This document shows positions 1-64,000 of a DNA stretch of 64,000 bases, one piece after another. Source of the DNA: an uncultured Pelagibacteraceae bacterium (lineage in GTDB: Bacteria > Pseudomonadota > Alphaproteobacteria > Pelagibacterales > Pelagibacteraceae). Every line of letters begins with the position of its first letter. Position 1 is the stretch's first letter. The stretch covers positions 372,001-436,000 of the forward strand of contig CACOFY010000001.1 of assembly GCA_902626575.1 (NCBI GenBank). Direction: 5' to 3'. A model generated the notes under the pieces. That model saw nothing but the letters and a program-made list of their open reading frames with translations, searched no databases and was not told the DNA's origin. The position numbers and the translations under genes are program-made.

Positions 1-1560
<1,560 letters not shown>

Positions 1561-1587
1561 ATTTTTTTACACATATATAATTTAAAG

Positions 1588-2499
1588 ATGTCTACAACTA
1601 ATATTAGAGCCAAAAAACAAAGTGTTTCAGAGTTAAAAGTTTTTAACGAGCTTATAAAGTTAATGAAACCAAGAGTAATGTCATTAGTTATTTTTACTTG
1701 TGCGGTTGGCTTATTATCTTCACCTACAGTTCTTTCAATAAAAGATGCGATGATAGGAATTATATTTGTTGCGATGGGAGCTGGGGCAGCAGGAACGCTT
1801 AACATGTGGTATGAGGCTGATTTAGACAAGCTGATGTCTAGGACTTGTTTAAGACCTATCCCAAGAGGTAAAGTAAATAAAGACCAAGCATTAGTTTTTG
1901 GCCTTCTATTGTCAATTATATCTGTTGTTAGCCTTTATTATTTTAGTAATTTTTTGTCAGCGTTCCTATTATTTTTTACAATTTTCTTTTACGTTATTAT
2001 TTATACCATTTGGCTAAAAAGAAAGACTTCACAAAACATTGTTATTGGAGGAGCATCGGGGGCATTACCACCTGTGATAGGATGGACTATTGCTACTAAC
2101 TCTTTATCAATGGAACCAATAACATTATTTTTAATTATATTTATTTGGACCCCGTCTCATTTTTGGGCACTTAGTCTCTATAAAGCAGATGATTATAAAA
2201 GAGCAAAAATTCCAATGCTTCCGATAACAGATGGAATTCAAAATACAAAAAAAAATATTTTAATTTACTCTTTGCTAATGATACTAACTATTTTATTACC
2301 ATATTATATTGGATTTGCTGGATTGGTATTTTTAATTCCATCTTTAGTATTAACATTATACTACAACTATATTTGTTTAAATCTTTACTATTTCAAAAAA
2401 AATAAATTTGATCCAAAGATAGCAAAACATATATTCAGTTATTCAATAATATATTTGTTTCTAATTTTCGTATTTATTTTGATTGATAAATTATTTTAA
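1588..2499 (+). CDS. ctaB: Protoheme IX farnesyltransferase (heme O synthase)
   Basis: Transfers a farnesyl group to heme b to make heme O, the precursor of the heme A used by the oxidase encoded just upstream. The 303-residue length fits the UbiA-type prenyltransferase family. The polyprenyl-diphosphate motif NMWYEADLDKLMSRT is near residues 72-86, followed by RPIPRG, and multiple hydrophobic segments cover the rest. A second Asp-rich loop (KADDYKRAKIPMLP) lies near 203-216. Its stop codon overlaps the start of the next small gene (TAATG). It belongs to the ctaD-ctaB-coxF-ctaG-ctaE-surf1 run and is probably co-transcribed with it. Heme A synthase (ctaA) is not in this window. Confidence 0.96.
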   Translation: MSTTNIRAKKQSVSELKVFNELIKLMKPRVMSLVIFTCAVGLLSSPTVLSIKDAMIGIIFVAMGAGAAGTLNMWYEADLDKLMSRTCLRPIPRGKVNKDQALVFGLLLSIISVVSLYYFSNFLSAFLLFFTIFFYVIIYTIWLKRKTSQNIVIGGASGALPPVIGWTIATNSLSMEPITLFLIIFIWTPSHFWALSLYKADDYKRAKIPMLPITDGIQNTKKNILIYSLLMILTILLPYYIGFAGLVFLIPSLVLTLYYNYICLNLYYFKKNKFDPKIAKHIFSYSIIYLFLIFVFILIDKLF

Positions 2500-2621
2500 T
2501 GATACCTGATAAAAAATTAAAAAAACGAAATATATGGACAGCACTTGGTTTGTTATTATTTATAGTTTTTTTATTTATATTTACACTATTTAACATTGGA
2601 GTATTTGATAGACCTTTATAG
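2499..2621 (+). CDS. Small CoxF-like single-span membrane protein
   Basis: A 40-codon reading frame starts at an ATG that overlaps the ctaB stop (TAATG) and ends 3 nt before the ctaG start. The product begins with a short lysine-rich stretch (MIPDKKLKKRN), then one hydrophobic helix of about 20 residues, and ends FDRPL. Alphaproteobacterial oxidase operons commonly carry a tiny one-helix gene (often called coxF) between ctaB and ctaG. Position, size and topology match that, so I infer a small oxidase-associated or assembly protein. Tight coupling to both neighbours argues that it is a real gene. There is no catalytic motif, and function beyond the association with cytochrome oxidase cannot be read from the sequence. 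Confidence 0.75.
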   Translation: MIPDKKLKKRNIWTALGLLLFIVFLFIFTLFNIGVFDRPL

Positions 2622-2624
2622 ATT

Positions 2625-3170
2625 ATGAGAAAAAAAACTTTAACACCTTTGATTCTTGGCGGAATATTTTTCTTTATGTTAGGTCTTTCATTTGCAGCAG
2701 TCCCATTATACGATCTTTTTTGTAGAGTGACTGGTTTTGGCGGCACTACACAAGTGTCAAAAGAAGCTCCAAAAATTGTCTTAGATAATATTATCAGTGT
2801 AAGGCTTGATACAAATGTAAACAGTAATCTTTCTTGGGACTTTAAAGCAAAAAAAAATCTTTTAGATGTAAAGCCTGGCAAGGTTTATAATATTGATTTT
2901 GAGGTTCAAAATGTTGGAAGTGAACCTTCCGCAGGAGTTGCGAGTTATAATGTTTCACCTTCCTCATTTGGTCAATATTTTAATAAGTTAGGTTGTTTTT
3001 GTTTTGAAAAACAGATATTAGATCCAGGTGAAAAGGCCGTTTATAAACTGGTTTTTTATTTAGATCCTGAACTCGTAAACGACCCTAAAACTGCAAATGT
3101 TGAAGATGTAACTATGTCATATACTTTTTTTTCATCTGATTATTATAAACAATCAAAGAATATAAATTAA
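2625..3170 (+). CDS. ctaG: Cytochrome c oxidase assembly protein CtaG/Cox11
   Basis: Periplasm-facing copper chaperone that delivers copper to the Cu-B site of subunit I. The 181 residues start with a cytoplasmic basic patch and one transmembrane helix (about 8-27). They continue with the family motif PLYDLFCRVTGFGG (28-40) and the copper-binding CFCF motif at residues 124-127. The length is typical of Cox11/CtaG. The gene sits between the coxF-like gene and subunit III, the conserved arrangement in alphaproteobacteria and the source gene set for mitochondrial Cox11. Confidence 0.97.
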   Translation: MRKKTLTPLILGGIFFFMLGLSFAAVPLYDLFCRVTGFGGTTQVSKEAPKIVLDNIISVRLDTNVNSNLSWDFKAKKNLLDVKPGKVYNIDFEVQNVGSEPSAGVASYNVSPSSFGQYFNKLGCFCFEKQILDPGEKAVYKLVFYLDPELVNDPKTANVEDVTMSYTFFSSDYYKQSKNIN

Positions 3171-3174
3171 TATT

Positions 3175-3966
3175 ATGTCTAGTGGAGAGCAAAAGCACGA
3201 TTATCACTTAGTAGACCCAAGTCCTTGGCCAATTTATACCTCTTTTGCAACATTAATAACCGCAATAGGTTCAGTTTATTATTTTCATAGTAAAGTAATG
3301 TGGGCGATGATTTTAGGTTTTGTCTTACTAATCTATGGAGCTTATATGTGGTTTAGAGATGTGGTAATCGAGGCAGAGCATCAAGGTCATCATACACCTG
3401 TAGTTCAAATACATCATAGATATGGAATGACTTTATTTATTGCTTCAGAAGTTATGTTTTTTGTAGCTTGGTTCTGGGCCTATTTTGATGCAAGTTTATT
3501 CCCATCAGAATTTGTTGGAAATGTATGGCCACCTAAAGATATTGAAGTTTTTGATCCTTGGGACATACCTTTGATAAATACATTAGTTTTACTTTTATCA
3601 GGTACAACAGTAACATGGGCTCATCATGCTTTACTTGAAGATGATAGGAAAAGTTTTATTCAAGGTTTAAGTTTAACAGTTTTTTTGGGATTGTGTTTCA
3701 CTGCACTCCAAGCTTACGAATATCACCATGCAACATTTAGCTTCTCAGGACATATCTACGGAGCAACTTTTTACATGGCAACAGGATTTCATGGCTTTCA
3801 CGTTATTGTAGGCACAATTTTTTTAGCAGTGTGTTTGTGGAGAGGAAAATTAGGACATTTTAATAAAGACCATCATTTTGGATTTGAAGCTGCCGCTTGG
3901 TATTGGCATTTTGTCGATGTAGTTTGGCTATTTTTATTCGCTGCAATTTATATTTGGGGAAGTTAA
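3175..3966 (+). CDS. ctaE: Cytochrome c oxidase subunit III
   Basis: Non-catalytic core subunit of aa3 oxidase, an integral membrane protein that stabilises subunit I and supports sustained proton uptake. The 263 residues contain seven predicted hydrophobic helices. Family stretches include HDYHLVDPSPWPI at the N-terminus, RYGMTLFIASEVMFFVAWFW (about 82-101) and the C-terminal AAAWYWHFVDVVWLFLF. It starts 4 bp after ctaG and is followed 7 bp later by SURF1. Subunit II is not visible and is presumably upstream of ctaD, outside the window. Confidence 0.98.
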   Translation: MSSGEQKHDYHLVDPSPWPIYTSFATLITAIGSVYYFHSKVMWAMILGFVLLIYGAYMWFRDVVIEAEHQGHHTPVVQIHHRYGMTLFIASEVMFFVAWFWAYFDASLFPSEFVGNVWPPKDIEVFDPWDIPLINTLVLLLSGTTVTWAHHALLEDDRKSFIQGLSLTVFLGLCFTALQAYEYHHATFSFSGHIYGATFYMATGFHGFHVIVGTIFLAVCLWRGKLGHFNKDHHFGFEAAAWYWHFVDVVWLFLFAAIYIWGS

Positions 3967-3973
3967 AAAATAA

Positions 3974-4624
3974 TTGAAGAACAAATTTCTTTTTTCTGTT
4001 TTTGTATATTTTTTTATTTTAATTTTTCTAAGCCTTGGTGCATGGCAAATTGTCAGACTAAACTGGAAACTAAATTTAATCACTGAAATTGAGGAAAATA
4101 TTAATTCTCAACCAGTTTTTTTTTCAGGAAATAATCCACATAATTTTAAAAAAGTTGAGTTTAAAGCAAATTTTGAAAATTCAAAATTAATTTATTTATA
4201 TAGTCTAAACGAAAAAGGAGAACCTGGTTTCGATATTATAAATACAATTAGTATAGAAAATAGTTATTATCTTTTCAACAGAGGATGGATACCAAGAGAC
4301 TTAAAAAATAAAAGCTTCGGCATATCAAGCACAAATTTTCAAGGTATCTTGAAAAAAAAATCAAATAAAAATTACTTTAAGCCAAAAAACGATATATTAA
4401 ATAATTACTGGTTCACACTGAATGATAATGATCTTTTTGAGTATACTGGAAGAAAATTTTCAAATTTTATTATTTATGAGACAAACGGAAGATTAAATTT
4501 TCCAAATCCAAAAAAAATTACCGCAAATATTTCAAATAATCATTTAAAATACTCGCTTACATGGTTTTCATTAGCGATTTCAATTTTTTTAATATATTTA
4601 TATTTTAGAAAAAAAAATTACTAA
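3974..4624 (+). CDS. SURF1 family oxidase assembly protein
   Basis: SURF1 (Shy1) proteins help insert heme A into subunit I. The 216-residue product has the family topology: an N-terminal helix (about 5-25, with LGAWQIVRLNWK just after it), a periplasmic domain with the signature YLFNRGWIP (about 96-104), and a C-terminal helix ending YFRKKNY. The only plausible start is a TTG at 3974, because the frame closes just upstream and no ATG exists near the N-terminus. Its stop shares one base with the thrC start (TAATG), suggesting translational coupling. Sequence conservation outside the signatures is low, as is usual for this family. Confidence 0.9.
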   Translation: MKNKFLFSVFVYFFILIFLSLGAWQIVRLNWKLNLITEIEENINSQPVFFSGNNPHNFKKVEFKANFENSKLIYLYSLNEKGEPGFDIINTISIENSYYLFNRGWIPRDLKNKSFGISSTNFQGILKKKSNKNYFKPKNDILNNYWFTLNDNDLFEYTGRKFSNFIIYETNGRLNFPNPKKITANISNNHLKYSLTWFSLAISIFLIYLYFRKKNY

Positions 4625-6003
4625 TGGAATATATTAGCACACGGAATAATCAAAAAATTTTTACTTTTAGAGATATTTTTCTTAAAGGTTTGGCAGAGGA
4701 TGGAGGCTTATTTATTCCAAAATCAGTTAAACCATTTAGTAATGAGGAAATAAATAATCTTAAAAATCTAAGCTACAATGATTTGGCTACAGAAATAATT
4801 CATCCATTTATTGGAGATTTTATGTCTAAAGATGATTTAATCTCTTCAATATCGAAATCATATTCTAATTTTAGAGCTAAAAATGTTGTTAAAATAAATG
4901 AGCTAGGAAATTTAAAAGTTTTAGAACTTTTCCACGGACCAACACTTGCCTTCAAAGATATTGCAATGCAATTAATAGGTAATTTTTATGAGCATCATTT
5001 AAAGGTTGAGCAAAAAAAAATTAACATAATAGTAGCAACATCAGGCGATACCGGTGCAGCTGCAATAGATGCTTTAAAAGGAAAAAAAAATCTAAATGTT
5101 TTTGTATTACATCCAAATAATAGAATTTCTCCTGTACAGAGAAAATTAATGACAACTAACGATGCGAGTAATGTGTTTAACATTGCAATAGATGGAAACT
5201 TTGATGATTGTCAAAATTTAGTAAAAACAATGTTTAATGATGAAAAGTTTTCTAAAACAATCAATATGTCAGGCGTAAACTCGATTAATTGGGCAAGAAT
5301 TATTGCGCAAGCTGTCTATTATTTTTATGCTTACTTTAAAGTCGGTACTGGAGAACCTTTATCTTTTTCTGTTCCAACTGGAAATTTTGGAGATATCTAT
5401 GCTGGCTACTTAGCAAAAAAGCTTGGCCTTCCAATTGATAAACTAATCGTAGCTACAAATAAAAATGACATACTTCATAGAGCAATATCTGGAGGCGATT
5501 ATACACAAAAGAAAGTTATGGAAACAAATACTCCAAGTATGGATATTCAGATAGCAAGTAATTTTGAGAGGCTTTTATTTGATGTGAAAGGTTGCAACTC
5601 AGATGTTACAAAGCAACTAATGAGCAAAATTAAAAACAATACTTATAAAATTGATAATGAAGATTTAGATAAAATAAAAAAGAATTTTATATCCGAGATG
5701 CTTGATGAAAATGAAACTATTAAAATGATAAAGGATATTAATGATGAGTTTCAAATAGTCATTGACCCTCATACCGCGGTTGGAATTGGTGCTGTAAAAA
5801 AATTAGGAATAGAAAAAAATTGTGTTGTTTTATCGACAGCACATCCATGTAAATTTCCAAAAGCAATAGAGGATGCAATTTCTAAAGCAGAAAATTTACC
5901 AGAAAGTTTAAGATATATTAATGATAGAACAGAAAAATTCGAAGTTCTTGCTAATAACATAAAAAAAGTAAAAGATTATGTAACTAGTTCAATAAGAAAC
6001 TAA
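4624..6003 (+). CDS. thrC: Threonine synthase
   Basis: PLP enzyme converting O-phosphohomoserine to threonine, the last step of threonine synthesis. The length of 459 residues matches the longer bacterial/fungal-type synthases. The N-terminal YISTRN and GLAEDGGLFIP blocks are present. The PLP lysine lies in HGPTLAFKD (K111), the ATSGDTG phosphate-binding loop near residue 140, and the substrate segment GNFGDIYAGY further on. The gene overlaps the SURF1 stop by one base. Homoserine kinase (thrB) is encoded convergently about 0.4 kb downstream in another operon. Confidence 0.97.
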   Translation: MEYISTRNNQKIFTFRDIFLKGLAEDGGLFIPKSVKPFSNEEINNLKNLSYNDLATEIIHPFIGDFMSKDDLISSISKSYSNFRAKNVVKINELGNLKVLELFHGPTLAFKDIAMQLIGNFYEHHLKVEQKKINIIVATSGDTGAAAIDALKGKKNLNVFVLHPNNRISPVQRKLMTTNDASNVFNIAIDGNFDDCQNLVKTMFNDEKFSKTINMSGVNSINWARIIAQAVYYFYAYFKVGTGEPLSFSVPTGNFGDIYAGYLAKKLGLPIDKLIVATNKNDILHRAISGGDYTQKKVMETNTPSMDIQIASNFERLLFDVKGCNSDVTKQLMSKIKNNTYKIDNEDLDKIKKNFISEMLDENETIKMIKDINDEFQIVIDPHTAVGIGAVKKLGIEKNCVVLSTAHPCKFPKAIEDAISKAENLPESLRYINDRTEKFEVLANNIKKVKDYVTSSIRN

Positions 6004-6024
6004 AATAAAAGATTTAATACTAAA

Positions 6025-6447
6025 TTACAAATTTGCAGCCTCCTTAGCAATTAAATCTACTTCATTATTTAATTTATCTGTTGAATGCGCTTTTACCCAA
6101 TTCCAGCTAATTTTAAATTCATTATTTAAAGTATCTAACTCTCTCCAAAGTTCTTTATTTCTTACCTCTTGTTTGCTTGCAGTTCTCCATCCATTTTTTT
6201 TCCAATTATGTATCCATTCTGTTATTCCAGATTTAACATACTTTGAGTCTGTAAAAATTTGAACATTGCTCTCTTTTGGAATTTTTTTAAGAGCATTTAT
6301 TGGAGCAAGTAATTCCATTTGATTATTTGTCGTGTTAGGGTTGTTTCCCTTTATAACTGTTTTTTTTCCATCAATAATTATTATTGCAGCCCATCCCCCC
6401 TTCCCGGGGTTTCCCAAACATGAACCATCAGTATAAATTTTAATCAT
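6025..6447 (-). CDS. rnhA: Ribonuclease HI
   Basis: Cytoplasmic endonuclease that degrades the RNA strand of RNA-DNA hybrids such as R-loops and primers. The 140 residues carry all the catalytic positions of the E. coli enzyme shifted by three: D7 (YTDGSCLGNPG), E45 (NQMELLAPI), D67 (IFTDSKYV), H121 and D131. It is the last gene of the crtI-to-rnhA operon, and its start overlaps the thrB stop by one base. The order ispH-thrB-rnhA is widespread in alphaproteobacteria, so rnhA is probably an old member of this operon. A type II enzyme (rnhB) is also present at 21953-22528. Confidence 0.97.
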   Translation of the reverse strand: MIKIYTDGSCLGNPGKGGWAAIIIIDGKKTVIKGNNPNTTNNQMELLAPINALKKIPKESNVQIFTDSKYVKSGITEWIHNWKKNGWRTASKQEVRNKELWRELDTLNNEFKISWNWVKAHSTDKLNNEVDLIAKEAANL

Positions 6448-7415
6448 TAATTTATATAATTTTTGTATGAATTTATTAAACGATGATAATTTAATTTTTG
6501 CACATATTCTTTCGGGTCTTTAATTTTAATGATTGCATTTTTTGGGGTGTTTAAATAATCATACGCTCTTGTAAGAAGGTACCTAAGAGCTGAACCTCTA
6601 CACATCGTATTAAAATGTTTTTTTTCAGAACTGGTTAATTTTCTAATACTTTCATAACCCTTTAGAAAATTTGAGGATTTTTTTTTGTCTAAAATATATT
6701 TATTTTTTTTCTTAATGAAACATAAAGCATTTACACAAGTGGCTAGTTCATACGATAGATAATCATTACAAGAAAAATAAAAATCTATAAATCCATGAAA
6801 TTTTTTTTTGTAAAATATAATATTATCAGCAAATAAATCACAATGGATAATGCCTTTTGGTAAATTTTTTGGCCATGTTTTTTTTATTTGAAGTAATTCA
6901 AATTTCATCAAGTTCTTTAAGCCATTAGATAATTTATCAATTTTTACATTTATCCTTGATAGTAGGCTAGGCCAAGATTTTACTGACAAAGAATTTTTTC
7001 GATAAAGTTTTATTTTTTTAGATGCCTGATGAAGCTTAGCTACATGTTTTCCAACTATGTAGCAATCTTTAGAATTTAATTCCTTTTTATCTTTCCCCTC
7101 AAGAAAAGACACAATACATGCTTTTTTATTTTTAATCTTAAATATGAATTTGCCATTTTTACTTTTGACAGGATTTGGACATTTTACTTTAAGTCTAGAA
7201 AGATTAGACATTAATTGCATAAAAAAGGGCAGGTCTCTTGTTTCCACTCTTTTCTCAAATATTGTTAAAATATACTTTTGGTTTTTAATTTTTAATATGT
7301 AATTAGTATTTTCTATACCTTTTTTAATTCCACTAAATTTTTTTATTTTTCCTAAATTAAAATTTTTTTCAATATTTGTGATATCCTGGTTGCCAATTTT
7401 CGTAAAAACAGCCAT
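6447..7415 (-). CDS. thrB: Homoserine kinase (ThrB type II, APH-like fold)
   Basis: Phosphorylates homoserine to O-phosphohomoserine, the substrate of ThrC. This is the kinase-fold (aminoglycoside phosphotransferase-like) version rather than the GHMP version. The 322 residues begin MAVFTKI, with a nucleotide-binding region around GIENTNYIL (33-41). The catalytic loop HCDLFADN is at 191-198, and the metal-binding Asp follows in FIDFYF. It overlaps ispH upstream and rnhA downstream by one base each, so all three are likely translated in a coupled fashion. The GHMP-type alternative is excluded by the HxD catalytic loop. Confidence 0.94.
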   Translation of the reverse strand: MAVFTKIGNQDITNIEKNFNLGKIKKFSGIKKGIENTNYILKIKNQKYILTIFEKRVETRDLPFFMQLMSNLSRLKVKCPNPVKSKNGKFIFKIKNKKACIVSFLEGKDKKELNSKDCYIVGKHVAKLHQASKKIKLYRKNSLSVKSWPSLLSRINVKIDKLSNGLKNLMKFELLQIKKTWPKNLPKGIIHCDLFADNIIFYKKKFHGFIDFYFSCNDYLSYELATCVNALCFIKKKNKYILDKKKSSNFLKGYESIRKLTSSEKKHFNTMCRGSALRYLLTRAYDYLNTPKNAIIKIKDPKEYVQKLNYHRLINSYKNYIN

Positions 7416-8368
7416 TAATTCAATTTTCCAGGAATTTTAAATGTGATATCTTCTTTTATAATTTCTACTTCTTCAATATTAACTTTGAATTCTTTTTTTA
7501 ATTTTTCAATAAAGTTTTTAACTAAAATTTCTGGTGCCGATGCACCTGAAGATATACCAATCGTTTTACATTTTGTAATTTTTTCTAAGGGAATACTGCT
7601 TTCAGAATGAATTAAAATTGCCTCAGCGCAACCCGATTTGTTAGCAACTTCGACAAGTCTTACTGAGTTTGAGGAATTTCTACTACCAATTACAAAGAAC
7701 ATATCACATTGCTTTGCAATTTTTTTCACTGCCGCTTGCCTATTTGTTGTTGCGTAGCATATATCTTCTTTCTTAGGTTCTTTTATTTCTTTAAATTTTT
7801 CTTTAAGTGCATTAATAATATCTTTTGTATCATCAACAGATAATGTCGTCTGTGTAACAAATGCTAATTTTTTATTTTCTTCATTTTTAAATTTTTTAAC
7901 ATCATCAATGTTCTCAATTAAATCTATTGAACCATAAGGAATTTGACCCATTGTACCAATAACCTCTGGATGATTCCTGTGTCCGATTAACAGGACATGA
8001 AATCCATTCTTATTTAGATTTTCTGCTTCTCTGTGAACTTTTGAAACCAAGGGGCATGTCGCATCAATATAATCCATTTTTAAATCTTCAGCCTCAGCAG
8101 GAACAACTTTTGGTACTCCATGAGCAGAAAATATTACTGGTCTTGATTTATCTTTAACTTCATTAAGTTCTTCAACAAATATTGCGCCAATTTTTTTTAA
8201 ACTTTCAACAACATATTTATTATGTACAATTTCATGCCTCACATAAACTGGAGCTCCATATTTCTCTATACTCTTTTTCACTATTTCAATTGCACGATCT
8301 ACACCTGCGCAAAAACCCCTAGGAGCTGCCAGTAAAATTTTAAGTTCTTTATCTTTCATTTTTTTCAA
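7415..8368 (-). CDS. ispH: 4-hydroxy-3-methylbut-2-enyl diphosphate reductase
   Basis: Iron-sulfur enzyme of the last MEP-pathway step, making IPP and DMAPP. The three cluster-ligating cysteines are visible at C20 (GFCAGVDRAI), C105 (DATCPLV) and C204 (DICYAT), with substrate-binding histidines near 45, 49, 83 and 130. The length of 317 is typical. The chosen start (8368) overlaps blh by 20 bp; a second in-frame ATG at 8359 is also possible. It sits inside an operon with carotenoid genes upstream and thrB downstream, so precursor supply and retinal synthesis are probably transcribed together. IspE of the same pathway is at 24903-25745. Confidence 0.97.
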   Translation of the reverse strand: MKKMKDKELKILLAAPRGFCAGVDRAIEIVKKSIEKYGAPVYVRHEIVHNKYVVESLKKIGAIFVEELNEVKDKSRPVIFSAHGVPKVVPAEAEDLKMDYIDATCPLVSKVHREAENLNKNGFHVLLIGHRNHPEVIGTMGQIPYGSIDLIENIDDVKKFKNEENKKLAFVTQTTLSVDDTKDIINALKEKFKEIKEPKKEDICYATTNRQAAVKKIAKQCDMFFVIGSRNSSNSVRLVEVANKSGCAEAILIHSESSIPLEKITKCKTIGISSGASAPEILVKNFIEKLKKEFKVNIEEVEIIKEDITFKIPGKLN

Positions 8369-9272
8369 CTAAATATTCCAGCAATATATGCGGAAAAGTT
8401 AAAGACGCCAATCCAATAAATATTACTTTTAAAATAGATGATTCTACTGAAAAATAGTTAATTAATAAAAAAAAGCTAATTAAAAAAATTCCAGCAGTAA
8501 TCGTTGTTAACGGCATCATTTTCCTTAAAAATTTATAAAGACCTTTTTCGAAATTTTTATTATTCATTTCTTTTACTAGAGAAAAGACATGTCTAATAGA
8601 ATGCAAAAAACAAAAATAAAACGTAAAGGCAATCAAAGGTGAAAAGATTAGGTTTAAAAATAGTATTGAAAATGAATCTAAGAGTGCATGACCCCAATAT
8701 TGGTTAATAAAAAAATTACTAACTAAGCTAATAATTATAAAAAACAAAATTAAGTTTTCATTTATATGAATTAAACTAAAATTAAGTATTTTAAAAATTT
8801 GTAAAGTTTCCTCAGGATGTAACCAAAGTGGAGCAGAAATAACTAATGAGCCTTTAATAAATAAAAAAATAAACTTAAATTTTATATTCGGCAATTTTTC
8901 AAATGAATAAAATTTTACATTATCTTCTTTCCCAAAGTGATAGGAGGCAATAATAAGGAATGAAAAAAGTGTGATGCTTGGAATGAATATCCAAAACATA
9001 ATGATAAATATGCTTATTAATGAATATATTAAGTAAAAAAAAAAGATATTTTTAATTCTATATTTTTTTAATAATTTTTTACCTTTTAAATTATCTAATG
9101 CACCATGTGAGACACCTATAGTCGCAATTAAAAAAAAACATGCAACAGATACAAACTTAGGATATTGCTTTAGAATTGTGTTCAAGTCCAATATTTCTCC
9201 ATAAGCACAAACTACAACAGCTGCAATAAAAAAGAAAACAGTATGGCGTCTATCTATTTCAAAAGTATTCAT
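8349..9272 (-). CDS. blh: Beta-carotene 15,15'-dioxygenase (Brp/Blh family)
   Basis: Membrane enzyme that cleaves beta-carotene into two retinals, the chromophore of proteorhodopsin. The 307-residue protein is almost entirely hydrophobic helices. It has the four conserved histidines expected for the iron site: H56 (GVSHGALD), H112 (SYHFGKED), and H224/H228 (HSIRH). Their spacing resembles that described for the characterised marine Blh. It starts 1 bp after the crtY stop and overlaps ispH downstream by 20 bp. Its presence next to crtY, crtB and crtI makes retinal the likely end product of the operon. No rhodopsin gene is in the window. Confidence 0.93.
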   Translation of the reverse strand: MNTFEIDRRHTVFFFIAAVVVCAYGEILDLNTILKQYPKFVSVACFFLIATIGVSHGALDNLKGKKLLKKYRIKNIFFFYLIYSLISIFIIMFWIFIPSITLFSFLIIASYHFGKEDNVKFYSFEKLPNIKFKFIFLFIKGSLVISAPLWLHPEETLQIFKILNFSLIHINENLILFFIIISLVSNFFINQYWGHALLDSFSILFLNLIFSPLIAFTFYFCFLHSIRHVFSLVKEMNNKNFEKGLYKFLRKMMPLTTITAGIFLISFFLLINYFSVESSILKVIFIGLASLTFPHILLEYLVEKNER

Positions 9273-9273
9273 A

Positions 9274-10338
9274 TTAAAATAATTCCTTTAAAAAAATCCA
9301 TTTTGGCATTTTAGATATAATAGTTAAATCTTCCAAAAAATTACTTTTATTAGATAAAAATTTTATAACGGTATTTGGTGAGGTCTTAAACATTTTAAAG
9401 AATATATTAGACATTCTCTTTGGATTTTTCTTTAATACATTAAGGAAAATTTTATCTAAAAATTGGTATTTTTTATTTATTTCATACCTTTTTAAATCAA
9501 AAATATTTTCAATATTCTCTCTTATATATTTACTTTGTTCTTGAATGTTTAAAAAAGTATAACCTGTGCTAAGTCTGGTCATGCCACCCGCTGTACCAAT
9601 ATCTATTTTATTTCTTTTATAATAACTTGGGGGATAAAAAAGTGGAATTGCACCAACTTCTTTATAAACAATATTATAATCTTTAATTTTTAAATTATTT
9701 TCAATGTAGTTCTTAAGTTGATTATCATAATCTTTTTCTTCGTCAGACATTTTTGATAACCATGTAGTTTCTACTAAAGCTTTGTTGGGTGAATAAGGTA
9801 GAGTATAAAAAAAATGTACACTATCTCTTTGTTCACAATCAAAATCCATTAAATTTATTATACTATCGTCAAAAGTATTTTTTTTTGTTTCAATTTCAAT
9901 TCCACAAAAATGTTGCCATAAGTTATTATCATTATTTTTAACCGGCAATGGAACACTATTAAAAATAAACGAATTATTTATATCTATTTCTCTAATATCT
10001 TTCAAAAAAATTATATTTTTGTTCTTTTTTAATTCGTTTATAATTTTTGAGTAAAATAAGCCACTATCTATACTTTGATATGGATAATCATTACTTTGTA
10101 AATGTTGTGTCTCCACTTTGGAATTTATTGTAAAATTATTCCAACTCTTTTTAACGCAATCATCAAAATTATGATCTATAACTTTCCAAAAAGACCAGGT
10201 TTTATCCCTTTTATATTCTTCTCTTGGTTCAATAATTGCTAATGTTTTATTTTCGAATTTTTTATATAAGTTGAGCTCATAAGCTAATGATAGACCAGCA
10301 CAACCTCCTCCAATTATTATGTAATCAAAATCTTTCAT
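9274..10338 (-). CDS. crtY: Lycopene beta-cyclase
   Basis: Flavoprotein that cyclises both ends of lycopene to give beta-carotene. The N-terminus shows the dinucleotide-binding motif DYIIIGGGCAGLSLAYEL (about 4-21). Further family blocks are DKTWSFW (about 45-51) and the GTAGGMTRLSTGY stretch (about 253-265), typical of CrtY-type cyclases. The length of 354 is slightly short but complete. It overlaps crtB by 14 bp upstream and is 1 bp from blh. It supplies the Blh substrate. Confidence 0.93.
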   Translation of the reverse strand: MKDFDYIIIGGGCAGLSLAYELNLYKKFENKTLAIIEPREEYKRDKTWSFWKVIDHNFDDCVKKSWNNFTINSKVETQHLQSNDYPYQSIDSGLFYSKIINELKKNKNIIFLKDIREIDINNSFIFNSVPLPVKNNDNNLWQHFCGIEIETKKNTFDDSIINLMDFDCEQRDSVHFFYTLPYSPNKALVETTWLSKMSDEEKDYDNQLKNYIENNLKIKDYNIVYKEVGAIPLFYPPSYYKRNKIDIGTAGGMTRLSTGYTFLNIQEQSKYIRENIENIFDLKRYEINKKYQFLDKIFLNVLKKNPKRMSNIFFKMFKTSPNTVIKFLSNKSNFLEDLTIISKMPKWIFLKELF

Positions 10339-11173
10339 CTAAATTTATTTTTTCATTAATTATATTATGTTCATTTTTTCGTAAATGCTCGTCTGATTTA
10401 ATAAATAGTAGTCTAATAAAGTCTAAAATACTCAAAATAGTTTGATTTAGTTTACCTAAATTAGATACATAAATTTTTCCTGAATTTTTATAATTTTCTA
10501 TATTTTTCCTTTTAAGAATTTCATTTCCTATCTGCTTATATACTCTTCTTGCAACAATAATTGCAAATCTACAATTCAATGGAATTTTATTTATAGATTT
10601 AAATGAACTTTCATAAAAAATATCAGCGAGTTTTAATGTTTCCCTAATATCATCAAAATTGAGGTTTATATACTTTCTGTTTCGATTGCCATCTTCAATT
10701 ACATCTCGTGCAATGTTTGTTAACTGCATTGCAATACCTAGATCTATTGCTGATCTAAGTGAATCCTTTGATTTAACATTTAGTATTTTAGCCATCATCA
10801 GACCTACAGTGCCCGCAACTTGATATGAATATATAATTAATTCATTATTTGTTTTTAATTTTACACTATCTTTTAAATCTGACTCAACTCCATCAAATAA
10901 ATCTAATATTATTTTACTAGAAATATTAAAATTATTACTCAGTTCATAAATTTTATTAATATTTTTATTTTTTAAATTTTTATTAATAAAATCTTGTTTA
11001 AAATCAGTGAATAATTTCCTTTTTATTTGTAAATCTTGGTTTTTGTCAGCTATATCGTCTAAGCTTCTACAAAAATCATATAAATCAGAGCATTGTCTAT
11101 AAGTTTTTTTAGGTAAAAAAAAACCAGCCCAATTAAACGATTTTGCATAAATTGATAATAGATTTTGGGACAT
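10325..11173 (-). CDS. crtB: Phytoene synthase
   Basis: Condenses two geranylgeranyl diphosphates to phytoene, the first committed carotenoid step. The 282-residue protein has both Asp-rich motifs that bind diphosphate through magnesium: DDIAD at 39-43 and DVIED at 157-161. Family flanks RSLDD and the helical NIARD are also present. Its start shares one base with the crtI stop and its 3' end overlaps crtY by 14 bp. The GGPP synthase that should feed it (crtE or an IspA homolog) is not in the window, so it must be encoded elsewhere. Confidence 0.95.
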   Translation of the reverse strand: MSQNLLSIYAKSFNWAGFFLPKKTYRQCSDLYDFCRSLDDIADKNQDLQIKRKLFTDFKQDFINKNLKNKNINKIYELSNNFNISSKIILDLFDGVESDLKDSVKLKTNNELIIYSYQVAGTVGLMMAKILNVKSKDSLRSAIDLGIAMQLTNIARDVIEDGNRNRKYINLNFDDIRETLKLADIFYESSFKSINKIPLNCRFAIIVARRVYKQIGNEILKRKNIENYKNSGKIYVSNLGKLNQTILSILDFIRLLFIKSDEHLRKNEHNIINEKINLDERF

Positions 11174-12633
11174 CAGAGAATTTTATCTAAAACTTTAGCT
11201 GAAGATAGAACTCCTGGTACACCAGCTCCTGGATGGGTTCCCGCTCCAACAAAATAAAGTCCATCATATATTTCAGATTTATTATGAAATCTAAAATAAG
11301 CTGATTGCGAGAATTTTGGCTGAATTGAAAAACCTGAGCCATATTTAGTATTAAGATCGTTTTCAAAGTAATCAGGTGTCAAATAAAAATCTTCAACAAT
11401 GTTGTTCTTTAAGTTTGGCATTAAATCTTTTTCCATTTTATTAATTACTAAATTTTTCATTTTCTCACCCTCTATAGACCAATTAATGTTTGACTGGTTA
11501 TTAGGCACTGGGACCAAGACGTAAAAACAATCTTTTCCATTGGGGGCCATAGATTTATCAGTCGCAGATGGTCTATGAAGATAATAACTAATATCATCGT
11601 TCAATTTTTTATTTTCAAATATATCATCAAGATGCTCTTTATATTTATTACCAAATTTTATTGTATGATGTTCTATGTTTTCATATTTTATTTTTGTTCC
11701 AAAATAGTAAACAAAGAGACCCATTGAATATTCCATTCTTCTTTTTTTCCATTTAAATAAAATAGACTTATTGGCATTTCCATTTAACATTTTTTCATAA
11801 ACAGCTGGCGGATCAGCGTTGCATATAACATTATCTGCTTTGATATAAGTTTTATCATCTAACTCTACACCAGTTATTTTATTACCGGTTGAGATAATTT
11901 TTTTAACTTCGTGACCTTTAATTATTTGGATACCTACTTCAGTCATTAATTTTTCAAAACCCTTTACGATATTTCCAGTGCCACCCATAGAGTAATGTAT
12001 TCCCCATTTTTTTTCTAAATATAAAATTAATCCATAAATAGATGTTGTCGTGAAAGGATTTCCTCCAACTAAAAGAGGATGCATACTTAGCATTCTCCTC
12101 AATTTTTCATTTTTAATATACGAGGAGACTAGAGAATAAACTGATTTATAACTTTTAAGTTTCAGTAGAGCGGGTAGTTGCTTCATCATAACAAAAGGTT
12201 TATCAAAAGGCACATCAGCAAGTTCTGTAAATCCTTTATCAAAAATCTTTTTTGTAAAACTAACCAAGTTTTCGTATCCCCTAACATCCTCTTTGCTAAT
12301 TTTTTCAATTTGATTCTTCATTTCAGTTTCATTACCTGAGTAATTAAACTTTGAATTGTCTTCAAAAACAAATTGATACCAAGTATTGAGAGGAGATAAT
12401 TCAATATAATTTTTTGGGTCTTTTTGGAATAATTCAAATAATTCATTTATTAAATATGGAGCAGTAATTACAGTAGGGCCACCATCGTAAGTAAATCCAT
12501 TTCTTTTGAAAACCCTTGCTCTTCCTCCAAGATCTTGGTGTTTTTCAACTAAAGTTACTTTATGGCCTTTAGCTTTAATGCGGAGAGCAGCAGCTAAACC
12601 ACCAAAACCAGAACCAATTACAATTGAATTCAT
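11173..12633 (-). CDS. crtI: Phytoene desaturase (CrtI type)
   Basis: FAD enzyme that introduces double bonds into phytoene to make lycopene. The 486 residues start with the dinucleotide-binding motif SIVIGSGFGGLAAALRI (3-19). GGRARVF and YDGGPTVIT follow (about 41-58), and the protein ends in the CrtI signature GTHPGAGVPGVLSSAKV. It is the first gene of the retinal operon, 44 bp downstream of atpF. The gap contains an AT-rich block and a TATAAA about 10 nt before the ATG but no convincing -35. It may therefore have its own promoter or read through from the ATP synthase genes. Confidence 0.95.
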   Translation of the reverse strand: MNSIVIGSGFGGLAAALRIKAKGHKVTLVEKHQDLGGRARVFKRNGFTYDGGPTVITAPYLINELFELFQKDPKNYIELSPLNTWYQFVFEDNSKFNYSGNETEMKNQIEKISKEDVRGYENLVSFTKKIFDKGFTELADVPFDKPFVMMKQLPALLKLKSYKSVYSLVSSYIKNEKLRRMLSMHPLLVGGNPFTTTSIYGLILYLEKKWGIHYSMGGTGNIVKGFEKLMTEVGIQIIKGHEVKKIISTGNKITGVELDDKTYIKADNVICNADPPAVYEKMLNGNANKSILFKWKKRRMEYSMGLFVYYFGTKIKYENIEHHTIKFGNKYKEHLDDIFENKKLNDDISYYLHRPSATDKSMAPNGKDCFYVLVPVPNNQSNINWSIEGEKMKNLVINKMEKDLMPNLKNNIVEDFYLTPDYFENDLNTKYGSGFSIQPKFSQSAYFRFHNKSEIYDGLYFVGAGTHPGAGVPGVLSSAKVLDKIL

Positions 12634-12677
12634 TATTGTAATTTATATTATTTTTTAAAAAAGTAACGAAATTATCT

Positions 12678-13175
12678 TCAAGAATTAATTTTTTTTAGAA
12701 GTTCCTTGCTTTCCTCTAAATTTTTATCAAATAAATTGTCTAACTTGGACTGGTCAACAGAAGTTGAAAGAATCTTTTTTACTGAGTCTACAGCTATTTT
12801 TACTGATGTATTTTTAATATCCTTTAAAGCTTGATTTTTCATTTGTGAGATCTTTGTTTGTGCTAAATTTTTTTTGATTTCAGCTGATTTATGAAATTTA
12901 TCATTCATTTCTAAAATTAAATTTTCGCTATCCTTTTTAACTTGTTCTTGAATTTTTTTTGTTTCTATTTTTGCTTGCTCAAGTTTACTCTGAGCATTAT
13001 TTAATAATACCTTTGATTCATTACGAAGTTTTTCACTTTCATCGATTTCATTCTTAATATCCAAAATCATTTTACTTAAAGTTTCATTTATTTTATTTGG
13101 AATCTTTAAATAAACTAAAGCTAAAATGAAAATTATAAATGATACTGCTACCCAAAATGTTGCATCAATTGCCAT
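12678..13175 (-). CDS. atpF: ATP synthase F0 subunit b
   Basis: Peripheral-stalk subunit of ATP synthase. I chose the ATG at 13175 (MAIDATFWVAVSF) over the longer frame starting at 13214. It gives the usual N-terminal membrane helix right after the start and has an AAGGTAG-like ribosome-binding site about 7 nt upstream. The remaining part of about 140 residues is a charged coiled coil, rich in Lys/Glu with regular heptads. The gene overlaps the b' stop by 11 bp. A b plus b' pair (heterodimeric stalk) is characteristic of alphaproteobacteria and cyanobacteria. Confidence 0.93.
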   Translation of the reverse strand: MAIDATFWVAVSFIIFILALVYLKIPNKINETLSKMILDIKNEIDESEKLRNESKVLLNNAQSKLEQAKIETKKIQEQVKKDSENLILEMNDKFHKSAEIKKNLAQTKISQMKNQALKDIKNTSVKIAVDSVKKILSTSVDQSKLDNLFDKNLEESKELLKKINS

Positions 13176-13758
13176 AATACCTACCTTTATTTTTCTTATA
13201 AAGATCATCGACAATCGCAGATATGCTACTATTGTTCACCTCTTCACCAATTAATTGGCGAATTAGATCAGAAGATGTTTCGATTGCAATTTTCTGGATT
13301 TTTTCTGGAGCTTTTTTTACTAATTCGGCAACTTCAGCCTCAGCTTTGCTAATCTCGATATTTATTTCTTTATCTAATGTCTGCTTTTTTTTTTCTATAT
13401 CTTCAATTATTTTTTTTCTTGCATCATTAAAATAATTTTTGGCTTCATTTTTACTTTTTCTTATTAGCTCATCATAGTTTTTTAATGTATTTTCAGCCTC
13501 AGTTTTCTGTTTTTCAGCAGTCTCAATATTATCAAGTATCTCAGACTTTCTAAGCTCAATATTGTCTCTTATTTTTGGAAGAATAAATTTTGATAGTACT
13601 ATAAACAAAACCCCAAATGAAATGATCAACCAAAAAATTTGAGAAATCCAAAATTCAGGATTTAGCTGAGGCATACCTCCACTCTCAGCACTTTTAGAAA
13701 TTTGAGTAATAAAAGTGCTAAATAGTAAATTAAAAAAAATAATTTTTTTTAACATCAA
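13165..13758 (-). CDS. ATP synthase F0 subunit b'
   Basis: Second peripheral-stalk subunit. The 197-residue product starts with a hydrophobic stretch, then the b' signature MPQLNPEFWISQIFWL (29-44) that begins the membrane helix, and continues as a long coiled coil ending NKGRYYGN. The start is 1 bp before the atpE stop boundary, so the c, b' and b genes are effectively contiguous. The first 28 residues could be a cleaved leader or an upstream extension; an alternative start is Met29. The symbol varies in the literature (atpF', atpX), so I leave it blank. Confidence 0.9.
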   Translation of the reverse strand: MMLKKIIFFNLLFSTFITQISKSAESGGMPQLNPEFWISQIFWLIISFGVLFIVLSKFILPKIRDNIELRKSEILDNIETAEKQKTEAENTLKNYDELIRKSKNEAKNYFNDARKKIIEDIEKKKQTLDKEINIEISKAEAEVAELVKKAPEKIQKIAIETSSDLIRQLIGEEVNNSSISAIVDDLYKKNKGRYYGN

Positions 13759-13986
13759 TTAAAATGCAAATAAAATTATCAACGCAACTACTAATCCAAA
13801 CAATCCTGTAGCTTCAGCTAATGCAAACCCTAAAAGTAAGTTAGGAAATTGCTTTTGAGCTGCGGATGGATTTCTCATAGCACCTGATAGGTAATTACCA
13901 AAAATAATTCCTATACCTACCCCTGCACCTGCAAGAGCTATGGCTGCCAATCCTGCGCCAATCATTTTTGCTGCTTCTAGTTCCAT
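13759..13986 (-). CDS. atpE: ATP synthase F0 subunit c
   Basis: Proteolipid that forms the rotor ring. The 75 residues form a helical hairpin with the Gly-rich first helix (AGAGVGIGIIFG), the polar loop RNP (38-40), and the ion-binding Glu58 in ALAEATG. The Gln/Ser pattern of sodium-binding rings is not evident, so a proton-specific ring is inferred. It lies between atpB (14 bp upstream) and b' (immediately downstream). The start context includes a good ribosome-binding site (GGAGG about 5 nt before ATG on the minus strand), fitting the high expression needed for this subunit. Confidence 0.97.
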   Translation of the reverse strand: MELEAAKMIGAGLAAIALAGAGVGIGIIFGNYLSGAMRNPSAAQKQFPNLLLGFALAEATGLFGLVVALIILFAF

Positions 13987-14000
13987 TATTCCTCCTATTG

Positions 14001-14735
14001 TTAATGGTGTAAATTTAATGCATCATTTAAATATATGCATGTTAAAATTGCAAAAACATAAGCCTGAAGAAAAGCAACTAATATCTCCAAACCTGTTAAA
14101 GCAACCGAAAAACTTAGTGGAAGCCAACCACCAACTATTCCAAGGCTTATTACGAAACTTCCAAAAACCTTCATCATCGTATGACCAGCCATCATGTTTG
14201 CAAACAAACGAACCGATAAGCTTATAGGCCTGCTAAGATATGATATAATTTCAATAACTACTATTAATGGCAAAAGAACTAAAGGGACTCCACTTGGCAC
14301 AAAGAGTTTTAAATATCCAAAGCCATGTTTTATAAATCCAATTACAGTGACCCCAATAAAAATTAATGCTGCAAGAAAAAAAGTTACGATTATATGGCTC
14401 GTTACAGTAAACGAGTAGGGTAACATACCAAACATATTACAAAAAAGAACGAACATGAATAAAGAGAATATTAGGTTAAAATACGGTTTTCCTTTATTAC
14501 CAGCAGTATCACTTATCATTTTTGATATAAAACTATAACTAAGCTCTGCAAGAAGTTGAATTTTGGTTGGAATAATATTTTTTTTTGAGGAGCCTAAATT
14601 AAAAATTAATAATATGCTCAAAGCACTTATAATCATGAATAAGCTAGCGTTAGTAAAAGATATATCTATTTGATTGATTTTTATTTCAGGTCCAATTCGA
14701 TAAACCTCGAATTGTGTCATTGGATTTGCTGCCAT
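14001..14735 (-). CDS. atpB: ATP synthase F0 subunit a
   Basis: Membrane stator that carries the two proton half-channels. The 244 residues have five to six hydrophobic helices and the essential arginine R176 in SLSVRLFANMMAGH. The C-terminal segment has Glu/Gln-containing helix signatures (VALTGLEILVAFLQAYVFAIL). It begins 4 bp after atpI and precedes atpE. The F1 genes (alpha, beta, gamma, delta, epsilon) are absent here, which matches the split F0/F1 operons of alphaproteobacteria. Confidence 0.97.
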   Translation of the reverse strand: MAANPMTQFEVYRIGPEIKINQIDISFTNASLFMIISALSILLIFNLGSSKKNIIPTKIQLLAELSYSFISKMISDTAGNKGKPYFNLIFSLFMFVLFCNMFGMLPYSFTVTSHIIVTFFLAALIFIGVTVIGFIKHGFGYLKLFVPSGVPLVLLPLIVVIEIISYLSRPISLSVRLFANMMAGHTMMKVFGSFVISLGIVGGWLPLSFSVALTGLEILVAFLQAYVFAILTCIYLNDALNLHH

Positions 14736-14739
14736 AAGT

Positions 14740-15018
14740 TTACTTTATTTGCATGTTTTTTGCAGATTTTATCACGTTCATAATTCCCGCCACAACACCA
14801 ACAAAAAAAAATATTAAAATTAACCATGGTTTAGTACCAAACCAATTGTCAAAAATAAACCCAATAATAGTCCCTACTGCTACTGCGGCCACAAATTCGG
14901 TGCTCATTTTAAAAGCCATCCCTAAAACTGAGGATTTATTTCCAGTATTTTCGTTACTTTTTCTTGATATTTTATTTTTTGCAATTTCAAGGCGAGTTTT
15001 AAATTTTTTATCAGACAT
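14740..15018 (-). CDS. atpI: ATP synthase assembly protein AtpI/AtpZ family
   Basis: A 92-residue protein with a charged N-terminal third (many Lys/Arg) and two transmembrane helices (about 38-55 and 62-82) joined by a short loop FDNWFGTKPW. This is the pattern of the AtpI/AtpZ family, which assists c-ring assembly and magnesium supply. It is the first gene of the F0 operon and starts 9 bp after the smc stop, on the same strand. It could be read either from smc or from a promoter inside the smc 3' end. Confidence 0.88.
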   Translation of the reverse strand: MSDKKFKTRLEIAKNKISRKSNENTGNKSSVLGMAFKMSTEFVAAVAVGTIIGFIFDNWFGTKPWLILIFFFVGVVAGIMNVIKSAKNMQIK

Positions 15019-15027
15019 TTTTCTTGA

Positions 15028-17601
15028 TCAAGCAACCATGCTCTCTGCTTTTTGAAGATCAACAGCAACTAACTGACTTATTCCTTTTTCAGGCATAGTA
15101 ACTCCATATAATTTATTCATCTTTGACATTGTTAATGCATGGTGTGTTACTATTATAAACCGTGTGTGAGTTATTTTTGTTAATTCATCTAATAAATTGC
15201 AGAACCTTGTTACATTGGCATCATCAAGTGGAGCATCAACCTCGTCCAAGACACATATAGGGGAAGGGTTAGATAAAAAAACTGCGAATATCAGAGATAG
15301 TGCAGTCAATGCTTGTTCACCTCCTGATAAAAGTGTTATCGATTGGAGCCTTTTTCCAGGAGGACTAACTAGCAATTCTAAACCTGCATCTAGCGGATCA
15401 TCAGAGTCTACAAGCTCAAGCTTCGCATTACCTCCGTTAAAAAGTTTTGTGTAAACTTCATTAAATTTTCTATTCACTCTCTCAAATGCCTCAAGAAGTC
15501 GCTCTCGACCTTTTTGATTAAGTTCATTTATGCTTTCTTTCAGTTTTGTAATTGCTTGAACAAGGTCTTGTCTATCTGTTTCCATTTTTTTAATTTCAGT
15601 CTCATATTTTGTTGTTTCCTCATCTGCTCTTAAATTTACTGATCCAAGCTTTTCCCTTTCCCGTTTTTTTTCATCGAGCATTTCTTCCTGAGAAACGGCA
15701 TCAGGAAATTCTTCCTCTTTATCTAAATTAGAATATTCAAGAATATTATTTTCGTTTAAGTTTAGCTCAGTATCTATTCTTTCTAATAAATCATTTCTTC
15801 TTTTATTTAGTCCTTCAATTGTTGCACCAGAACTTGCCTTTCTTTCTCTTATTTCAATTGAGCTTTCTTTAATTTTATCCAATTCCTCCCTGAGATCACT
15901 TATTTTTTTATCAATTTCCTCAATTAAAGTTTCATTCTCATTTTTTTCATTTTCGGATAATCTTAGGTTTTCAGAAATTTGTCCCTTTTTTTCTGCTTGT
16001 GATTGGGGTTGTTTTTCTAGTTCAGTAAATTTAAAATTTAATTTATTTTTTCTCTCCCTTAATTCTTGAACCATTTTTTCTGAATTTTTTAAAAGATTTC
16101 TCCAGCTATCAATTTCTTTATCAATAGTTTTAACTCTTTCACTTCTCTTGATGGACTCTTTTTTAAGATTTTGATTTTTACTATAAATATCTGCATAAAC
16201 TTCTTGAAGTTTTTTTATTGTTTCATTTTTTGAGCTTATATCTGATATTTTTTTATGGTCGTCATTTTCATTAATAGTTTGTACTAGAAAATTTAAAGTT
16301 GTTTTGCATGTTTCAAGCACAACTAATGCTTCTGAACTATTGTTAGAGTTTAGTAATTGAATAATTTTATCGATATTAGATTTTACCTCATTTATCGTAT
16401 GAAGATTTTTTTTTAAGCTTTCAGAGCTAAAATTCTTTAAAAGATTATCAACTTTTTCTTGTTCATTCTTTAGATCGTTTTTGGCAATTTCTAGGTCAGC
16501 ATTAGATTGTTTTTCAGTATCATAATATTTTGAGTCAATTTCTATTAATTCTTGCTTTTCCTCTTTTAGTCTTTTCTCGTTTGAATTAGCGTCAATAATT
16601 ATACTTTTTTCTCTATCTGTATCTTCCTCAATAGTTTTTAGAGAACTTTTTATATTTTCAATTTCTTTTTCAATTCTATCATTCTCATCATCCAAGCTTT
16701 TAAGCTCCAAGTTAAGTCTTTGAACTTTTGACAAAATCTCATAATTCTTATCTCTTACAGGATTAACTCTATTGGTTTCTTCCTGGATTTTATTTTCTAA
16801 TTCATTTATTTTATCATTAAACTTTTGTACTTCACTGTCTGCTTCTTCATTGATTTCATTTTCTAGTTTTATTTCATGATCAATATCCTTTAGTCTTAAA
16901 TAATATAGTCCAGCTTCAATCTTTTTAATTTCTTCAGATATAGTTTTATATTTTGTGGCCTCCTCAGCTTGCTTTTTAAGATTTAGTAATTGTCTTTCTT
17001 GCTGCTTTCTTAGCTCATCTGCACGTTTTAAATTATTTTCTGCTGCACCAAGTCTTAATTCTGCTTCATGCCTTCTTACATGCAGACCTGCAATACCTGC
17101 TGCTTCCTCTAAAACCGCTCGTCTATCAGTTGGCTTTGCAGTTACTAAAGCCCCAATTCTGCCTTGGCTAATAATTGAAGGAGAATGCGCACCTGTGGAC
17201 AGATCTGCAAAAAACATTTGGGCATCTTTTGCTCTTACCTCCTTACCATTAATATAAAACTTTGATCCCTTATCTTTCTCTATTTTTCTTCTAATTTCTA
17301 CATTTTCTAAATTTTTATATTGTATTGGACCATCTTTATTTTCGTTTGAAATATTAATTGTAACTTCTGCAATATTCTTTGCTGGTTTATTTGATGTTCC
17401 AGAAAAAATTACGTCTTCCATTCCTGATCCCCTCATACTTTTTGCTGAGGTTTCACCCATGCACCATCTTAATGACTCAACGATATTAGATTTTCCACAT
17501 CCGTTTGGTCCCACAATTCCAGTTAATCCATCTTCAATAATAAAGGTTGTTTTTTCGGCAAACGATTTAAAACCATTTAATTGAATTTTTTTAAACTCCA
17601 T
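15028..17601 (-). CDS. smc: Chromosome segregation ATPase SMC, compact form
   Basis: Condensin-type ATPase for chromosome organisation. The 857 residues contain the N-terminal ATPase lobe with Walker A GPNGCGKSN (about 31-39), a Q-loop region SIISQGRIG, and long Glu/Lys-rich coiled coils. The C-terminal lobe has the ABC signature LLSGGEQALTALSL (757-770), Walker B ICVLDEVDAP (about 782-791) and the H-loop IIVTHH. Typical bacterial SMC is about 1150-1200 residues with a globular hinge in the middle. Here the middle is short and I see no Gly-rich hinge signature, only a brief less-charged stretch near residues 385-430. No ScpA or ScpB gene is in the window. Confidence 0.93.
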   Translation of the reverse strand: MEFKKIQLNGFKSFAEKTTFIIEDGLTGIVGPNGCGKSNIVESLRWCMGETSAKSMRGSGMEDVIFSGTSNKPAKNIAEVTINISNENKDGPIQYKNLENVEIRRKIEKDKGSKFYINGKEVRAKDAQMFFADLSTGAHSPSIISQGRIGALVTAKPTDRRAVLEEAAGIAGLHVRRHEAELRLGAAENNLKRADELRKQQERQLLNLKKQAEEATKYKTISEEIKKIEAGLYYLRLKDIDHEIKLENEINEEADSEVQKFNDKINELENKIQEETNRVNPVRDKNYEILSKVQRLNLELKSLDDENDRIEKEIENIKSSLKTIEEDTDREKSIIIDANSNEKRLKEEKQELIEIDSKYYDTEKQSNADLEIAKNDLKNEQEKVDNLLKNFSSESLKKNLHTINEVKSNIDKIIQLLNSNNSSEALVVLETCKTTLNFLVQTINENDDHKKISDISSKNETIKKLQEVYADIYSKNQNLKKESIKRSERVKTIDKEIDSWRNLLKNSEKMVQELRERKNKLNFKFTELEKQPQSQAEKKGQISENLRLSENEKNENETLIEEIDKKISDLREELDKIKESSIEIRERKASSGATIEGLNKRRNDLLERIDTELNLNENNILEYSNLDKEEEFPDAVSQEEMLDEKKREREKLGSVNLRADEETTKYETEIKKMETDRQDLVQAITKLKESINELNQKGRERLLEAFERVNRKFNEVYTKLFNGGNAKLELVDSDDPLDAGLELLVSPPGKRLQSITLLSGGEQALTALSLIFAVFLSNPSPICVLDEVDAPLDDANVTRFCNLLDELTKITHTRFIIVTHHALTMSKMNKLYGVTMPEKGISQLVAVDLQKAESMVA

Positions 17602-17608
17602 TAAATGC

Positions 17609-18187
17609 TTATATCATTTTTTGTAAGTATTTTTTTAAATTTTTAAATGTAAGGCTTTTTTCGAATTTTTTATTATTAATAATAATAGTAGGAGTTGAAT
17701 TTATTTGAAATTCCTTAACCCCCTCGATTCGATCTGAAAGAATGTGATCTTCCATTCCTTTATTATTCAAACATTTATCAAAATTAATATTAAAATTTGA
17801 ATCTTTAACTAAATCACGCAAATTTTGATTAAACTCACTAAGATCTTTACCTTTAACCCATTTACTTTGATTAGCATACAAGAAATGAAGAATTTCTGAT
17901 TTTCCATCATTCTTACAGTGTGCAATCTTTGCCGCGTTGAAAGCAGCCATATCAAGTGGAAAATTTCTAAATTCTATGGATGCTAACCCAGTATCAATAA
18001 ATTCATTTTTTAATTCAGGGTAGACATCTTTGTGAAAGTTTGCGCAATGACTACAAGTTAGAGATTCGTAAACAATTATTTTTATTTTAGCATTTAAATC
18101 ACCTTCAACTATTTTTTTTATTTCAGACGAATTAGCAATAGGTGATAAAAATAATATTATTAAAAGTTTAAAAATAAATTTTTTCAT
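17609..18187 (-). CDS. DsbA-family thiol:disulfide oxidoreductase
   Basis: Periplasmic thioredoxin-fold protein, likely an oxidase that forms disulfides in exported proteins. An N-terminal signal peptide (about 1-20, cleavage near NSSE) is followed by the active site CSHC at C45-C48. A cis-proline loop NSTPTIII lies near residue 167. The 192-residue length fits the DsbA/DsbG-like thioredoxin_4 group. Its start overlaps the DciA-like gene by 4 bp and it ends 7 bp before smc. A membrane partner (DsbB) is not seen here, so whether it acts as oxidase or isomerase cannot be decided. Confidence 0.88.
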   Translation of the reverse strand: MKKFIFKLLIILFLSPIANSSEIKKIVEGDLNAKIKIIVYESLTCSHCANFHKDVYPELKNEFIDTGLASIEFRNFPLDMAAFNAAKIAHCKNDGKSEILHFLYANQSKWVKGKDLSEFNQNLRDLVKDSNFNINFDKCLNNKGMEDHILSDRIEGVKEFQINSTPTIIINNKKFEKSLTFKNLKKYLQKMI

Positions 18188-18666
18188 ATTTTTTTAAAAT
18201 ATTTACTCATCTCTAATAAAGAATTTTTAATCTTATCATTTTTAATATTTGATATTTTTTTTGTATACTCACTTTTTGTCACATTTTCGTTATGTTTTAT
18301 TTTAAATTTATTGTTCACACCCTCAAATGTAATGAGCTTTATATTTTTAAGAATATTTTGTTCAAAATATTTATTTACCTTTTCGATTATTATTTTTTTT
18401 GAATATTCCAGATCTACCTCATGTCCTCTTTTAACCATTATTTCTAAAAGACTTCCTCTGAATTTATTTTCACTTTTAAATGATTTTGGATAACAAATTT
18501 TAAATAAGTCGTTTCCTACAATATGCCTCCAGTTATCTAACAACTCAGAGTATATGCGTCCTTTTTTTTTTAAAATTCCTCTAACTTTTAGTGGCAATGT
18601 ATCTTTGAAAGATCTTAATCCTTGAACGGACCTCGTTCGTTGCTTACTATAAGATTTTAATTTCAT
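18184..18666 (-). CDS. DUF721/DciA-like protein
   Basis: A 160-residue basic protein whose N-terminal half (about 25-115) has the DUF721 layout, with the WRHIVGNDLFKICYPKSF block followed by LLEIMVKRGHEVDLEYSK. DciA proteins of this family load the replicative helicase in bacteria that lack DnaC. That role is inferred from the family, not shown here. The C-terminal tail is Lys/Asn-rich and probably disordered. The start codon directly abuts that of mutY on the other strand with no bases between (CATATG at 18664-18669). It overlaps the dsbA-like gene by 4 bp. Confidence 0.82.
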   Translation of the reverse strand: MKLKSYSKQRTRSVQGLRSFKDTLPLKVRGILKKKGRIYSELLDNWRHIVGNDLFKICYPKSFKSENKFRGSLLEIMVKRGHEVDLEYSKKIIIEKVNKYFEQNILKNIKLITFEGVNNKFKIKHNENVTKSEYTKKISNIKNDKIKNSLLEMSKYFKKI

Positions 18667-19647
18667 ATGAAGAAAGATAGCTTATCAAAAAAAATTCTCT
18701 ATTGGTACGATAATAATAAGAGAAAGTTACCATGGAGAAGCCATCTTTCAAAAAAACAAAAACAATATTTTATAATTGTTAGTGAGTTTATGTTACAACA
18801 AACACAGGTTAAGACTGTGATTCCTTACTTTAATAATTTTGTAAGATTAATTCCTAATTTAGAAAAACTAGCAAAAGTGAATAACAAAAGGTTAATGAAA
18901 TGTTGGCAAGGACTAGGTTACTATTCAAGAGCCAGAAATCTAAAAAAAACTGCACAAATTATACTTAAGAAGCATAGAGGAGAGATACCAAATAATTTTG
19001 AAGATTTAAAAGCCTTGCCAGGTATTGGTAATTACACTGCCAGCGCAATACTTGCCATTGCTTTTAATGAACCGTACATACCACTAGATGGAAATATAGA
19101 AAGGGTTTTGAAAAGATATCTATATTTAAAAAAAGAAAGTGAAATTAAGAAAGAAAATCTCTCGCAAAAAAAATCTATTTTTGGCAAGTCCAATAGATCT
19201 AGTGATTATGCTCAGGCTCTTATGGAAATAGGTGCACTTATTTGTAAACCAAGTAATCCTTTATGCAATCAATGCCCTATCCAAAAAAAATGTAAATCTT
19301 TTAAAAAACTGGATTTTGCATTAACAAAGAAAAATAAAAAAAATATAAACAAATATTTTGTTTTAAAAGTTTACAAGAGGGATAAAAAATATCTTCTTAT
19401 AAAGAATACAAAATTTAATTTTTTAAAGAATCTTAACATATTTCCTATGGAGGAGGTCGCTAAACCAAAAAATTTTAATGAAAATCTAAATTTTAAAATT
19501 TCGAATATGAACATGAATATTAAAATTCAATATAAAAAAAATCATGAGGACTTTCCATCTTCTAATTGGATAGATCAAAAAAAACTTGATAATTATCTGC
19601 TGCCAACCTTTACAAAAAAAATAGTTCAATATTTAGAGAGCAACTAA
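18667..19647 (+). CDS. mutY: A/G-specific adenine DNA glycosylase
   Basis: Removes adenine mispaired with 8-oxoguanine. The 326 residues show the catalytic Glu40 in SEFMLQQTQV, the helix-hairpin-helix LPGIGNYTASAIL (118-130) and catalytic Asp141 in LDGNIERVL. A complete 4Fe-4S ligand set is present: C193, C200, C203 and C209 (spacing 6-2-5). The C-terminal part is a shorter MutT-like domain. It is divergent from the DciA-like gene with zero spacing, and its stop overlaps the following flavoprotein start by one base. Confidence 0.96.
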   Translation: MKKDSLSKKILYWYDNNKRKLPWRSHLSKKQKQYFIIVSEFMLQQTQVKTVIPYFNNFVRLIPNLEKLAKVNNKRLMKCWQGLGYYSRARNLKKTAQIILKKHRGEIPNNFEDLKALPGIGNYTASAILAIAFNEPYIPLDGNIERVLKRYLYLKKESEIKKENLSQKKSIFGKSNRSSDYAQALMEIGALICKPSNPLCNQCPIQKKCKSFKKLDFALTKKNKKNINKYFVLKVYKRDKKYLLIKNTKFNFLKNLNIFPMEEVAKPKNFNENLNFKISNMNMNIKIQYKKNHEDFPSSNWIDQKKLDNYLLPTFTKKIVQYLESN

Positions 19648-20789
19648 TGAAAAAAGTTGCAATTATTGGAGCAGGAATTTCAGGATTATTTATTGCAAAT
19701 CTTTTTAAAAATAATTCAAATTATGAAATTAAAATTTTTGAAAAAGACAACTTAATTAATTTAGATGAGGGGTATGGAATTCAGTTATCAGTCAATAGTG
19801 TTAGACTTTTAAATAAAATCGAATTTCATAAATTTCAAAATGATAAAAAGTTTAATCCTGATAAAATAATTTTTTATTCAAATAAAAGCCAGGATAAGTT
19901 TTGTGATCTATATATTTCTGATTTCAATTCACATGATTGTAAATATACAACACTTAAAAGATCAGATTTAGTAAGTTTTCTAAAAGATAAAATTCAGGAT
20001 TTAATAAAAACTAACCACAGTATTTCAAAAGTAGACCAACAAAATGAAAAAATTCATTTAACTTTTGAAAATAATGAAACTTTTGAGTGTGATTATTTGA
20101 TAATTTCAGATGGAGTTTTTTCAAAGAGTAAAAAACTTATTTTAAATAATAATACTAAACCAAGATATAATAATACTTTAGCTATAAGAGGGATGATCCC
20201 TAATTCCTCAAATATTATTGATAAAAAAAATATTTCCTTATTCTTTGATTCTGATTTTCACCACGTTATTTATCCACTAAATCCAGATGGTGATTTAAAT
20301 TTTATAGCTATTATGAAATACAAGCTTTCAGACGAAGAGCTAAAGAATTATTCATTATTTAATGATAATGCTTTTATAAAAAAAGTTTTAAAAAATATAC
20401 CTCAAGAAAGTAAGAAATTTTTTGATGAAATTAAACAACTAAAAATATTTCCAGTATTCGTAACCGATGACTTTTTTGAAATTAAGAAAAATAATATTTA
20501 CCCAATTGGAGATGCTTTTTTTGCTTTCCCCCCATCATTTGCACAAGGCGCTTCTCAATCGATAGAGGGAGCTTATGAATTATTTAAAAAAATAGATAGC
20601 AATACAGAAAATAGTTTTTTTGAGGAGAGAGTAAAAAAAATAAAAATGGTGAATAAAAGATCAAAAATTAACCAATTTATATTTCATTTATCTAACCCTT
20701 TAACAATTTTTTTAAGAAATATTTTTTTAAAAAAATTAGTAAAAAATAAAAAGTTTTTAGAAAACTATCTTGGTAAAATTTACAGATAA
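19647..20789 (+). CDS. FAD-dependent monooxygenase, UbiH/PHBH-like
   Basis: Flavoprotein hydroxylase of the p-hydroxybenzoate hydroxylase fold. The GxGxxG FAD motif AIIGAGISGLFIANL is at 5-19. A middle DG motif (ISDGVFSKSK) lies near 154-163, and the flavin-contacting GDAFFAFPPSFAQGASQS near 292-309 is a variant of the usual GDAAH...P..GQG. The substrate cannot be told from the sequence. It could be a ubiquinone-ring hydroxylase or a catabolic aromatic hydroxylase. The one-base overlap with mutY suggests co-transcription but no shared pathway is obvious. Confidence 0.8.
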   Translation: MKKVAIIGAGISGLFIANLFKNNSNYEIKIFEKDNLINLDEGYGIQLSVNSVRLLNKIEFHKFQNDKKFNPDKIIFYSNKSQDKFCDLYISDFNSHDCKYTTLKRSDLVSFLKDKIQDLIKTNHSISKVDQQNEKIHLTFENNETFECDYLIISDGVFSKSKKLILNNNTKPRYNNTLAIRGMIPNSSNIIDKKNISLFFDSDFHHVIYPLNPDGDLNFIAIMKYKLSDEELKNYSLFNDNAFIKKVLKNIPQESKKFFDEIKQLKIFPVFVTDDFFEIKKNNIYPIGDAFFAFPPSFAQGASQSIEGAYELFKKIDSNTENSFFEERVKKIKMVNKRSKINQFIFHLSNPLTIFLRNIFLKKLVKNKKFLENYLGKIYR

Positions 20790-20798
20790 TTTTTGAAA

Positions 20799-21875
20799 TT
20801 AAATTTTGTTTTTTAAAAATCGATCTCTTAAATTATCAATAGGAAAAATGGATCCGTTTCTATTGTAGTGCCAAAATGTCCAACCATTACAACTTTCAGC
20901 ACCTAAAATTGTTGCTGCTACTTTATGGATTGATCCCTCAGTTTGAGCGTGTTTTATACTACCGTCGACCATGATTTTTGCGCTAATTTTCTTTTTATTA
21001 TCAAAAATAGTAGTTCCCGGTTTAATTATTCCCAATTCAACTAACGAGCCAAAAGGTATTCTCGGTTTAGATCTATTATTTTGGAGTGTATCTAAATAAT
21101 CATCTTCAATAGGTTTTGTTTCACTTAATCTTTGTTCTGCAGCCTTGCAGTAATTTTTATCTTTTTCTATGCCAAAATAATTCCTTCCTAATTTTTTTGA
21201 AACTGCAGCTGTTGTTCCAGATCCTAAAAAAGGATCTAAGATATAATCGCTTTTATTTGAGGTTGCTAATAAAATTCTATGTAATAAAGCTTCAGGTTTT
21301 TGTGTTGAGTGTATTTTCTTTCCATTTTTTTTTAGTCTTTCAGTACCACTACAAATGGGTAAATCCCAATTTGATCTCATTTGAATATCATCATTTAAAC
21401 ATTTTAAAGACTGATAATTAAAAGTATATTTTGATTTTTCAGATTTTGACGCCCAAATCAAAGTTTCATGCGCATTGGTAAAACGTGTGCCTCTAAAGTT
21501 TGGCATTGGATTTTTTTTATTCCATATCACATCATTTAAAATCCAAAAACCTAGGTTTTGAATTGCTGTACCTACTCTGAATATATTATGGTAACTTCCA
21601 ATCACCCAAATTGCTCCATTTTTTTTTAAAACTCTTTTACACTCACTAAGCCAAGTATAAGTAAAATCATCGTATGTTTTGAAACTTTCAAATTGATCCC
21701 ATTTATCGTTTACAGCATTTACTTTTGATCTATCTGGTCTAATTAAATTATTTCGTAATTGTAAATTGTAAGGTGGATCCGCAAAAATTAAATCAAAACT
21801 TTCGCTAGGAATTTTTTTTAATTCTTTAATACTGTTTCCATTAACAATTTTATTTTTTAATTTATTATCGATCAT
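20799..21875 (-). CDS. ccrM: CcrM-type adenine-N6 DNA methyltransferase (GANTC)
   Basis: Solitary cell-cycle methyltransferase of alphaproteobacteria that methylates adenine in GANTC. The 358 residues have the beta-class order: DPPY at 33-36 near the N-terminus, the target-recognition region next, then the SAM-binding DPFLGSGTT at 214-222. The C-terminal about 100 residues match the extension found in CcrM proteins (RAMA-like, with GSIHKVAATILG and NGWTFWHY). No restriction endonuclease is nearby. The promoter just upstream contains a GANTC palindrome between -35 and -10, pointing to self-control by methylation. It starts within about 6 nt of the predicted transcript start. Confidence 0.95.
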   Translation of the reverse strand: MIDNKLKNKIVNGNSIKELKKIPSESFDLIFADPPYNLQLRNNLIRPDRSKVNAVNDKWDQFESFKTYDDFTYTWLSECKRVLKKNGAIWVIGSYHNIFRVGTAIQNLGFWILNDVIWNKKNPMPNFRGTRFTNAHETLIWASKSEKSKYTFNYQSLKCLNDDIQMRSNWDLPICSGTERLKKNGKKIHSTQKPEALLHRILLATSNKSDYILDPFLGSGTTAAVSKKLGRNYFGIEKDKNYCKAAEQRLSETKPIEDDYLDTLQNNRSKPRIPFGSLVELGIIKPGTTIFDNKKKISAKIMVDGSIKHAQTEGSIHKVAATILGAESCNGWTFWHYNRNGSIFPIDNLRDRFLKNKI

Positions 21876-21887
21876 TTTTAAAAACTT

Positions 21888-21916
21888 ATTAGACTCTAGG
21901 CTAGAGTCCTCGTCAA
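21888..21916 (-). promoter_or_regulatory. Predicted ccrM promoter with embedded GANTC palindrome
   Basis: On the minus strand a -35 TTGACG (21911-21916), a 17-nt spacer and a -10 TCTAAT (21888-21893) form a near-consensus sigma-70 promoter. The perfect 7-bp inverted repeat GACTCTA-GCC-TAGAGTC (21892-21908) fills most of the spacer, and its inner edge overlaps the -10. Both arms are GANTC sites, the substrate of the enzyme encoded downstream. The predicted start of transcription is about 21881, only around 6 nt before the ATG. Confidence 0.65.
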
Positions 21917-21968
21917 CTTGTGATTGAATTATTTTGAGTCTTTTTGTGGTGGTTATTTTTCGAGACTC
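21892..21968. repeat. Cluster of four GANTC methylation sites
   Basis: GACTC or GAGTC occurs at 21892-21896, 21904-21908, 21936-21940 and 21964-21968, the last just inside the 3' end of rnhB. At this base composition one GANTC per few hundred bases would be expected, so four in 77 bp is a strong local excess. I saw none in the other gene-free gaps I scanned. Confidence 0.85.
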
Positions 21969-22528
21969 AATATGTTGTGTATAGGTTTAAATTTTTTTCT
22001 ATGGAATTTCGTAACTCCAAATTTTTTAAGAGCCCTAAGATGGTCTTTTGTTCCGTAGCCAGCGTTTTTGTGCCAGAAATACCTATGATGTATCTTTGCT
22101 AATTTCTTGATTAATCTATCTCGTGATACTTTTGCAATTATAGATGCAGCAGATATTTCAGGTATCTTTTGGTCACCCTTAATTACGTACTTTAAATTAT
22201 AACTCCTCATATCGGGAATTTTGTTACCATCAACTAATATAATTTTCGGTTTTATTTTTAACTTTTTTATAGCTCTTTTCATTGCAAGTAGACTTGCATT
22301 TAAAATATTATATTTTTCTATTTCCTTTACGGACGCAGAACCAACTGACCATTTTGAATTTTTCTTTATATATTTTTCTAAATTTTCACGCTTATTTTTT
22401 GATAAACTTTTTGAATCTTTAAGTATTTTCTTATTGATGTCATTATTAAGAATTACAGCAGCGGCAAAGACTGGACCAATTAAACTTCCTCTTCCAACTT
22501 CATCCACACCAGCTAAAGTTTTTTTCAT
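21953..22528 (-). CDS. rnhB: Ribonuclease HII
   Basis: Removes ribonucleotides incorporated in DNA. The 191 residues begin with the catalytic block AGVDEVGRGSLIGPV (D9, E10). Further Asp-containing motifs follow in ILVDGNK (about 97-103) and the ASIIAKVSRD block (about 129-138). The length is normal. It starts 1 bp after the uracil-DNA glycosylase stop and is followed, after a 77-bp gap that holds its own promoter, by ccrM. The rnhB-ccrM adjacency is common in alphaproteobacteria. Confidence 0.96.
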   Translation of the reverse strand: MKKTLAGVDEVGRGSLIGPVFAAAVILNNDINKKILKDSKSLSKNKRENLEKYIKKNSKWSVGSASVKEIEKYNILNASLLAMKRAIKKLKIKPKIILVDGNKIPDMRSYNLKYVIKGDQKIPEISAASIIAKVSRDRLIKKLAKIHHRYFWHKNAGYGTKDHLRALKKFGVTKFHRKKFKPIHNILSLEK

Positions 22529-22529
22529 T

Positions 22530-23216
22530 TTACAAAATGATATTCAATTCATTAATTTTTTTTCTTATTTCTTTTAAATCTATCCATGAATATTTTTTTT
22601 GATCTGGTTGCCTTAAAAGATATGCAGGATGAAATGTTACAATGGATAAGTAAGTTTTGCCCTTTATAATAACATCTTTCCATATTCCTCTCTCTTTAGA
22701 AATTTTAAAATTATTACCAATTAATGCTTCCATTGCTGTACCACCCATAATTATTAGTATTTTAGGATTAATTATAGAAATATGTTCATATAGAAATTTT
22801 GAATATTTATTTATCTCAGCAGTTGTTGGCTTTCTATTATTTGGTGGCCTGTAATTGACAACATTTGTGATGTAGATACTTTCTCTTTTAATATCTATGG
22901 CTGCTAACATTTTATTTAATAATTTTCCTGCATCGCCCATAAAAGGTTTTCCTATTTCATCCTCTTTTTGACCCGGACCTTCACCTACAAGCATTATTTT
23001 ACTTCTAAAATTTCCATCACTAAAAACTAACTGGTTAGCATGATTTTTAAGATCACAAGCGTCAATTTCAGCAATTTTTTTTTTAAGATTTTCTAGTTGT
23101 AATTTAATTTCACCTGGTTGTTGTGACTTTTTCAGGCGTCTTATTGGTTTATTACTAAATTCGTAATTTGAGTCTATTGATTTTAGAAACTCATCATTTA
23201 AAACTTCATTATTCAT
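22530..23216 (-). CDS. Uracil-DNA glycosylase, family 4-like
   Basis: Base-excision enzyme removing uracil from DNA. I use the ATG at 23216 (MNNEVL) rather than the upstream one at 23234, which lies inside the opposite gene. Motifs are GEGPGQKEDEIGKPFMG (catalytic motif 1), NVVNYRPPNNRKP (middle), and the HPAYLLRQP motif near the C-terminus. Classical family 4 enzymes bind a 4Fe-4S cluster through four cysteines. Here I see only one candidate (ACDLKNHAN) in the N-terminal region, so the cluster is probably absent, as in related alphaproteobacterial proteins. Its start is 8 bp from that of the divergent TPR gene. Confidence 0.88.
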   Translation of the reverse strand: MNNEVLNDEFLKSIDSNYEFSNKPIRRLKKSQQPGEIKLQLENLKKKIAEIDACDLKNHANQLVFSDGNFRSKIMLVGEGPGQKEDEIGKPFMGDAGKLLNKMLAAIDIKRESIYITNVVNYRPPNNRKPTTAEINKYSKFLYEHISIINPKILIIMGGTAMEALIGNNFKISKERGIWKDVIIKGKTYLSIVTFHPAYLLRQPDQKKYSWIDLKEIRKKINELNIIL

Positions 23217-23224
23217 AAAAACAA

Positions 23225-24928
23225 ATGATATCAAAATTTATTAAATTTTTCTTTATTCTAATGATCTTTTTTTTCGCCAAACAGGCGAATTCCAAAGTAA
23301 CAAATAATGATTTAAATGAGAACGAACTAACCAATTATCTCTCAGCTATAATTTCTTATAATAACCAACAAAACCAAGATTCGCTAAGTTATTTTAATTC
23401 GTCAAAAGCATTAGTAAAAAAACGTGATAATTACTTAAGAAAATATATCTTCTCACTAGCAATAAATCAGAAAGTAAAAAAAGCAATTCAAGAAATAAAA
23501 ATTTTAGAAAATAAAAAAGATTTTGATTTTTTTGAGTCCCAGGTGCTTTTGACACTGGACTCAATTTTAAAAGAGAAATATGAAGAGAGCGAAAATTATC
23601 TTGAGTATTTAAATGAACTAAAAAGTTCAAGCGTTTATGAAAATGCAATCTATGATACATTAACGTTATACTTATCGACTTTTAAAAACAAAAAACTGAT
23701 TTTTCAAAAATCGAATTTTGATAATTTAGATCTTCTGAATATTACATTTTTAAAATGTTATTTAGAAGATGATACCACATCTAAGTCATTCCATACTTTG
23801 GTTAATTCTTCAAATGTAGATTATTCAAGATACTTATTCTTTTACTCTAATTATTTGATCAATCAAAATAAAGTCGAAGAGGCAAAAAAACTTTTTTTGA
23901 AACAAGATAAACTCACAAGTGGGCTACTTATTCTTCAAACAAATGACTGGTTGAAAAATAATCAAACAAAAAAAATTACCGATATATTTTCATGCAAGTC
24001 CGAAACTGATCTTTTAGCTGAATTTTTTTTCTTAATTTCAAATTTGTATTCATCTGATGAAGATTTTGAAAGATCTAACTTTTACTTAAGTGTTTCTAAT
24101 TTTTTAAATGAAAAATTTAAAGCAAATAAGCTATTAACAGTTGAAAACTATTTTAATTCTAAAAAGTACAAAGAGGCTGAAAAAATATTAAAAAATTTTA
24201 GTAAGCAGGATAAGCTATTTTATTGGTTCAAAGTGAAAATTAAAACCAAAATAATTGCAGAGAAACATGATGATCAACAAGCGTTGAATTATATTAAAAC
24301 GAAGTTTAATAAAATAGAAAACAAAACAGATAAGATTATCTTTGATATGGCAAATATTTATAAAAATTATAAAAAATATAAAGAAGCAATAGAACTCTAT
24401 TCTAAGTTAATGAAAAATTATGACACTAACTCAGATACCTATGCTGATTTATTATTTAGAAGAGGTGGTAGTTATGAAAGATTGTCAAATTTTGAAAGGA
24501 GCGATAAAGATTTATTAACGGCACTAAAAATTGTTCCAGATAATTCTTATACTTTAAATTATTTAGCCTATTCTTGGCTTGAGAGAAAAATTAATATTTC
24601 GAAAGCTGTAAAAATGTTGGAGATTGCATATAAGAATAATGAGGATGATCCATATATCACTGACTCAGTTGGTTGGGGTTATTATTTAACAGGAAGATAT
24701 ACAGAAGCAGAAAAATTCATGAGAAAAGCGATAACGCTAATGCCCAATGATCCAATCGTAAATGACCATTATGGTGATATTTTATGGAGTCTTAATAAAA
24801 AAATACAAGCAAAGTATTATTGGAATAGTGTTATAGGATTTAAAGATACAGAAAAAGATATGTTAGAAAAAGTAAAAAAAAAATTATTAGTGGGCCCAAA
24901 TATTGAAAACAACAACTCATACAATTAA
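23225..24928 (+). CDS. Exported TPR-repeat protein
   Basis: A 567-residue protein with a hydrophobic N-terminal signal or anchor (about 5-22, ending AKQANS). A long helical body follows, whose C-terminal third contains recognisable tetratricopeptide repeats (for example YADLLFRRGGSYERLSNFERSD, PYITDSVGWGYYLTGRYTEAEKF and PIVNDHYGDILWSLNKK). This resembles alphaproteobacterial periplasmic TPR proteins encoded before ispE. The function is not known; a scaffold role in the periplasm is inference. The ispE start lies 26 bp inside its 3' end, so the two are likely coupled. Confidence 0.8.
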   Translation: MISKFIKFFFILMIFFFAKQANSKVTNNDLNENELTNYLSAIISYNNQQNQDSLSYFNSSKALVKKRDNYLRKYIFSLAINQKVKKAIQEIKILENKKDFDFFESQVLLTLDSILKEKYEESENYLEYLNELKSSSVYENAIYDTLTLYLSTFKNKKLIFQKSNFDNLDLLNITFLKCYLEDDTTSKSFHTLVNSSNVDYSRYLFFYSNYLINQNKVEEAKKLFLKQDKLTSGLLILQTNDWLKNNQTKKITDIFSCKSETDLLAEFFFLISNLYSSDEDFERSNFYLSVSNFLNEKFKANKLLTVENYFNSKKYKEAEKILKNFSKQDKLFYWFKVKIKTKIIAEKHDDQQALNYIKTKFNKIENKTDKIIFDMANIYKNYKKYKEAIELYSKLMKNYDTNSDTYADLLFRRGGSYERLSNFERSDKDLLTALKIVPDNSYTLNYLAYSWLERKINISKAVKMLEIAYKNNEDDPYITDSVGWGYYLTGRYTEAEKFMRKAITLMPNDPIVNDHYGDILWSLNKKIQAKYYWNSVIGFKDTEKDMLEKVKKKLLVGPNIENNNSYN

Positions 24929-25745
24929 GTCATACGCTAAGATTAATTTAAATTTAAATATTGTCAGCAAAAGAAAGATAAATAATTTACATCAAATTGA
25001 AAGTTTAGTTGCTTTAATTGATTTGGCTGATGAGATTAAAATTAGTGAAATTAGAAGTAAAAAACATAAGGTAATTTTTAGAGGAAAATATTCTAAAGGT
25101 ATACCAAAATTTAATACAATCACCCACTTATTGGTATTATTGGAAAAAGAAAAAATTATAAAAAAAAAATATCAAATATTAGTAAAAAAAAATATTCCTC
25201 AAAAATCAGGCATGGGTGGTGGATCTATGAATGCAGCTTCAATTTTGAGTTTTTTTTTAAAAAAAAAAATATTAACAAAAAAAATAAGTGAAAAATTTGC
25301 TAAAAAAATTGGATCAGATGTAATTTTGGGTCTTAATAAATTTCCAAAAGTTTATCTACCTAGTGGAAAAATACGTGTACTCAAAACTAGAATTAAATAC
25401 TATATATTATTAGTAAAACCCAATTTTGGCTGCTCAACAAGAAAAGTTTTTTCTGCAAATAAAGTATTTTCCAAAAGTAAATTAGGCAAATTAAAAAATG
25501 TTAGTAAAACTATGATAATAAATAGTGAAAATGATCTTGAAAATAGTGCTTTCCGACTTTATCCAAACCTTTTTAAATTAAAAAATAAGCTATTAAGTTG
25601 GAAAAAAGCTGAATTTGTAAGAATGACAGGATCTGGTTCAACTTTAGTGATGTATTTTAATAGAGAAGTATCTGCAAAAAATGCGTTGAAAATGTCCAAA
25701 AGGAAATTAAATAATTGTTGGTGCATTTTATCAAAAGTTATATAA
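24903..25745 (+). CDS. ispE: 4-diphosphocytidyl-2-C-methyl-D-erythritol kinase
   Basis: GHMP kinase of the MEP isoprenoid pathway. The 280-residue frame starts with a TTG at 24903 (MKTTTHTIKSYAKINLNLN). The AKINL motif is followed by the ATP-binding GMGGGSMNAAS (about 96-106), and the C-terminal MTGSGSTLVM glycine loop is present. It overlaps the TPR gene by 26 bp. A 20-bp run of nine T followed by eleven A (25250-25269) lies inside the gene, encoding FFLKKK, and could cause slippage. Very high Lys content reflects the AT-rich genome. Confidence 0.93.
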   Translation: MKTTTHTIKSYAKINLNLNIVSKRKINNLHQIESLVALIDLADEIKISEIRSKKHKVIFRGKYSKGIPKFNTITHLLVLLEKEKIIKKKYQILVKKNIPQKSGMGGGSMNAASILSFFLKKKILTKKISEKFAKKIGSDVILGLNKFPKVYLPSGKIRVLKTRIKYYILLVKPNFGCSTRKVFSANKVFSKSKLGKLKNVSKTMIINSENDLENSAFRLYPNLFKLKNKLLSWKKAEFVRMTGSGSTLVMYFNREVSAKNALKMSKRKLNNCWCILSKVI

Positions 25746-25777
25746 AAATTTATTTTTGATAGAAAATAAATAAACTT

Positions 25778-25852
25778 TGGGGCGTAGCCAAGTGGTAAGG
25801 CAGCGGTTTTTGGTACCGCCATTCCTAGGTTCGAATCCTAGCGCCCCAGCCA
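25778..25852 (+). tRNA. tRNA-Gln (anticodon TTG)
   Basis: A complete cloverleaf with encoded CCA. The acceptor arms are TGGGGCG and CGCCCCA, the anticodon stem GCGGT/ACCGC encloses the loop TTTTGGT (anticodon TTG, reads CAA and CAG), the T arm is CCTAGGTTCGAATCCTAG, the discriminator is G and CCA follows. The unpaired-like first U-A acceptor pair is typical of tRNA-Gln. It lies 32 bp after ispE and 3 bp before the CCA-adding enzyme gene, all on the plus strand. Confidence 0.95.
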
Positions 25853-25855
25853 AAT

Positions 25856-27121
25856 ATGTTAAACTTTTTAAATAAAATTTTAAGTAATTCAAATAAAATT
25901 GAGTCCAAATTTATTGATCTACAAAATAATTCAAATGTAAAAAAAATATTTAATTCAATTCAAGATTTTTCAGCAGACTCTGAAGTTAGATATGTTGGTG
26001 GTTGTGTTAGAAAAATTCTCATGAATGAAAAAGTCGATGATATTGATCTTGCAACCAACCTTAAACCAGATGACATTCAAAAAGCACTAAATGAGAATAA
26101 TATCAAGTTTTATGAAACAGGTATCCAACATGGAACAATTACTGCACAAATTGATAGTGAAAAATTTGAAATTACATCCTTGAGAAGCGATGTACTGCCT
26201 GATGGAAGACATTCAAAAGTTGAATTTACCAAGGATTGGAAAAAAGATGCTGAAAGAAGAGACTTTACAATAAACGCTATTTATTCAGACATAAATGGAA
26301 ACCTATTTGATCCCTTTGATGGAAAAAGAGACCTTGAGGCCGGTAAAGTTATTTTTATTGGTAAAGCAGACCAAAGAATTCAAGAGGATTATTTAAGAAT
26401 TCTTAGGTATTTAAGATTTTTCTCCATGTATAGCAAAACAGACCACGATTTAAATATTTTAAAAAGTATTAAAAAAAATTTAAGTGGTATTTCTAAAATA
26501 TCATCCGAACGACTATTAGATGAATTTAAAAAAATTACTATTTCAGGTTCATTAGAAAAACTATGTTTAAATAATTATTCTTTAGAGATACTGAAATTTA
26601 TATTTCCACAATTTAAAAAACTAGAAATTATAAAAAATTTAAATCCTAAGGCTAAAGAAAATTTAAAAAATATTGATTTTCCTGTTTTGTTAGCTGTGAT
26701 AAGTATAGATGAAACAGATAATTTAGAATATCTCCTATTTAAATTTAATATTTCCAAAAAGGATCAAAAACGAATTAAAAACATTAAAGATTTTTTTTAT
26801 AATGTTAAAACAACAGTCAAAATAGACTCCAAATCACTTTGGAAATATTACTATTTGCATGGTAAAGAAAGTTTATTAGATATTTTAAATTATAAAGTAT
26901 TAACTTCAAAAAAAGCTGAAAAAAAAATTTTAGAGTTTATTGAGTACTTTAAAAATCAAGAGTTACCAGTTTTTCCTATAAAAGCAGAAGATTTAATGAA
27001 AAAATTTAATTTAACTGAGGGAAAAAAAATTGGTGAATACTTAAAACTTTTAGAGGATTTTTGGATTAATAATAATTTTTCTATTACAGAAAAAGACTTA
27101 GAAAGAATTGTTAAAAATTAA
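25856..27121 (+). CDS. cca: CCA tRNA nucleotidyltransferase
   Basis: Adds or repairs the 3' CCA of tRNAs. The 421 residues show the class II head domain: [12 protein letters not shown] (about 43-54), the metal-binding DDIDLAT (about 60-66), and [10 protein letters not shown] (about 138-147). The RNA-binding [13 protein letters not shown] follows near 180. It starts 3 bp after a tRNA-Gln that already encodes CCA, so the mRNA is probably released when the tRNA 3' end is processed. Its stop interlocks with that of greA on the other strand in TTAA (27118-27121). A related poly(A) polymerase is the alternative, less likely given the motifs. Confidence 0.92.
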
Positions 27122-27594
27122 ATATATTTTACGTCTTTTATTTCAAAATTTTTATCTCCTGCAGGAGTTTTAATTTCAACTAGGTCACCTTTGTTTTTAC
27201 CAATCAATCCTTTCCCTATTGGAGATTTAAAATAAATTAATTTATTTTTTATATCAGCCTCATCTTTACCAACTATTTTATAATTTACTTTTTCATCATT
27301 ATCTAAGTTTACTAAAAAAACAGTTGATCCAAATATAACCTTACCTTCATTTGGAAGTTTAGTCACATCAATTACATTTGCTCTTGCAATTAAATCATTA
27401 ATTTCCTCAATTCTTCCTTCATTATGAGATTGCTGCTCTTTGGCTGCGTGGTACTCCGCATTTTCTTTAAGGTCACCATGAGATCTTGCCTCAGATATAG
27501 CTGAAACTATTTCTGGACGTTTTTTTTCTTTTCTAAAAACTAGTTCTTCTTTTAGTTTCTCTAAACCTTTAATTGTTATTGGCTCTTTATCCAT
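27118..27594 (-). CDS. greA: Transcription elongation factor GreA
   Basis: Stimulates RNA cleavage in backtracked RNA polymerase. I choose the ATG at 27594 ([10 protein letters not shown]), which gives 158 residues, the same as E. coli GreA; a further ATG at 27606 would overlap hemF. The N-terminal coiled coil contains the acidic tip [10 protein letters not shown] (about 41-50). A C-terminal FKBP-like domain has [16 protein letters not shown]. It is preceded 2 bp away by hemF on the same strand. Confidence 0.95.
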
Positions 27595-27596
27595 TC

Positions 27597-28424
27597 TTAT
27601 TTCCATTTAGCAATAGGCGGTAACGACATTAAAATTCCTTCTACGTTTCCACCAGTTTGTAGACCAAATTTAGTCCCTCTATCATATATTAAATTAAATT
27701 CCACATATCTTCCACGTTTCAAAAATTGTTTTTCCTTATCTTTTTTTGTCCATTTTTTATTTTTATACTTAAAAATAATTTCATTATAAATCATTTGAAA
27801 AGTTAAACCAACATCCCTTATAAATTCAAAATCTTTTTCCCAATTTTTTTTTTTATAATCGAAAAAAATTCCACCTATACCTCTGGGTTCATTTCTATGT
27901 TTCAAAAAAAAATATTCATCACACCATTTTTTATATTTTTTGTAATAATTTTTGTTATGTTGATCACAGGATTTCTTAAGTGTTTGATGAAATTTTTTCT
28001 TTAAATTATTATTTTTAATACACGGTGTTATATCCATCCCTCCACCAAACCATCCAAATGATGTGTGAATATATCTCGTATTGAAATGCATTGCTGGAAC
28101 ATGTGGATTTTTCATGTGCATCACAACCGAGATGCCTGAGGCCCAAAATTTTGCACTCTTGTTAGTTCCAGGAATTTTATTCTTAAATTGTTTTGATAAT
28201 TTTCCATAGACTTCAGAAAAATTAACTCCGACTTTGTCAAAAACTTCTCCATTTTCAAATATTCTAAATTCACCACCACCTTCATCTCTTTTTTTATTTC
28301 TTTCCCAGCTGTTTGAATTAAATATATTTTTTTTTCCCTCAATTTTTTCAATGTCATCGCAAATAGAATCTTGTAAAATTTTAAACCAATTAGATGTAAG
28401 TTTTTTTTTGAGTTTTTCGTTCAT
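27597..28424 (-). CDS. hemF: Oxygen-dependent coproporphyrinogen III oxidase
   Basis: Heme biosynthesis enzyme using O2 to decarboxylate coproporphyrinogen III. The 275-residue sequence includes [23 protein letters not shown] in pieces (about 50-72), [21 protein letters not shown] (about 124-135) and the C-terminal [23 protein letters not shown] block. The oxygen-dependent form fits an aerobic lifestyle. It lies between trmL (1-bp gap) and greA (2-bp gap), forming a tight minus-strand operon. Confidence 0.97.
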
Positions 28425-28425
28425 T

Positions 28426-28890
28426 TTAATTAAGTTGTCTTAAGCATTCTGCCACAACAATAGAGACTGATGTTGATAAATTTAAAGATCTTTTTTTGTC
28501 GACCATTGGGATTTTTAACCTATGATTTACTAATTTATGTATTTTTTCAGGTACTCCTGCACTTTCCTTACCAAATAAGATGGTATCATTTTTTTTAAAT
28601 TTAAAATCTGTATAATTTTCTTTTCCTTTTGTAGTCATTAAAATAACTCTTTGCTTACTTTTTGCTTGAAGAAAATCTTCTGCACTCTCATAAAATTTTA
28701 TTTTATCTAAATTCATATAATCTAATACAACTCTTTTAAATCTTTTATCGCTTAATAAGAAACCACAAGGCTCAATAATTTCAAGCCTCGCCCCCAGACA
28801 AGAGCAAGTTCTGATGATAGACGCAGTATTTTGAGGAATATCAGGCTCATATAGTGCTATTTTGAACGCTGAAATGGCTTTATGTGTCAT
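28426..28890 (-). CDS. trmL: tRNA (cytidine(34)-2'-O)-methyltransferase
   Basis: SPOUT-class methyltransferase acting on the wobble nucleotide of tRNA-Leu isoacceptors. The 154-residue protein has [26 protein letters not shown] near the N-terminus (shown here in family form). The SPOUT knot motifs are [11 protein letters not shown] (about 103-113) and the C-terminal [20 protein letters not shown]. It is the first gene of trmL-hemF-greA and is divergent from petA, with a 72-bp gap. Confidence 0.93.
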
Positions 28891-28920
28891 TGTTTCAGTA
28901 GAAATTATTCATTTTTATAT

Positions 28921-28936
28921 TATATGAAATCATATA
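28921..28936. promoter_or_regulatory. Palindrome upstream of petA, candidate operator
   Basis: TATATGAAATCATATA forms two perfect 7-bp arms around a 2-bp centre. It lies 27-42 nt before the petA ATG in the trmL/petA divergent gap. Its size and dyad symmetry suit a dimeric regulator such as a MarR-type protein. No evidence links it to a specific regulator, and AT-rich sequence can form such repeats by chance. Confidence 0.35.
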
Positions 28937-28962
28937 TTAGGTACCTTAAACTATATTTAAAA

Positions 28963-29472
28963 ATGTCCGAGAAAAAAGTTAAAAGAAGAGATTTTATATT
29001 CACAGCAACTTATGCTGTTGGTGCGGTGGGTGTTGCAGCTACAGTATGGCCCTTAGTAGATCAAATGAACCCTGATGCATCTGTAAAAGCATTAGCCAGT
29101 ACAGAAGTAGACGTGAGTACAGTTGAACCTGGCAAAACCATAACTGTTTTATGGAGAGGCAAACCAGTATTTATAAAAAGAAGAACTCAAAATGAAATTG
29201 ATGAAGCAAGGTCTGTAAGGATGGAAGATTTACCTGATCCAGAAAAAGATGAGGATAGAGCGAAAAATCCAGAGTGGCTTGTGATGTTAGGAGTTTGTAC
29301 TCATCTTGGCTGTGTACCTTTAAATGATAAAGGAGACTACAATGGTTGGTTTTGTCCATGCCACGGATCACATTACGATACATCTGGAAGAATTAGAAAA
29401 GGACCTGCACCAACAAATATGTCAATCCCGAACTATGAATTTTTAGAAAATAACATAATTAAAATTGGATAA
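28963..29472 (+). CDS. petA: Ubiquinol-cytochrome c reductase Rieske iron-sulfur subunit
   Basis: 2Fe-2S subunit of the bc1 complex. I choose the ATG at 28963 ([11 protein letters not shown]), which places a Tat-like KRRDF motif and a single membrane anchor (about 12-32) at the N-terminus. The longer frame from 28882 would add 27 unlikely residues. Cluster ligands are C112 and H114 (CTHLGC) and C131 and H134 (CPCHGS). The accompanying disulfide cysteines are C117 and C133. The 169-residue length is normal. It is followed 5 bp later by petB. Confidence 0.97.
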
Positions 29473-29477
29473 AACTA

Positions 29478-30737
29478 ATGAGTGATCATAATTACACACC
29501 AAAATCTAAATTCGGAAAGTGGTTTAACGATAGATTGCCTTTATTGTCATTAGCAAACCATCTTACTGATTACCCAACACCAAAAAATCTAAATTATTGG
29601 TGGACATTTGGAGGTATTTTAACTTTTTGTTTAATTACTCAGATTGTTACAGGCTTAACATTAGCCATGCATTATATTGCTCATGCTGATATGGCCTTTG
29701 ATAGTGTTGAGCATATCATGAGAGATGTAAATTATGGTTGGTTAATTAGATACATTCATTCCAATGGAGCCTCTATGTTTTTTTTAGCAGTTTACATTCA
29801 TATATTTAGATCTCTATTTTATGGATCTTATAAAGCTCCAAGAGAGATAATCTGGATATTAGGAATTATAATTTATTTACTGATGATGGCTGCTGCATTT
29901 ATGGGATATGTTCTTCCATGGGGACAAATGAGTTTTTGGGGAGCAACAGTTATAACAAATCTTTTTAGCGCTATTCCATTAGTTGGAGAAGGTATAGTCA
30001 CATGGTTATGGGGCGGCTATTCTGTTGATAATCCTACGCTTACAAGATTTTTTACACTGCATTATTTAATTCCATTTTTAATTTTAGGTTTAGTTGTATT
30101 ACATATTTGGGCATTACACGTTCCTGGAAATAATAATCCAGTTGGTATTGATATAAAGAAACCATCTAAAGATACGGTTCCATTTCATCCATATATTGTA
30201 ATCAAGGATACATTTGCATTATTGATGTTTATGATAATTTTTGCTTTTTTTGTTTTTTATTCTCCAAACGTTTTAGGGCATGCAGATAATTATATTGAGG
30301 CCAATCCAATGGTAACACCAGCGCATATTGTACCGGAGTGGTACTTATTACCTTTTTATGCAATTTTAAGATCTGTACCAGATAAGCTCTTAGGTGTGAT
30401 AGCGATGTTATCTGCAATTTTAATACTCGCTGCCTTGCCTTGGTTAGACACATCTAAAATAAGATCTGCTGTATTTAGACCTTTGTATAGGCAATTTTAT
30501 TGGATTTTAGTTTTAGACGTACTAGTTTTAGGATACGTGGGAGCAATGCCAGCTGAGGGATTATATTTACTAATCGCAAGAGTTGCTACAGCTTATTATT
30601 TTGCACACTTCTTGATAATTCTTCCATTACTTGGATTTAAAGAGAAAACTTTGCCTTTACCATTTAGTATATCAGATCCAGTTTTAGGAGGATCAGCCAA
30701 TTTATCTATGGCAAAAAGTGATAAAAAAGAGGGTTGA
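29478..30737 (+). CDS. petB: Ubiquinol-cytochrome c reductase cytochrome b subunit
   Basis: Integral-membrane diheme subunit with the Qo and Qi quinol sites. The 419 residues contain the conserved histidine pairs for hemes bL and bH (around [18 protein letters not shown] and VLHIWALH). They also contain [16 protein letters not shown] and the Qo-site [13 protein letters not shown]. Eight or so hydrophobic helices are present. The alphaproteobacterial-type b subunit is full length, unlike the split b6/IV form. The petC start follows 3 bp after the stop. Confidence 0.98.
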
Positions 30738-30740
30738 GGA

Positions 30741-31517
30741 GTGAGAGCTTTTAAAATTCTATTAATCACTTTTATATTTTTTACCGTACCTCTCCAAATA
30801 AATAGCGCTGAAAAAGTTGAATTATTAAAGACAGATTGGTCTTTTAAAGGACCTCTAGGCAAGTTTGATAGATCATCATTACAAAGAGGATATCAAGTGT
30901 ACACCGAGGTGTGTGCAGCCTGCCATTCAATGAAATATTTAAGTTATAGAAATTTAATGGAAAAGGGTGGACCAGAATTTTCAGAGGCTCAAGCAAAATC
31001 TATAGCAGCAAGTTTTGAGGTAACTGATGGTCCAAATGCTGATGGAGAAATGTTTTCAAGACCCGCAAGATTATCTGATAAATTTCCAATGCCATATCCA
31101 AATGAAAAGGCAGCCCAAGCAGCTAATGGAGGTGCTTACCCACCAGATATGTCTGTTTTGGCTAAAGCTAGAAAAGGGGGCGTAGATTATCTTTATTCAG
31201 TCTTATTAGGTTATACAGAGCCTCCAGCTGGAATTACTTTGGACGAAGGCGTTTATTACAATAAGTTTATGTATGGAAACAAAATTAAAATGCCAAAAGT
31301 TCTTGAGGATGACTTAATAGAGTATGGAGATGGAACTTTAGCTACAGAAGAGCAAATGGCGAAAGATGTTGTTACGTTTTTGATGTGGTCAGCAGAGCCA
31401 CATTTAGAGGCAAGACATAAAATGGGTTTTAGAGCAATTATATATTTGACTATTTTGACTATACTAGTTTATTTCAGTATGAAAAAAATTTGGTCACGTG
31501 TTGAATCTGAAGTTTAA
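30741..31517 (+). CDS. petC: Ubiquinol-cytochrome c reductase cytochrome c1
   Basis: Membrane-anchored c-type cytochrome that passes electrons from the Rieske protein to soluble cytochrome c. The start is a GTG at 30741 with an AGAGGG ribosome-binding site about 7 nt before it. The 258 residues have a signal peptide (cleavage near INSAE, about residue 22), the heme motif CAACH at C58-H62, and a likely axial Met in DKFPMPYP. A C-terminal membrane anchor (about 232-250) completes it. Its last 24 bp overlap the convergent ychF gene. Confidence 0.97.
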   Translation: MRAFKILLITFIFFTVPLQINSAEKVELLKTDWSFKGPLGKFDRSSLQRGYQVYTEVCAACHSMKYLSYRNLMEKGGPEFSEAQAKSIAASFEVTDGPNADGEMFSRPARLSDKFPMPYPNEKAAQAANGGAYPPDMSVLAKARKGGVDYLYSVLLGYTEPPAGITLDEGVYYNKFMYGNKIKMPKVLEDDLIEYGDGTLATEEQMAKDVVTFLMWSAEPHLEARHKMGFRAIIYLTILTILVYFSMKKIWSRVESEV

Positions 31518-32567
31518 TACATCGCCATCTTTTACGATATATTCTTTACCCTCTAACCTCATTTTTCCACTACTTCTAGATTGTGTCCAACCTTGATTGT
31601 TTATAAAATCTAGATAAGAAACAGTCTCTGCTTTAATAAATCCTTTTTCAAAATCTGAGTGTATTTTGCCAGCAGCATTAGGTGCAGTACTATTCTTTTT
31701 AATGGTCCATGCTCTTGTTTCTTCAGGACCAGATGTAAAAAATGTGTCTAATTCTAATATATCATAACCTTTTTTGATCATTAATTTTAGCCCTGTTTCA
31801 TCCGAACCAATCATTTTCATGTAGTTTACTTTTTCCTCGTTGCTTAATTGATTAATTTGATTTTCAATATCTGCTGAAATTATTAATGTATTTTTTTTAC
31901 CAAATTTTTCAGTGAATAAATTAGTGTATTTATTTCCATCTTTGATACTTTTCTCGTCTACATTACATACGTATATTTTAGGTTTAAGCGATAGAAGACC
32001 AGATTTATTTATGCTAGCAAGATCAAATTTTTCATTTATTTTGACGAGGTCTTTATTATTATTTAAACAGTCTGCAGTAGTCTCTAAAATATCTTGCTGT
32101 TCCTTATCTAAGCTTTTTTTATTTTTTTTATCTAATCTTTTTTGTATTGATTCAAGATCAGCCAGCATCATTTCTGTCTCAATTATTTCTAAATCTCTAA
32201 CCGGATCAACTGTTTGATTGACATTTTGAATATTTGAGGAGTCAAAACATCTTATCATGTGCAATATTGCATCCACCTCTCGTATATGAGATAAAAATTT
32301 ATTCCCTAGCCCTTCACCTTTAGATGCACCTTTTACTAAGCCAGCTATATCAACAAAAGAAATTGTAGTATTAATTTTTTTTTTTGATGATGATATTTCC
32401 GCTAACTTATCAAGTCTCTCGTCTGGTACTGGAACTATTCCAATATTTGGATCAATTGTACAAAAAGGGAAATTCTCTGCTTGAGCTTTATTAGAATTTG
32501 TCAAAGCATTAAATAAAGTAGACTTACCAACATTTGGTAACCCAACTATACCACACTTAAATCCCAT
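31494..32567 (-). CDS. ychF: Redox-regulated ATPase YchF (Obg-related)
   Basis: P-loop ATPase/GTPase of the Obg superfamily that associates with ribosomes. The 357 residues carry GLPNVGKSTLFNALT (8-22), the G3-like DIAGLVKGASKGEGLGNKFL (about 73-92), a coiled-coil insertion near 140-200 and the C-terminal TGS-like domain. Its 3' end overlaps the convergent petC by 24 bp, and its start overlaps the pth stop by 1 bp. It ends the lgt-to-ychF gene run. Confidence 0.96.
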   Translation of the reverse strand: MGFKCGIVGLPNVGKSTLFNALTNSNKAQAENFPFCTIDPNIGIVPVPDERLDKLAEISSSKKKINTTISFVDIAGLVKGASKGEGLGNKFLSHIREVDAILHMIRCFDSSNIQNVNQTVDPVRDLEIIETEMMLADLESIQKRLDKKNKKSLDKEQQDILETTADCLNNNKDLVKINEKFDLASINKSGLLSLKPKIYVCNVDEKSIKDGNKYTNLFTEKFGKKNTLIISADIENQINQLSNEEKVNYMKMIGSDETGLKLMIKKGYDILELDTFFTSGPEETRAWTIKKNSTAPNAAGKIHSDFEKGFIKAETVSYLDFINNQGWTQSRSSGKMRLEGKEYIVKDGDVLNFRFNT

Positions 32568-33127
32568 TATTTATTATTAACAGTGCTTGAAAATAGATCC
32601 AACTTTTTATCTAACAAAATTGGAAGTGATTCTGTTATATTTTTTGTGATTGTTCCAATTTCCTCTTTTTCTTCGTCATTGAAATCTTGAAGAACGTGCT
32701 CTGCAACTTGAATGTTATTTTTTGGCTGACCAATACCAATTCTTACTCTAGAATATTCTTTTCCGATAAATTTATCAATTGATTCAATACCATTATGCCC
32801 TGCACTGGATCCTCCAAATTTTGTTTTTATCTTTCCAAAGTCTATATCTAGGTCATCATGAAAAACGATTACATCCTCAGCATCAATTTTAAAATATTCA
32901 ATTAATTCTCTGATGCAAACACCTGAGTTATTCATAAATGTAAGAGGTTTTATAGCATAGACTTTTTTACCACTTATAGTACCTGTAGTTAATAAACCCT
33001 TAAATTTTGGTTTTTGTTTTGATAATCCAAACTTTTGATTTATTGCATCAATAATTTTGAAACCAATGTTATGTCTATTATTTTCAGAATTTGGCGTGGG
33101 GTTACCTAAGCCTACAAATAAAAGCAT
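32567..33127 (-). CDS. pth: Peptidyl-tRNA hydrolase
   Basis: Recycles tRNA by hydrolysing peptidyl-tRNA. The 186 residues have the N-terminal GLGNPTPNSENNRHNIGF with the catalytic His (about H20). FMNNSG (about 65-70), FHDDLDIDFGK (about 90-100) and the GGSSAGHNGIESI loop (about 105-117) follow. It starts 30 bp after rplY and overlaps ychF by one base. The rplY-pth-ychF order is conserved across many proteobacteria. Confidence 0.96.
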   Translation of the reverse strand: MLLFVGLGNPTPNSENNRHNIGFKIIDAINQKFGLSKQKPKFKGLLTTGTISGKKVYAIKPLTFMNNSGVCIRELIEYFKIDAEDVIVFHDDLDIDFGKIKTKFGGSSAGHNGIESIDKFIGKEYSRVRIGIGQPKNNIQVAEHVLQDFNDEEKEEIGTITKNITESLPILLDKKLDLFSSTVNNK

Positions 33128-33157
33128 ATTATGAATTATTTAGAGTTTCCAATTAAG

Positions 33158-33913
33158 TTATTTCTTGTCTGCAGCTTTTTTATCAGCAGAAGCTTTTTTA
33201 TCATCACCTTTTTTTGTATCGTCTTTTTTCTCGCCCTTATCTGATTCTGGTGATGCTGCCTTAACTTCTCCTTCAGCACCCTCTGCTGATGCAGCTTCTC
33301 CTTCAGCACCCTCAGCTCCTTCCGCAGCCTCTGCAGGCTTTTCAGGTTCTTTAATTACAGTTGGTGCAGCAAGTGTTGCTACTACAAAGTCTCTTCCTCT
33401 AATTGTCGGTTCAACATTTTCTGGAAGTTTAATTGAGGAAATTTTGAAACTTTGACCAATATCCACACCATCTAGATCGACGATTAACTCTGATGGAATA
33501 TTTTCTGTGGGGCAATTTAATTCTACTTTTCTTCTTACTATGTTAAGAACACCACCTCTTTTTAAACCAGGCGAATTTTCTGAATTAATAAATTTAACTG
33601 GAATTTCAAGTTTAACTTTCCCCCCTTTAACAATTCTTAAAAAATCAACATGTATTGGTTCATCAGTAACCGTATCAAAAACCACTTCTCTTGGTAAAAC
33701 ATTTAAATCTTTTCCCTCAATCTTAATATTAATTATATTTGATAAGAAATTTTCTTTATCTATAAATGTTTTAAGAATTTTTTTTGAAAAAGATATATTT
33801 TGATTTTTCTCTTTACCGCCATAAATAACAGCAGGAATTTCACCTTTAGCCCTCAATGAATTAAGGTCACCTTTTGTTTTTGTTACTCTTAAGTTTGCTT
33901 CAATTGAATTCAT
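33158..33913 (-). CDS. rplY: Ribosomal protein bL25 (CTC form) with low-complexity tail
   Basis: 5S rRNA-binding ribosomal protein of the longer, two-domain general-stress (CTC) type. The N-terminal half starts MNSIEANLRVTKTKG and includes IPAVIYGG and the second domain with GPGLKRGG-like VLNIVRRKVELNCP (about 123-137). The last about 65 residues are an Ala/Glu/Gly then Lys/Asp low-complexity tail with a repeated 10-residue unit (EGAEGE/AASAEGAEGE). This is noticeably more GC-rich than the surroundings. The tail is probably disordered, and its length likely varies between strains. Confidence 0.93.
   Translation of the reverse strand: MNSIEANLRVTKTKGDLNSLRAKGEIPAVIYGGKEKNQNISFSKKILKTFIDKENFLSNIINIKIEGKDLNVLPREVVFDTVTDEPIHVDFLRIVKGGKVKLEIPVKFINSENSPGLKRGGVLNIVRRKVELNCPTENIPSELIVDLDGVDIGQSFKISSIKLPENVEPTIRGRDFVVATLAAPTVIKEPEKPAEAAEGAEGAEGEAASAEGAEGEVKAASPESDKGEKKDDTKKGDDKKASADKKAADKK
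33265..33313. repeat. 30-bp-period tandem repeat in rplY
   Basis: The 19-bp sequence CTTCTCCTTCAGCACCCTC occurs exactly at 33265-33283 and again at 33295-33313. The period is 30 bp, matching a 10-residue repeat in the acidic tail of bL25. It lies in frame, so copy-number change would alter protein length without frameshift. Confidence 0.85.
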
Positions 33914-33959
33914 AAAATTAGACGCGTTTTAACCCAACTCATTTAATAACTCAAGTAAA

Positions 33960-34892
33960 TTATTTGAACAAATCCGAGACCGATGTGGAATTTGAAATTC
34001 TTTTTAAAGCCTCTCCAAGTAAATTAGATATACTTAATACCTCAATGTTTTTTGCATTTTTTAATTTTTTAGAATTATCAATTGTATCTGTTACTACTAA
34101 ATTTTTTATTGGAGAATTTCTAATTTTTTTGACCGCATCGCCACTAAGTACACCATGGGTAATGTAAACATGAATTTCTTTAGCACCCTTAATTTTTAAC
34201 ATTTTTGCAGCGTTTACAATTGTTCCTCCAGAGTCAATTATGTCATCTACCATGATACATATTTTGTTTTTCACATCTCCAATGATATTCATAACCTCTG
34301 ATTTTCCTGGAGCAGGTCTTCTCTTGTCCACAATGGCTAAATTAACATTTAAAAGTTTACTCAATCCTCTTGTTCTTGCTACCCCTCCAACATCAGGTGA
34401 AACACAAACAATATTATTTAATTTTAATTTCTTTTTAATATGTCTAAAAAATATTGGCGTAGCATATAGGTTGTCAACTGGAATATCGAAAAATCCCTGA
34501 ATTTGTCCTGCATGCAGATCTACTGTCACAACTCTATCTGCACCAGCCTTGGTTATAAGGTTCGATATAAGTTTTGCGGATATAGAAGTTCTTGGAACTA
34601 CCTTTCGATCTTGTCTTGCATAGCCAAAATAGGGAATTACTGCAGTAATATTTTTTGCTGATGATCTTTTCAAAGCATCGATACATAATAGCATTTCAAG
34701 CAGATTATCGTTAGCAGGTGATGATATAGATTGAACCAAAAAAATATTATTACCTCTAATATTTTCATTAATCTCTACATATATTTCACCATCAGAAAAT
34801 TTTCTTATATTTGAATTAACAAGTTTTGTTTTAAGATATTTTGATAACTTAATACTTAAATGTTTATTACTATTTCCAGTTAATAATTTCAT
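33960..34892 (-). CDS. prs: Ribose-phosphate pyrophosphokinase
   Basis: Makes PRPP from ribose 5-phosphate and ATP for nucleotide, His and Trp synthesis. The 310 residues show FSDGEIYVEI near the N-terminus, the PYFGYARQDRK ATP-binding flap (about 90-100), and VDLHAGQIQGFF (about 125-136). The PRPP loop MVDDIIDSGGTIV (about 215-227) is also present. The gene starts 9 bp after pgeF and is followed by a 46-bp gap before rplY, in which I see no clear promoter. Confidence 0.97.
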   Translation of the reverse strand: MKLLTGNSNKHLSIKLSKYLKTKLVNSNIRKFSDGEIYVEINENIRGNNIFLVQSISSPANDNLLEMLLCIDALKRSSAKNITAVIPYFGYARQDRKVVPRTSISAKLISNLITKAGADRVVTVDLHAGQIQGFFDIPVDNLYATPIFFRHIKKKLKLNNIVCVSPDVGGVARTRGLSKLLNVNLAIVDKRRPAPGKSEVMNIIGDVKNKICIMVDDIIDSGGTIVNAAKMLKIKGAKEIHVYITHGVLSGDAVKKIRNSPIKNLVVTDTIDNSKKLKNAKNIEVLSISNLLGEALKRISNSTSVSDLFK

Positions 34893-34901
34893 TGAAATAA
34901 C

Positions 34902-35657
34902 CTAATTAATCATAATTAATGAGAGATTTCTACCATAATCATTTTCTTTTTTTTTAAGTGATCTTCTTGCACTAAAATAAGTATTTACCCCTGAAAAAGT
35001 GTCTTTATTAATAAGTTTAATTTTTTTTATCCCAAGCTTTTTTATCTCTAATATAATGTACTGTTTGAGATTAAAAAAATATTTTTTATTTTTTAATTTA
35101 AAAAAAATTTTATTTTTTTTATTTTTTTTTAGAAATTTTTTAAAAAAATCATCTTTTACCTCATAGCTGTTTTGTGATATGCAAGGACCAATTATAATTT
35201 CAAGACTTTCAACTTTTGATCCTTCTCTAATAAAAAAATCAGTCACATTCCTGACTATTCCACTAAACGCTCCCCTCCAGCCTGCATGTATTACTGAAAT
35301 TATCTCTTTATTTGGATCAAATAAAACTATTGGTGCACAATCGGCCGTTAACACTCCTATAGGGGTATTAATTTGTTTGGTTATTAATGCATCACACTTA
35401 AATCTACGTTTGATTGATTTATTCTTAATAAAATAAAATTTATTGCTATGAATTTGTTTTGGTAAATGAATTTTTTTTGTATTTGATTTTAGTTTTTTTA
35501 ATACGATATTTAAATTTTTTTTTATATTGTTTTTTTTATCGTTTGATCCGACTCCACAATTTAAACTTTTATAAATTCCTTTTGAGACACCTCCTTTCGA
35601 TCCAAAAAACCCATATGTAACACTCCTTTGGGACGATAATTTTTTTGTCTTAATCAA
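34902..35657 (-). CDS. pgeF: Peptidoglycan editing factor PgeF (YfiH/laccase-domain)
   Basis: Multicopper-polyphenol-oxidase-fold protein that in other bacteria removes wrong amino acids from peptidoglycan precursors. The metal-site residues are visible: His in LPKQIHSNKFY (about 69), Cys in LTADCAPIVLF (about 106), and His in SVIHAGWRGAFSGI (about 123). The 251-residue length is normal. It contains long Lys runs typical of this genome. It is 2 bp from the MidA-like gene and 9 bp from prs. Older annotations call this a laccase; PgeF is preferred. Confidence 0.9.
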   Translation of the reverse strand: MIKTKKLSSQRSVTYGFFGSKGGVSKGIYKSLNCGVGSNDKKNNIKKNLNIVLKKLKSNTKKIHLPKQIHSNKFYFIKNKSIKRRFKCDALITKQINTPIGVLTADCAPIVLFDPNKEIISVIHAGWRGAFSGIVRNVTDFFIREGSKVESLEIIIGPCISQNSYEVKDDFFKKFLKKNKKNKIFFKLKNKKYFFNLKQYIILEIKKLGIKKIKLINKDTFSGVNTYFSARRSLKKKENDYGRNLSLIMIN

Positions 35658-35659
35658 TT

Positions 35660-36706
35660 TTAAAAACCAATTTTAAATTTAGTTTTGTTATTTGTTAGAA
35701 GCATCACTTTAAAAACATCACCCATAAATTGTTTTCCAATCAATTTTTCTAACCTATAATAAACGTTCGCCTTATCCGAAAAATTCATTTTTTTTGATAC
35801 CATTTCTGCTCTTTCAACAATACCTAACTTTTTCAAAAAACTGCCCTGTGTTGTGATTCCAGAAATATTAAATCCAACTTTCTTTGCAATTTTTTTTAAA
35901 AAATCAAAGGGTAAACTATGTGTAATATCACATTTCTTATAATGCTCTAAAATATTGACAATTTTATGATTTGAAAAACCTCGTAATGTATTTTTCATCT
36001 TTTTATCGAAATAACCATAATCAATAATCAGAAGACCACCATTTTTTTTTGCAATTATTTTATAAATAGACTTCAAATATTTGATCGTATTTTCAGAAAT
36101 TTCTATAAAAGTTTGATGGTTACTTAACTTAACTCCTATTTTTTTATCTAAAGACTTTATATTAGTTTTTTGGTCAACATAAACAAAACTTTTGTTTCTA
36201 GAAAATTTTACTTTTCTCTCAAACCATGCTTTATCTTTTTTTAAAAATTGCTTAATAGGAAATGAGTCAAAAAATTCGTTGGCTAAAAATAAACATGGAC
36301 CGTCTTTAATTTTTTCCAAATTATTAATCCAAATAATACTACTATTTTTATTTTTAAATTTTTGTTTTCTTTTGAGATATGGACTTTTCTCATGAATATA
36401 AAAACAATAATTTTTTTTAAATTGTGAAAACTTATTTAAAGTATTTAAGATATTAAAAGACATTTCTCCATTACCTCCACCCATATCAATAATATTAATT
36501 TTTTTTGGTTTATTTAACTTTTCCCAAAAACTTAAAATCCATATCGCTAGCATCTCTGAAAAGAAAATTGATATATTTGAGGATGTTATAAAATCACCTT
36601 TCTTACCAAAAGGATCTTTTGACATATAATACCCATCTCTTTTATCATATAATGAATTTTCGATAAATTTATCTAGACCGATTATCTTATTTTTATAATC
36701 TTTCAT
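35660..36706 (-). CDS. SAM-dependent methyltransferase, MidA/NDUFAF7 family
   Basis: Protein arginine methyltransferase-like family whose mitochondrial member acts in complex I assembly. The 348 residues show the family start DKFIENSLYDKRDGYY and FGKKGDFITSSNIS. They also show the SAM loop IIDMGGGNGEMSFNIL (about 70-85) and ANEFFDSFPIKQF (about 140-152). By family knowledge it probably methylates a complex I subunit; that is inference. It overlaps lgt by 14 bp upstream, a pairing common in alphaproteobacteria. Confidence 0.88.
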   Translation of the reverse strand: MKDYKNKIIGLDKFIENSLYDKRDGYYMSKDPFGKKGDFITSSNISIFFSEMLAIWILSFWEKLNKPKKINIIDMGGGNGEMSFNILNTLNKFSQFKKNYCFYIHEKSPYLKRKQKFKNKNSSIIWINNLEKIKDGPCLFLANEFFDSFPIKQFLKKDKAWFERKVKFSRNKSFVYVDQKTNIKSLDKKIGVKLSNHQTFIEISENTIKYLKSIYKIIAKKNGGLLIIDYGYFDKKMKNTLRGFSNHKIVNILEHYKKCDITHSLPFDFLKKIAKKVGFNISGITTQGSFLKKLGIVERAEMVSKKMNFSDKANVYYRLEKLIGKQFMGDVFKVMLLTNNKTKFKIGF

Positions 36707-37463
36707 TTTTCTTTAATAAAAAAAATCCAATTGAAAAAAAAATTAGACACAAAATTTGCCCCAGCGTTAGATTAAATAATAAATATCCAATTTGTAGATC
36801 TGGTTCTCTAAAAAATTCAATAAAAAATCTAAAAGTCGAGTAAAACACTAAAAATAATGCAGATATAAAACCTTTTCTTTCTAAAAAATTATTTTTTACC
36901 AAAATAGTTAAAATTAAAAAAAGTATAATACCCTCAAAACCAGCTTCATAAAGTTGCGAAGGATGACGAGACACGTTATCAACCTTTGCAAAGGTTACAC
37001 CCCATGAAACAGCAGTCTCCTTTCCATACAATTCAGAGTTTAAAAAATTGGCAACTCTTCCAAAGAAAATGCCAATAGGAGCAACTAAAGAAATCAAGTC
37101 TAAAAAGATGTAAGGATTGAAATGATTTTTTTTAGAAAATATATAGGTTCCTGTAATAACTCCAATTAGTCCGCCATGAAAAGACATACCACCTTTCCAT
37201 ATCATAAAAATCTCTAAAAAATTATCTAGATAGTATTGCGGATTATAGAAAATAACATAACCCAATCGTCCCCCAATAATTATACCTAAAATTATATAGG
37301 TCAAGAGATCATCTAAATTCTTGAAATACTTTTGGTCTTTATCTAAAAATTTTTTAATTATCAGCCATCCAAATAAAATTCCAAAAATATAAGCTAATGA
37401 ATACCATCTTATTTCTATTGAAAAAACAGTAAATGCAACTGGGTCAAAATTATTTATAAACAT
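36693..37463 (-). CDS. lgt: Prolipoprotein diacylglyceryl transferase
   Basis: Inner-membrane enzyme that attaches diacylglycerol to the lipobox cysteine of lipoproteins. The 256-residue protein has about seven hydrophobic helices. It has the Lgt signature region GGRLGYVIFYNPQYYL (about 61-76), then FHGGLIGVITG (about 94-104), the GRVANFLNSELYG block (about 135-147) and RHPSQLYEAGFEG (about 163-175). It is the first gene of the long lgt-to-ychF minus-strand run, 47 bp from the divergent UbiK-like gene. Confidence 0.97.
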   Translation of the reverse strand: MFINNFDPVAFTVFSIEIRWYSLAYIFGILFGWLIIKKFLDKDQKYFKNLDDLLTYIILGIIIGGRLGYVIFYNPQYYLDNFLEIFMIWKGGMSFHGGLIGVITGTYIFSKKNHFNPYIFLDLISLVAPIGIFFGRVANFLNSELYGKETAVSWGVTFAKVDNVSRHPSQLYEAGFEGIILFLILTILVKNNFLERKGFISALFLVFYSTFRFFIEFFREPDLQIGYLLFNLTLGQILCLIFFSIGFFLLKKNERL

Positions 37464-37510
37464 TTTTTAAAAATATATTATAAGGATATATTATTTTTTT
37501 TAAGCATAAT

Positions 37511-37756
37511 ATGACAAAATCAAAATTCGTAATTGATAAAATTGCTAAATTATTAGAGCAAGGCTTGATCTCATACAAAGATCTTAGTAACGAAATACTC
37601 AATATTATAAAGTCAAAAAAAGATGAGATTATTTTTAAATTAGATTTATCCACCAAAGAGGAATTAGAAATAGTAAAAAAAAGATTAGAAATAATTGAAA
37701 ATAAATTTAATAAAAAAAACAAATCGGGTAAAATTAAAAAGGTAAAAAAATCTTAA
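37511..37756 (+). CDS. UbiK-like (BMFP) accessory factor
   Basis: An 81-residue, strongly helical protein with a predicted C-terminal coiled coil (about 48-70, TKEELEIVKKRLEIIENKFN) and a Lys-rich tail. Size, the membrane-curving N-terminal helix pattern (KFVIDKIAKLLEQG) and the coiled coil match the BMFP/UbiK family. UbiK helps the ubiquinone-biosynthesis complex under aerobic conditions in E. coli. Alphaproteobacterial function is inferred. The last 23 bp overlap the convergent histidine kinase gene. Confidence 0.75.
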   Translation: MTKSKFVIDKIAKLLEQGLISYKDLSNEILNIIKSKKDEIIFKLDLSTKEELEIVKKRLEIIENKFNKKNKSGKIKKVKKS

Positions 37757-39047
37757 CTCTTAACCCGCCCAAATTTGAGTTTTCTAACTTAATACTACCG
37801 CCATGTGATTGTATCATATCTGATGCTATTGACATCCCAAGGCCAACACTTGATTTAGAATCTCCTCTGCTTTTATCTATTTTGTAAAATGGTTTAAAAA
37901 CATTTTCTCGCTCTTTTTCTGGTATACCTATGCCATTATCATCTATATTAATTACGATATTATTTGCACTTTTTTTAATATCAATTACTACTTTATCGCT
38001 ATATTTAAGTGCATTATCAATAAAATTACTTAACGATCTCTTTATAAGATTTTTTCTTCCAATAAACAGAATTTCTGATTTTTTTTCAAAGAAGATTTTT
38101 TTTGTTTCATATTTACTTACAGTATTTGATATAAGATCAGAAATATCAAAATTCTCACTTTTCTCATTAGATCTATTGCTAGAGAATTGAAGATATTCAT
38201 TAAGCATTTTTTCCATTTCAATGACATCCTCTGATAGTTTTTTTTCTATTTCTTTATCTTTTATAAACGCAAGCTGAAGTTTAATTCTTGTTAATGGTGT
38301 TCTTAAATCATGACTTATACCTGATAACATTTCCGATCTTTGATTTAAGTGTCTAATTATACGTTTTCTCATTTTATCAAATTCATATCCAGCTTGTCTT
38401 ATCTCTAATGCTCCTGAGGGTCTGTACTCTCCTATATCTTCACCCCGACCAAATCTTTCTGATGCTTTTGCTAAATTTATAATAGGCCTTGTTTGATTTT
38501 TTAAAAAAATTAGTGCCACAATAATTAATAAAAAAGCCGGCAAGGTAATCCATAAAGCAAAAATTCTTGCAGATGAATTAGCCACTCTATCTTTTGGAAT
38601 AACAAACTGAAAATATCCATTTAGATATTTAATTTTTAAATCAATAAAATCCTTTAAAGAAGTTGTATCAAACCAATAATTTGAGAATTCCGACTTAAGT
38701 TCTCTTCTTAATGTTCTGTCCATCGGGCTAAACCATCTTTCTAAATCCTCTTTTGGTAAAATCGAATGAGGGAGATAATCTACTTTTACATTATGTGAGT
38801 CAAAAAAAAGTTTTGTGAGAGAATCTTTATTGTATTGTTCATTATCATAAGCATCTATAAAAAATTTAATTTCACCAATCAAAGCCCTAGTCATTCCCTT
38901 ATTAGTTTTTATCCAAAGACTATCAAAAAAAACAATTGATATTGTTATTTGTAGAATAATTATTGGTGCGGCAACAATTAATAATGCTCTATAAAATAAT
39001 TGTTTAGGTAGTAATTTTTTTATAAAACTATTCAATCCATAAAACAT
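37734..39047 (-). CDS. Sensor histidine kinase (EnvZ-like)
   Basis: Membrane two-component kinase. I choose the ATG at 39047 (MFYGLNSFIKKLLP), which leaves a 20-bp overlap with the response regulator gene. From N- to C-terminus there is one helix (about 20-45), a periplasmic sensor segment (about 45-160), and a second helix (about 163-183). A HAMP domain, the H-box SGISHDLRTPLTR with His246, the N-box NFIDNALKYSD, and G1/G2 boxes DNGIGIP and SSVGLGMSIA follow. All catalytic motifs look intact. The adjacent regulator is its likely partner. Confidence 0.92.
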   Translation of the reverse strand: MFYGLNSFIKKLLPKQLFYRALLIVAAPIIILQITISIVFFDSLWIKTNKGMTRALIGEIKFFIDAYDNEQYNKDSLTKLFFDSHNVKVDYLPHSILPKEDLERWFSPMDRTLRRELKSEFSNYWFDTTSLKDFIDLKIKYLNGYFQFVIPKDRVANSSARIFALWITLPAFLLIIVALIFLKNQTRPIINLAKASERFGRGEDIGEYRPSGALEIRQAGYEFDKMRKRIIRHLNQRSEMLSGISHDLRTPLTRIKLQLAFIKDKEIEKKLSEDVIEMEKMLNEYLQFSSNRSNEKSENFDISDLISNTVSKYETKKIFFEKKSEILFIGRKNLIKRSLSNFIDNALKYSDKVVIDIKKSANNIVINIDDNGIGIPEKERENVFKPFYKIDKSRGDSKSSVGLGMSIASDMIQSHGGSIKLENSNLGGLRVKIFLPF

Positions 39048-39705
39048 AACCAGATCCTCGTATAGTTTGTAGATATTTTGGTTTTTTTGAGTCAATTTCT
39101 ATTTTTTTTCTTAATCTTGTAATTATAACATCAACAGATCTCTCTTTATCTATATCGATCAAGTTGCCAATATAGTCTCTTGAAAAAATTTCTCCTGGTG
39201 AGTTTATCATTTTTTCTAAAATAATTTTTTCAGTGTTATTAATTTTAAATTGTTCTGATTTTTTTTGAATTATAAGTTTATTCAAATCAATTGTAATATT
39301 ATCAAATTCTATAAGTCTTTTTGTACTTCTAATTTTTGTTTTCTCTAAAATATTTTTAATTCTCAAAACAAGCTCTCTAGGTTCAAAAGGTTTCGGTAGA
39401 TAATCGTCAGCGCCTATCTCTAGACCCTCAATACGCTCATCAGGTTGACCTTTTGCAGTTAAAAGAATTACTGGAGTATTAATTTTACCTTTATTTTGTG
39501 AGATAAAATCTAAGCCACTTTGACCTGGCATCATTATGTCTAGTACAATTAAATCAAATTTAATTGCAAGTATTTTTTCTTGAGCATCCTCTGCGCTAGT
39601 AGCTGTGGTAATTAAAAAATTTTTCTCTGAAAGATATTTTTTTAATAAATTTCTTATTCCATCATCATCATCTACAACTAATATATGTGCTTCAAATTTT
39701 TTCAT
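39028..39705 (-). CDS. OmpR-family response regulator (PetR-like)
   Basis: Two-component transcription factor. The 225 residues contain the receiver domain with acidic pocket VVDDDDG, phospho-acceptor D56 (LDIMMPGQSG), T83 and K105. A winged-helix DNA-binding domain (about 128-225) ends in RGSGYVLWIE. In Rhodobacter the OmpR-type PetR is paired with a MarR-type PetP and affects bc1 production. The same two genes are adjacent and overlapping here, which supports PetR, but binding targets are not shown. It overlaps the kinase by 20 bp and the MarR gene by 14 bp. Confidence 0.88.
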   Translation of the reverse strand: MKKFEAHILVVDDDDGIRNLLKKYLSEKNFLITTATSAEDAQEKILAIKFDLIVLDIMMPGQSGLDFISQNKGKINTPVILLTAKGQPDERIEGLEIGADDYLPKPFEPRELVLRIKNILEKTKIRSTKRLIEFDNITIDLNKLIIQKKSEQFKINNTEKIILEKMINSPGEIFSRDYIGNLIDIDKERSVDVIITRLRKKIEIDSKKPKYLQTIRGSGYVLWIE

Positions 39706-40135
39706 TAATTATTTTTTTTATAACATTATTAAAATTATTTACTTCATTCGAAGTAGAATTTAAAAGAGCATTGTAAATTCTTTTTTTTTGGGCTGAGAAA
39801 ATTTCTTCAAAAATTTTCATACCTTTTTTTGTCAGGTAAACATGTTTTAATCTTGTGTCTTTTTCCCCTTTTTTAAATAGTATGATATCTAATTTAATAA
39901 GCTCTTTAATAACTCGATTAAGGCTTTGTTTTGTTATTTTGAGCTTTTTTAAAAGATTAGAAATTGTTATCCCTTCATTGATAGAAATGATATGTATTAC
40001 CTTGTGATGAGCTATTCCCAATGAATGTTTATTGAGTGTTTTTTTTGCGTCATTAAATGACTCTCTGTAGCTTACAAAAAGCTTCTCAATAAACTCTTTT
40101 AAATGATCATCTTTTAAATATAAAAGATCTTTCAT
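39692..40135 (-). CDS. MarR-family transcriptional regulator (PetP-like)
   Basis: A 147-residue winged-helix protein with the MarR layout: dimerisation helices at both ends and a recognition region ISNLLKKLKITKQSLNRVIKELIK (about 78-101, in shorter pieces). A wing lies around KKGEKDTRLKHVYLT. By position next to an OmpR-type regulator it resembles PetP. It is the first gene of the regulator-kinase run and is divergent from ilvE across a 66-bp gap. Confidence 0.85.
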   Translation of the reverse strand: MKDLLYLKDDHLKEFIEKLFVSYRESFNDAKKTLNKHSLGIAHHKVIHIISINEGITISNLLKKLKITKQSLNRVIKELIKLDIILFKKGEKDTRLKHVYLTKKGMKIFEEIFSAQKKRIYNALLNSTSNEVNNFNNVIKKIINEKI

Positions 40136-40149
40136 ATTGGTAAGTTATA

Positions 40150-40178
40150 TTGACATATTATATTTAGAAAGATATTTT
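40150..40178 (+). promoter_or_regulatory. Candidate ilvE promoter
   Basis: A perfect -35 TTGACA (40150-40155) is followed after 17 nt by TATTTT (40173-40178, four of six consensus positions). The ilvE ATG lies 24 nt downstream. A minus-strand TATAAT (40157-40162) in the same gap could serve the petP-like gene, but no matching -35 is clear. Confidence 0.5.
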
Positions 40179-40201
40179 TTTAATAAAATATATTTTTTCT
40201 T

Positions 40202-41083
40202 ATGATACCTTACGATAAAAGATCAGGCAAAATTTGGTATAATGACAATCTAGTAGATTGGGGCGATGTTAAACTACACGTTCTTAGCCACGGCTTACAT
40301 TATGCTAGCTGTGTATTTGAAGGTGAAAGGGTTTATGATGGAGCTATTTTTAAACTCGAAGAGCATACAGAGAGATTTTTTTATTCAGCAAAAAGAATGG
40401 GTTTCACGATACCGTTCTCACAAGATCAAATCAATGAAGCGAGTAAAAAAATAATATCTATACAAAAAGTAAGCAATGGTTATGTAAGACCAGTCGCTTG
40501 GCGTGGAAGCGAGATGATGGCAATATCTGCTCAACAAACAAAAATTCATGTTGCTATTGCAACATGGGAGTGGGGTTCATACTTTGACCCAAAATTAAAA
40601 ACAGAAGGAATTAAATTAAATATTTCAAAATGGAAAAGGCCATCACCAGAGTCAATTCCCTGGGATACAAAAGCTGCTGGTTTATATATGATATGCACTT
40701 TGTCTAAACACGATGCAGAAAGCCAAGGTTACACAGATTCTTTAATGCTCGATCATGAAGGAAAAGTTGCAGAAGCAACTGGTGCAAATATTTTTTTTAA
40801 GGATAAAGATGGTAATTTACATACCCCAACCCCAGATTCATTTTTAGATGGAATAACAAGACGTACGATTATTGAAATAGCAAAAACAAAAAATATTAAA
40901 GTATTTGAAAGAAAGATAGAGGTATCAGAATTATCAAATTTTGTTGGGTGTTTTTTGACAGGTACCGCTGCAGAGGTAACTCCAGTTTCATCCATTGATA
41001 GATTTAATTTTAAAGTATGCAATACTATTATGGAACTTTCTAAAAGCTATCAAGATATTGTAAGAAAGAAAATTGCTGCTTAA
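40202..41083 (+). CDS. ilvE: Branched-chain amino acid aminotransferase
   Basis: PLP enzyme for the last step of Ile, Leu and Val synthesis. The 293 residues are of class IV. SHGLHYASCVFEGERVYDG is near the N-terminus (read in pieces, about 30-48), the PLP lysine lies in PWDTKAAGLYM (about 158-162), and EATGANIFF (about 197-205) and TGTAAEVTPV (about 257-266) follow. It is a single-gene unit on the plus strand. Its TAA interlocks with that of pgsA in TTAA (41080-41083). A D-amino-acid transaminase is the only serious alternative. Confidence 0.93.
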   Translation: MIPYDKRSGKIWYNDNLVDWGDVKLHVLSHGLHYASCVFEGERVYDGAIFKLEEHTERFFYSAKRMGFTIPFSQDQINEASKKIISIQKVSNGYVRPVAWRGSEMMAISAQQTKIHVAIATWEWGSYFDPKLKTEGIKLNISKWKRPSPESIPWDTKAAGLYMICTLSKHDAESQGYTDSLMLDHEGKVAEATGANIFFKDKDGNLHTPTPDSFLDGITRRTIIEIAKTKNIKVFERKIEVSELSNFVGCFLTGTAAEVTPVSSIDRFNFKVCNTIMELSKSYQDIVRKKIAA

Positions 41084-41664
41084 TTTTTATTATCCTCAGA
41101 AATTGCGTGGTCGATACCTTTTCTTAAATAATCATAACCTGTATAAAGTGTCAGAAAAGCTGACAGCCAAAGTAAAACCATCCCAATTGTTTGAGCATTA
41201 TAGTCTTGAAAATTAATTAATTTATTGCCGGTTTCACCAGTAAGCAAAAGTGCAATAGAAAACATTTGAAGAAAAGTTTTTAATTTTGCTAAATTAGAGA
41301 CAGGAAGTTTAATTTGTCCTTTAGCTAAAAATTCTCTTAAACCTGATATCAAAATTTCTCTGGTTAAAATAATAATTGCAGCGATAACTTCATAATTTCT
41401 AATTGTTCCATCCATCACTAATAAAATAAGTGCTGTAGCAACAATAATTTTGTCTGCAATTGGGTCTAATAGCTCTCCTAATTTAGACTCTTCTTTGAAC
41501 ATTCTAGCTAATAGCCCATCAAGAAAATCAGTAAAAGAAGCCACTAAAAACAAAACGAATGGTATTAAATCTCCGTAAAAACCAGGAAGATAAAATGCGA
41601 ATACAAAAATTGGTACTATAATAATTCTTCCTATAGTCAAGTAATTTGGAATTTTTATTTTCAT
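41080..41664 (-). CDS. pgsA: CDP-diacylglycerol-glycerol-3-phosphate 3-phosphatidyltransferase
   Basis: Inner-membrane enzyme of phosphatidylglycerol synthesis. The 194 residues hold several hydrophobic helices. The CDP-alcohol phosphotransferase motif DG-x2-AR-x8-G-x3-D-x3-D is visible in [19 protein letters not shown] (about 48-66). It overlaps uvrC by 4 bp. The adjacency uvrC-pgsA is conserved in many proteobacteria. Confidence 0.95.
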
Positions 41665-43496
41665 TCGTGGAAAAAATTATAAATTTTTTTTGCAACCTTT
41701 TCTTCAACTCCATCAACTGACTGAATTTCATCTAAACTTGCTGATTCTATTGCTTTTGCTGATCCAAAATGATTTAGCAAAGCTCTTTTTCTTACAGAAC
41801 CAATGCCCACGATTTGATCAAGTGTTGATCTAGAAATACCCTTCTTCCTTTTTGCTCTATGGGCACTAATTGCAAACCTGTGAGCTTCATCCCTAAGTCT
41901 TTGCAAAAAAAATAGAGTAGGATCATTTTTTTGAAATTTAAATTCTTTACCGTTATGAAAAAAAGATTCATTTCCACTATTACGAAATTTACCTTTAGCA
42001 ATTGCTATTACTGGTATTTCGTTTAACCCAATCTCATTCATTGAGGTTCTTGCAGATGAATATTGTCCTTTTCCCCCGTCAATTAATACAAGGTCTGGAA
42101 AACTTAGATAGTTACCTTTTTCCTGAATTGCTCTTTTAAATCTTCTACCTAAAACCTCCCTTATCATACCGTAATCATCTTGATTAAAATTTTCATTTTT
42201 GATATTGAATTTCCTATATCTTTTTTTAATGAAACCTTCTTCACCGTAAGTAATAAGAGCACCAACACTATTGGTTCCTTGAATATGACTATTATCATAG
42301 ACCTCTATTAAACTAATATTATTATCAATCTTAAATTTTTTTGCAATTTCATCAAGCAACTCTCTATTATTCTGACTTTCATATAGTTTACGATTTAAAC
42401 TATTTTTTGCATTCTTTATTGCTAGGTTTAAAACCTTAAGTCTTGATCCTTTCTTAGCGGAGGAGATAAGAATTTGTTTTTTCTCTTTTTTTGACAAAGT
42501 TTTTTCAATAAGTTTTTTTTCTCTTATTTCTTCACTTAAAATTATTAATTTTGGAACAGTTTTATTCTCATAAAATTGAGAAACAAACGAATTTAAAATT
42601 TCACTTAAATTTTCGTCAGGGTCGTGCTTTGGGAAAAAAGCCTGATTTCCCCAATTTTGTTTTGATCGATAAAAAAATACCTGTATGCAAGTTTTTCCAG
42701 ATTCTTTATAACCAGCTATCACATCTGCCTCAGTCAAATTTGCCTCGTTTATGGTCAATGATGATTGAATAATATTAAGAGATTTAATTTTATCTCTAAC
42801 GATTGCTGCTTTTTCAAAATCCAATTCTTCACTTGCGTACTCCATCTGAGATGAAAGAGTTTGTTGAATTTTCCTCGATTTACCTTTGCTTAAAAATTCA
42901 TCTGCAGATTCCACAAGCCTTGCATAATCCTCTTTGCTAATTTTTCCTCCGCATGGACCAGCACATCTTTTTAAAAAATAATTAAAGCATGTTTTATTAC
43001 CAGCTTCTACTTGTTTATCCGTACAAGATCTTAACCAAAAAATTCTTTGCAATGTTTTAATAGCACTATTCACTGCTAGCGAACTTGCGAAAGGTCCATA
43101 ATATTTTCCAGGTTTATTTTTTGCACCTCTATGTCTTTCAATTCGTGGAAATTCATGATCAGAAATAAATATATAGGGAAAAGATTTATCGTCTTTTAAC
43201 AATATATTAAATTTCGGTTTGTGTTTTTTTATTAGATTAGCTTCAAGTAATAGTGCTTCACTCTCATTACTTGTTGTTGTGATCTCCAACTTTTGAGTTT
43301 GTGATAACATTCTTTCGGTTCGAATAATATGATTTTTTTCAGAAACATAGCTTTTTAATCTGTTAGGTAAATTTTTTGCCTTTCCCACATATAGAATTTC
43401 ATTTTTAGAATTAAGCATTTTATATACTCCAGGAAGTTTAGGAATTAATGCTAATTCTTTTTTAATTACTTCTTTTCCAATGTCAGGACTAGACAT
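41661..43496 (-). CDS. uvrC: UvrABC excinuclease subunit C
   Basis: Makes the dual incisions in nucleotide excision repair. I choose the ATG at 43496 ([10 protein letters not shown], 611 residues), overlapping the folB-like stop by 8 bp; the longer frame starts with an unlikely TTG at 43526. The N-terminal GIY-YIG domain has [24 protein letters not shown] motif lies near 190-225, the RNase H-like endonuclease domain contains [16 protein letters not shown] and VLIDGGKGQ, and a C-terminal helix-hairpin-helix pair closes it. uvrB is encoded three genes upstream on the same strand. Confidence 0.96.
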
Positions 43497-43908
43497 GACT
43501 TCTTTTTTTTGAAATTTGGACCCCAACAGAGGAACAATCTTTCATTATTTCCAGTTTTTCAATTTTAAGAGATATTTTATCTATTCTCTTATCTCTAAAT
43601 AATTCATCAAATACATCCTCTGCAAGTGTTTCAAGAAAGTTATAATGTTTATTTTTTACAAGTTTTTTTATTAATCTTACAAGCTTTGCATAATTGACTA
43701 TTGATTTTAGATCCTTGTCACTTGTTGGTTTTTTGTCTTGATAATTTGCTTCTAAGCTAAATTTAACTTTTTGGGGTTTTTCTTTTTCAAAATCAAAATA
43801 TCCTAACTTTAAATTTAATATAAGTTCTTTTATAATTACTTTTTTTTCGTAATTAAATAAGGTTTTATTTTTATCTATTTTTATAACTTTAAAATTATTT
43901 TTTTTCAT
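43489..43908 (-). CDS. folB: Dihydroneopterin aldolase-like protein (FolB family)
   Basis: Tunnel-fold enzyme of folate synthesis, converting dihydroneopterin to 6-hydroxymethyl-dihydropterin. The 139-residue sequence has about 25 extra N-terminal residues before the conserved core. The core includes [16 protein letters not shown] (about 34-49, equivalent to the usual IGVYDWE block), the [12 protein letters not shown] stretch (about 66-77) and [14 protein letters not shown] (about 95-108). The catalytic Lys region near [13 protein letters not shown] is present. It overlaps uvrC by 8 bp and the SDR gene by 4 bp. Confidence 0.85.
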
Positions 43909-44660
43909 TCTTTACCTCTCAAAATATCTGGTGTTTGCCAATTAAGGCTTTGACCACTATCAATTGCTAAAACCTGACCAGTAATAGAGCTGTTTTTAAT
44001 AAAGAAGTCAACTGTATTACAAACTTCATTTACATCGACCTGTTTTTTAAGTGGAGTTGCTAAATATTGATTTTTAAAATGTTTATTTGATTGCCTTTTG
44101 TTTTTTATGGTTGGCCCCGGGGCTATTCCGTTTACTCTGATATCAGGAGCTAAGCTCATCGCGCTTGTTTTGGTCAAGGTATATAAACCAGTTTTACTCA
44201 AAGTATAAGAGAAAAAAAATGGCGTCAGTTTAAAAACCCTTTGGTCAATAATATTAATAATATTATTGTTTTTTCCTTTTATATTTTTAGAAAATTCTTT
44301 TGAGAGGTAGGCAGGGGCTTTTAAGTTAGTCGTTATGTGTTTTTCCCAACTTTGAGATGTAAAATTTTCCAATTTATCGTTTTCAAATAAAGAGGCATTA
44401 TTTATCAAACAATCAAAATATTTTAATTTTGACTTTGCAAATTTGATAATTTTTTTTAAATCGCTCTCTTTATTAAGATCAGCTTTTATTAAATATATTT
44501 TTGATCCTTTTAGAGATAATTTTTTTTTTAAATCTTCAGCTTTAGATTTTGATTTGTTGAAGTGAATAACTATTTCTTTATTTGGGCCTGATAACTTATT
44601 GGCAATTGCAGCACCAATTCTTGTGGCTCCACCAGTAATAATTATCTTTTTTGCTTCCAT
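43905..44660 (-). CDS. Short-chain dehydrogenase, pteridine reductase-like
   Basis: Classical SDR of 251 residues with the NADP-binding [12 protein letters not shown] (about 9-20), NNAS (about 88-91) and the catalytic Tyr-x3-Lys in YTLSKTG (about 152-156). The usual Ser is near the [11 protein letters not shown] segment. A TGxxxRIG start and proximity to folB resemble FolM/pteridine reductase, so I infer dihydropterin or dihydrofolate reduction. A 3-oxoacyl-ACP reductase is possible on fold alone. It overlaps both folB (4 bp) and uvrB (19 bp). Confidence 0.75.
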
Positions 44661-46816
44661 TTTTTATCCTTTTTTTTAGTCACTCTTGTACCAGGCATTC
44701 CTAAAGTTGATCTTCCTTTTGGGTATATTTTATTTTTTACATCGTACTGCCTAATTTTTGGATTTAAAGTAATTTCAAGTTCTGTGGTTTGTAATTTTCT
44801 AATTTCATCTCTTAACTTTGCTGCTTCCTCAAATTCTAAGTTGGATGCAGCTTCTTTCATTTTTTTATCAAGTCCTTTTAGATGTTTTTTTAAGTTTCCA
44901 CCAATATTCGACCCCTCGCTTATTTTGACATAATCCTTTTCGTAAACGCTTTCTAATATGTCGCTAATCTCCTTTTTTACAGTTTTAGCATCAATGTTAT
45001 GTTTTTTATTATAAGCTAATTGTATTTTTCTTCGTCTCTCTGTTTCTTGAATTGCTTTTTTTATACTTTTAGTCTCTTTATCAGCATATAAAATTACTTT
45101 TCCCTCTATATTTCTAGCAGCTCTTCCGATAGTTTGAATTAAAGAAGTTTCAGATCTTAAAAAACCTTCTTTATCTGCATCAAGAATTCCAACCATAGCG
45201 CACTCTGGAATATCTAAACCCTCTCTTAAAAGATTTATTCCAACAAGAACATCAAATACTCCCATTCTAAGATCTCTCATGATTTCTATTCTTTCCAAAG
45301 TATCGATATCGGAATGAAGGTATCTTACTTTAATACCATTCTCATGAAGATACTCTGTGAGATCTTCGGCCATTTTTTTTGTTAAAGTAGTTACTAAAAC
45401 TCTATGATTGTTTTCAATTACTTTTTTACACTCATGCATTAAATCATCAACTTGATTCTTTGCTGGTCTTATTTCCACAGGAGGATCTATTAAACCAGTT
45501 GGTCTAATAACTTGATCAATATATTTTCCTTTAGTTTGCTCTAGTTCCCATGGTCCAGGAGTTGCAGAAACAAAAACCGTTTGTGTTCTCATTAAATCCC
45601 ATTCTTCAAATTTTAAAGGTCTATTATCCATACAAGATGGAAGTCTAAAACCATATTCTGCTAAAGTACTTTTTCTTGATCTATCCCCTTTATACATACC
45701 ATTTAATTGCGGTACAGTTACATGAGACTCGTCAACAAAGATTAGAGTATTATCAGGAAAGTATTCAAATAGTGTTGGTGGTGGTTCACCAGGCTTTCTA
45801 CCGGATAAAAATCTCGAGTAATTTTCTATACCTGCACAAGACCCGGTTGCTTCAATCATTTCCAAATCAAATCTTGTTCTTTCCTCTAATCTTTGTGCTT
45901 CAAGTAATTTATTTTCTGATTTATGTTTTTTTAAAGTAACTTCTAATTCTTTTCTTATATTAATAATTGCTTGTTCCACTGTTGGTTTTGGAGTTATGTA
46001 ATGACTGTTTGCATAGACTTTTACTAAATTAAGTTCTCTAACCTGATCTCCTGTTAAAGGATCAAACTCCTCGATTTTTTCTAACTTGTCTCCAAATAGA
46101 CTTAATCTCCAAGCTCTATCTTCAAGATGTGAAGGAAATATCTCAAGATATTCCCCACGAGCTCTAAATGTCCCTCTATAAAAATTTTGATCATTTCTTT
46201 TATATTGTAGAGCAACTAAGGATTTTATTATTTGTTCTCTATTATAGTCGTAATTTTTTTTAAGAGTTAAAGTCATTTTGCTGTATGCCTCAACAGAACC
46301 CAATCCATAAATACATGAAACGCTGGCTACTATTAAAACATCATCTCTTTCCAAAAGAGATCGCGTAGCAGAGTGTCTCATTCTGTCAATCTGTTCATTT
46401 ATTGATGCTTCTTTTTCTATGTAAGTATCTGATCTTGGAACGTATGCCTCAGGAGTATAATAATCGTAATAAGAAACAAAATATTCTACTGCGTTATTTG
46501 GAAAAAAGCTTTTCATTTCCCCATAAAGCTGTGCTGCCAAAGTTTTATTTGGCGCTAAAATTAAAGCTGGTCTATTGGTAGTCTCTATGATTTTGGCCAT
46601 GGTAAAAGTTTTTCCAGATCCAGTAACTCCCAACAAAACTTGGTTAAATTGTTGTTTATTTGCCCCATCAACTAATTTTTTTATTGCAGCTGGCTGATCA
46701 CCAGCAGGTTTAAAATCGGACACTATTTTGAATTTTTTGCCGCCTTCAAGTTTTCCACTTATTTCTGGCTTTTTTCCCTCTAAATCGGTAATTAAATCTT
46801 GATATGTATTTTGCAT
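44642..46816 (-). CDS. uvrB: UvrABC excinuclease subunit B
   Basis: Damage-verification helicase of nucleotide excision repair. The 724 residues contain Walker [13 protein letters not shown] (about 63-74) and the beta-hairpin region [20 protein letters not shown] (about 116-135, in pieces). Walker B-like [11 protein letters not shown], helicase motifs RAARN and a C-terminal UVR motif follow, then a Lys-rich tail. It is divergent from aspC across a 36-bp AT-rich gap with no visible LexA box. Confidence 0.97.
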
Positions 46817-46840
46817 ATAATAAACAAAGTATTAAAATAA

Positions 46841-48052
<1,212 letters not shown>

Positions 48053-48059
48053 CTTAAAA

Positions 48060-49004
48060 TTAGTGAGATAAGTACTTTTCAGCCTCCAGTGCAGCCATAC
48101 AACCCATTCCTGCAGCAGTTACTGCCTGTCTAAATACTTTATCTTTAACATCCCCAGCTGCAAAAACACCAGGTATATTTGTTTCGGTAGAGTCAGGTTT
48201 TGTTATTAAATATCCCTCTTTATCCATATTGACCTGATCTTTAAATAAATTAGTTGCTGGATCATGGCCAATTGCAATAAATAAACCATCAACTTTCAAT
48301 TCATCAAACTTATTTGATTTTACATTCTTAATTTTTATTCCAGTAACATTCTTAGGGTCTTTATCACCAATTACATCTTCAATAACTGTATCCCAGATGA
48401 TTTCAATTTTCTTATTTTCCATAAGTTTTTTTTGAAGCATTTTTTCAGCTCTAAGTTCATTCCTTCTATGGATAAGTTTAACTTTTGATGCAAACTTTGT
48501 TAAAAACATAGCTTCCTCAACAGCTGCGTTTCCACCACCTACAACAGCTACAGTTTTTTCTTTAAAAAAAAATCCATCACATGTTGCACATGCTGATACA
48601 CCAAAACCTCTATACTCTTGTTCAGATTTTAAATTTAACCACCTTGCTTGGGCACCAGTTGATATTATTATTGAGTCAGCTGAATATTTTTGACCACTTT
48701 CTCCTGTGGCTTCAAAGGGTTTTGACTTTAGATTTACCGAGGAGATATGATCTTCTATCATCTCTGTTCCAACCGCTTTAGCTTGTTCTTTCATCTGATC
48801 CATAAGCCAAGGACCTTGTATTACTTTCGCAAATCCGGGATAATTCTCAACATCAGTAGTAGTAGTCAACTGGCCTCCAGGCTCCATACCATGAACTAAA
48901 ATCGGATTAAGCATTGCTCGAGCCGCATAAACTGCTGCAGTGTATCCGGCTGGCCCGGATCCAATTATTAACACTTTTGTATGTTTAGTTGGATTTTGAT
49001 TCAT
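48060..49004 (-). CDS. trxB: Thioredoxin reductase
   Basis: FAD/NADPH enzyme that reduces thioredoxin. The 314 residues start with the FAD motif VLIIGSGPAGYTAAVYAARA (about 11-30). They contain the redox-active CATC (C139-C142), the NADPH motif VVGGGNAAVEEA (about 153-164) and the C-terminal AAGDVKDKVFRQAVTAAG. It is divergent from the ELM1-like gene with only 21 bp between start codons. Confidence 0.97.
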   Translation of the reverse strand: MNQNPTKHTKVLIIGSGPAGYTAAVYAARAMLNPILVHGMEPGGQLTTTTDVENYPGFAKVIQGPWLMDQMKEQAKAVGTEMIEDHISSVNLKSKPFEATGESGQKYSADSIIISTGAQARWLNLKSEQEYRGFGVSACATCDGFFFKEKTVAVVGGGNAAVEEAMFLTKFASKVKLIHRRNELRAEKMLQKKLMENKKIEIIWDTVIEDVIGDKDPKNVTGIKIKNVKSNKFDELKVDGLFIAIGHDPATNLFKDQVNMDKEGYLITKPDSTETNIPGVFAAGDVKDKVFRQAVTAAGMGCMAALEAEKYLSH

Positions 49005-49025
49005 ATCAAAGCTATATAGTAATTT

Positions 49026-49961
49026 ATGTCCAAATTAAAAGGGTTATTGTTAACAGAAGGTATGCATGGCATGATTAGCCAGGTCGAAGGTTTAGCAAAA
49101 GCATTAGACATTGATTACATACACCAAAAAGTTGAACTTAATTTATTTGCAAAGTTAATCACTCCTAAAATAACACCAGTTTCAAATTTATTTTTTAAAA
49201 AATTTATTGTGCCCGAGATAGATCTAATTATATCTTGTGGTAGAAAAAGTGTTATACCATCTTTATATTTAAAAAAAAATTCAAAAAAAAAATTAATTAA
49301 TATACATATTCAGGACCCTAAAGTTTCTTTAAAAAACTTTGATTATATAATTGCACCAGAGCACGATGGTTTAAGTGGTGAGAATGTTATTAACTCAAAA
49401 GGTGCATTACATTATCTCTCATTAAAAGAAATTAAAGATAATCATGGCTATTTATTAAATAATATTAATAGAGATAAAAAACAGCTACTTTTAGTTTTAG
49501 GTGGACCCAATAAGTACTATAGCTATGATAGAAATAATTTAGAAAAAATTTTTGAAAATCTAAAAAATTTAGCAAAAAAGTATGATCTTCAAATTATTAT
49601 AATACCATCTATGAGAACCCCAATTAACACAATAGAACATGCAAGCAGTTTTTTTGATAAAGAAACCATAATCGTTAAAAATGTAGATAAAAAAGCTTAC
49701 TTATCTGCTCTATCTATTTCTGAATTTTTAGTGATTACATGCGACTCAACATCGATGATTTCCGAAGCTGCTTTAACGGGTAAACCAATATATGTAGCTC
49801 AAATTCAATCAAAAAAAGATGACTATAGGTTTAGACAATTTAGGAAATTGTTTACTAAATTAAATATTATTAGAAATTTGGAAGATAAATTAGAAGTATG
49901 GAACTATGAAAAACTTGATGAAACTAATAGGGTAGCTAATATAATAAAAAAAAAAATATAA
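49026..49961 (+). CDS. ELM1-like (DUF1022/COG3660) protein
   Basis: A 311-residue protein related to plant mitochondrial fission factor ELM1 and its bacterial relatives. These have a glycosyltransferase-B-like fold. I see LLTEGMHGMISQVEGLA (9-25), PEIDLIISCGRKSVIPSL (read in pieces, about 63-80), HIQDPKV, and the C-terminal TCDSTSMISEAALTGKPIYVA block (about 238-258), which resembles a nucleotide-sugar-binding segment. Function in bacteria is unknown. It shares one base with the following oxygenase gene, so a joint role is possible. Confidence 0.8.
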   Translation: MSKLKGLLLTEGMHGMISQVEGLAKALDIDYIHQKVELNLFAKLITPKITPVSNLFFKKFIVPEIDLIISCGRKSVIPSLYLKKNSKKKLINIHIQDPKVSLKNFDYIIAPEHDGLSGENVINSKGALHYLSLKEIKDNHGYLLNNINRDKKQLLLVLGGPNKYYSYDRNNLEKIFENLKNLAKKYDLQIIIIPSMRTPINTIEHASSFFDKETIIVKNVDKKAYLSALSISEFLVITCDSTSMISEAALTGKPIYVAQIQSKKDDYRFRQFRKLFTKLNIIRNLEDKLEVWNYEKLDETNRVANIIKKKI

Positions 49962-50623
49962 TGTCATTTTTAAAATCTATTGAAAATAATTCAAAAAAAT
50001 TTAAGGATCCTTTTTTACATTGGGAACTAGATAAACCTCTCACTGATGGACAAATAAATGAAATAGTTAATGCCGATATAGCAAATCCAATTGACCACGA
50101 TCTAAATTATGATGGTACGAGAGCTATTGACGGAGGTGCTCCAGAGTTTAGAAAAGGACTTTCTCATGGAGGGAAAGCACTTAAGTTTAGATGTTTTATA
50201 ACCAAAGAAAATTCTACAGAATTTCCACATTTAATGAATCTAATTAAAGAATTGCAAAATAAAAATACTTATGAAAAAGTTTCAAAACTTGTGGGGAAAG
50301 ACCTATCTAATTCATACATAAGGGTAGAAGTTATATGTGATAGAAAAGGTTTTTGGCTGAAACCACATTGCGATATTGAGGAAAAATTAATGTCCTGTTT
50401 ATTATTTGTAAATAAAACAAATGAAAGCGAGGATTTAGGCACTGATTTTTATGATAATAATTTAAAAAAAGTAAAAACAATGCCCTATAAAGATAATTAT
50501 GGATACTTCTTCACAAGCGGCCCAGGCACTTGGCATGGTATGGAAAAAAAAGAAATATCAAAAGAAAGAAGATGTTTACAAGTGAACTATGTAACATTTA
50601 AAACTGATTGGAAGGTGGATTAA
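49961..50623 (+). CDS. 2-oxoglutarate/Fe(II)-dependent oxygenase-like protein
   Basis: A 220-residue protein with the double-stranded beta-helix iron triad HxD...H: H136 and D138 ([10 protein letters not shown]) and H192 (GTWHGMEKK). An Arg at about 203-204 (ERRCLQVNY) is suited to bind 2-oxoglutarate. The core is flanked by an N-terminal helical region with no recognisable domain. The substrate is unknown; a sugar, nucleotide or protein side chain are all possible. It is coupled to the ELM1-like gene upstream. Its stop interlocks with that of carB in TTAA (50620-50623). Confidence 0.75.
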
Positions 50624-53600
50624 TTATCCTGTAAGGATTTAACCTCTAACTTTTTGGTTTTAAGTGATTTTATAGCTTCAAGAAATGAATAAGCTGTCGA
50701 CATATTTGTGCAGTAAGGAACTTTGTTTGCCAATGTTCCTCTTCTTAATGCCCTTGCGTCGTCAATTCTATGTTCACTATTTCCACCTCCAGTATTAATC
50801 ACCAAGGATATTTTTTTTGCATTTAAAACATCTACTATGTGTGGTCGCCCACTACTTACTTTATTAATAGTTTTACACTTAATTCCATTATCTTTTAAAA
50901 TTTTTGCAGTGCCTTTTGTTCCAGAAATACCAAAACCTAATTTTTTGAGTCTTTGTGCAACACCTATTATCTCCTGTTTATGAGAGTCTTTGACTGATAA
51001 AAATGCCATGCCACTTACTGGGAGAGAATTATAGGCAGCAATTTGACTTTTAGCGACCGCCATCCCAAAATCGTAATCAAAACCCATAACTTCTCCAGTA
51101 GATTTCATTTCTGGACCAAGTAATAAATCACTATCAGGAAATTTATTAAAAGGAAAAACAGCTTCTTTAACAGCAAATTTTTTATTTGTTTTATATTTTA
51201 ATTTATATTTAGAAAGCTTTTCACCTGCCATTATTCTTGAAGCAATTTTTGCTAGCGGTATACCATTAGCTTTTGACACAAAAGGAACAGTTCTACTTGC
51301 TCTAGGATTTACTTCAATTACATAAACTTCGTCCTTTTTAATCGCAAATTGAATATTTAGCAGTCCCTTAACTTTTAATGCTAAAGCCAATTTTCTTGTT
51401 TGAATTTTTATTTCCTTGAGAATACTGTCTTTGATTGATACTGGAGGCAAACAACAAGCTGAATCACCCGAATGTATTCCTGCTTCTTCAATATGTTGCA
51501 TAATGCCTGCTACATAAACATCTTTTCCATCACATATTGCATCGACATCAACTTCCATTGCGTTATCTATAAATTTATCAATTAAAATTGGATTATTATC
51601 TGATGCCTTAAAAGCTTGATTAATAAATTCTTTTAATTGACTTTCATCATGAACAATTTCCATCGCCCTACCACCTAAAACATACGAGGGACGAACAACT
51701 ACTGGTAATCCAATTTTTTTAGCTATAAGTATTGCTTTATCATATTTATCTGCAATTCCACTTTTGGCTTGCTTTAAATTGAGTCTTATTAATAAGTCTC
51801 TAAATCTATCTCTATCTTCCGCAAGATCTATGGATGAATATTGTGTACCTAGAATAGGTAAATTATTTTCATGTAAGAATTTTGCAAGCTTAATTGGTGT
51901 TTGACCACCAAATTGAGCAATTATTCCAACTAGATTTCCCTTAGATTTTTCCCTTAAAATTATATTTTGTACATATTCATCTATTAGAGGTTCAAAATAA
52001 AGTCTGTCACTGGTGTCGTAGTCTGTAGAAACTGTTTCAGGGTTACAATTTATCATTATTGTTTCAAACCCTGCCTCTTTCAAAGCAAAGCTTGCCTGAC
52101 AACAACAATAGTCAAACTCAATACCTTGCCCAATTCTATTTGGACCACCCCCAAGTATTATAATCTTTCTTTTGTTGCTTGGATCTGCTTCACACTCTGT
52201 ATTAATTGAAAAGTTACGCTGATAAGTTGAATACATGTAAGGAGTAAAGGACTTAAATTCAGCAGCACAAGTATCAACTTTTTTAAACACTGGCATTACT
52301 TTAAGTGCAGCTCTTTTTCTTTGTAAAATTTTTTCCTGTATCCCAGTAAGCTTACTTAACCTTTTGTCAGAAAATCCTAAAGACTTTATTCGATTAAATT
52401 CCACAAAGTTTTTCGGTAAACCAAATTTGATAATTTTATTTTCTTCCTCAACAATTTCTTTTATTTGACCCAAAAACCAACGATCAATTTTTGATAACTC
52501 ATAGATTTTCTCTATTGAAATTTTTTTCCTGAATGCTTCTGCAACCAACAGTAATTTATCAGGTACATTGATCTTTAATTTTTTTAAAATTTCTTTTTTT
52601 GAATAATGAAATAAATTATCCAATCCTGATAGTCCAGTTTCAAGAGAAACTAAAGCTTTCTGAAAAGACTCTTTAAAATTTCTACCAATTGCCATAGCTT
52701 CTCCCACAGATCTCATTGAGGTTCCTAAAATTGGTTTAGTATCTTGAAATTTTTCAAACGTAAATCTAGGAATTTTTGTAACCACATAATCAATTGTTGG
52801 CTCGAATGAGGCAGGTGTTACTTTCGTAATTTCGTTTTGAAGTTCATCTAATGTGTAACCTATTGCTAATTTTGCGGCTACTTTTGCAATTGGAAAACCT
52901 GTTGCTTTCGAAGCAAGAGCTGATGAGCGTGACACACGAGGATTCATCTCTATAATTACCATTCTTCCATTTTTTGGATTTATAGCGAATTGCACATTAG
53001 AACCACCTGTTTCAACTCCAATTTTTCTAAGACAAGCAATAGAAGCGTTTCTCATCACTTGATATTCTTTATCAGTTAATGTTAATGCTGGAGCTATTGT
53101 TACAGAGTCCCCAGTATGAGTGCCCATTGGATCAATATTTTCGATTGAACAAATTATGATACAATTATCATTTTTATCTCTAACAACTTCCATTTCAAAT
53201 TCTTTCCACCCATCTAAGCATTCCTCTACAAGAACTTGATTTTGTGGAGATTCATACAGCCCACCTTTAACGATTTTAAAAAATTCTTTTTTAGTTCTCG
53301 CTATACCCCCGCCAAGACCACCCAAGGTAAATGAAGGCCTTATAATTGCAGGAAGGCCAATTTTTCTCAAACACTTTGATGCATGTTTAAAATTATTAAG
53401 TATCTCGGATTTAGGTAAATCAATACCAATGTCAGACATATTTTTTCTAAATTTTTTTCTGTCCTCTGCATTAGCAATTGCTTTTGAATTTGCTCCTATA
53501 AGCTCTATTTTATATTTTTTAAGTATTCCTAATTTTTCTGCTTTTAAAGCTAAGTTAAGTGCAGTTTGGCCACCCATCGTTGGGAGAATAGCGTGAGGTT

Positions 53601-53844
53601 TTTCTTTTTTAATAATCTCCTCAAGTACTTCTACAGATATCGGTTCAATATATGTTTGATCTGCAACGCCAGGATCTGTCATAATTGTTGCAGGATTAGA
53701 ATTAACTAAAATAACTTTGTAACCTTCATCCTTAAGTGCTTTACATGCTTGTGTTCCTGAATAATCAAATTCACATGCTTGACCAATAATAATCGGTCCA
53801 GCTCCAATAACTAAAATTTTTTTAATATCTTTTCTTTTTGGCAT
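50620..53844 (-). CDS. carB: Carbamoyl-phosphate synthase large subunit
   Basis: ATP-grasp enzyme making carbamoyl phosphate for pyrimidines and arginine. I choose the ATG at 53844 ([18 protein letters not shown]), the usual family start, giving 1074 residues; a further ATG at 53859 is in frame. Two homologous ATP-grasp halves are seen ([17 protein letters not shown] near 20 and [19 protein letters not shown] near 570). The C-terminal MGS-like allosteric domain ends the protein. It overlaps carA by 23 bp. The order carA-carB is standard. Confidence 0.98.
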
Positions 53845-55015
53845 ATTTTTTAACTTCATTAATAAAATTACTGAATAGGTAGTGACTATCTTGTGGACCA
53901 GGATTAGACTCAGGATGATATTGCACAGAAAAGACAGGTTTATTTTTTAATTTTATACCTTCTATACTGTTATCAAACAGAGATTTATGAGTTATCTCAA
54001 TATTTTTTGGTAAATTATTTTTTGTAACCTCAAATCCATGATTTTGACTAGTTATTTCAACTTTATTATTGATCAGGTTCTTAACTGGATGATTTGCACC
54101 TCTATGTCCTAATTTCATTTTTTTTGTTTTGCCACCTAATGCTAAAGCTAATAGTTGATGACCCAAACAAATCCCAAAAACTGGTAGATTTTTATTAATA
54201 AGATTTTTTATAATTTTTATAGCATAAGTTCCAGTTGCGGCAGGATCACCTGGTCCATTTGATAAAAAAATTCCGCTTGGATTAAGTGCTAAAATATCTT
54301 CCGCGCTCATTTGACAAGGTACGACTGTTACATCGCAATAAAAATTAGAAAAATACCTTAAAATATTTGTTTTTATCCCATAATCAATTGCAACGATCTT
54401 GAGTTTTTTCTTTTTAATTTTTTTATATCCATCTTCTTTAGTCCATGTCTTAAAACCCTTCCAGGAGAACTTATTTTTAGTAGATACTGTTTCTGCCAAA
54501 TCTAAACCATTAAGACCCGGCCATTTTAAAGTATTTTTAATTAATTTTTTAATTCCAAAGTTCCCATTCCTATCATTTGAAATAGTTCCTCTTGGAGCCC
54601 CGTTATCTCTTATAAAATTTGTCAAACCTCTTGTATCTAAACCAGTCAAACCAACTATTTTATTTTTTTTAAGCCATAAATCTAATTCCATTAATGATCT
54701 ATAATTTGATGGATTTGTTATTTCTGAGTTGAAAATCACCCCTTTTGTCCAGACTTTTTCCGACTCGTTGTCTTGTTTGTTTGTTCCCACATTTCCAATG
54801 TGTGGAAAGGTAAAATTAATTATTTGTCCTGCGTATGAAGGGTCAGAAATTATTTCCTGGTATCCAGTGATAGAGGTATTAAAACACACTTCTCCAGTTG
54901 CTACACCCTCATAACCTATGCCAATTCCATTAAAAATGGACTTATTCTCGAGAACTAAAATGCCTGGGTTAAATTTTGATTTATTTGTTGAGTTTACTTT
55001 TCGTTTTTTGATCAA
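53822..55015 (-). CDS. carA: Carbamoyl-phosphate synthase small subunit
   Basis: Glutaminase subunit feeding ammonia to CarB. The 397 residues have the CarA N-terminal block [21 protein letters not shown] (in pieces). The class I amidotransferase domain shows the nucleophile [16 protein letters not shown] and the His-Glu pair in [10 protein letters not shown]. The frame closes immediately upstream of 55015, where the first codon is TTG, and no ATG exists in the N-terminal region. A TTG start is therefore the simplest reading. Confidence 0.95.
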
Positions 55016-55139
55016 TTACAACTCATGAGTTAAAGGTTAATACAATAAAAGCTTATCTAACGCAACAGATCTAATACAAAATTTATAAAAAAAAACAATT
55101 TTTCTTTTAAGCAAATATTCTTTAAGTTAAATTACTTTT
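55016..55139. promoter_or_regulatory. carA/yqeY divergent intergenic region
   Basis: This 124-bp gap is the longest in the window and must hold promoters for both carAB and yqeY-dnaG. It contains a 12-bp perfect palindrome AACTCATGAGTT at 55020-55031, 5-16 nt before the carA TTG, and is otherwise A/T-rich. I could not pick convincing -35/-10 pairs, and I see no known riboswitch or PyrR/ArgR-type leader. Confidence 0.4.
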
Positions 55140-55604
55140 ATGTCACTTAGAGAAAAAATTGATGACGAGTATAAAAATGCTCTTAAATCTAAAGATAAAA
55201 ATAAAATATCAACTTATAGGTTAATATTATCTGGGCTTAAAGACCTCGATATTCAAAACAGATCTGGACCTAACAAAAAAGATACAGATGATGATGATAT
55301 TAAAAAATTATTAAGAAAGATGATAAAGCAACGAACCGAATCAATCGAAATTTATAAAAAAAATAATAGACAAGACCTTCTTCAAATTGAAGAAAATGAA
55401 GTAAAGATAATGTCAGAATATTTACCAAAACAGTTGAGTGGAGATGATACAAAAAAACTATGTGAACAAGTTATTAATAAAATAAATGCCTCATCCTTAA
55501 AGGATATGGGAAAAGTAATGGGTGAATTAAAAAAAAATCATTCGGACAGTGTAGACTTTTCTTTAGCAGGCAAGATTATAAAAGAAATTTTAAACAATAA
55601 ATGA
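55140..55604 (+). CDS. GatB/YqeY domain-containing protein
   Basis: A 154-residue helical protein of the YqeY family, related to the tail domain of the amidotransferase GatB. Family blocks include MSLREKIDDEYKNALKSKDK at the N-terminus, YRLILSGLKDLDI, and the middle KKLLRKMIKQRTESIEIYKKN stretch (all read in pieces). YLPKQLSGDD and GKVMGELKK follow near the C-terminus. The role is unproven; it may bind tRNA. It overlaps dnaG by 4 bp. The yqeY-dnaG-rpoD order is a conserved macromolecular-synthesis arrangement in alphaproteobacteria. Confidence 0.9.
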   Translation: MSLREKIDDEYKNALKSKDKNKISTYRLILSGLKDLDIQNRSGPNKKDTDDDDIKKLLRKMIKQRTESIEIYKKNNRQDLLQIEENEVKIMSEYLPKQLSGDDTKKLCEQVINKINASSLKDMGKVMGELKKNHSDSVDFSLAGKIIKEILNNK

Positions 55605-57373
55605 AATATCCTAAAGAGTATTTAGATGAAATTAAAACAAGACTGAAAGTCTCGACAGTAGTATCCAAGTCAGTTAGCTTGAAAAAAAGAGGTAAAGAAT
55701 TTGTAGGATTGTCACCTTTTAAAAATGAGAAAACTCCATCTTTTACTGTAAATGATGAGAAAGGATTTTATCACTGTTTTAGCACAAGTGAACATGGAAA
55801 TATTTTTGATTTTATAATGAAAACACAAAATTTAAAATTTGGTGAGGCGGTTAAAACTTTAGCTAATTATGCAGGCATGCAACCTTACACATTTTCTAAG
55901 GCTGACGAAGAAAGAGAAAATGATTGGAAAAATTATTCTCAAATTTATAAGAGTTACATAGAATATCATCATGAAGAACTTCTTAAAAATCCAAATTTGA
56001 ATGAAGTAAGAGATTATCTTAAAAATAGAAATTTAAATTCTAATGATGTAAAAAATTTTGACCTAGGTTTTGTTAGGAATAAAAAAAATTTTTATCAAGA
56101 ATTATTAAGTAAATTTAAAGAAAAAGACTTGAAGGATAGTGGGCTTTTTTATTTTGATGAAAAAAATAAAGAGTATGTTGAAAGGTTTAGAGGAAGGATA
56201 ATTTTTCCAATAAAATCTATAACTGGACAATTTATTGCTGCTGGCGGAAGAATTATTAAAAAGGAAACCTATCTAGCAAAATATGTAAACTCGCCTGAAA
56301 CTAAATTTTTTAAAAAAGGTAATCATTTATATAATCTAGATAAGGCAAGAAAGTTTTCTAATTCTAATGATCAGGTTTTCTTGGTCGAAGGTTACATGGA
56401 TGTTATTGGCTTGACAAAAAATAAAATAGAAAACTGTGTTGCAAATTTAGGTACCGCTCTAACTGATAGACAAATTTCTATTTTAAATCAATTTTTTAAT
56501 GAAATAGTAATTTGTTTTGACTCAGATGAAAGTGGATATAAAGCAGCAGTTAGAGCTGCTGAAAACTCTATAAAAGAACTTAAGCCTGAAAAGCAAATAT
56601 CATTTCTTTTTTTACCGAGTGGCGAGGACCCGGATACCTTTGTAAGTAAAAAAGGAAAAGAAGACTTTTTAAATTATTACAAAGAAAAAAATGTTCCAAT
56701 ACATATTTTTTTATTTGAACACTTTAAAAAACAAGCTTCAAATTCCCCATCTTCTTTAGCAATTTTTGAAAAAAGATTAAGAGAAATTGCAAAACAAATA
56801 AAAGATGAGTTTATAAAAAAATATATATTGGACTATTTTATTGGCAAAGTTGCTGAGCTTACACCAAACTTACCAAGCGGAAAAAAATATGCGATAAAAC
56901 ATGTAGCATCTTTAAGTTCTACTAAAAAATTAATTAATGAAAGTAAATCTTTTAGCAAAGCTGAAATACAAGAATTTTCTATATTATATTTAATTATAAA
57001 TAATTTATCTTTTTTTAAGGAGAGAGAAAATCTCTTTGATGATTTAATATTTATATCAGACGAGGGTTCAAACACTTTGTCTTATTTAAAAAGGTTTATT
57101 CAAAAAGATGATAACCTTAATAAAAGTATTTTAGATATTAATAAAAATTTCCTTGAAAAAATTAATAAATTTGCATCAGTTAAACATATTTCTGAAAATG
57201 TAAAAAAAGACGATAATAAATTATTTGAAATCTTTGAGGAAATGAAAAAGGATCTTAATAATATAGCAATTGATATTAAAATAAGTGATTTAGAATCGAA
57301 ATTTTCAAAAGATTTAAGTGAAAATACCTTTAAAGAGTTAATTGAATTAAAAAAATTGCAAAATACCAATTAA
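55601..57373 (+). CDS. dnaG: DNA primase
   Basis: Synthesises RNA primers at the replication fork. The 590 residues have the N-terminal CHC2-like region GLSPFKNEKTPSFTVNDEKGF (read in pieces, about 36-56), the TOPRIM domain with LVEGYMDVIGL (about 258-268) and CFDSDESGYKAA (about 308-319), and a helical C-terminus. In the zinc-finger region only C59 of the canonical Cys-His-Cys-Cys set remains; positions 38, 41 and 62 are Ser, Lys and Thr. Zinc is thus probably not bound, as in other alphaproteobacterial primases. It lies between yqeY and rpoD. Confidence 0.95.
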   Translation: MKYPKEYLDEIKTRLKVSTVVSKSVSLKKRGKEFVGLSPFKNEKTPSFTVNDEKGFYHCFSTSEHGNIFDFIMKTQNLKFGEAVKTLANYAGMQPYTFSKADEERENDWKNYSQIYKSYIEYHHEELLKNPNLNEVRDYLKNRNLNSNDVKNFDLGFVRNKKNFYQELLSKFKEKDLKDSGLFYFDEKNKEYVERFRGRIIFPIKSITGQFIAAGGRIIKKETYLAKYVNSPETKFFKKGNHLYNLDKARKFSNSNDQVFLVEGYMDVIGLTKNKIENCVANLGTALTDRQISILNQFFNEIVICFDSDESGYKAAVRAAENSIKELKPEKQISFLFLPSGEDPDTFVSKKGKEDFLNYYKEKNVPIHIFLFEHFKKQASNSPSSLAIFEKRLREIAKQIKDEFIKKYILDYFIGKVAELTPNLPSGKKYAIKHVASLSSTKKLINESKSFSKAEIQEFSILYLIINNLSFFKERENLFDDLIFISDEGSNTLSYLKRFIQKDDNLNKSILDINKNFLEKINKFASVKHISENVKKDDNKLFEIFEEMKKDLNNIAIDIKISDLESKFSKDLSENTFKELIELKKLQNTN

Positions 57374-57384
57374 ATTGAAGAATT

Positions 57385-57420
57385 TTGACATAGATTTTTT
57401 CGAAATTGGCATTATATAAA
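57385..57420 (+). promoter_or_regulatory. Candidate rpoD promoter region
   Basis: Right after the dnaG stop there is a perfect TTGACA (57385-57390). An AT-rich TATATAAA follows at 57413-57420, with spacing of 22, longer than ideal; CATTAT at 57410-57415 gives 19. The GTG of rpoD is at 57441. It may permit rpoD transcription independent of dnaG, but the fit is imperfect. Confidence 0.3.
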
Positions 57421-57440
57421 GACCCTCAAACTTAATTATT

Positions 57441-59282
57441 GTGGAAAAAATTATTACAAAATCTTTTGCTAGATTAATGGGCCGGGGTGTCCACAGGGGC
57501 TTCATCACATATGAGGAACTCAGCAAGTCTTTAGGAAAAAGAAATTTATCAGATCAGAACCTTTCGCAAGCATTTATACATATTCTTGATGAAAAAATTA
57601 CTTTAGTAGAAAAAAAATCTGATTTCAAAGTTCTTAAAAAAAGAGATAGTCAATCAAAAGAGGAGGGTAAATCATCTGAAAAAAGTGACGACCCTATAAG
57701 AATGTATCTAAGAGAGATGGGAGGTGTTGAACTTCTATCTAGAGAAGGTGAAATAGCTATTGCAAAAAGAATTGAGGCAGGAAAAGATGTAATGCTCAAT
57801 GCGTTATCACAAAGTCCAATAACTGCACAACAGTTTTTTGAATGGAATGAAAAATTACAGAGTGATCAAATTCTTGTTAGAGAAATAATTGATATAGACA
57901 CAAATTACATGGAAGATGAAAATACCTCTCAATCTAGCAAACAAAAAAATTCTGCTAATGAAAACAGTAACAGTGAAACACAAAATAATGAAGAATCTAA
58001 TGTTGATGAAGATGAATTTAATCCTACTCTAGCTGCAATGGAAAACGAGATAAAACCTAAAGTATTGAAAACAATATACACATTAACAAAAGAATATAAT
58101 AAGCTAATTAAATATCAAAAAGAAAGACTACAAAGTGTACTAGAAGGAAAAAGTTTAAGTTCATCAAAAGAAAAAAACTACGAAAGGATAGTAGGTTTTA
58201 TCTTAGAAAATATAAAGTCATTACAATTATCACCCGCAGTTTTAGAAGAATTAGTGCAGAAGCATTATGGTGAAAATAAAAAAATAATTTCTTTAGAGGG
58301 TAATCTGTTAAGATTAGCAATTGACCATAAGATATCTAGAACCGAATTTTTAAAATTTTATATTGGAAACGAAATAAATCCAAATTTAAAAAAATTTCTA
58401 GATACAAATCCTGTTTGGAAGCAATTTTTTCAGAAAAATAAAGATGAATTTAAAAATATTAGAGAGAGATTAGTTGAAATAAGTAACAAACTTGGAATAT
58501 CTGTTACTGAATTTAAAAAAATGCTCAGCAGAATTCAAAAAGGAGAAAGAGAGTCTCGTATAGCTAAAAAAGAGATGGTGGAGGCAAATTTAAGATTAGT
58601 TATATCTATCGCAAAAAAGTATACTAATAGAGGTCTTCAATTTTTAGATTTGATACAAGAAGGAAATATAGGATTAATGAAAGCTGTAGATAAATTTGAG
58701 TATAGAAGAGGTTATAAATTTTCAACTTACGCAACCTGGTGGATTAGGCAGGCAATCACAAGATCAATTGCTGATCAAGCAAGGACAATAAGAATACCGG
58801 TACACATGATCGAGACAATAAATAAAATTGTTAGAACTCAAAGGTTGATTTTAAGTGAGTTTGGCCGAGAGGCAACTCCAGAAGAACTGGCTAAAAAATT
58901 ACGAATGCCTTTAGAAAAAGTGAGAAAAGTTTTAAAAATTTCTAAGGAACCAGTATCATTAGAAAAACCAGTAGGAGATGAAGAAGACAGTAGTCTTGGC
59001 GATTTTATAGAGGATACAAAAGCTTTGGCACCACTTGAGCAAGCAATTAAATCAAATTTAAGTGAGGCAACGACAAAAATTTTATCAACATTAACACCAA
59101 GAGAGGAAAGAGTTCTTAGAATGAGATTTGGTGTAGGAATGAATACCGATCATACTTTGGAAGAGGTAGGACTTCAATTTTCTGTTACAAGAGAAAGAAT
59201 AAGACAAATCGAGGCCAAAGCATTAAGAAAGTTAAAACATCCAAGTAGATCAAAACAGCTTAAAAGTTTTTTAGAAAGTTAA
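57441..59282 (+). CDS. rpoD: RNA polymerase primary sigma factor RpoD
   Basis: Housekeeping sigma-70. The 613 residues begin with a shortened region 1.1 (about 1-60). Region 1.2 follows with [21 protein letters not shown], then an acidic non-conserved insert rich in Asn/Ser/Glu (about 155-195). Regions 2 ([28 protein letters not shown], read in pieces; [23 protein letters not shown]), 3 and 4 complete it ([25 protein letters not shown]). The start is a GTG at 57441, the only reasonable one because a stop lies 24 bp upstream and no ATG is nearby. Confidence 0.97.
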
Positions 59283-59306
59283 TCTATATAATGTTTCTAA
59301 AGATTA

Positions 59307-60002
59307 ATGAAATCCTTCAAACTAGATAGAAATCTTGCTCACTTAGCTCTATTACAAAGAATTGAATTAGCTACCTCAATTCAAAAAAAATTAAGAAAAT
59401 TATTTGGAAGATATTTATTTTCTAAGATCTTTTCAAAATATATTTTAAATATTAATAAAATTTCATTAAATTACTATAAGATAATGAATTTAGAATATTT
59501 AACTATTGAAAAATTTTTAAATTCTAATCAAAAAATCTTAAGCATTGGAGCTGGAATTGGTGGTTTGGAGGTTATAATTAATAATAATTTTAAAGATGTA
59601 AATTTTACATTCATAGAAAGAGATTTTATTTCAAATAAAATAAAATATGGTTGGGATAATAAAAACCATGAGGCATATAATAAATTAGATTTACTTGAGA
59701 ATTTTTTAATTTTAAACAACGTTGAAAAAGCAAAATTTGACATAATTAATTTCGACAAAAGTAGTCTTCCAAACAAAAAATTTAATGTCGTAACTTCATT
59801 CTATTCATTAGATTTTCATTATGACTTTGAAATTTATAGATCGTACCTATCAAAGATCTCAGATAGTAATACGGTTATAATTTTTGACACAATTAGAGCT
59901 GACTATTTTCGAGATATATTCGAGGATGTCAGTATAATTAAAGTAGATAGTAACACACTTCATAAATCGAAAAGAATAGCTTGTAGAAAATTTAAAAATT
60001 AA
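59307..60002 (+). CDS. Class I SAM-dependent methyltransferase-like protein
   Basis: A 231-residue protein with the SAM-binding glycine loop ILSIGAGIGGLEVI (77-90), an acidic residue at the end of the next strand (FIERD, about 100-104), and a motif-IV-like segment VVTSFYSLDFH. The N-terminal 70 residues are helical and Lys-rich. It resembles small methyltransferases found in polysaccharide or lipid gene sets. Because an O-antigen ligase-like gene follows 4 bp later, a sugar O-methylation role is plausible but unproven. No exact family is recognised. Confidence 0.65.
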   Translation: MKSFKLDRNLAHLALLQRIELATSIQKKLRKLFGRYLFSKIFSKYILNINKISLNYYKIMNLEYLTIEKFLNSNQKILSIGAGIGGLEVIINNNFKDVNFTFIERDFISNKIKYGWDNKNHEAYNKLDLLENFLILNNVEKAKFDIINFDKSSLPNKKFNVVTSFYSLDFHYDFEIYRSYLSKISDSNTVIIFDTIRADYFRDIFEDVSIIKVDSNTLHKSKRIACRKFKN

Positions 60003-60006
60003 ATCT

Positions 60007-61245
60007 ATGGAAAAAATTAAAATTGATTATATATATTTATTTTTTTTATCAATCTTACCCATATCAATTATTTTTGGACCGTCTGTATCTTTGATTAATA
60101 TTTTGCTTTTGGTTTTATTTTTTTTAATAAACATCAAATTTGTAAAAGTTAATTTAAAAGAAAAAAAAATCTTATATTTGTTAATATTAATTTATATCTA
60201 CCTTATTTTTAATTCTTTAATCTCAATTGACTATAAAGAGGGAATATTTAGAAACTTGGGATTTATTAGATTTATAATTTTATTTATCGCTATTAACTTT
60301 TTTTTCAGTACTTCTGAAATTAATTATAAATTTTTTAATGTTTGGTCAATTGTAATTTTAACAGTTGTTTTTGACTCTTTTATAGAATTTATTTTTGGAC
60401 AGAATCTGCTTGGTTATGGTGATGGATTATATGCTGGTAGAATAGTAAGCTTTTTTAAGGATGAACCAATTGTAGGAGCATATCTATTGGGTTTCAACTT
60501 TATTGTAATAGGTTATCTTTTTGAAAAACTATATAGGCAAAATCTAGGACTAAAAATAGTTTTATTTTTAATTTTATTTTTTTTAATTGGATGTATTCTT
60601 GCTACTGGTGAAAGATCAAATGGAATAAAAGCGATAATTGGTCTTTCAGTATTTTTATTTCTAAATAATAAAATTGGCTCAAAAACAAAAATTTCAATAT
60701 TTTTATTTAGTTTATTTTTAACAGGTTTAATAATTACAAATTCAAATTATCTAAAAGTTAGATATGGTCAACAGCTTTTTGACCAATTATTTGATAATAG
60801 TAAAAGAGATCAATTTATTGAAAATAATCTATATTTAAAATTATATAAATCCGGTTTTGCAGTGTTTCAAGATAATCCAATTTTTGGAGTTGGAAATAAA
60901 AACTATAGAGTCATCACAACTAAAAACATAGAGACAAAAATAAATGAAAATTATCTTTTAAACACTCATCCTCATCAAATTTATATAGAATTTTTATCAG
61001 AGCACGGTTTAGTAGGTACGATTATTTTGCTATCAATTTTCTTTTATTTGATATTTAAAAATTTAAAAATTATAATTTTATCAAGAAATTCTATTCAATT
61101 GGGATGTTTTACATATTTGATATTAAATTTTATGCCTATATTGCCTAGTGGCTCTTTTTTTAATGATTTTAGTTCGACACTATTTTGGATGAACCTTTCA
61201 ATAATGTATGCGTGTAATGAAAAGACTAATATTTTCAGTAAATAA
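60007..61245 (+). CDS. O-antigen ligase/polymerase-like membrane protein
   Basis: A 412-residue protein with about ten to twelve hydrophobic helices. A large periplasmic loop near residues 255-325 contains the Wzy_C-type signature NPIFGVGNKNYR (about 294-305) and a conserved-looking THPHQIYIEFLSEHGLVG (about 319-336). This is the pattern of O-antigen ligases (WaaL) and related polymerases that act on lipid-linked sugars in the inner membrane. The exact acceptor cannot be inferred. It probably forms a two-gene unit with the methyltransferase, immediately downstream of rpoD. Confidence 0.82.
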   Translation: MEKIKIDYIYLFFLSILPISIIFGPSVSLINILLLVLFFLINIKFVKVNLKEKKILYLLILIYIYLIFNSLISIDYKEGIFRNLGFIRFIILFIAINFFFSTSEINYKFFNVWSIVILTVVFDSFIEFIFGQNLLGYGDGLYAGRIVSFFKDEPIVGAYLLGFNFIVIGYLFEKLYRQNLGLKIVLFLILFFLIGCILATGERSNGIKAIIGLSVFLFLNNKIGSKTKISIFLFSLFLTGLIITNSNYLKVRYGQQLFDQLFDNSKRDQFIENNLYLKLYKSGFAVFQDNPIFGVGNKNYRVITTKNIETKINENYLLNTHPHQIYIEFLSEHGLVGTIILLSIFFYLIFKNLKIIILSRNSIQLGCFTYLILNFMPILPSGSFFNDFSSTLFWMNLSIMYACNEKTNIFSK

Positions 61246-61259
61246 AATATTATCCATAA

Positions 61260-61288
61260 TTGATAAGTGAATTTAAATAATGTATTTA
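61260..61288 (+). promoter_or_regulatory. Candidate tRNA promoter
   Basis: A -35 TTGATA (61260-61265, five of six) is followed after 17 nt by TATTTA (61283-61288, weaker). The tRNA 5' end lies 12 nt further on. The position fits a short leader before the tRNA, but the -10 is poor. Confidence 0.35.
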
Positions 61289-61299
61289 TTCTTAAATTA

Positions 61300-61376
61300 G
61301 GGCCTGTAGCTCAGTTGGTTAGAGCAGTACACTCATAATGTATTGGTCCCAGGTTCGAGTCCTGGCGGGCCCACCA
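61300..61376 (+). tRNA. tRNA with CAT anticodon (Met or lysidine-type Ile2)
   Basis: Complete 77-nt cloverleaf with encoded CCA. The acceptor arm is GGGCCTG with CGGGCCC, and the D arm is GCTC/GAGC. The anticodon stem GTACA/TGTAT has loop CTCATAA (anticodon CAT), the T arm is CCAGG/CCTGG, and the discriminator is A73. It is not an initiator (first pair G-C, no GGG/CCC anticodon stem). It has C4-G69 and C5-G68, the pairs E. coli TilS uses to recognise tRNA-Ile2, so it could be Ile2 rather than elongator Met. Its CCA directly abuts the stop of the convergent membrane-protein gene. Confidence 0.9.
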
Positions 61377-62540
61377 TTACATTTTAAACTCATCAAGAAT
61401 CCTTAAAATTGGTTTTTTAAGAGTAAGTTTTATTTGATCTGCATGATAAAATGGAAATGTCCATGAAAAACTATAAAAAGCAATAAGGAATAAAAAAAAA
61501 ATTTTATTAATTTTTAATTCGTAATTTTTTAAAAAAAGTTTTTGTTTTAAACAGTATATAAATAAAAAAAAAGCACCTGTGAAAGAAATAGATATATATC
61601 TTCCCCAGTCAGATCCAAGGTAATACACTGGTAATGTAAGCAAAAATAAAATAAATAATATAAAAATTGGATTTAATTTATTAATTTTAAGAAATTTTAC
61701 TTTCAATTTTGTATTATAAAATTTTAGTAAAATAAAAAAATAAACCAGTATTAACGAACTTAAATAAAATACGAAATGAATTGGTTTTATGTCCTGAGCT
61801 AAAATATGTGATTTTGCATCATTCCCAAGCCAGTACATTTGTCCACTGATTTCACAATCATTAGAGATAAAATTTCTGACAGACTCGCATATTTGTGATA
61901 CTATTAATTCATTACCCTGATTTAAATAAATTAAAAAAAATATTGAAATTATTGAACTTAAAACAATAATAATTTCCCACATGTTATAAGTTGCCCCTCT
62001 CGAGGACTTAATTAGAAAATACAAGAACAATAAGTAAGGTGTATAAAATAAAAATATTGAATGTGATAGACATAGAAAAAAAATTGATAAAATTACTAGA
62101 AAAAATAAATTTTTATTATTAAATTTTTTCTCAAAAAAAACAAAAAAAGCCAAAATAAATAAAAAAAGTATATCTTTTCTACCAATTATCTCAGAGTTCA
62201 TAATTGGATAAATAAAAAAACCAGGGGATAAAAAAATCAAAATATTTAATTGCGAATTTTGAACATAACTTACTGTTTTTATTAAAAAGAAGAAAATTGA
62301 TAGATATACAAGAGATACAAAAAGAAAAATTAATACATCAAGATCAATATTAGTTAATCTATGAAGCTGAAATAATGACTCACCCACAAGACCTCTCCTA
62401 ACAAAGCCACCTTGATAATTGATTATCCAATCAACATATTGCCATGCAGAATATTCAGAATAAAAACTATAAAATTTTGAAATTTGAAAAATAAGACATG
62501 ATAAAATTACTAAGTATAGAAACTTGCTATTAATACTCAT
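61377..62540 (-). CDS. Hypothetical multi-span membrane protein
   Basis: A 387-residue, very hydrophobic protein with about nine to eleven predicted helices. An N-terminal extracytoplasmic loop contains YVDWIINYQGGFVRRGLVGE (about 36-55). A second loop in the middle holds two cysteines (QICESVRNFISNDCE), and a polar LGSDWGRYISI segment follows later. The layout recalls membrane glycosyltransferases or polymerases of envelope polysaccharides, but I recognise no signature. It is the last gene after mlaA-mlaC on the same strand and may be transcribed with them. Its stop sits at the tRNA 3' end. Confidence 0.7.
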   Translation of the reverse strand: MSINSKFLYLVILSCLIFQISKFYSFYSEYSAWQYVDWIINYQGGFVRRGLVGESLFQLHRLTNIDLDVLIFLFVSLVYLSIFFFLIKTVSYVQNSQLNILIFLSPGFFIYPIMNSEIIGRKDILFLFILAFFVFFEKKFNNKNLFFLVILSIFFLCLSHSIFLFYTPYLLFLYFLIKSSRGATYNMWEIIIVLSSIISIFFLIYLNQGNELIVSQICESVRNFISNDCEISGQMYWLGNDAKSHILAQDIKPIHFVFYLSSLILVYFFILLKFYNTKLKVKFLKINKLNPIFILFILFLLTLPVYYLGSDWGRYISISFTGAFFLFIYCLKQKLFLKNYELKINKIFFLFLIAFYSFSWTFPFYHADQIKLTLKKPILRILDEFKM

Positions 62541-62557
62541 TAAAAAGATTTTTAAAA

Positions 62558-63160
62558 TTAATTAGTGACAAATTTTTTTAAGCTCGAAAATAATGCTTTT
62601 ATATCACCATCATTACTCTGTAATATTGAACTAAATTCTTCTTTTTGTGTTCTAGCCAAGCTTAGCCCTTCAATAATCAAGTCTCTTATCATGGGTTTAT
62701 TGGAGTCTTTAGTATAAATTCTCCATTGAATTTTCACTTCTGGACGACTTTCAGTTGCGATAAGAATACTATTTACAATTGTATATTTATCATTCAATTT
62801 TTCTTGTGATTGGACATCTATTTTTGGATTGGTGTATTCAGCAAGTCTACTTGAAAAACTTTTTAGAAAGTAAGCGTTAAATAATCTATTATATTCCTCT
62901 TTTTGAACATCACTCAATTCTTTCCTATATTTTCCTAAAGTATAAAAGCCTATTCCTTTAATATCAACAGTATCCCTAGCAATAACTTTTAATTTTTCAA
63001 TTTTTTCCTGTTTTGAAATATTGTCACTTAATATTTGAGACGCTCTATTTACAGTTGATTGAACAAAAATATTTGGTTCAATTGAAAATGAGTTATTAGA
63101 TATAATTAAAAAAGATAAACAAATTAAGAAAAATTTAATTTTATCTTTCACTTTTAACAT
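62558..63160 (-). CDS. mlaC: MlaC/Ttg2D phospholipid-binding protein
   Basis: Periplasmic shuttle that carries phospholipid between the outer-membrane MlaA complex and the inner-membrane MlaFEDB transporter. The 200 residues have a signal peptide (about 10-27, cleavage near SNNSFS) and the Tol-Tol-Ttg2 fold pattern with KDRVDIKGIGFYTLGKYRKEL-like text (in pieces, about 64-82). FNAYFLKSFSSRLAEY and the IRDLIIEGLSLARTQKEEF C-terminal block follow. It starts 11 bp after mlaA. The other mla genes are not in this window. Confidence 0.92.
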   Translation of the reverse strand: MLKVKDKIKFFLICLSFLIISNNSFSIEPNIFVQSTVNRASQILSDNISKQEKIEKLKVIARDTVDIKGIGFYTLGKYRKELSDVQKEEYNRLFNAYFLKSFSSRLAEYTNPKIDVQSQEKLNDKYTIVNSILIATESRPEVKIQWRIYTKDSNKPMIRDLIIEGLSLARTQKEEFSSILQSNDGDIKALFSSLKKFVTN

Positions 63161-63171
63161 TTTAAAACTTA

Positions 63172-63957
63172 TTAATTAGACTGAAGTTCATCCCAATCAC
63201 TATCATCTTGTGTTTCAATAATACTGTTGGAATTTAATATTTTTTTTCTTCTGTCTTGTATGTATAGACTTCTTACAGACGCATAAAAGTCCATTGAGTT
63301 TTTCTCAAGATTTTCAAATGAGTCAATATTTTTTGCTCTAAAATTTATTCCATCACCACCTCTTGAAAAATAATAGTCCGACTCTTCAAAATACTGGGTA
63401 TCGTTTTTTACCGTTACGTTATACCAGGGATCTCCTCCTAAAATATTTACAAAACTTCCTGTTAGATCCCTAATTGTTGAAGGTCCTAAAATTGGCAACA
63501 CTAAATAACAACCCTCACCGACTCCCCATGATCCTAAAGTCTGGCCGTAGTCTTCTTTTTTATAATTTTTTACAAATCCCATTTGTGAAGCTGCATCAAA
63601 AATACCAAAAATTCCTATTGTAGTATTTACTGTAAGCCTAGCAGTATTAATTCCCGCGGTTTTAAAATCACCCTGTAGTACATTATTAGGTATTGTAATT
63701 AAATTTGACAAATTACTTAATACATTGCTAGTTCCAGTTTTTATTGGATTAGGCAATTTTCTATAACCTTTAGCCAAGGGTTCAAATATTAAATTATCTA
63801 ATCCTTGGTTAAAAGCGAATGTTGCTCTATTCACACTCTCAAAACAATCCTTAACCTCACCTTTTTTTTTTGAAAGGTTATTAACTCCATCAGCTCCAGA
63901 ATAAGCTAGACTCATAGTGAAAATATAAATTATAAAAGTTATAAAAAATTTCTTCAT
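63172..63957 (-). CDS. mlaA: MlaA/VacJ family outer-membrane lipid-asymmetry protein
   Basis: Donut-shaped outer-membrane protein that removes misplaced phospholipids from the outer leaflet. The 261 residues show ESVNRATFAFNQGLDNLIFEPLAKGYRKLP (read in pieces, about 40-70). NTTIGIFGIFDAASQMG (about 113-129), EDYGQTLGSWGVGEGCYLVLPILGPS (in pieces) and a charged C-terminal tail follow. E. coli MlaA is a lipoprotein. Here the signal peptide (about 1-19, SLAYSGADG) has no cysteine at the cleavage site, so lipidation looks absent. The gene precedes mlaC, and only 43 bp of upstream sequence is visible. Confidence 0.92.
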   Translation of the reverse strand: MKKFFITFIIYIFTMSLAYSGADGVNNLSKKKGEVKDCFESVNRATFAFNQGLDNLIFEPLAKGYRKLPNPIKTGTSNVLSNLSNLITIPNNVLQGDFKTAGINTARLTVNTTIGIFGIFDAASQMGFVKNYKKEDYGQTLGSWGVGEGCYLVLPILGPSTIRDLTGSFVNILGGDPWYNVTVKNDTQYFEESDYYFSRGGDGINFRAKNIDSFENLEKNSMDFYASVRSLYIQDRRKKILNSNSIIETQDDSDWDELQSN

Positions 63958-64000
63958 ATTATTAGTATTTTTGTAATGTTATATATATATTAAGAGCTTA

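Follow-up and report, generated by a model that had tools for sequence, protein, structure and literature searches.

Paired CcrM methylation sites in the predicted promoter of ccrM in a Pelagibacteraceae genome and in alphaproteobacterial relatives

The ccrM locus and its predicted regulators

The window analyzed here is a stretch of 64,000 nucleotides from an uncultured Pelagibacteraceae bacterium (GenBank assembly GCA_902626575.1, contig CACOFY010000001.1), which encodes CcrM downstream of rnhB on the same strand (Table 1). The ccrM product matched the CcrM profile NF050803 with an E value of 3.8e-174 and 578.6 bits, a score below the model cut-off of 830, contained the Pfam domains N6_N4_Mtase and RAMA, and aligned to C. 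crescentus CcrM (6pbd) with an E value of 4.2e-140. GcrA is also encoded, intact, in this genome; thus both CcrM and GcrA are present, with CcrM below the NCBIfam equivalog cut-off and the Pfam domains and 6pbd alignment in agreement. GcrA was found in 33 of the 34 genomes tested of the order and in nine of nine genera. CtrA was not found in this assembly, which is 78% complete; three OmpR-type regulators were present, and the best listed CtrA-model score among the regulators was 119.7 bits versus a cut-off of 350. An excerpt of PMC2877005 likewise gives ctrA as absent in Pelagibacter. An earlier note on this DNA had supposed that the CtrA/GcrA circuitry is reduced, which is not supported for GcrA: its presence here and throughout nearly all of the order indicates that the GcrA/CcrM module is not reduced. 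These observations suggest that CcrM and GcrA can be retained as a module in genomes where CtrA was not found.

Table 1. Features at the ccrM locus, in window coordinates
Feature	Position	Strand	Remarks
ccrM, GANTC adenine methyltransferase, 358 aa	20799..21875	-	profile, domain and structure-sequence matches
Leader, 6 nt, predicted	21876..21881	-	start at 21881 deduced from the −10 position; ATG at 21875-21873
−10 element, TCTAAT	21888..21893	-	17-nt spacer; TCTAAT in 100/102 genus relatives
Proximal CcrM site, GAGTC	21892..21896	.	overlaps −10; adenines at −14 (coding) and −12 (template) if the start is 21881
Palindrome GACTCTA-GCC-TAGAGTC (7+3+7), perfect	21892..21908	.	not conserved
Distal CcrM site, GACTC	21904..21908	.	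within spacer; adenines at −26 and −24
−35 element, TTGACG	21911..21916	-	sequence and conservation in relatives
Dyad TTCAA-N7-TTGAC, candidate regulator site	21912..21928	-	overlaps −35; conserved in genus
Third CcrM site, GACTC	21936..21940	.	about −57; GANTC there in 63/102 genus relatives
rnhB (ribonuclease HII)	21953..22528	-	RNase_HII 3.3e-44; upstream of ccrM, same strand, 77-bp gap
Fourth CcrM site	21964..21968	.	within end of rnhB

A predicted sigma70-type promoter upstream of ccrM

The minus strand between the rnhB stop codon, which ends at 21953, and ccrM reads TTGACG, 17 nt, TCTAAT, as the earlier note had described, and the 17-nt spacer is AGGACTCTAGCCTAGAG. The transcript start was placed 7 nt past the −10 element, at 21881, and all minus-numbered positions are counted from it. 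Across 102 relatives of the genus, the −10 element ends 12 to 15 nt before the ATG. The TTGACG/TCTAAT pair was absent from the list of a promoter scan, because the scan demands an A at position 2 of the −10 element. In this genus the second base of the element is C because a GANTC site overlaps the −10, and the −10 assignment is therefore less certain here, the GANTC having displaced an A at −11 that is elsewhere conserved in the class. With the elements assigned by consensus and conservation, a CcrM site lies within the −35/−10 region of a sigma70 promoter. In our reading, the predicted ccrM promoter is of the sigma70 type with a weakened −10 element, and two CcrM sites occupy its spacer and the upstream edge of its −10.

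The palindrome that the earlier note had seen as filling the spacer and touching the −10 is present, but it takes up 15 of the spacer's 17 bases and extends by two bases into the −10. Both arms are GANTC sites, as had been claimed, and the two further sites described nearby were also found, the outer one inside rnhB. GANTC is depleted in the window (98 sites versus 169 expected from dinucleotide shuffles), and the four sites within 77 bp upstream of ccrM form the tightest four-site cluster in the window, the runner-up spanning 335 bp. The window contains 187 perfect inverted repeats with 7-base arms and a loop of at most 8, and in 32 of them the loop is 3; when at least three G/C per arm are required, nine remain, of which two are the ccrM palindrome in two registers. 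The palindrome alone is less remarkable than the clustering of GANTC, and it looks like a local accident that arises as a by-product when two GANTC sites, each palindromic in itself, are combined with TA.

Conservation within the genus

Upstream regions of ccrM were compared in 103 loci of the genus; 110 of 151 genus genomes gave a match, and seven fragmentary or weak matches were left out. TTGAC-N15-GANTC-TANT was present in 102 of the 103, the sole exception (L018) having TAGTC. Those 102 sequences were the set examined further, such that invariance of the columns in the pattern is by selection, with 1/103 left out. Changes were counted by parsimony on a FastTree tree built from up to the first 160 codons (length 9.5), on which the most variable column changed 27 times. 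Within this pattern-selected set the proximal site was GAGTC in 102/102, with zero changes. The distal site began 3 nt after TTGAC in 49 sequences and 4 nt after it in 46, and was missing in seven. It was kept as GANTC in 95/102 while its middle base took all four letters with four changes; its offset changed once (3 versus 4), and gain or loss accounted for seven changes. This substitution pattern, to judge from the alignment, fits selection on GANTC as such.

The alignment of relatives did not bear out the palindrome emphasized by the earlier note, which was exact in 2/102 and was rejected as the functional unit, but it did show that the GANTC pair is kept, at the frequencies given above. 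Moreover, 76 of the 102 relatives had no inverted repeat of 6 or longer at all. We conclude that the apparent conserved unit is the pair of CcrM sites and not the palindrome, and the conservation of the layout agrees with a promoter activity that would depend on methylation state.

Other genera of the order

Thirty ccrM loci were obtained from 38 genomes of other genera of the order, in which f1 and f2 denote families and g1 to g10 genera. In the second family, TTGAC-N14-GANTC was present in 11 of 11 loci and both sites in 9 of 11. Among other genera of the first family, a proximal site at N14 or N15 was found in 1 of 19 loci (in g4). In g5 and g6, GATTC follows TTGAC; g3 has one spacer GANTC only (2/2 loci), and the spacer is without GANTC in two of three g4 loci and in both g2 loci, the latter keeping TCTATT and AGTCTATT and retaining CcrM and GcrA. 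The GANTC pair is thus not indispensable, since loci of g2, g3 and g4 are without the full pair though GcrA is kept. We also observed GATTCAA-N7-TTGAATC just before the start codon in 9/9 ccrM upstream regions of g5 (L116-L123, L138). The arms of this repeat contain GANTC, and its position differs from that of the palindrome in the window.

The layout across Alphaproteobacteria

Outside the order, 67 ccrM upstream regions (27 plus 40 loci) were analyzed, which were better-ranked matches and not a random sample. TTGAC was present in 59 of the 67 (mean of shuffles, 15.5) and TTGAC-N14-GANTC in 32 (shuffles: mean 0.06, maximum 1 in 100). A GANTC 3 to 5 nt after TTGAC was present in 37 (shuffles, 0.21), and both sites were present in 28 (shuffles, 0.01). 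In a second set, of 80 named loci ranked by how closely they resembled Caulobacter CcrM and assigned to taxonomic orders from their record titles, TTGAC-N13..15-GANTC was found in 42. These comprised 36 of 41 Rhodobacterales loci and six of nine other or unassigned loci; the pattern was found in 0/15 loci of the Caulobacterales-Hyphomonad-Maricaulis group and in 0/15 Hyphomicrobiales loci. All three Ruegeria loci examined carry TTGAC-N14-GANTC. Any GANTC within 300 nt was present in 15/15 of the Caulobacterales group versus 7/15 of the Hyphomicrobiales.

A looser CtrA-type sequence, G[G/T]TAACC, was present in 10/15 Hyphomicrobiales, 1/15 of the Caulobacterales group, 1/41 Rhodobacterales and 3/9 of the others. 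The strict CtrA box TTAA-N7-TTAA was found nowhere in 21870-21990 of the window, a weak test, as the box, with a spacing of N6-8 allowed, occurred in only two of the 80 named loci, neither of them in a CtrA-type group. In Caulobacterales and Hyphomicrobiales, ccrM is described as CtrA controlled (excerpt of PMC2877005).

At the 17-nt spacing, the N14 form has CANNNT as its −10 element, with A at −11 in 32/35 and 42/42 and T at −7 in 34/35 and 41/42 of two locus sets. These letters match the expectation for a −10 and therefore support the promoter assignment. The first base of the element is C in the N14 form because GANTC overlaps the −10, and the middle base of the proximal site varies across the class (C, A or T). 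As GANTC takes one −10 base in both the N14 and the N15 forms, the −10 seems weakened in both, which suggests reliance on an activator. That many relatives in the class carry the enzyme's own sites in the ccrM promoter suggests that the mark helps control its gene.

Other genes with the layout and the position of ccrM in the genome

The pattern TTGAC-N3..5-GANTC-N4..7-GANTC had matches in 117 of 193 alphaproteobacterial genomes, versus 34 for the reversed control. Thirty matching loci, not a random sample, were fetched and searched by tblastn; 12 precede a DivIC/FtsB-like gene, six precede ccrM and 12 neither. The DivIC/FtsB-like loci have TTGAC-N4..5-GANTC-N6..7-GATTC (L333, L336-L338, L341, L342, L353, L355-L359). 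A division gene and ccrM may therefore share this double-site promoter as an old class with few members. Upstream of ftsB in the main genus, the 100 nt inspected contained no GANTC pair like that of ccrM.

Genome-wide, GAGTCTAAT had 11 matches versus three for the reversed control. Besides ccrM, two matches seem by eye to be intergenic (one before hemE, the other at L107); the rest seem to be coding, and a genome-wide GAGTCTAAT regulon was dropped. The locus before what is presumably hemE (L106, G000 C1, about 187,105) carries GAGTCTAAT along with TTAATTAAATTTAATTAAC and TTGTGGATAG, the latter resembling what we take to be a DnaA box, and the region resembles an origin region. A second pattern, TTGAC-N15-GANTCTANNT, had eight matches in 7 of 11 genomes and missed the genome of the window because it required T at the last base. 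Seven of the eight are the ccrM promoter, and a wider regulon by this pattern was likewise dropped. A mutual loop through gcrA was not seen by that route, since 29 of 30 gcrA loci were without GANTC in the 110 nt upstream, one locus (L210) having one. A search for relatives of the promoter in phages gave no match.

In seven of seven complete genomes of the same genus (G012, G081, G153, G155, G161, G163, G165), the distance from ccrM to the best parS-like site is about 0.21-0.22 Mb, or 0.29-0.35 of a replichore, most genome lengths being rounded. In three genomes of other genera this distance is 0.27-0.34 Mb. The distance of ccrM from the origin is not decisive.

Models for the control of ccrM

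We think it reasonably likely, by analogy with the Caulobacter systems, that ccrM has a sigma70 promoter whose activation by GcrA depends on methylation, such that the methylation state of the locus would gate production of the methylase. GcrA, bound to domain 2 of sigma70, would read the methyl-adenines at about −26/−24 and −14/−12 and help open the promoter, and passage of the replication fork would change methylation at the locus and thereby gate the supply of CcrM. The model presupposes methylation of the sites, action of GcrA at this promoter, a transcript start where we have placed it and one particular methylation state as the active one. In published excerpts, GcrA is reported to bind sigma2, to recognize methylated promoters and to stimulate open complex formation (PMC7403470), and in Caulobacter a GANTC between −10 and −35 marks a timed group of start sites, activated at 40-60 min (PMC4287350). 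Full methylation may raise or lower output, the nearest precedents disagreeing on which state is the active one: ctrA P1 of Caulobacter, whose GANTC is near −29 (PMC4287350), is reported to require hemimethylation (PMC8116508), whereas methylation stimulates the ftsZ promoter of Caulobacter, whose GANTC is placed between −35 and −10, and this promoter seemed more active when fully methylated than when hemimethylated (PMC3708114).

Several observations count against methylation-dependent activation by GcrA, among them the g2, g3 and g4 loci and the seven of 102 relatives without the distal site. YGAKTCG, proposed for GcrA activation in Caulobacter, is absent from both strands of 21870-21990, and the authors of a Brevundimonas study report disagreement with the Caulobacter model (excerpt of PMC7987155). 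Near-full methylation in culture also counts against it: 99.86% of GANTC sites were fully methylated in a Pelagibacter culture, whereas in sea samples methylation was seen at 71-95% of the sites and was lacking throughout at 42 of 1719 (excerpt of PMC9516812).

Four other explanations were weighed. Negative feedback, in which full methylation of the −10 and spacer adenines would hinder transcription, with or without GcrA, until hemimethylation relieved it and gave a pulse of CcrM, is rather unlikely in our estimate. It would suit the template-strand adenine of the proximal site, at −12 on the edge of the −10, the hemimethylation requirement of ctrA P1, and the Caulobacter ccrM promoter, where two GANTC sites are present and hemimethylation is linked to increased expression (excerpt of PMC10073500); the behavior of ftsZ speaks against it, and the weak −10 points to the need for an activator. 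We see only a slim chance that control is independent of methylation and that the conserved letters are sigma70 elements plus a site for some other factor in which GANTC occurs by coincidence. A fixed-sequence factor is not expected to keep exactly the degenerate site of the methylase, yet the distal site remains a GANTC despite variation in its middle base and offset, and class-wide the middle base of the proximal site varies too. What such a factor would account for is the proximal GAGTC, uniform in 102/102 genus sequences and joined to an invariant TCTA, and the retention of AGTCTATT in g2 without GANTC.

The dyad upstream of the spacer raises the possibility, which we regard as improbable, that a lineage-specific regulator bound at TTCAA-N7-TTGA controls ccrM and that GANTC merely modulates the regulator or the polymerase. 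TTC[A/T]A-N7-TTGA was present in 102/103 loci of the genus, in 17/19 loci from the family's other genera, where it is mostly closer to the start codon, and in 6/11 of the second family, and the TTCAATC columns are nearly unchanged on the tree. Outside the order it was found in 1/67 and 1/80 loci; a regulator of this kind leaves the GANTC layout of Rhodobacterales and others, where the dyad almost never occurs, unexplained. Moreover, the promoter explains part of the conservation of the dyad, because, for this genus as for the second family, one half is the −35 itself. The CenR motif TGA-N8-TGA (excerpt of PMC9275681) was discarded as an identity for the dyad, as its spacing and orientation differ. 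Finally, a mechanical scan lists the palindrome as terminator-like, with eight pairs followed by AATAAGTTTT, which would make it an intrinsic rnhB terminator or an RNA hairpin. We hold this to be highly improbable and rejected it: the T run is short and interrupted, the pairing is not conserved, as the 76 of 102 relatives without an inverted repeat of 6 or longer attest, and a conserved stem followed by a T run was not found.

We tentatively propose, at slightly less than even confidence, an ancestral alphaproteobacterial ccrM promoter in which methylase sites replaced part of the −10 and which was self-referential, replication gated and GcrA dependent. CtrA control would have replaced it later in Caulobacterales and Hyphomicrobiales, and it would have been kept in Rhodobacterales and in this CtrA-poor marine lineage, with the same double-site type driving the DivIC/FtsB gene in many members of the class. 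A published inference, drawn from ctrA promoters, holds that methylation changes brought about by replication may have little importance in Rhodobacterales (excerpt of PMC8116508); it would need revision if the proposal is true.

Comparison with known systems

The Caulobacter ccrM promoter serves the same gene and has two GANTC sites nearby, but in C. vibrioides (L251) GACTCATGATTC lies downstream of a TTAAC-type sequence and TTGAC-N13..15-GANTC is lacking. For Caulobacter ccrM, methylation sites and an inverted repeat element were reportedly described by Stephens in 1995 and Reisenauer in 1999, the methylation sites being said to lie 3′ of the promoter. Unlike the promoter predicted here, the Caulobacter promoter is CtrA activated (excerpt of PMC2877005). 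In the papers searched, which do not include the early Caulobacter studies of this promoter, we came across no fixed GANTC pair at the ccrM gene.

Methylation-dependent promoters with GANTC in the spacer are a known kind, represented by Caulobacter ftsZ and ctrA P1. The C. crescentus ftsZ promoter resembles the one here in having GANTC between −35 and −10, where methylation stimulates (excerpt of PMC3708114); it drives a division gene, whereas here the gene is that of the methylase and there are two sites at fixed offsets, one of which overlaps the −10. With ctrA P1 the likeness lies in a GANTC in the spacer region, in hemimethylation after passage of the fork and in GcrA (excerpts of PMC4287350 and PMC8116508); unlike the ccrM promoter, P1 drives ctrA, which is absent from the genes found here, and one site is described for it.

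The Rhodobacterales ccrM upstream regions (41 loci among L262-L329) share with the predicted promoter a GANTC 3-5 nt and another 13-15 nt after TTGAC in 35 of 41 loci. They differ in that the proximal site is one base nearer to TTGAC (N14 versus N15) and the −10 is CANNNT rather than TCTAAT. The earlier note's picture of a SAR11 miniature of the Caulobacter layout does not survive these comparisons, as similar layouts occur across the class and Caulobacter L251 differs. They suggest instead that Alphaproteobacteria have more than one type of ccrM promoter, of which that of Caulobacter is perhaps not the typical one.
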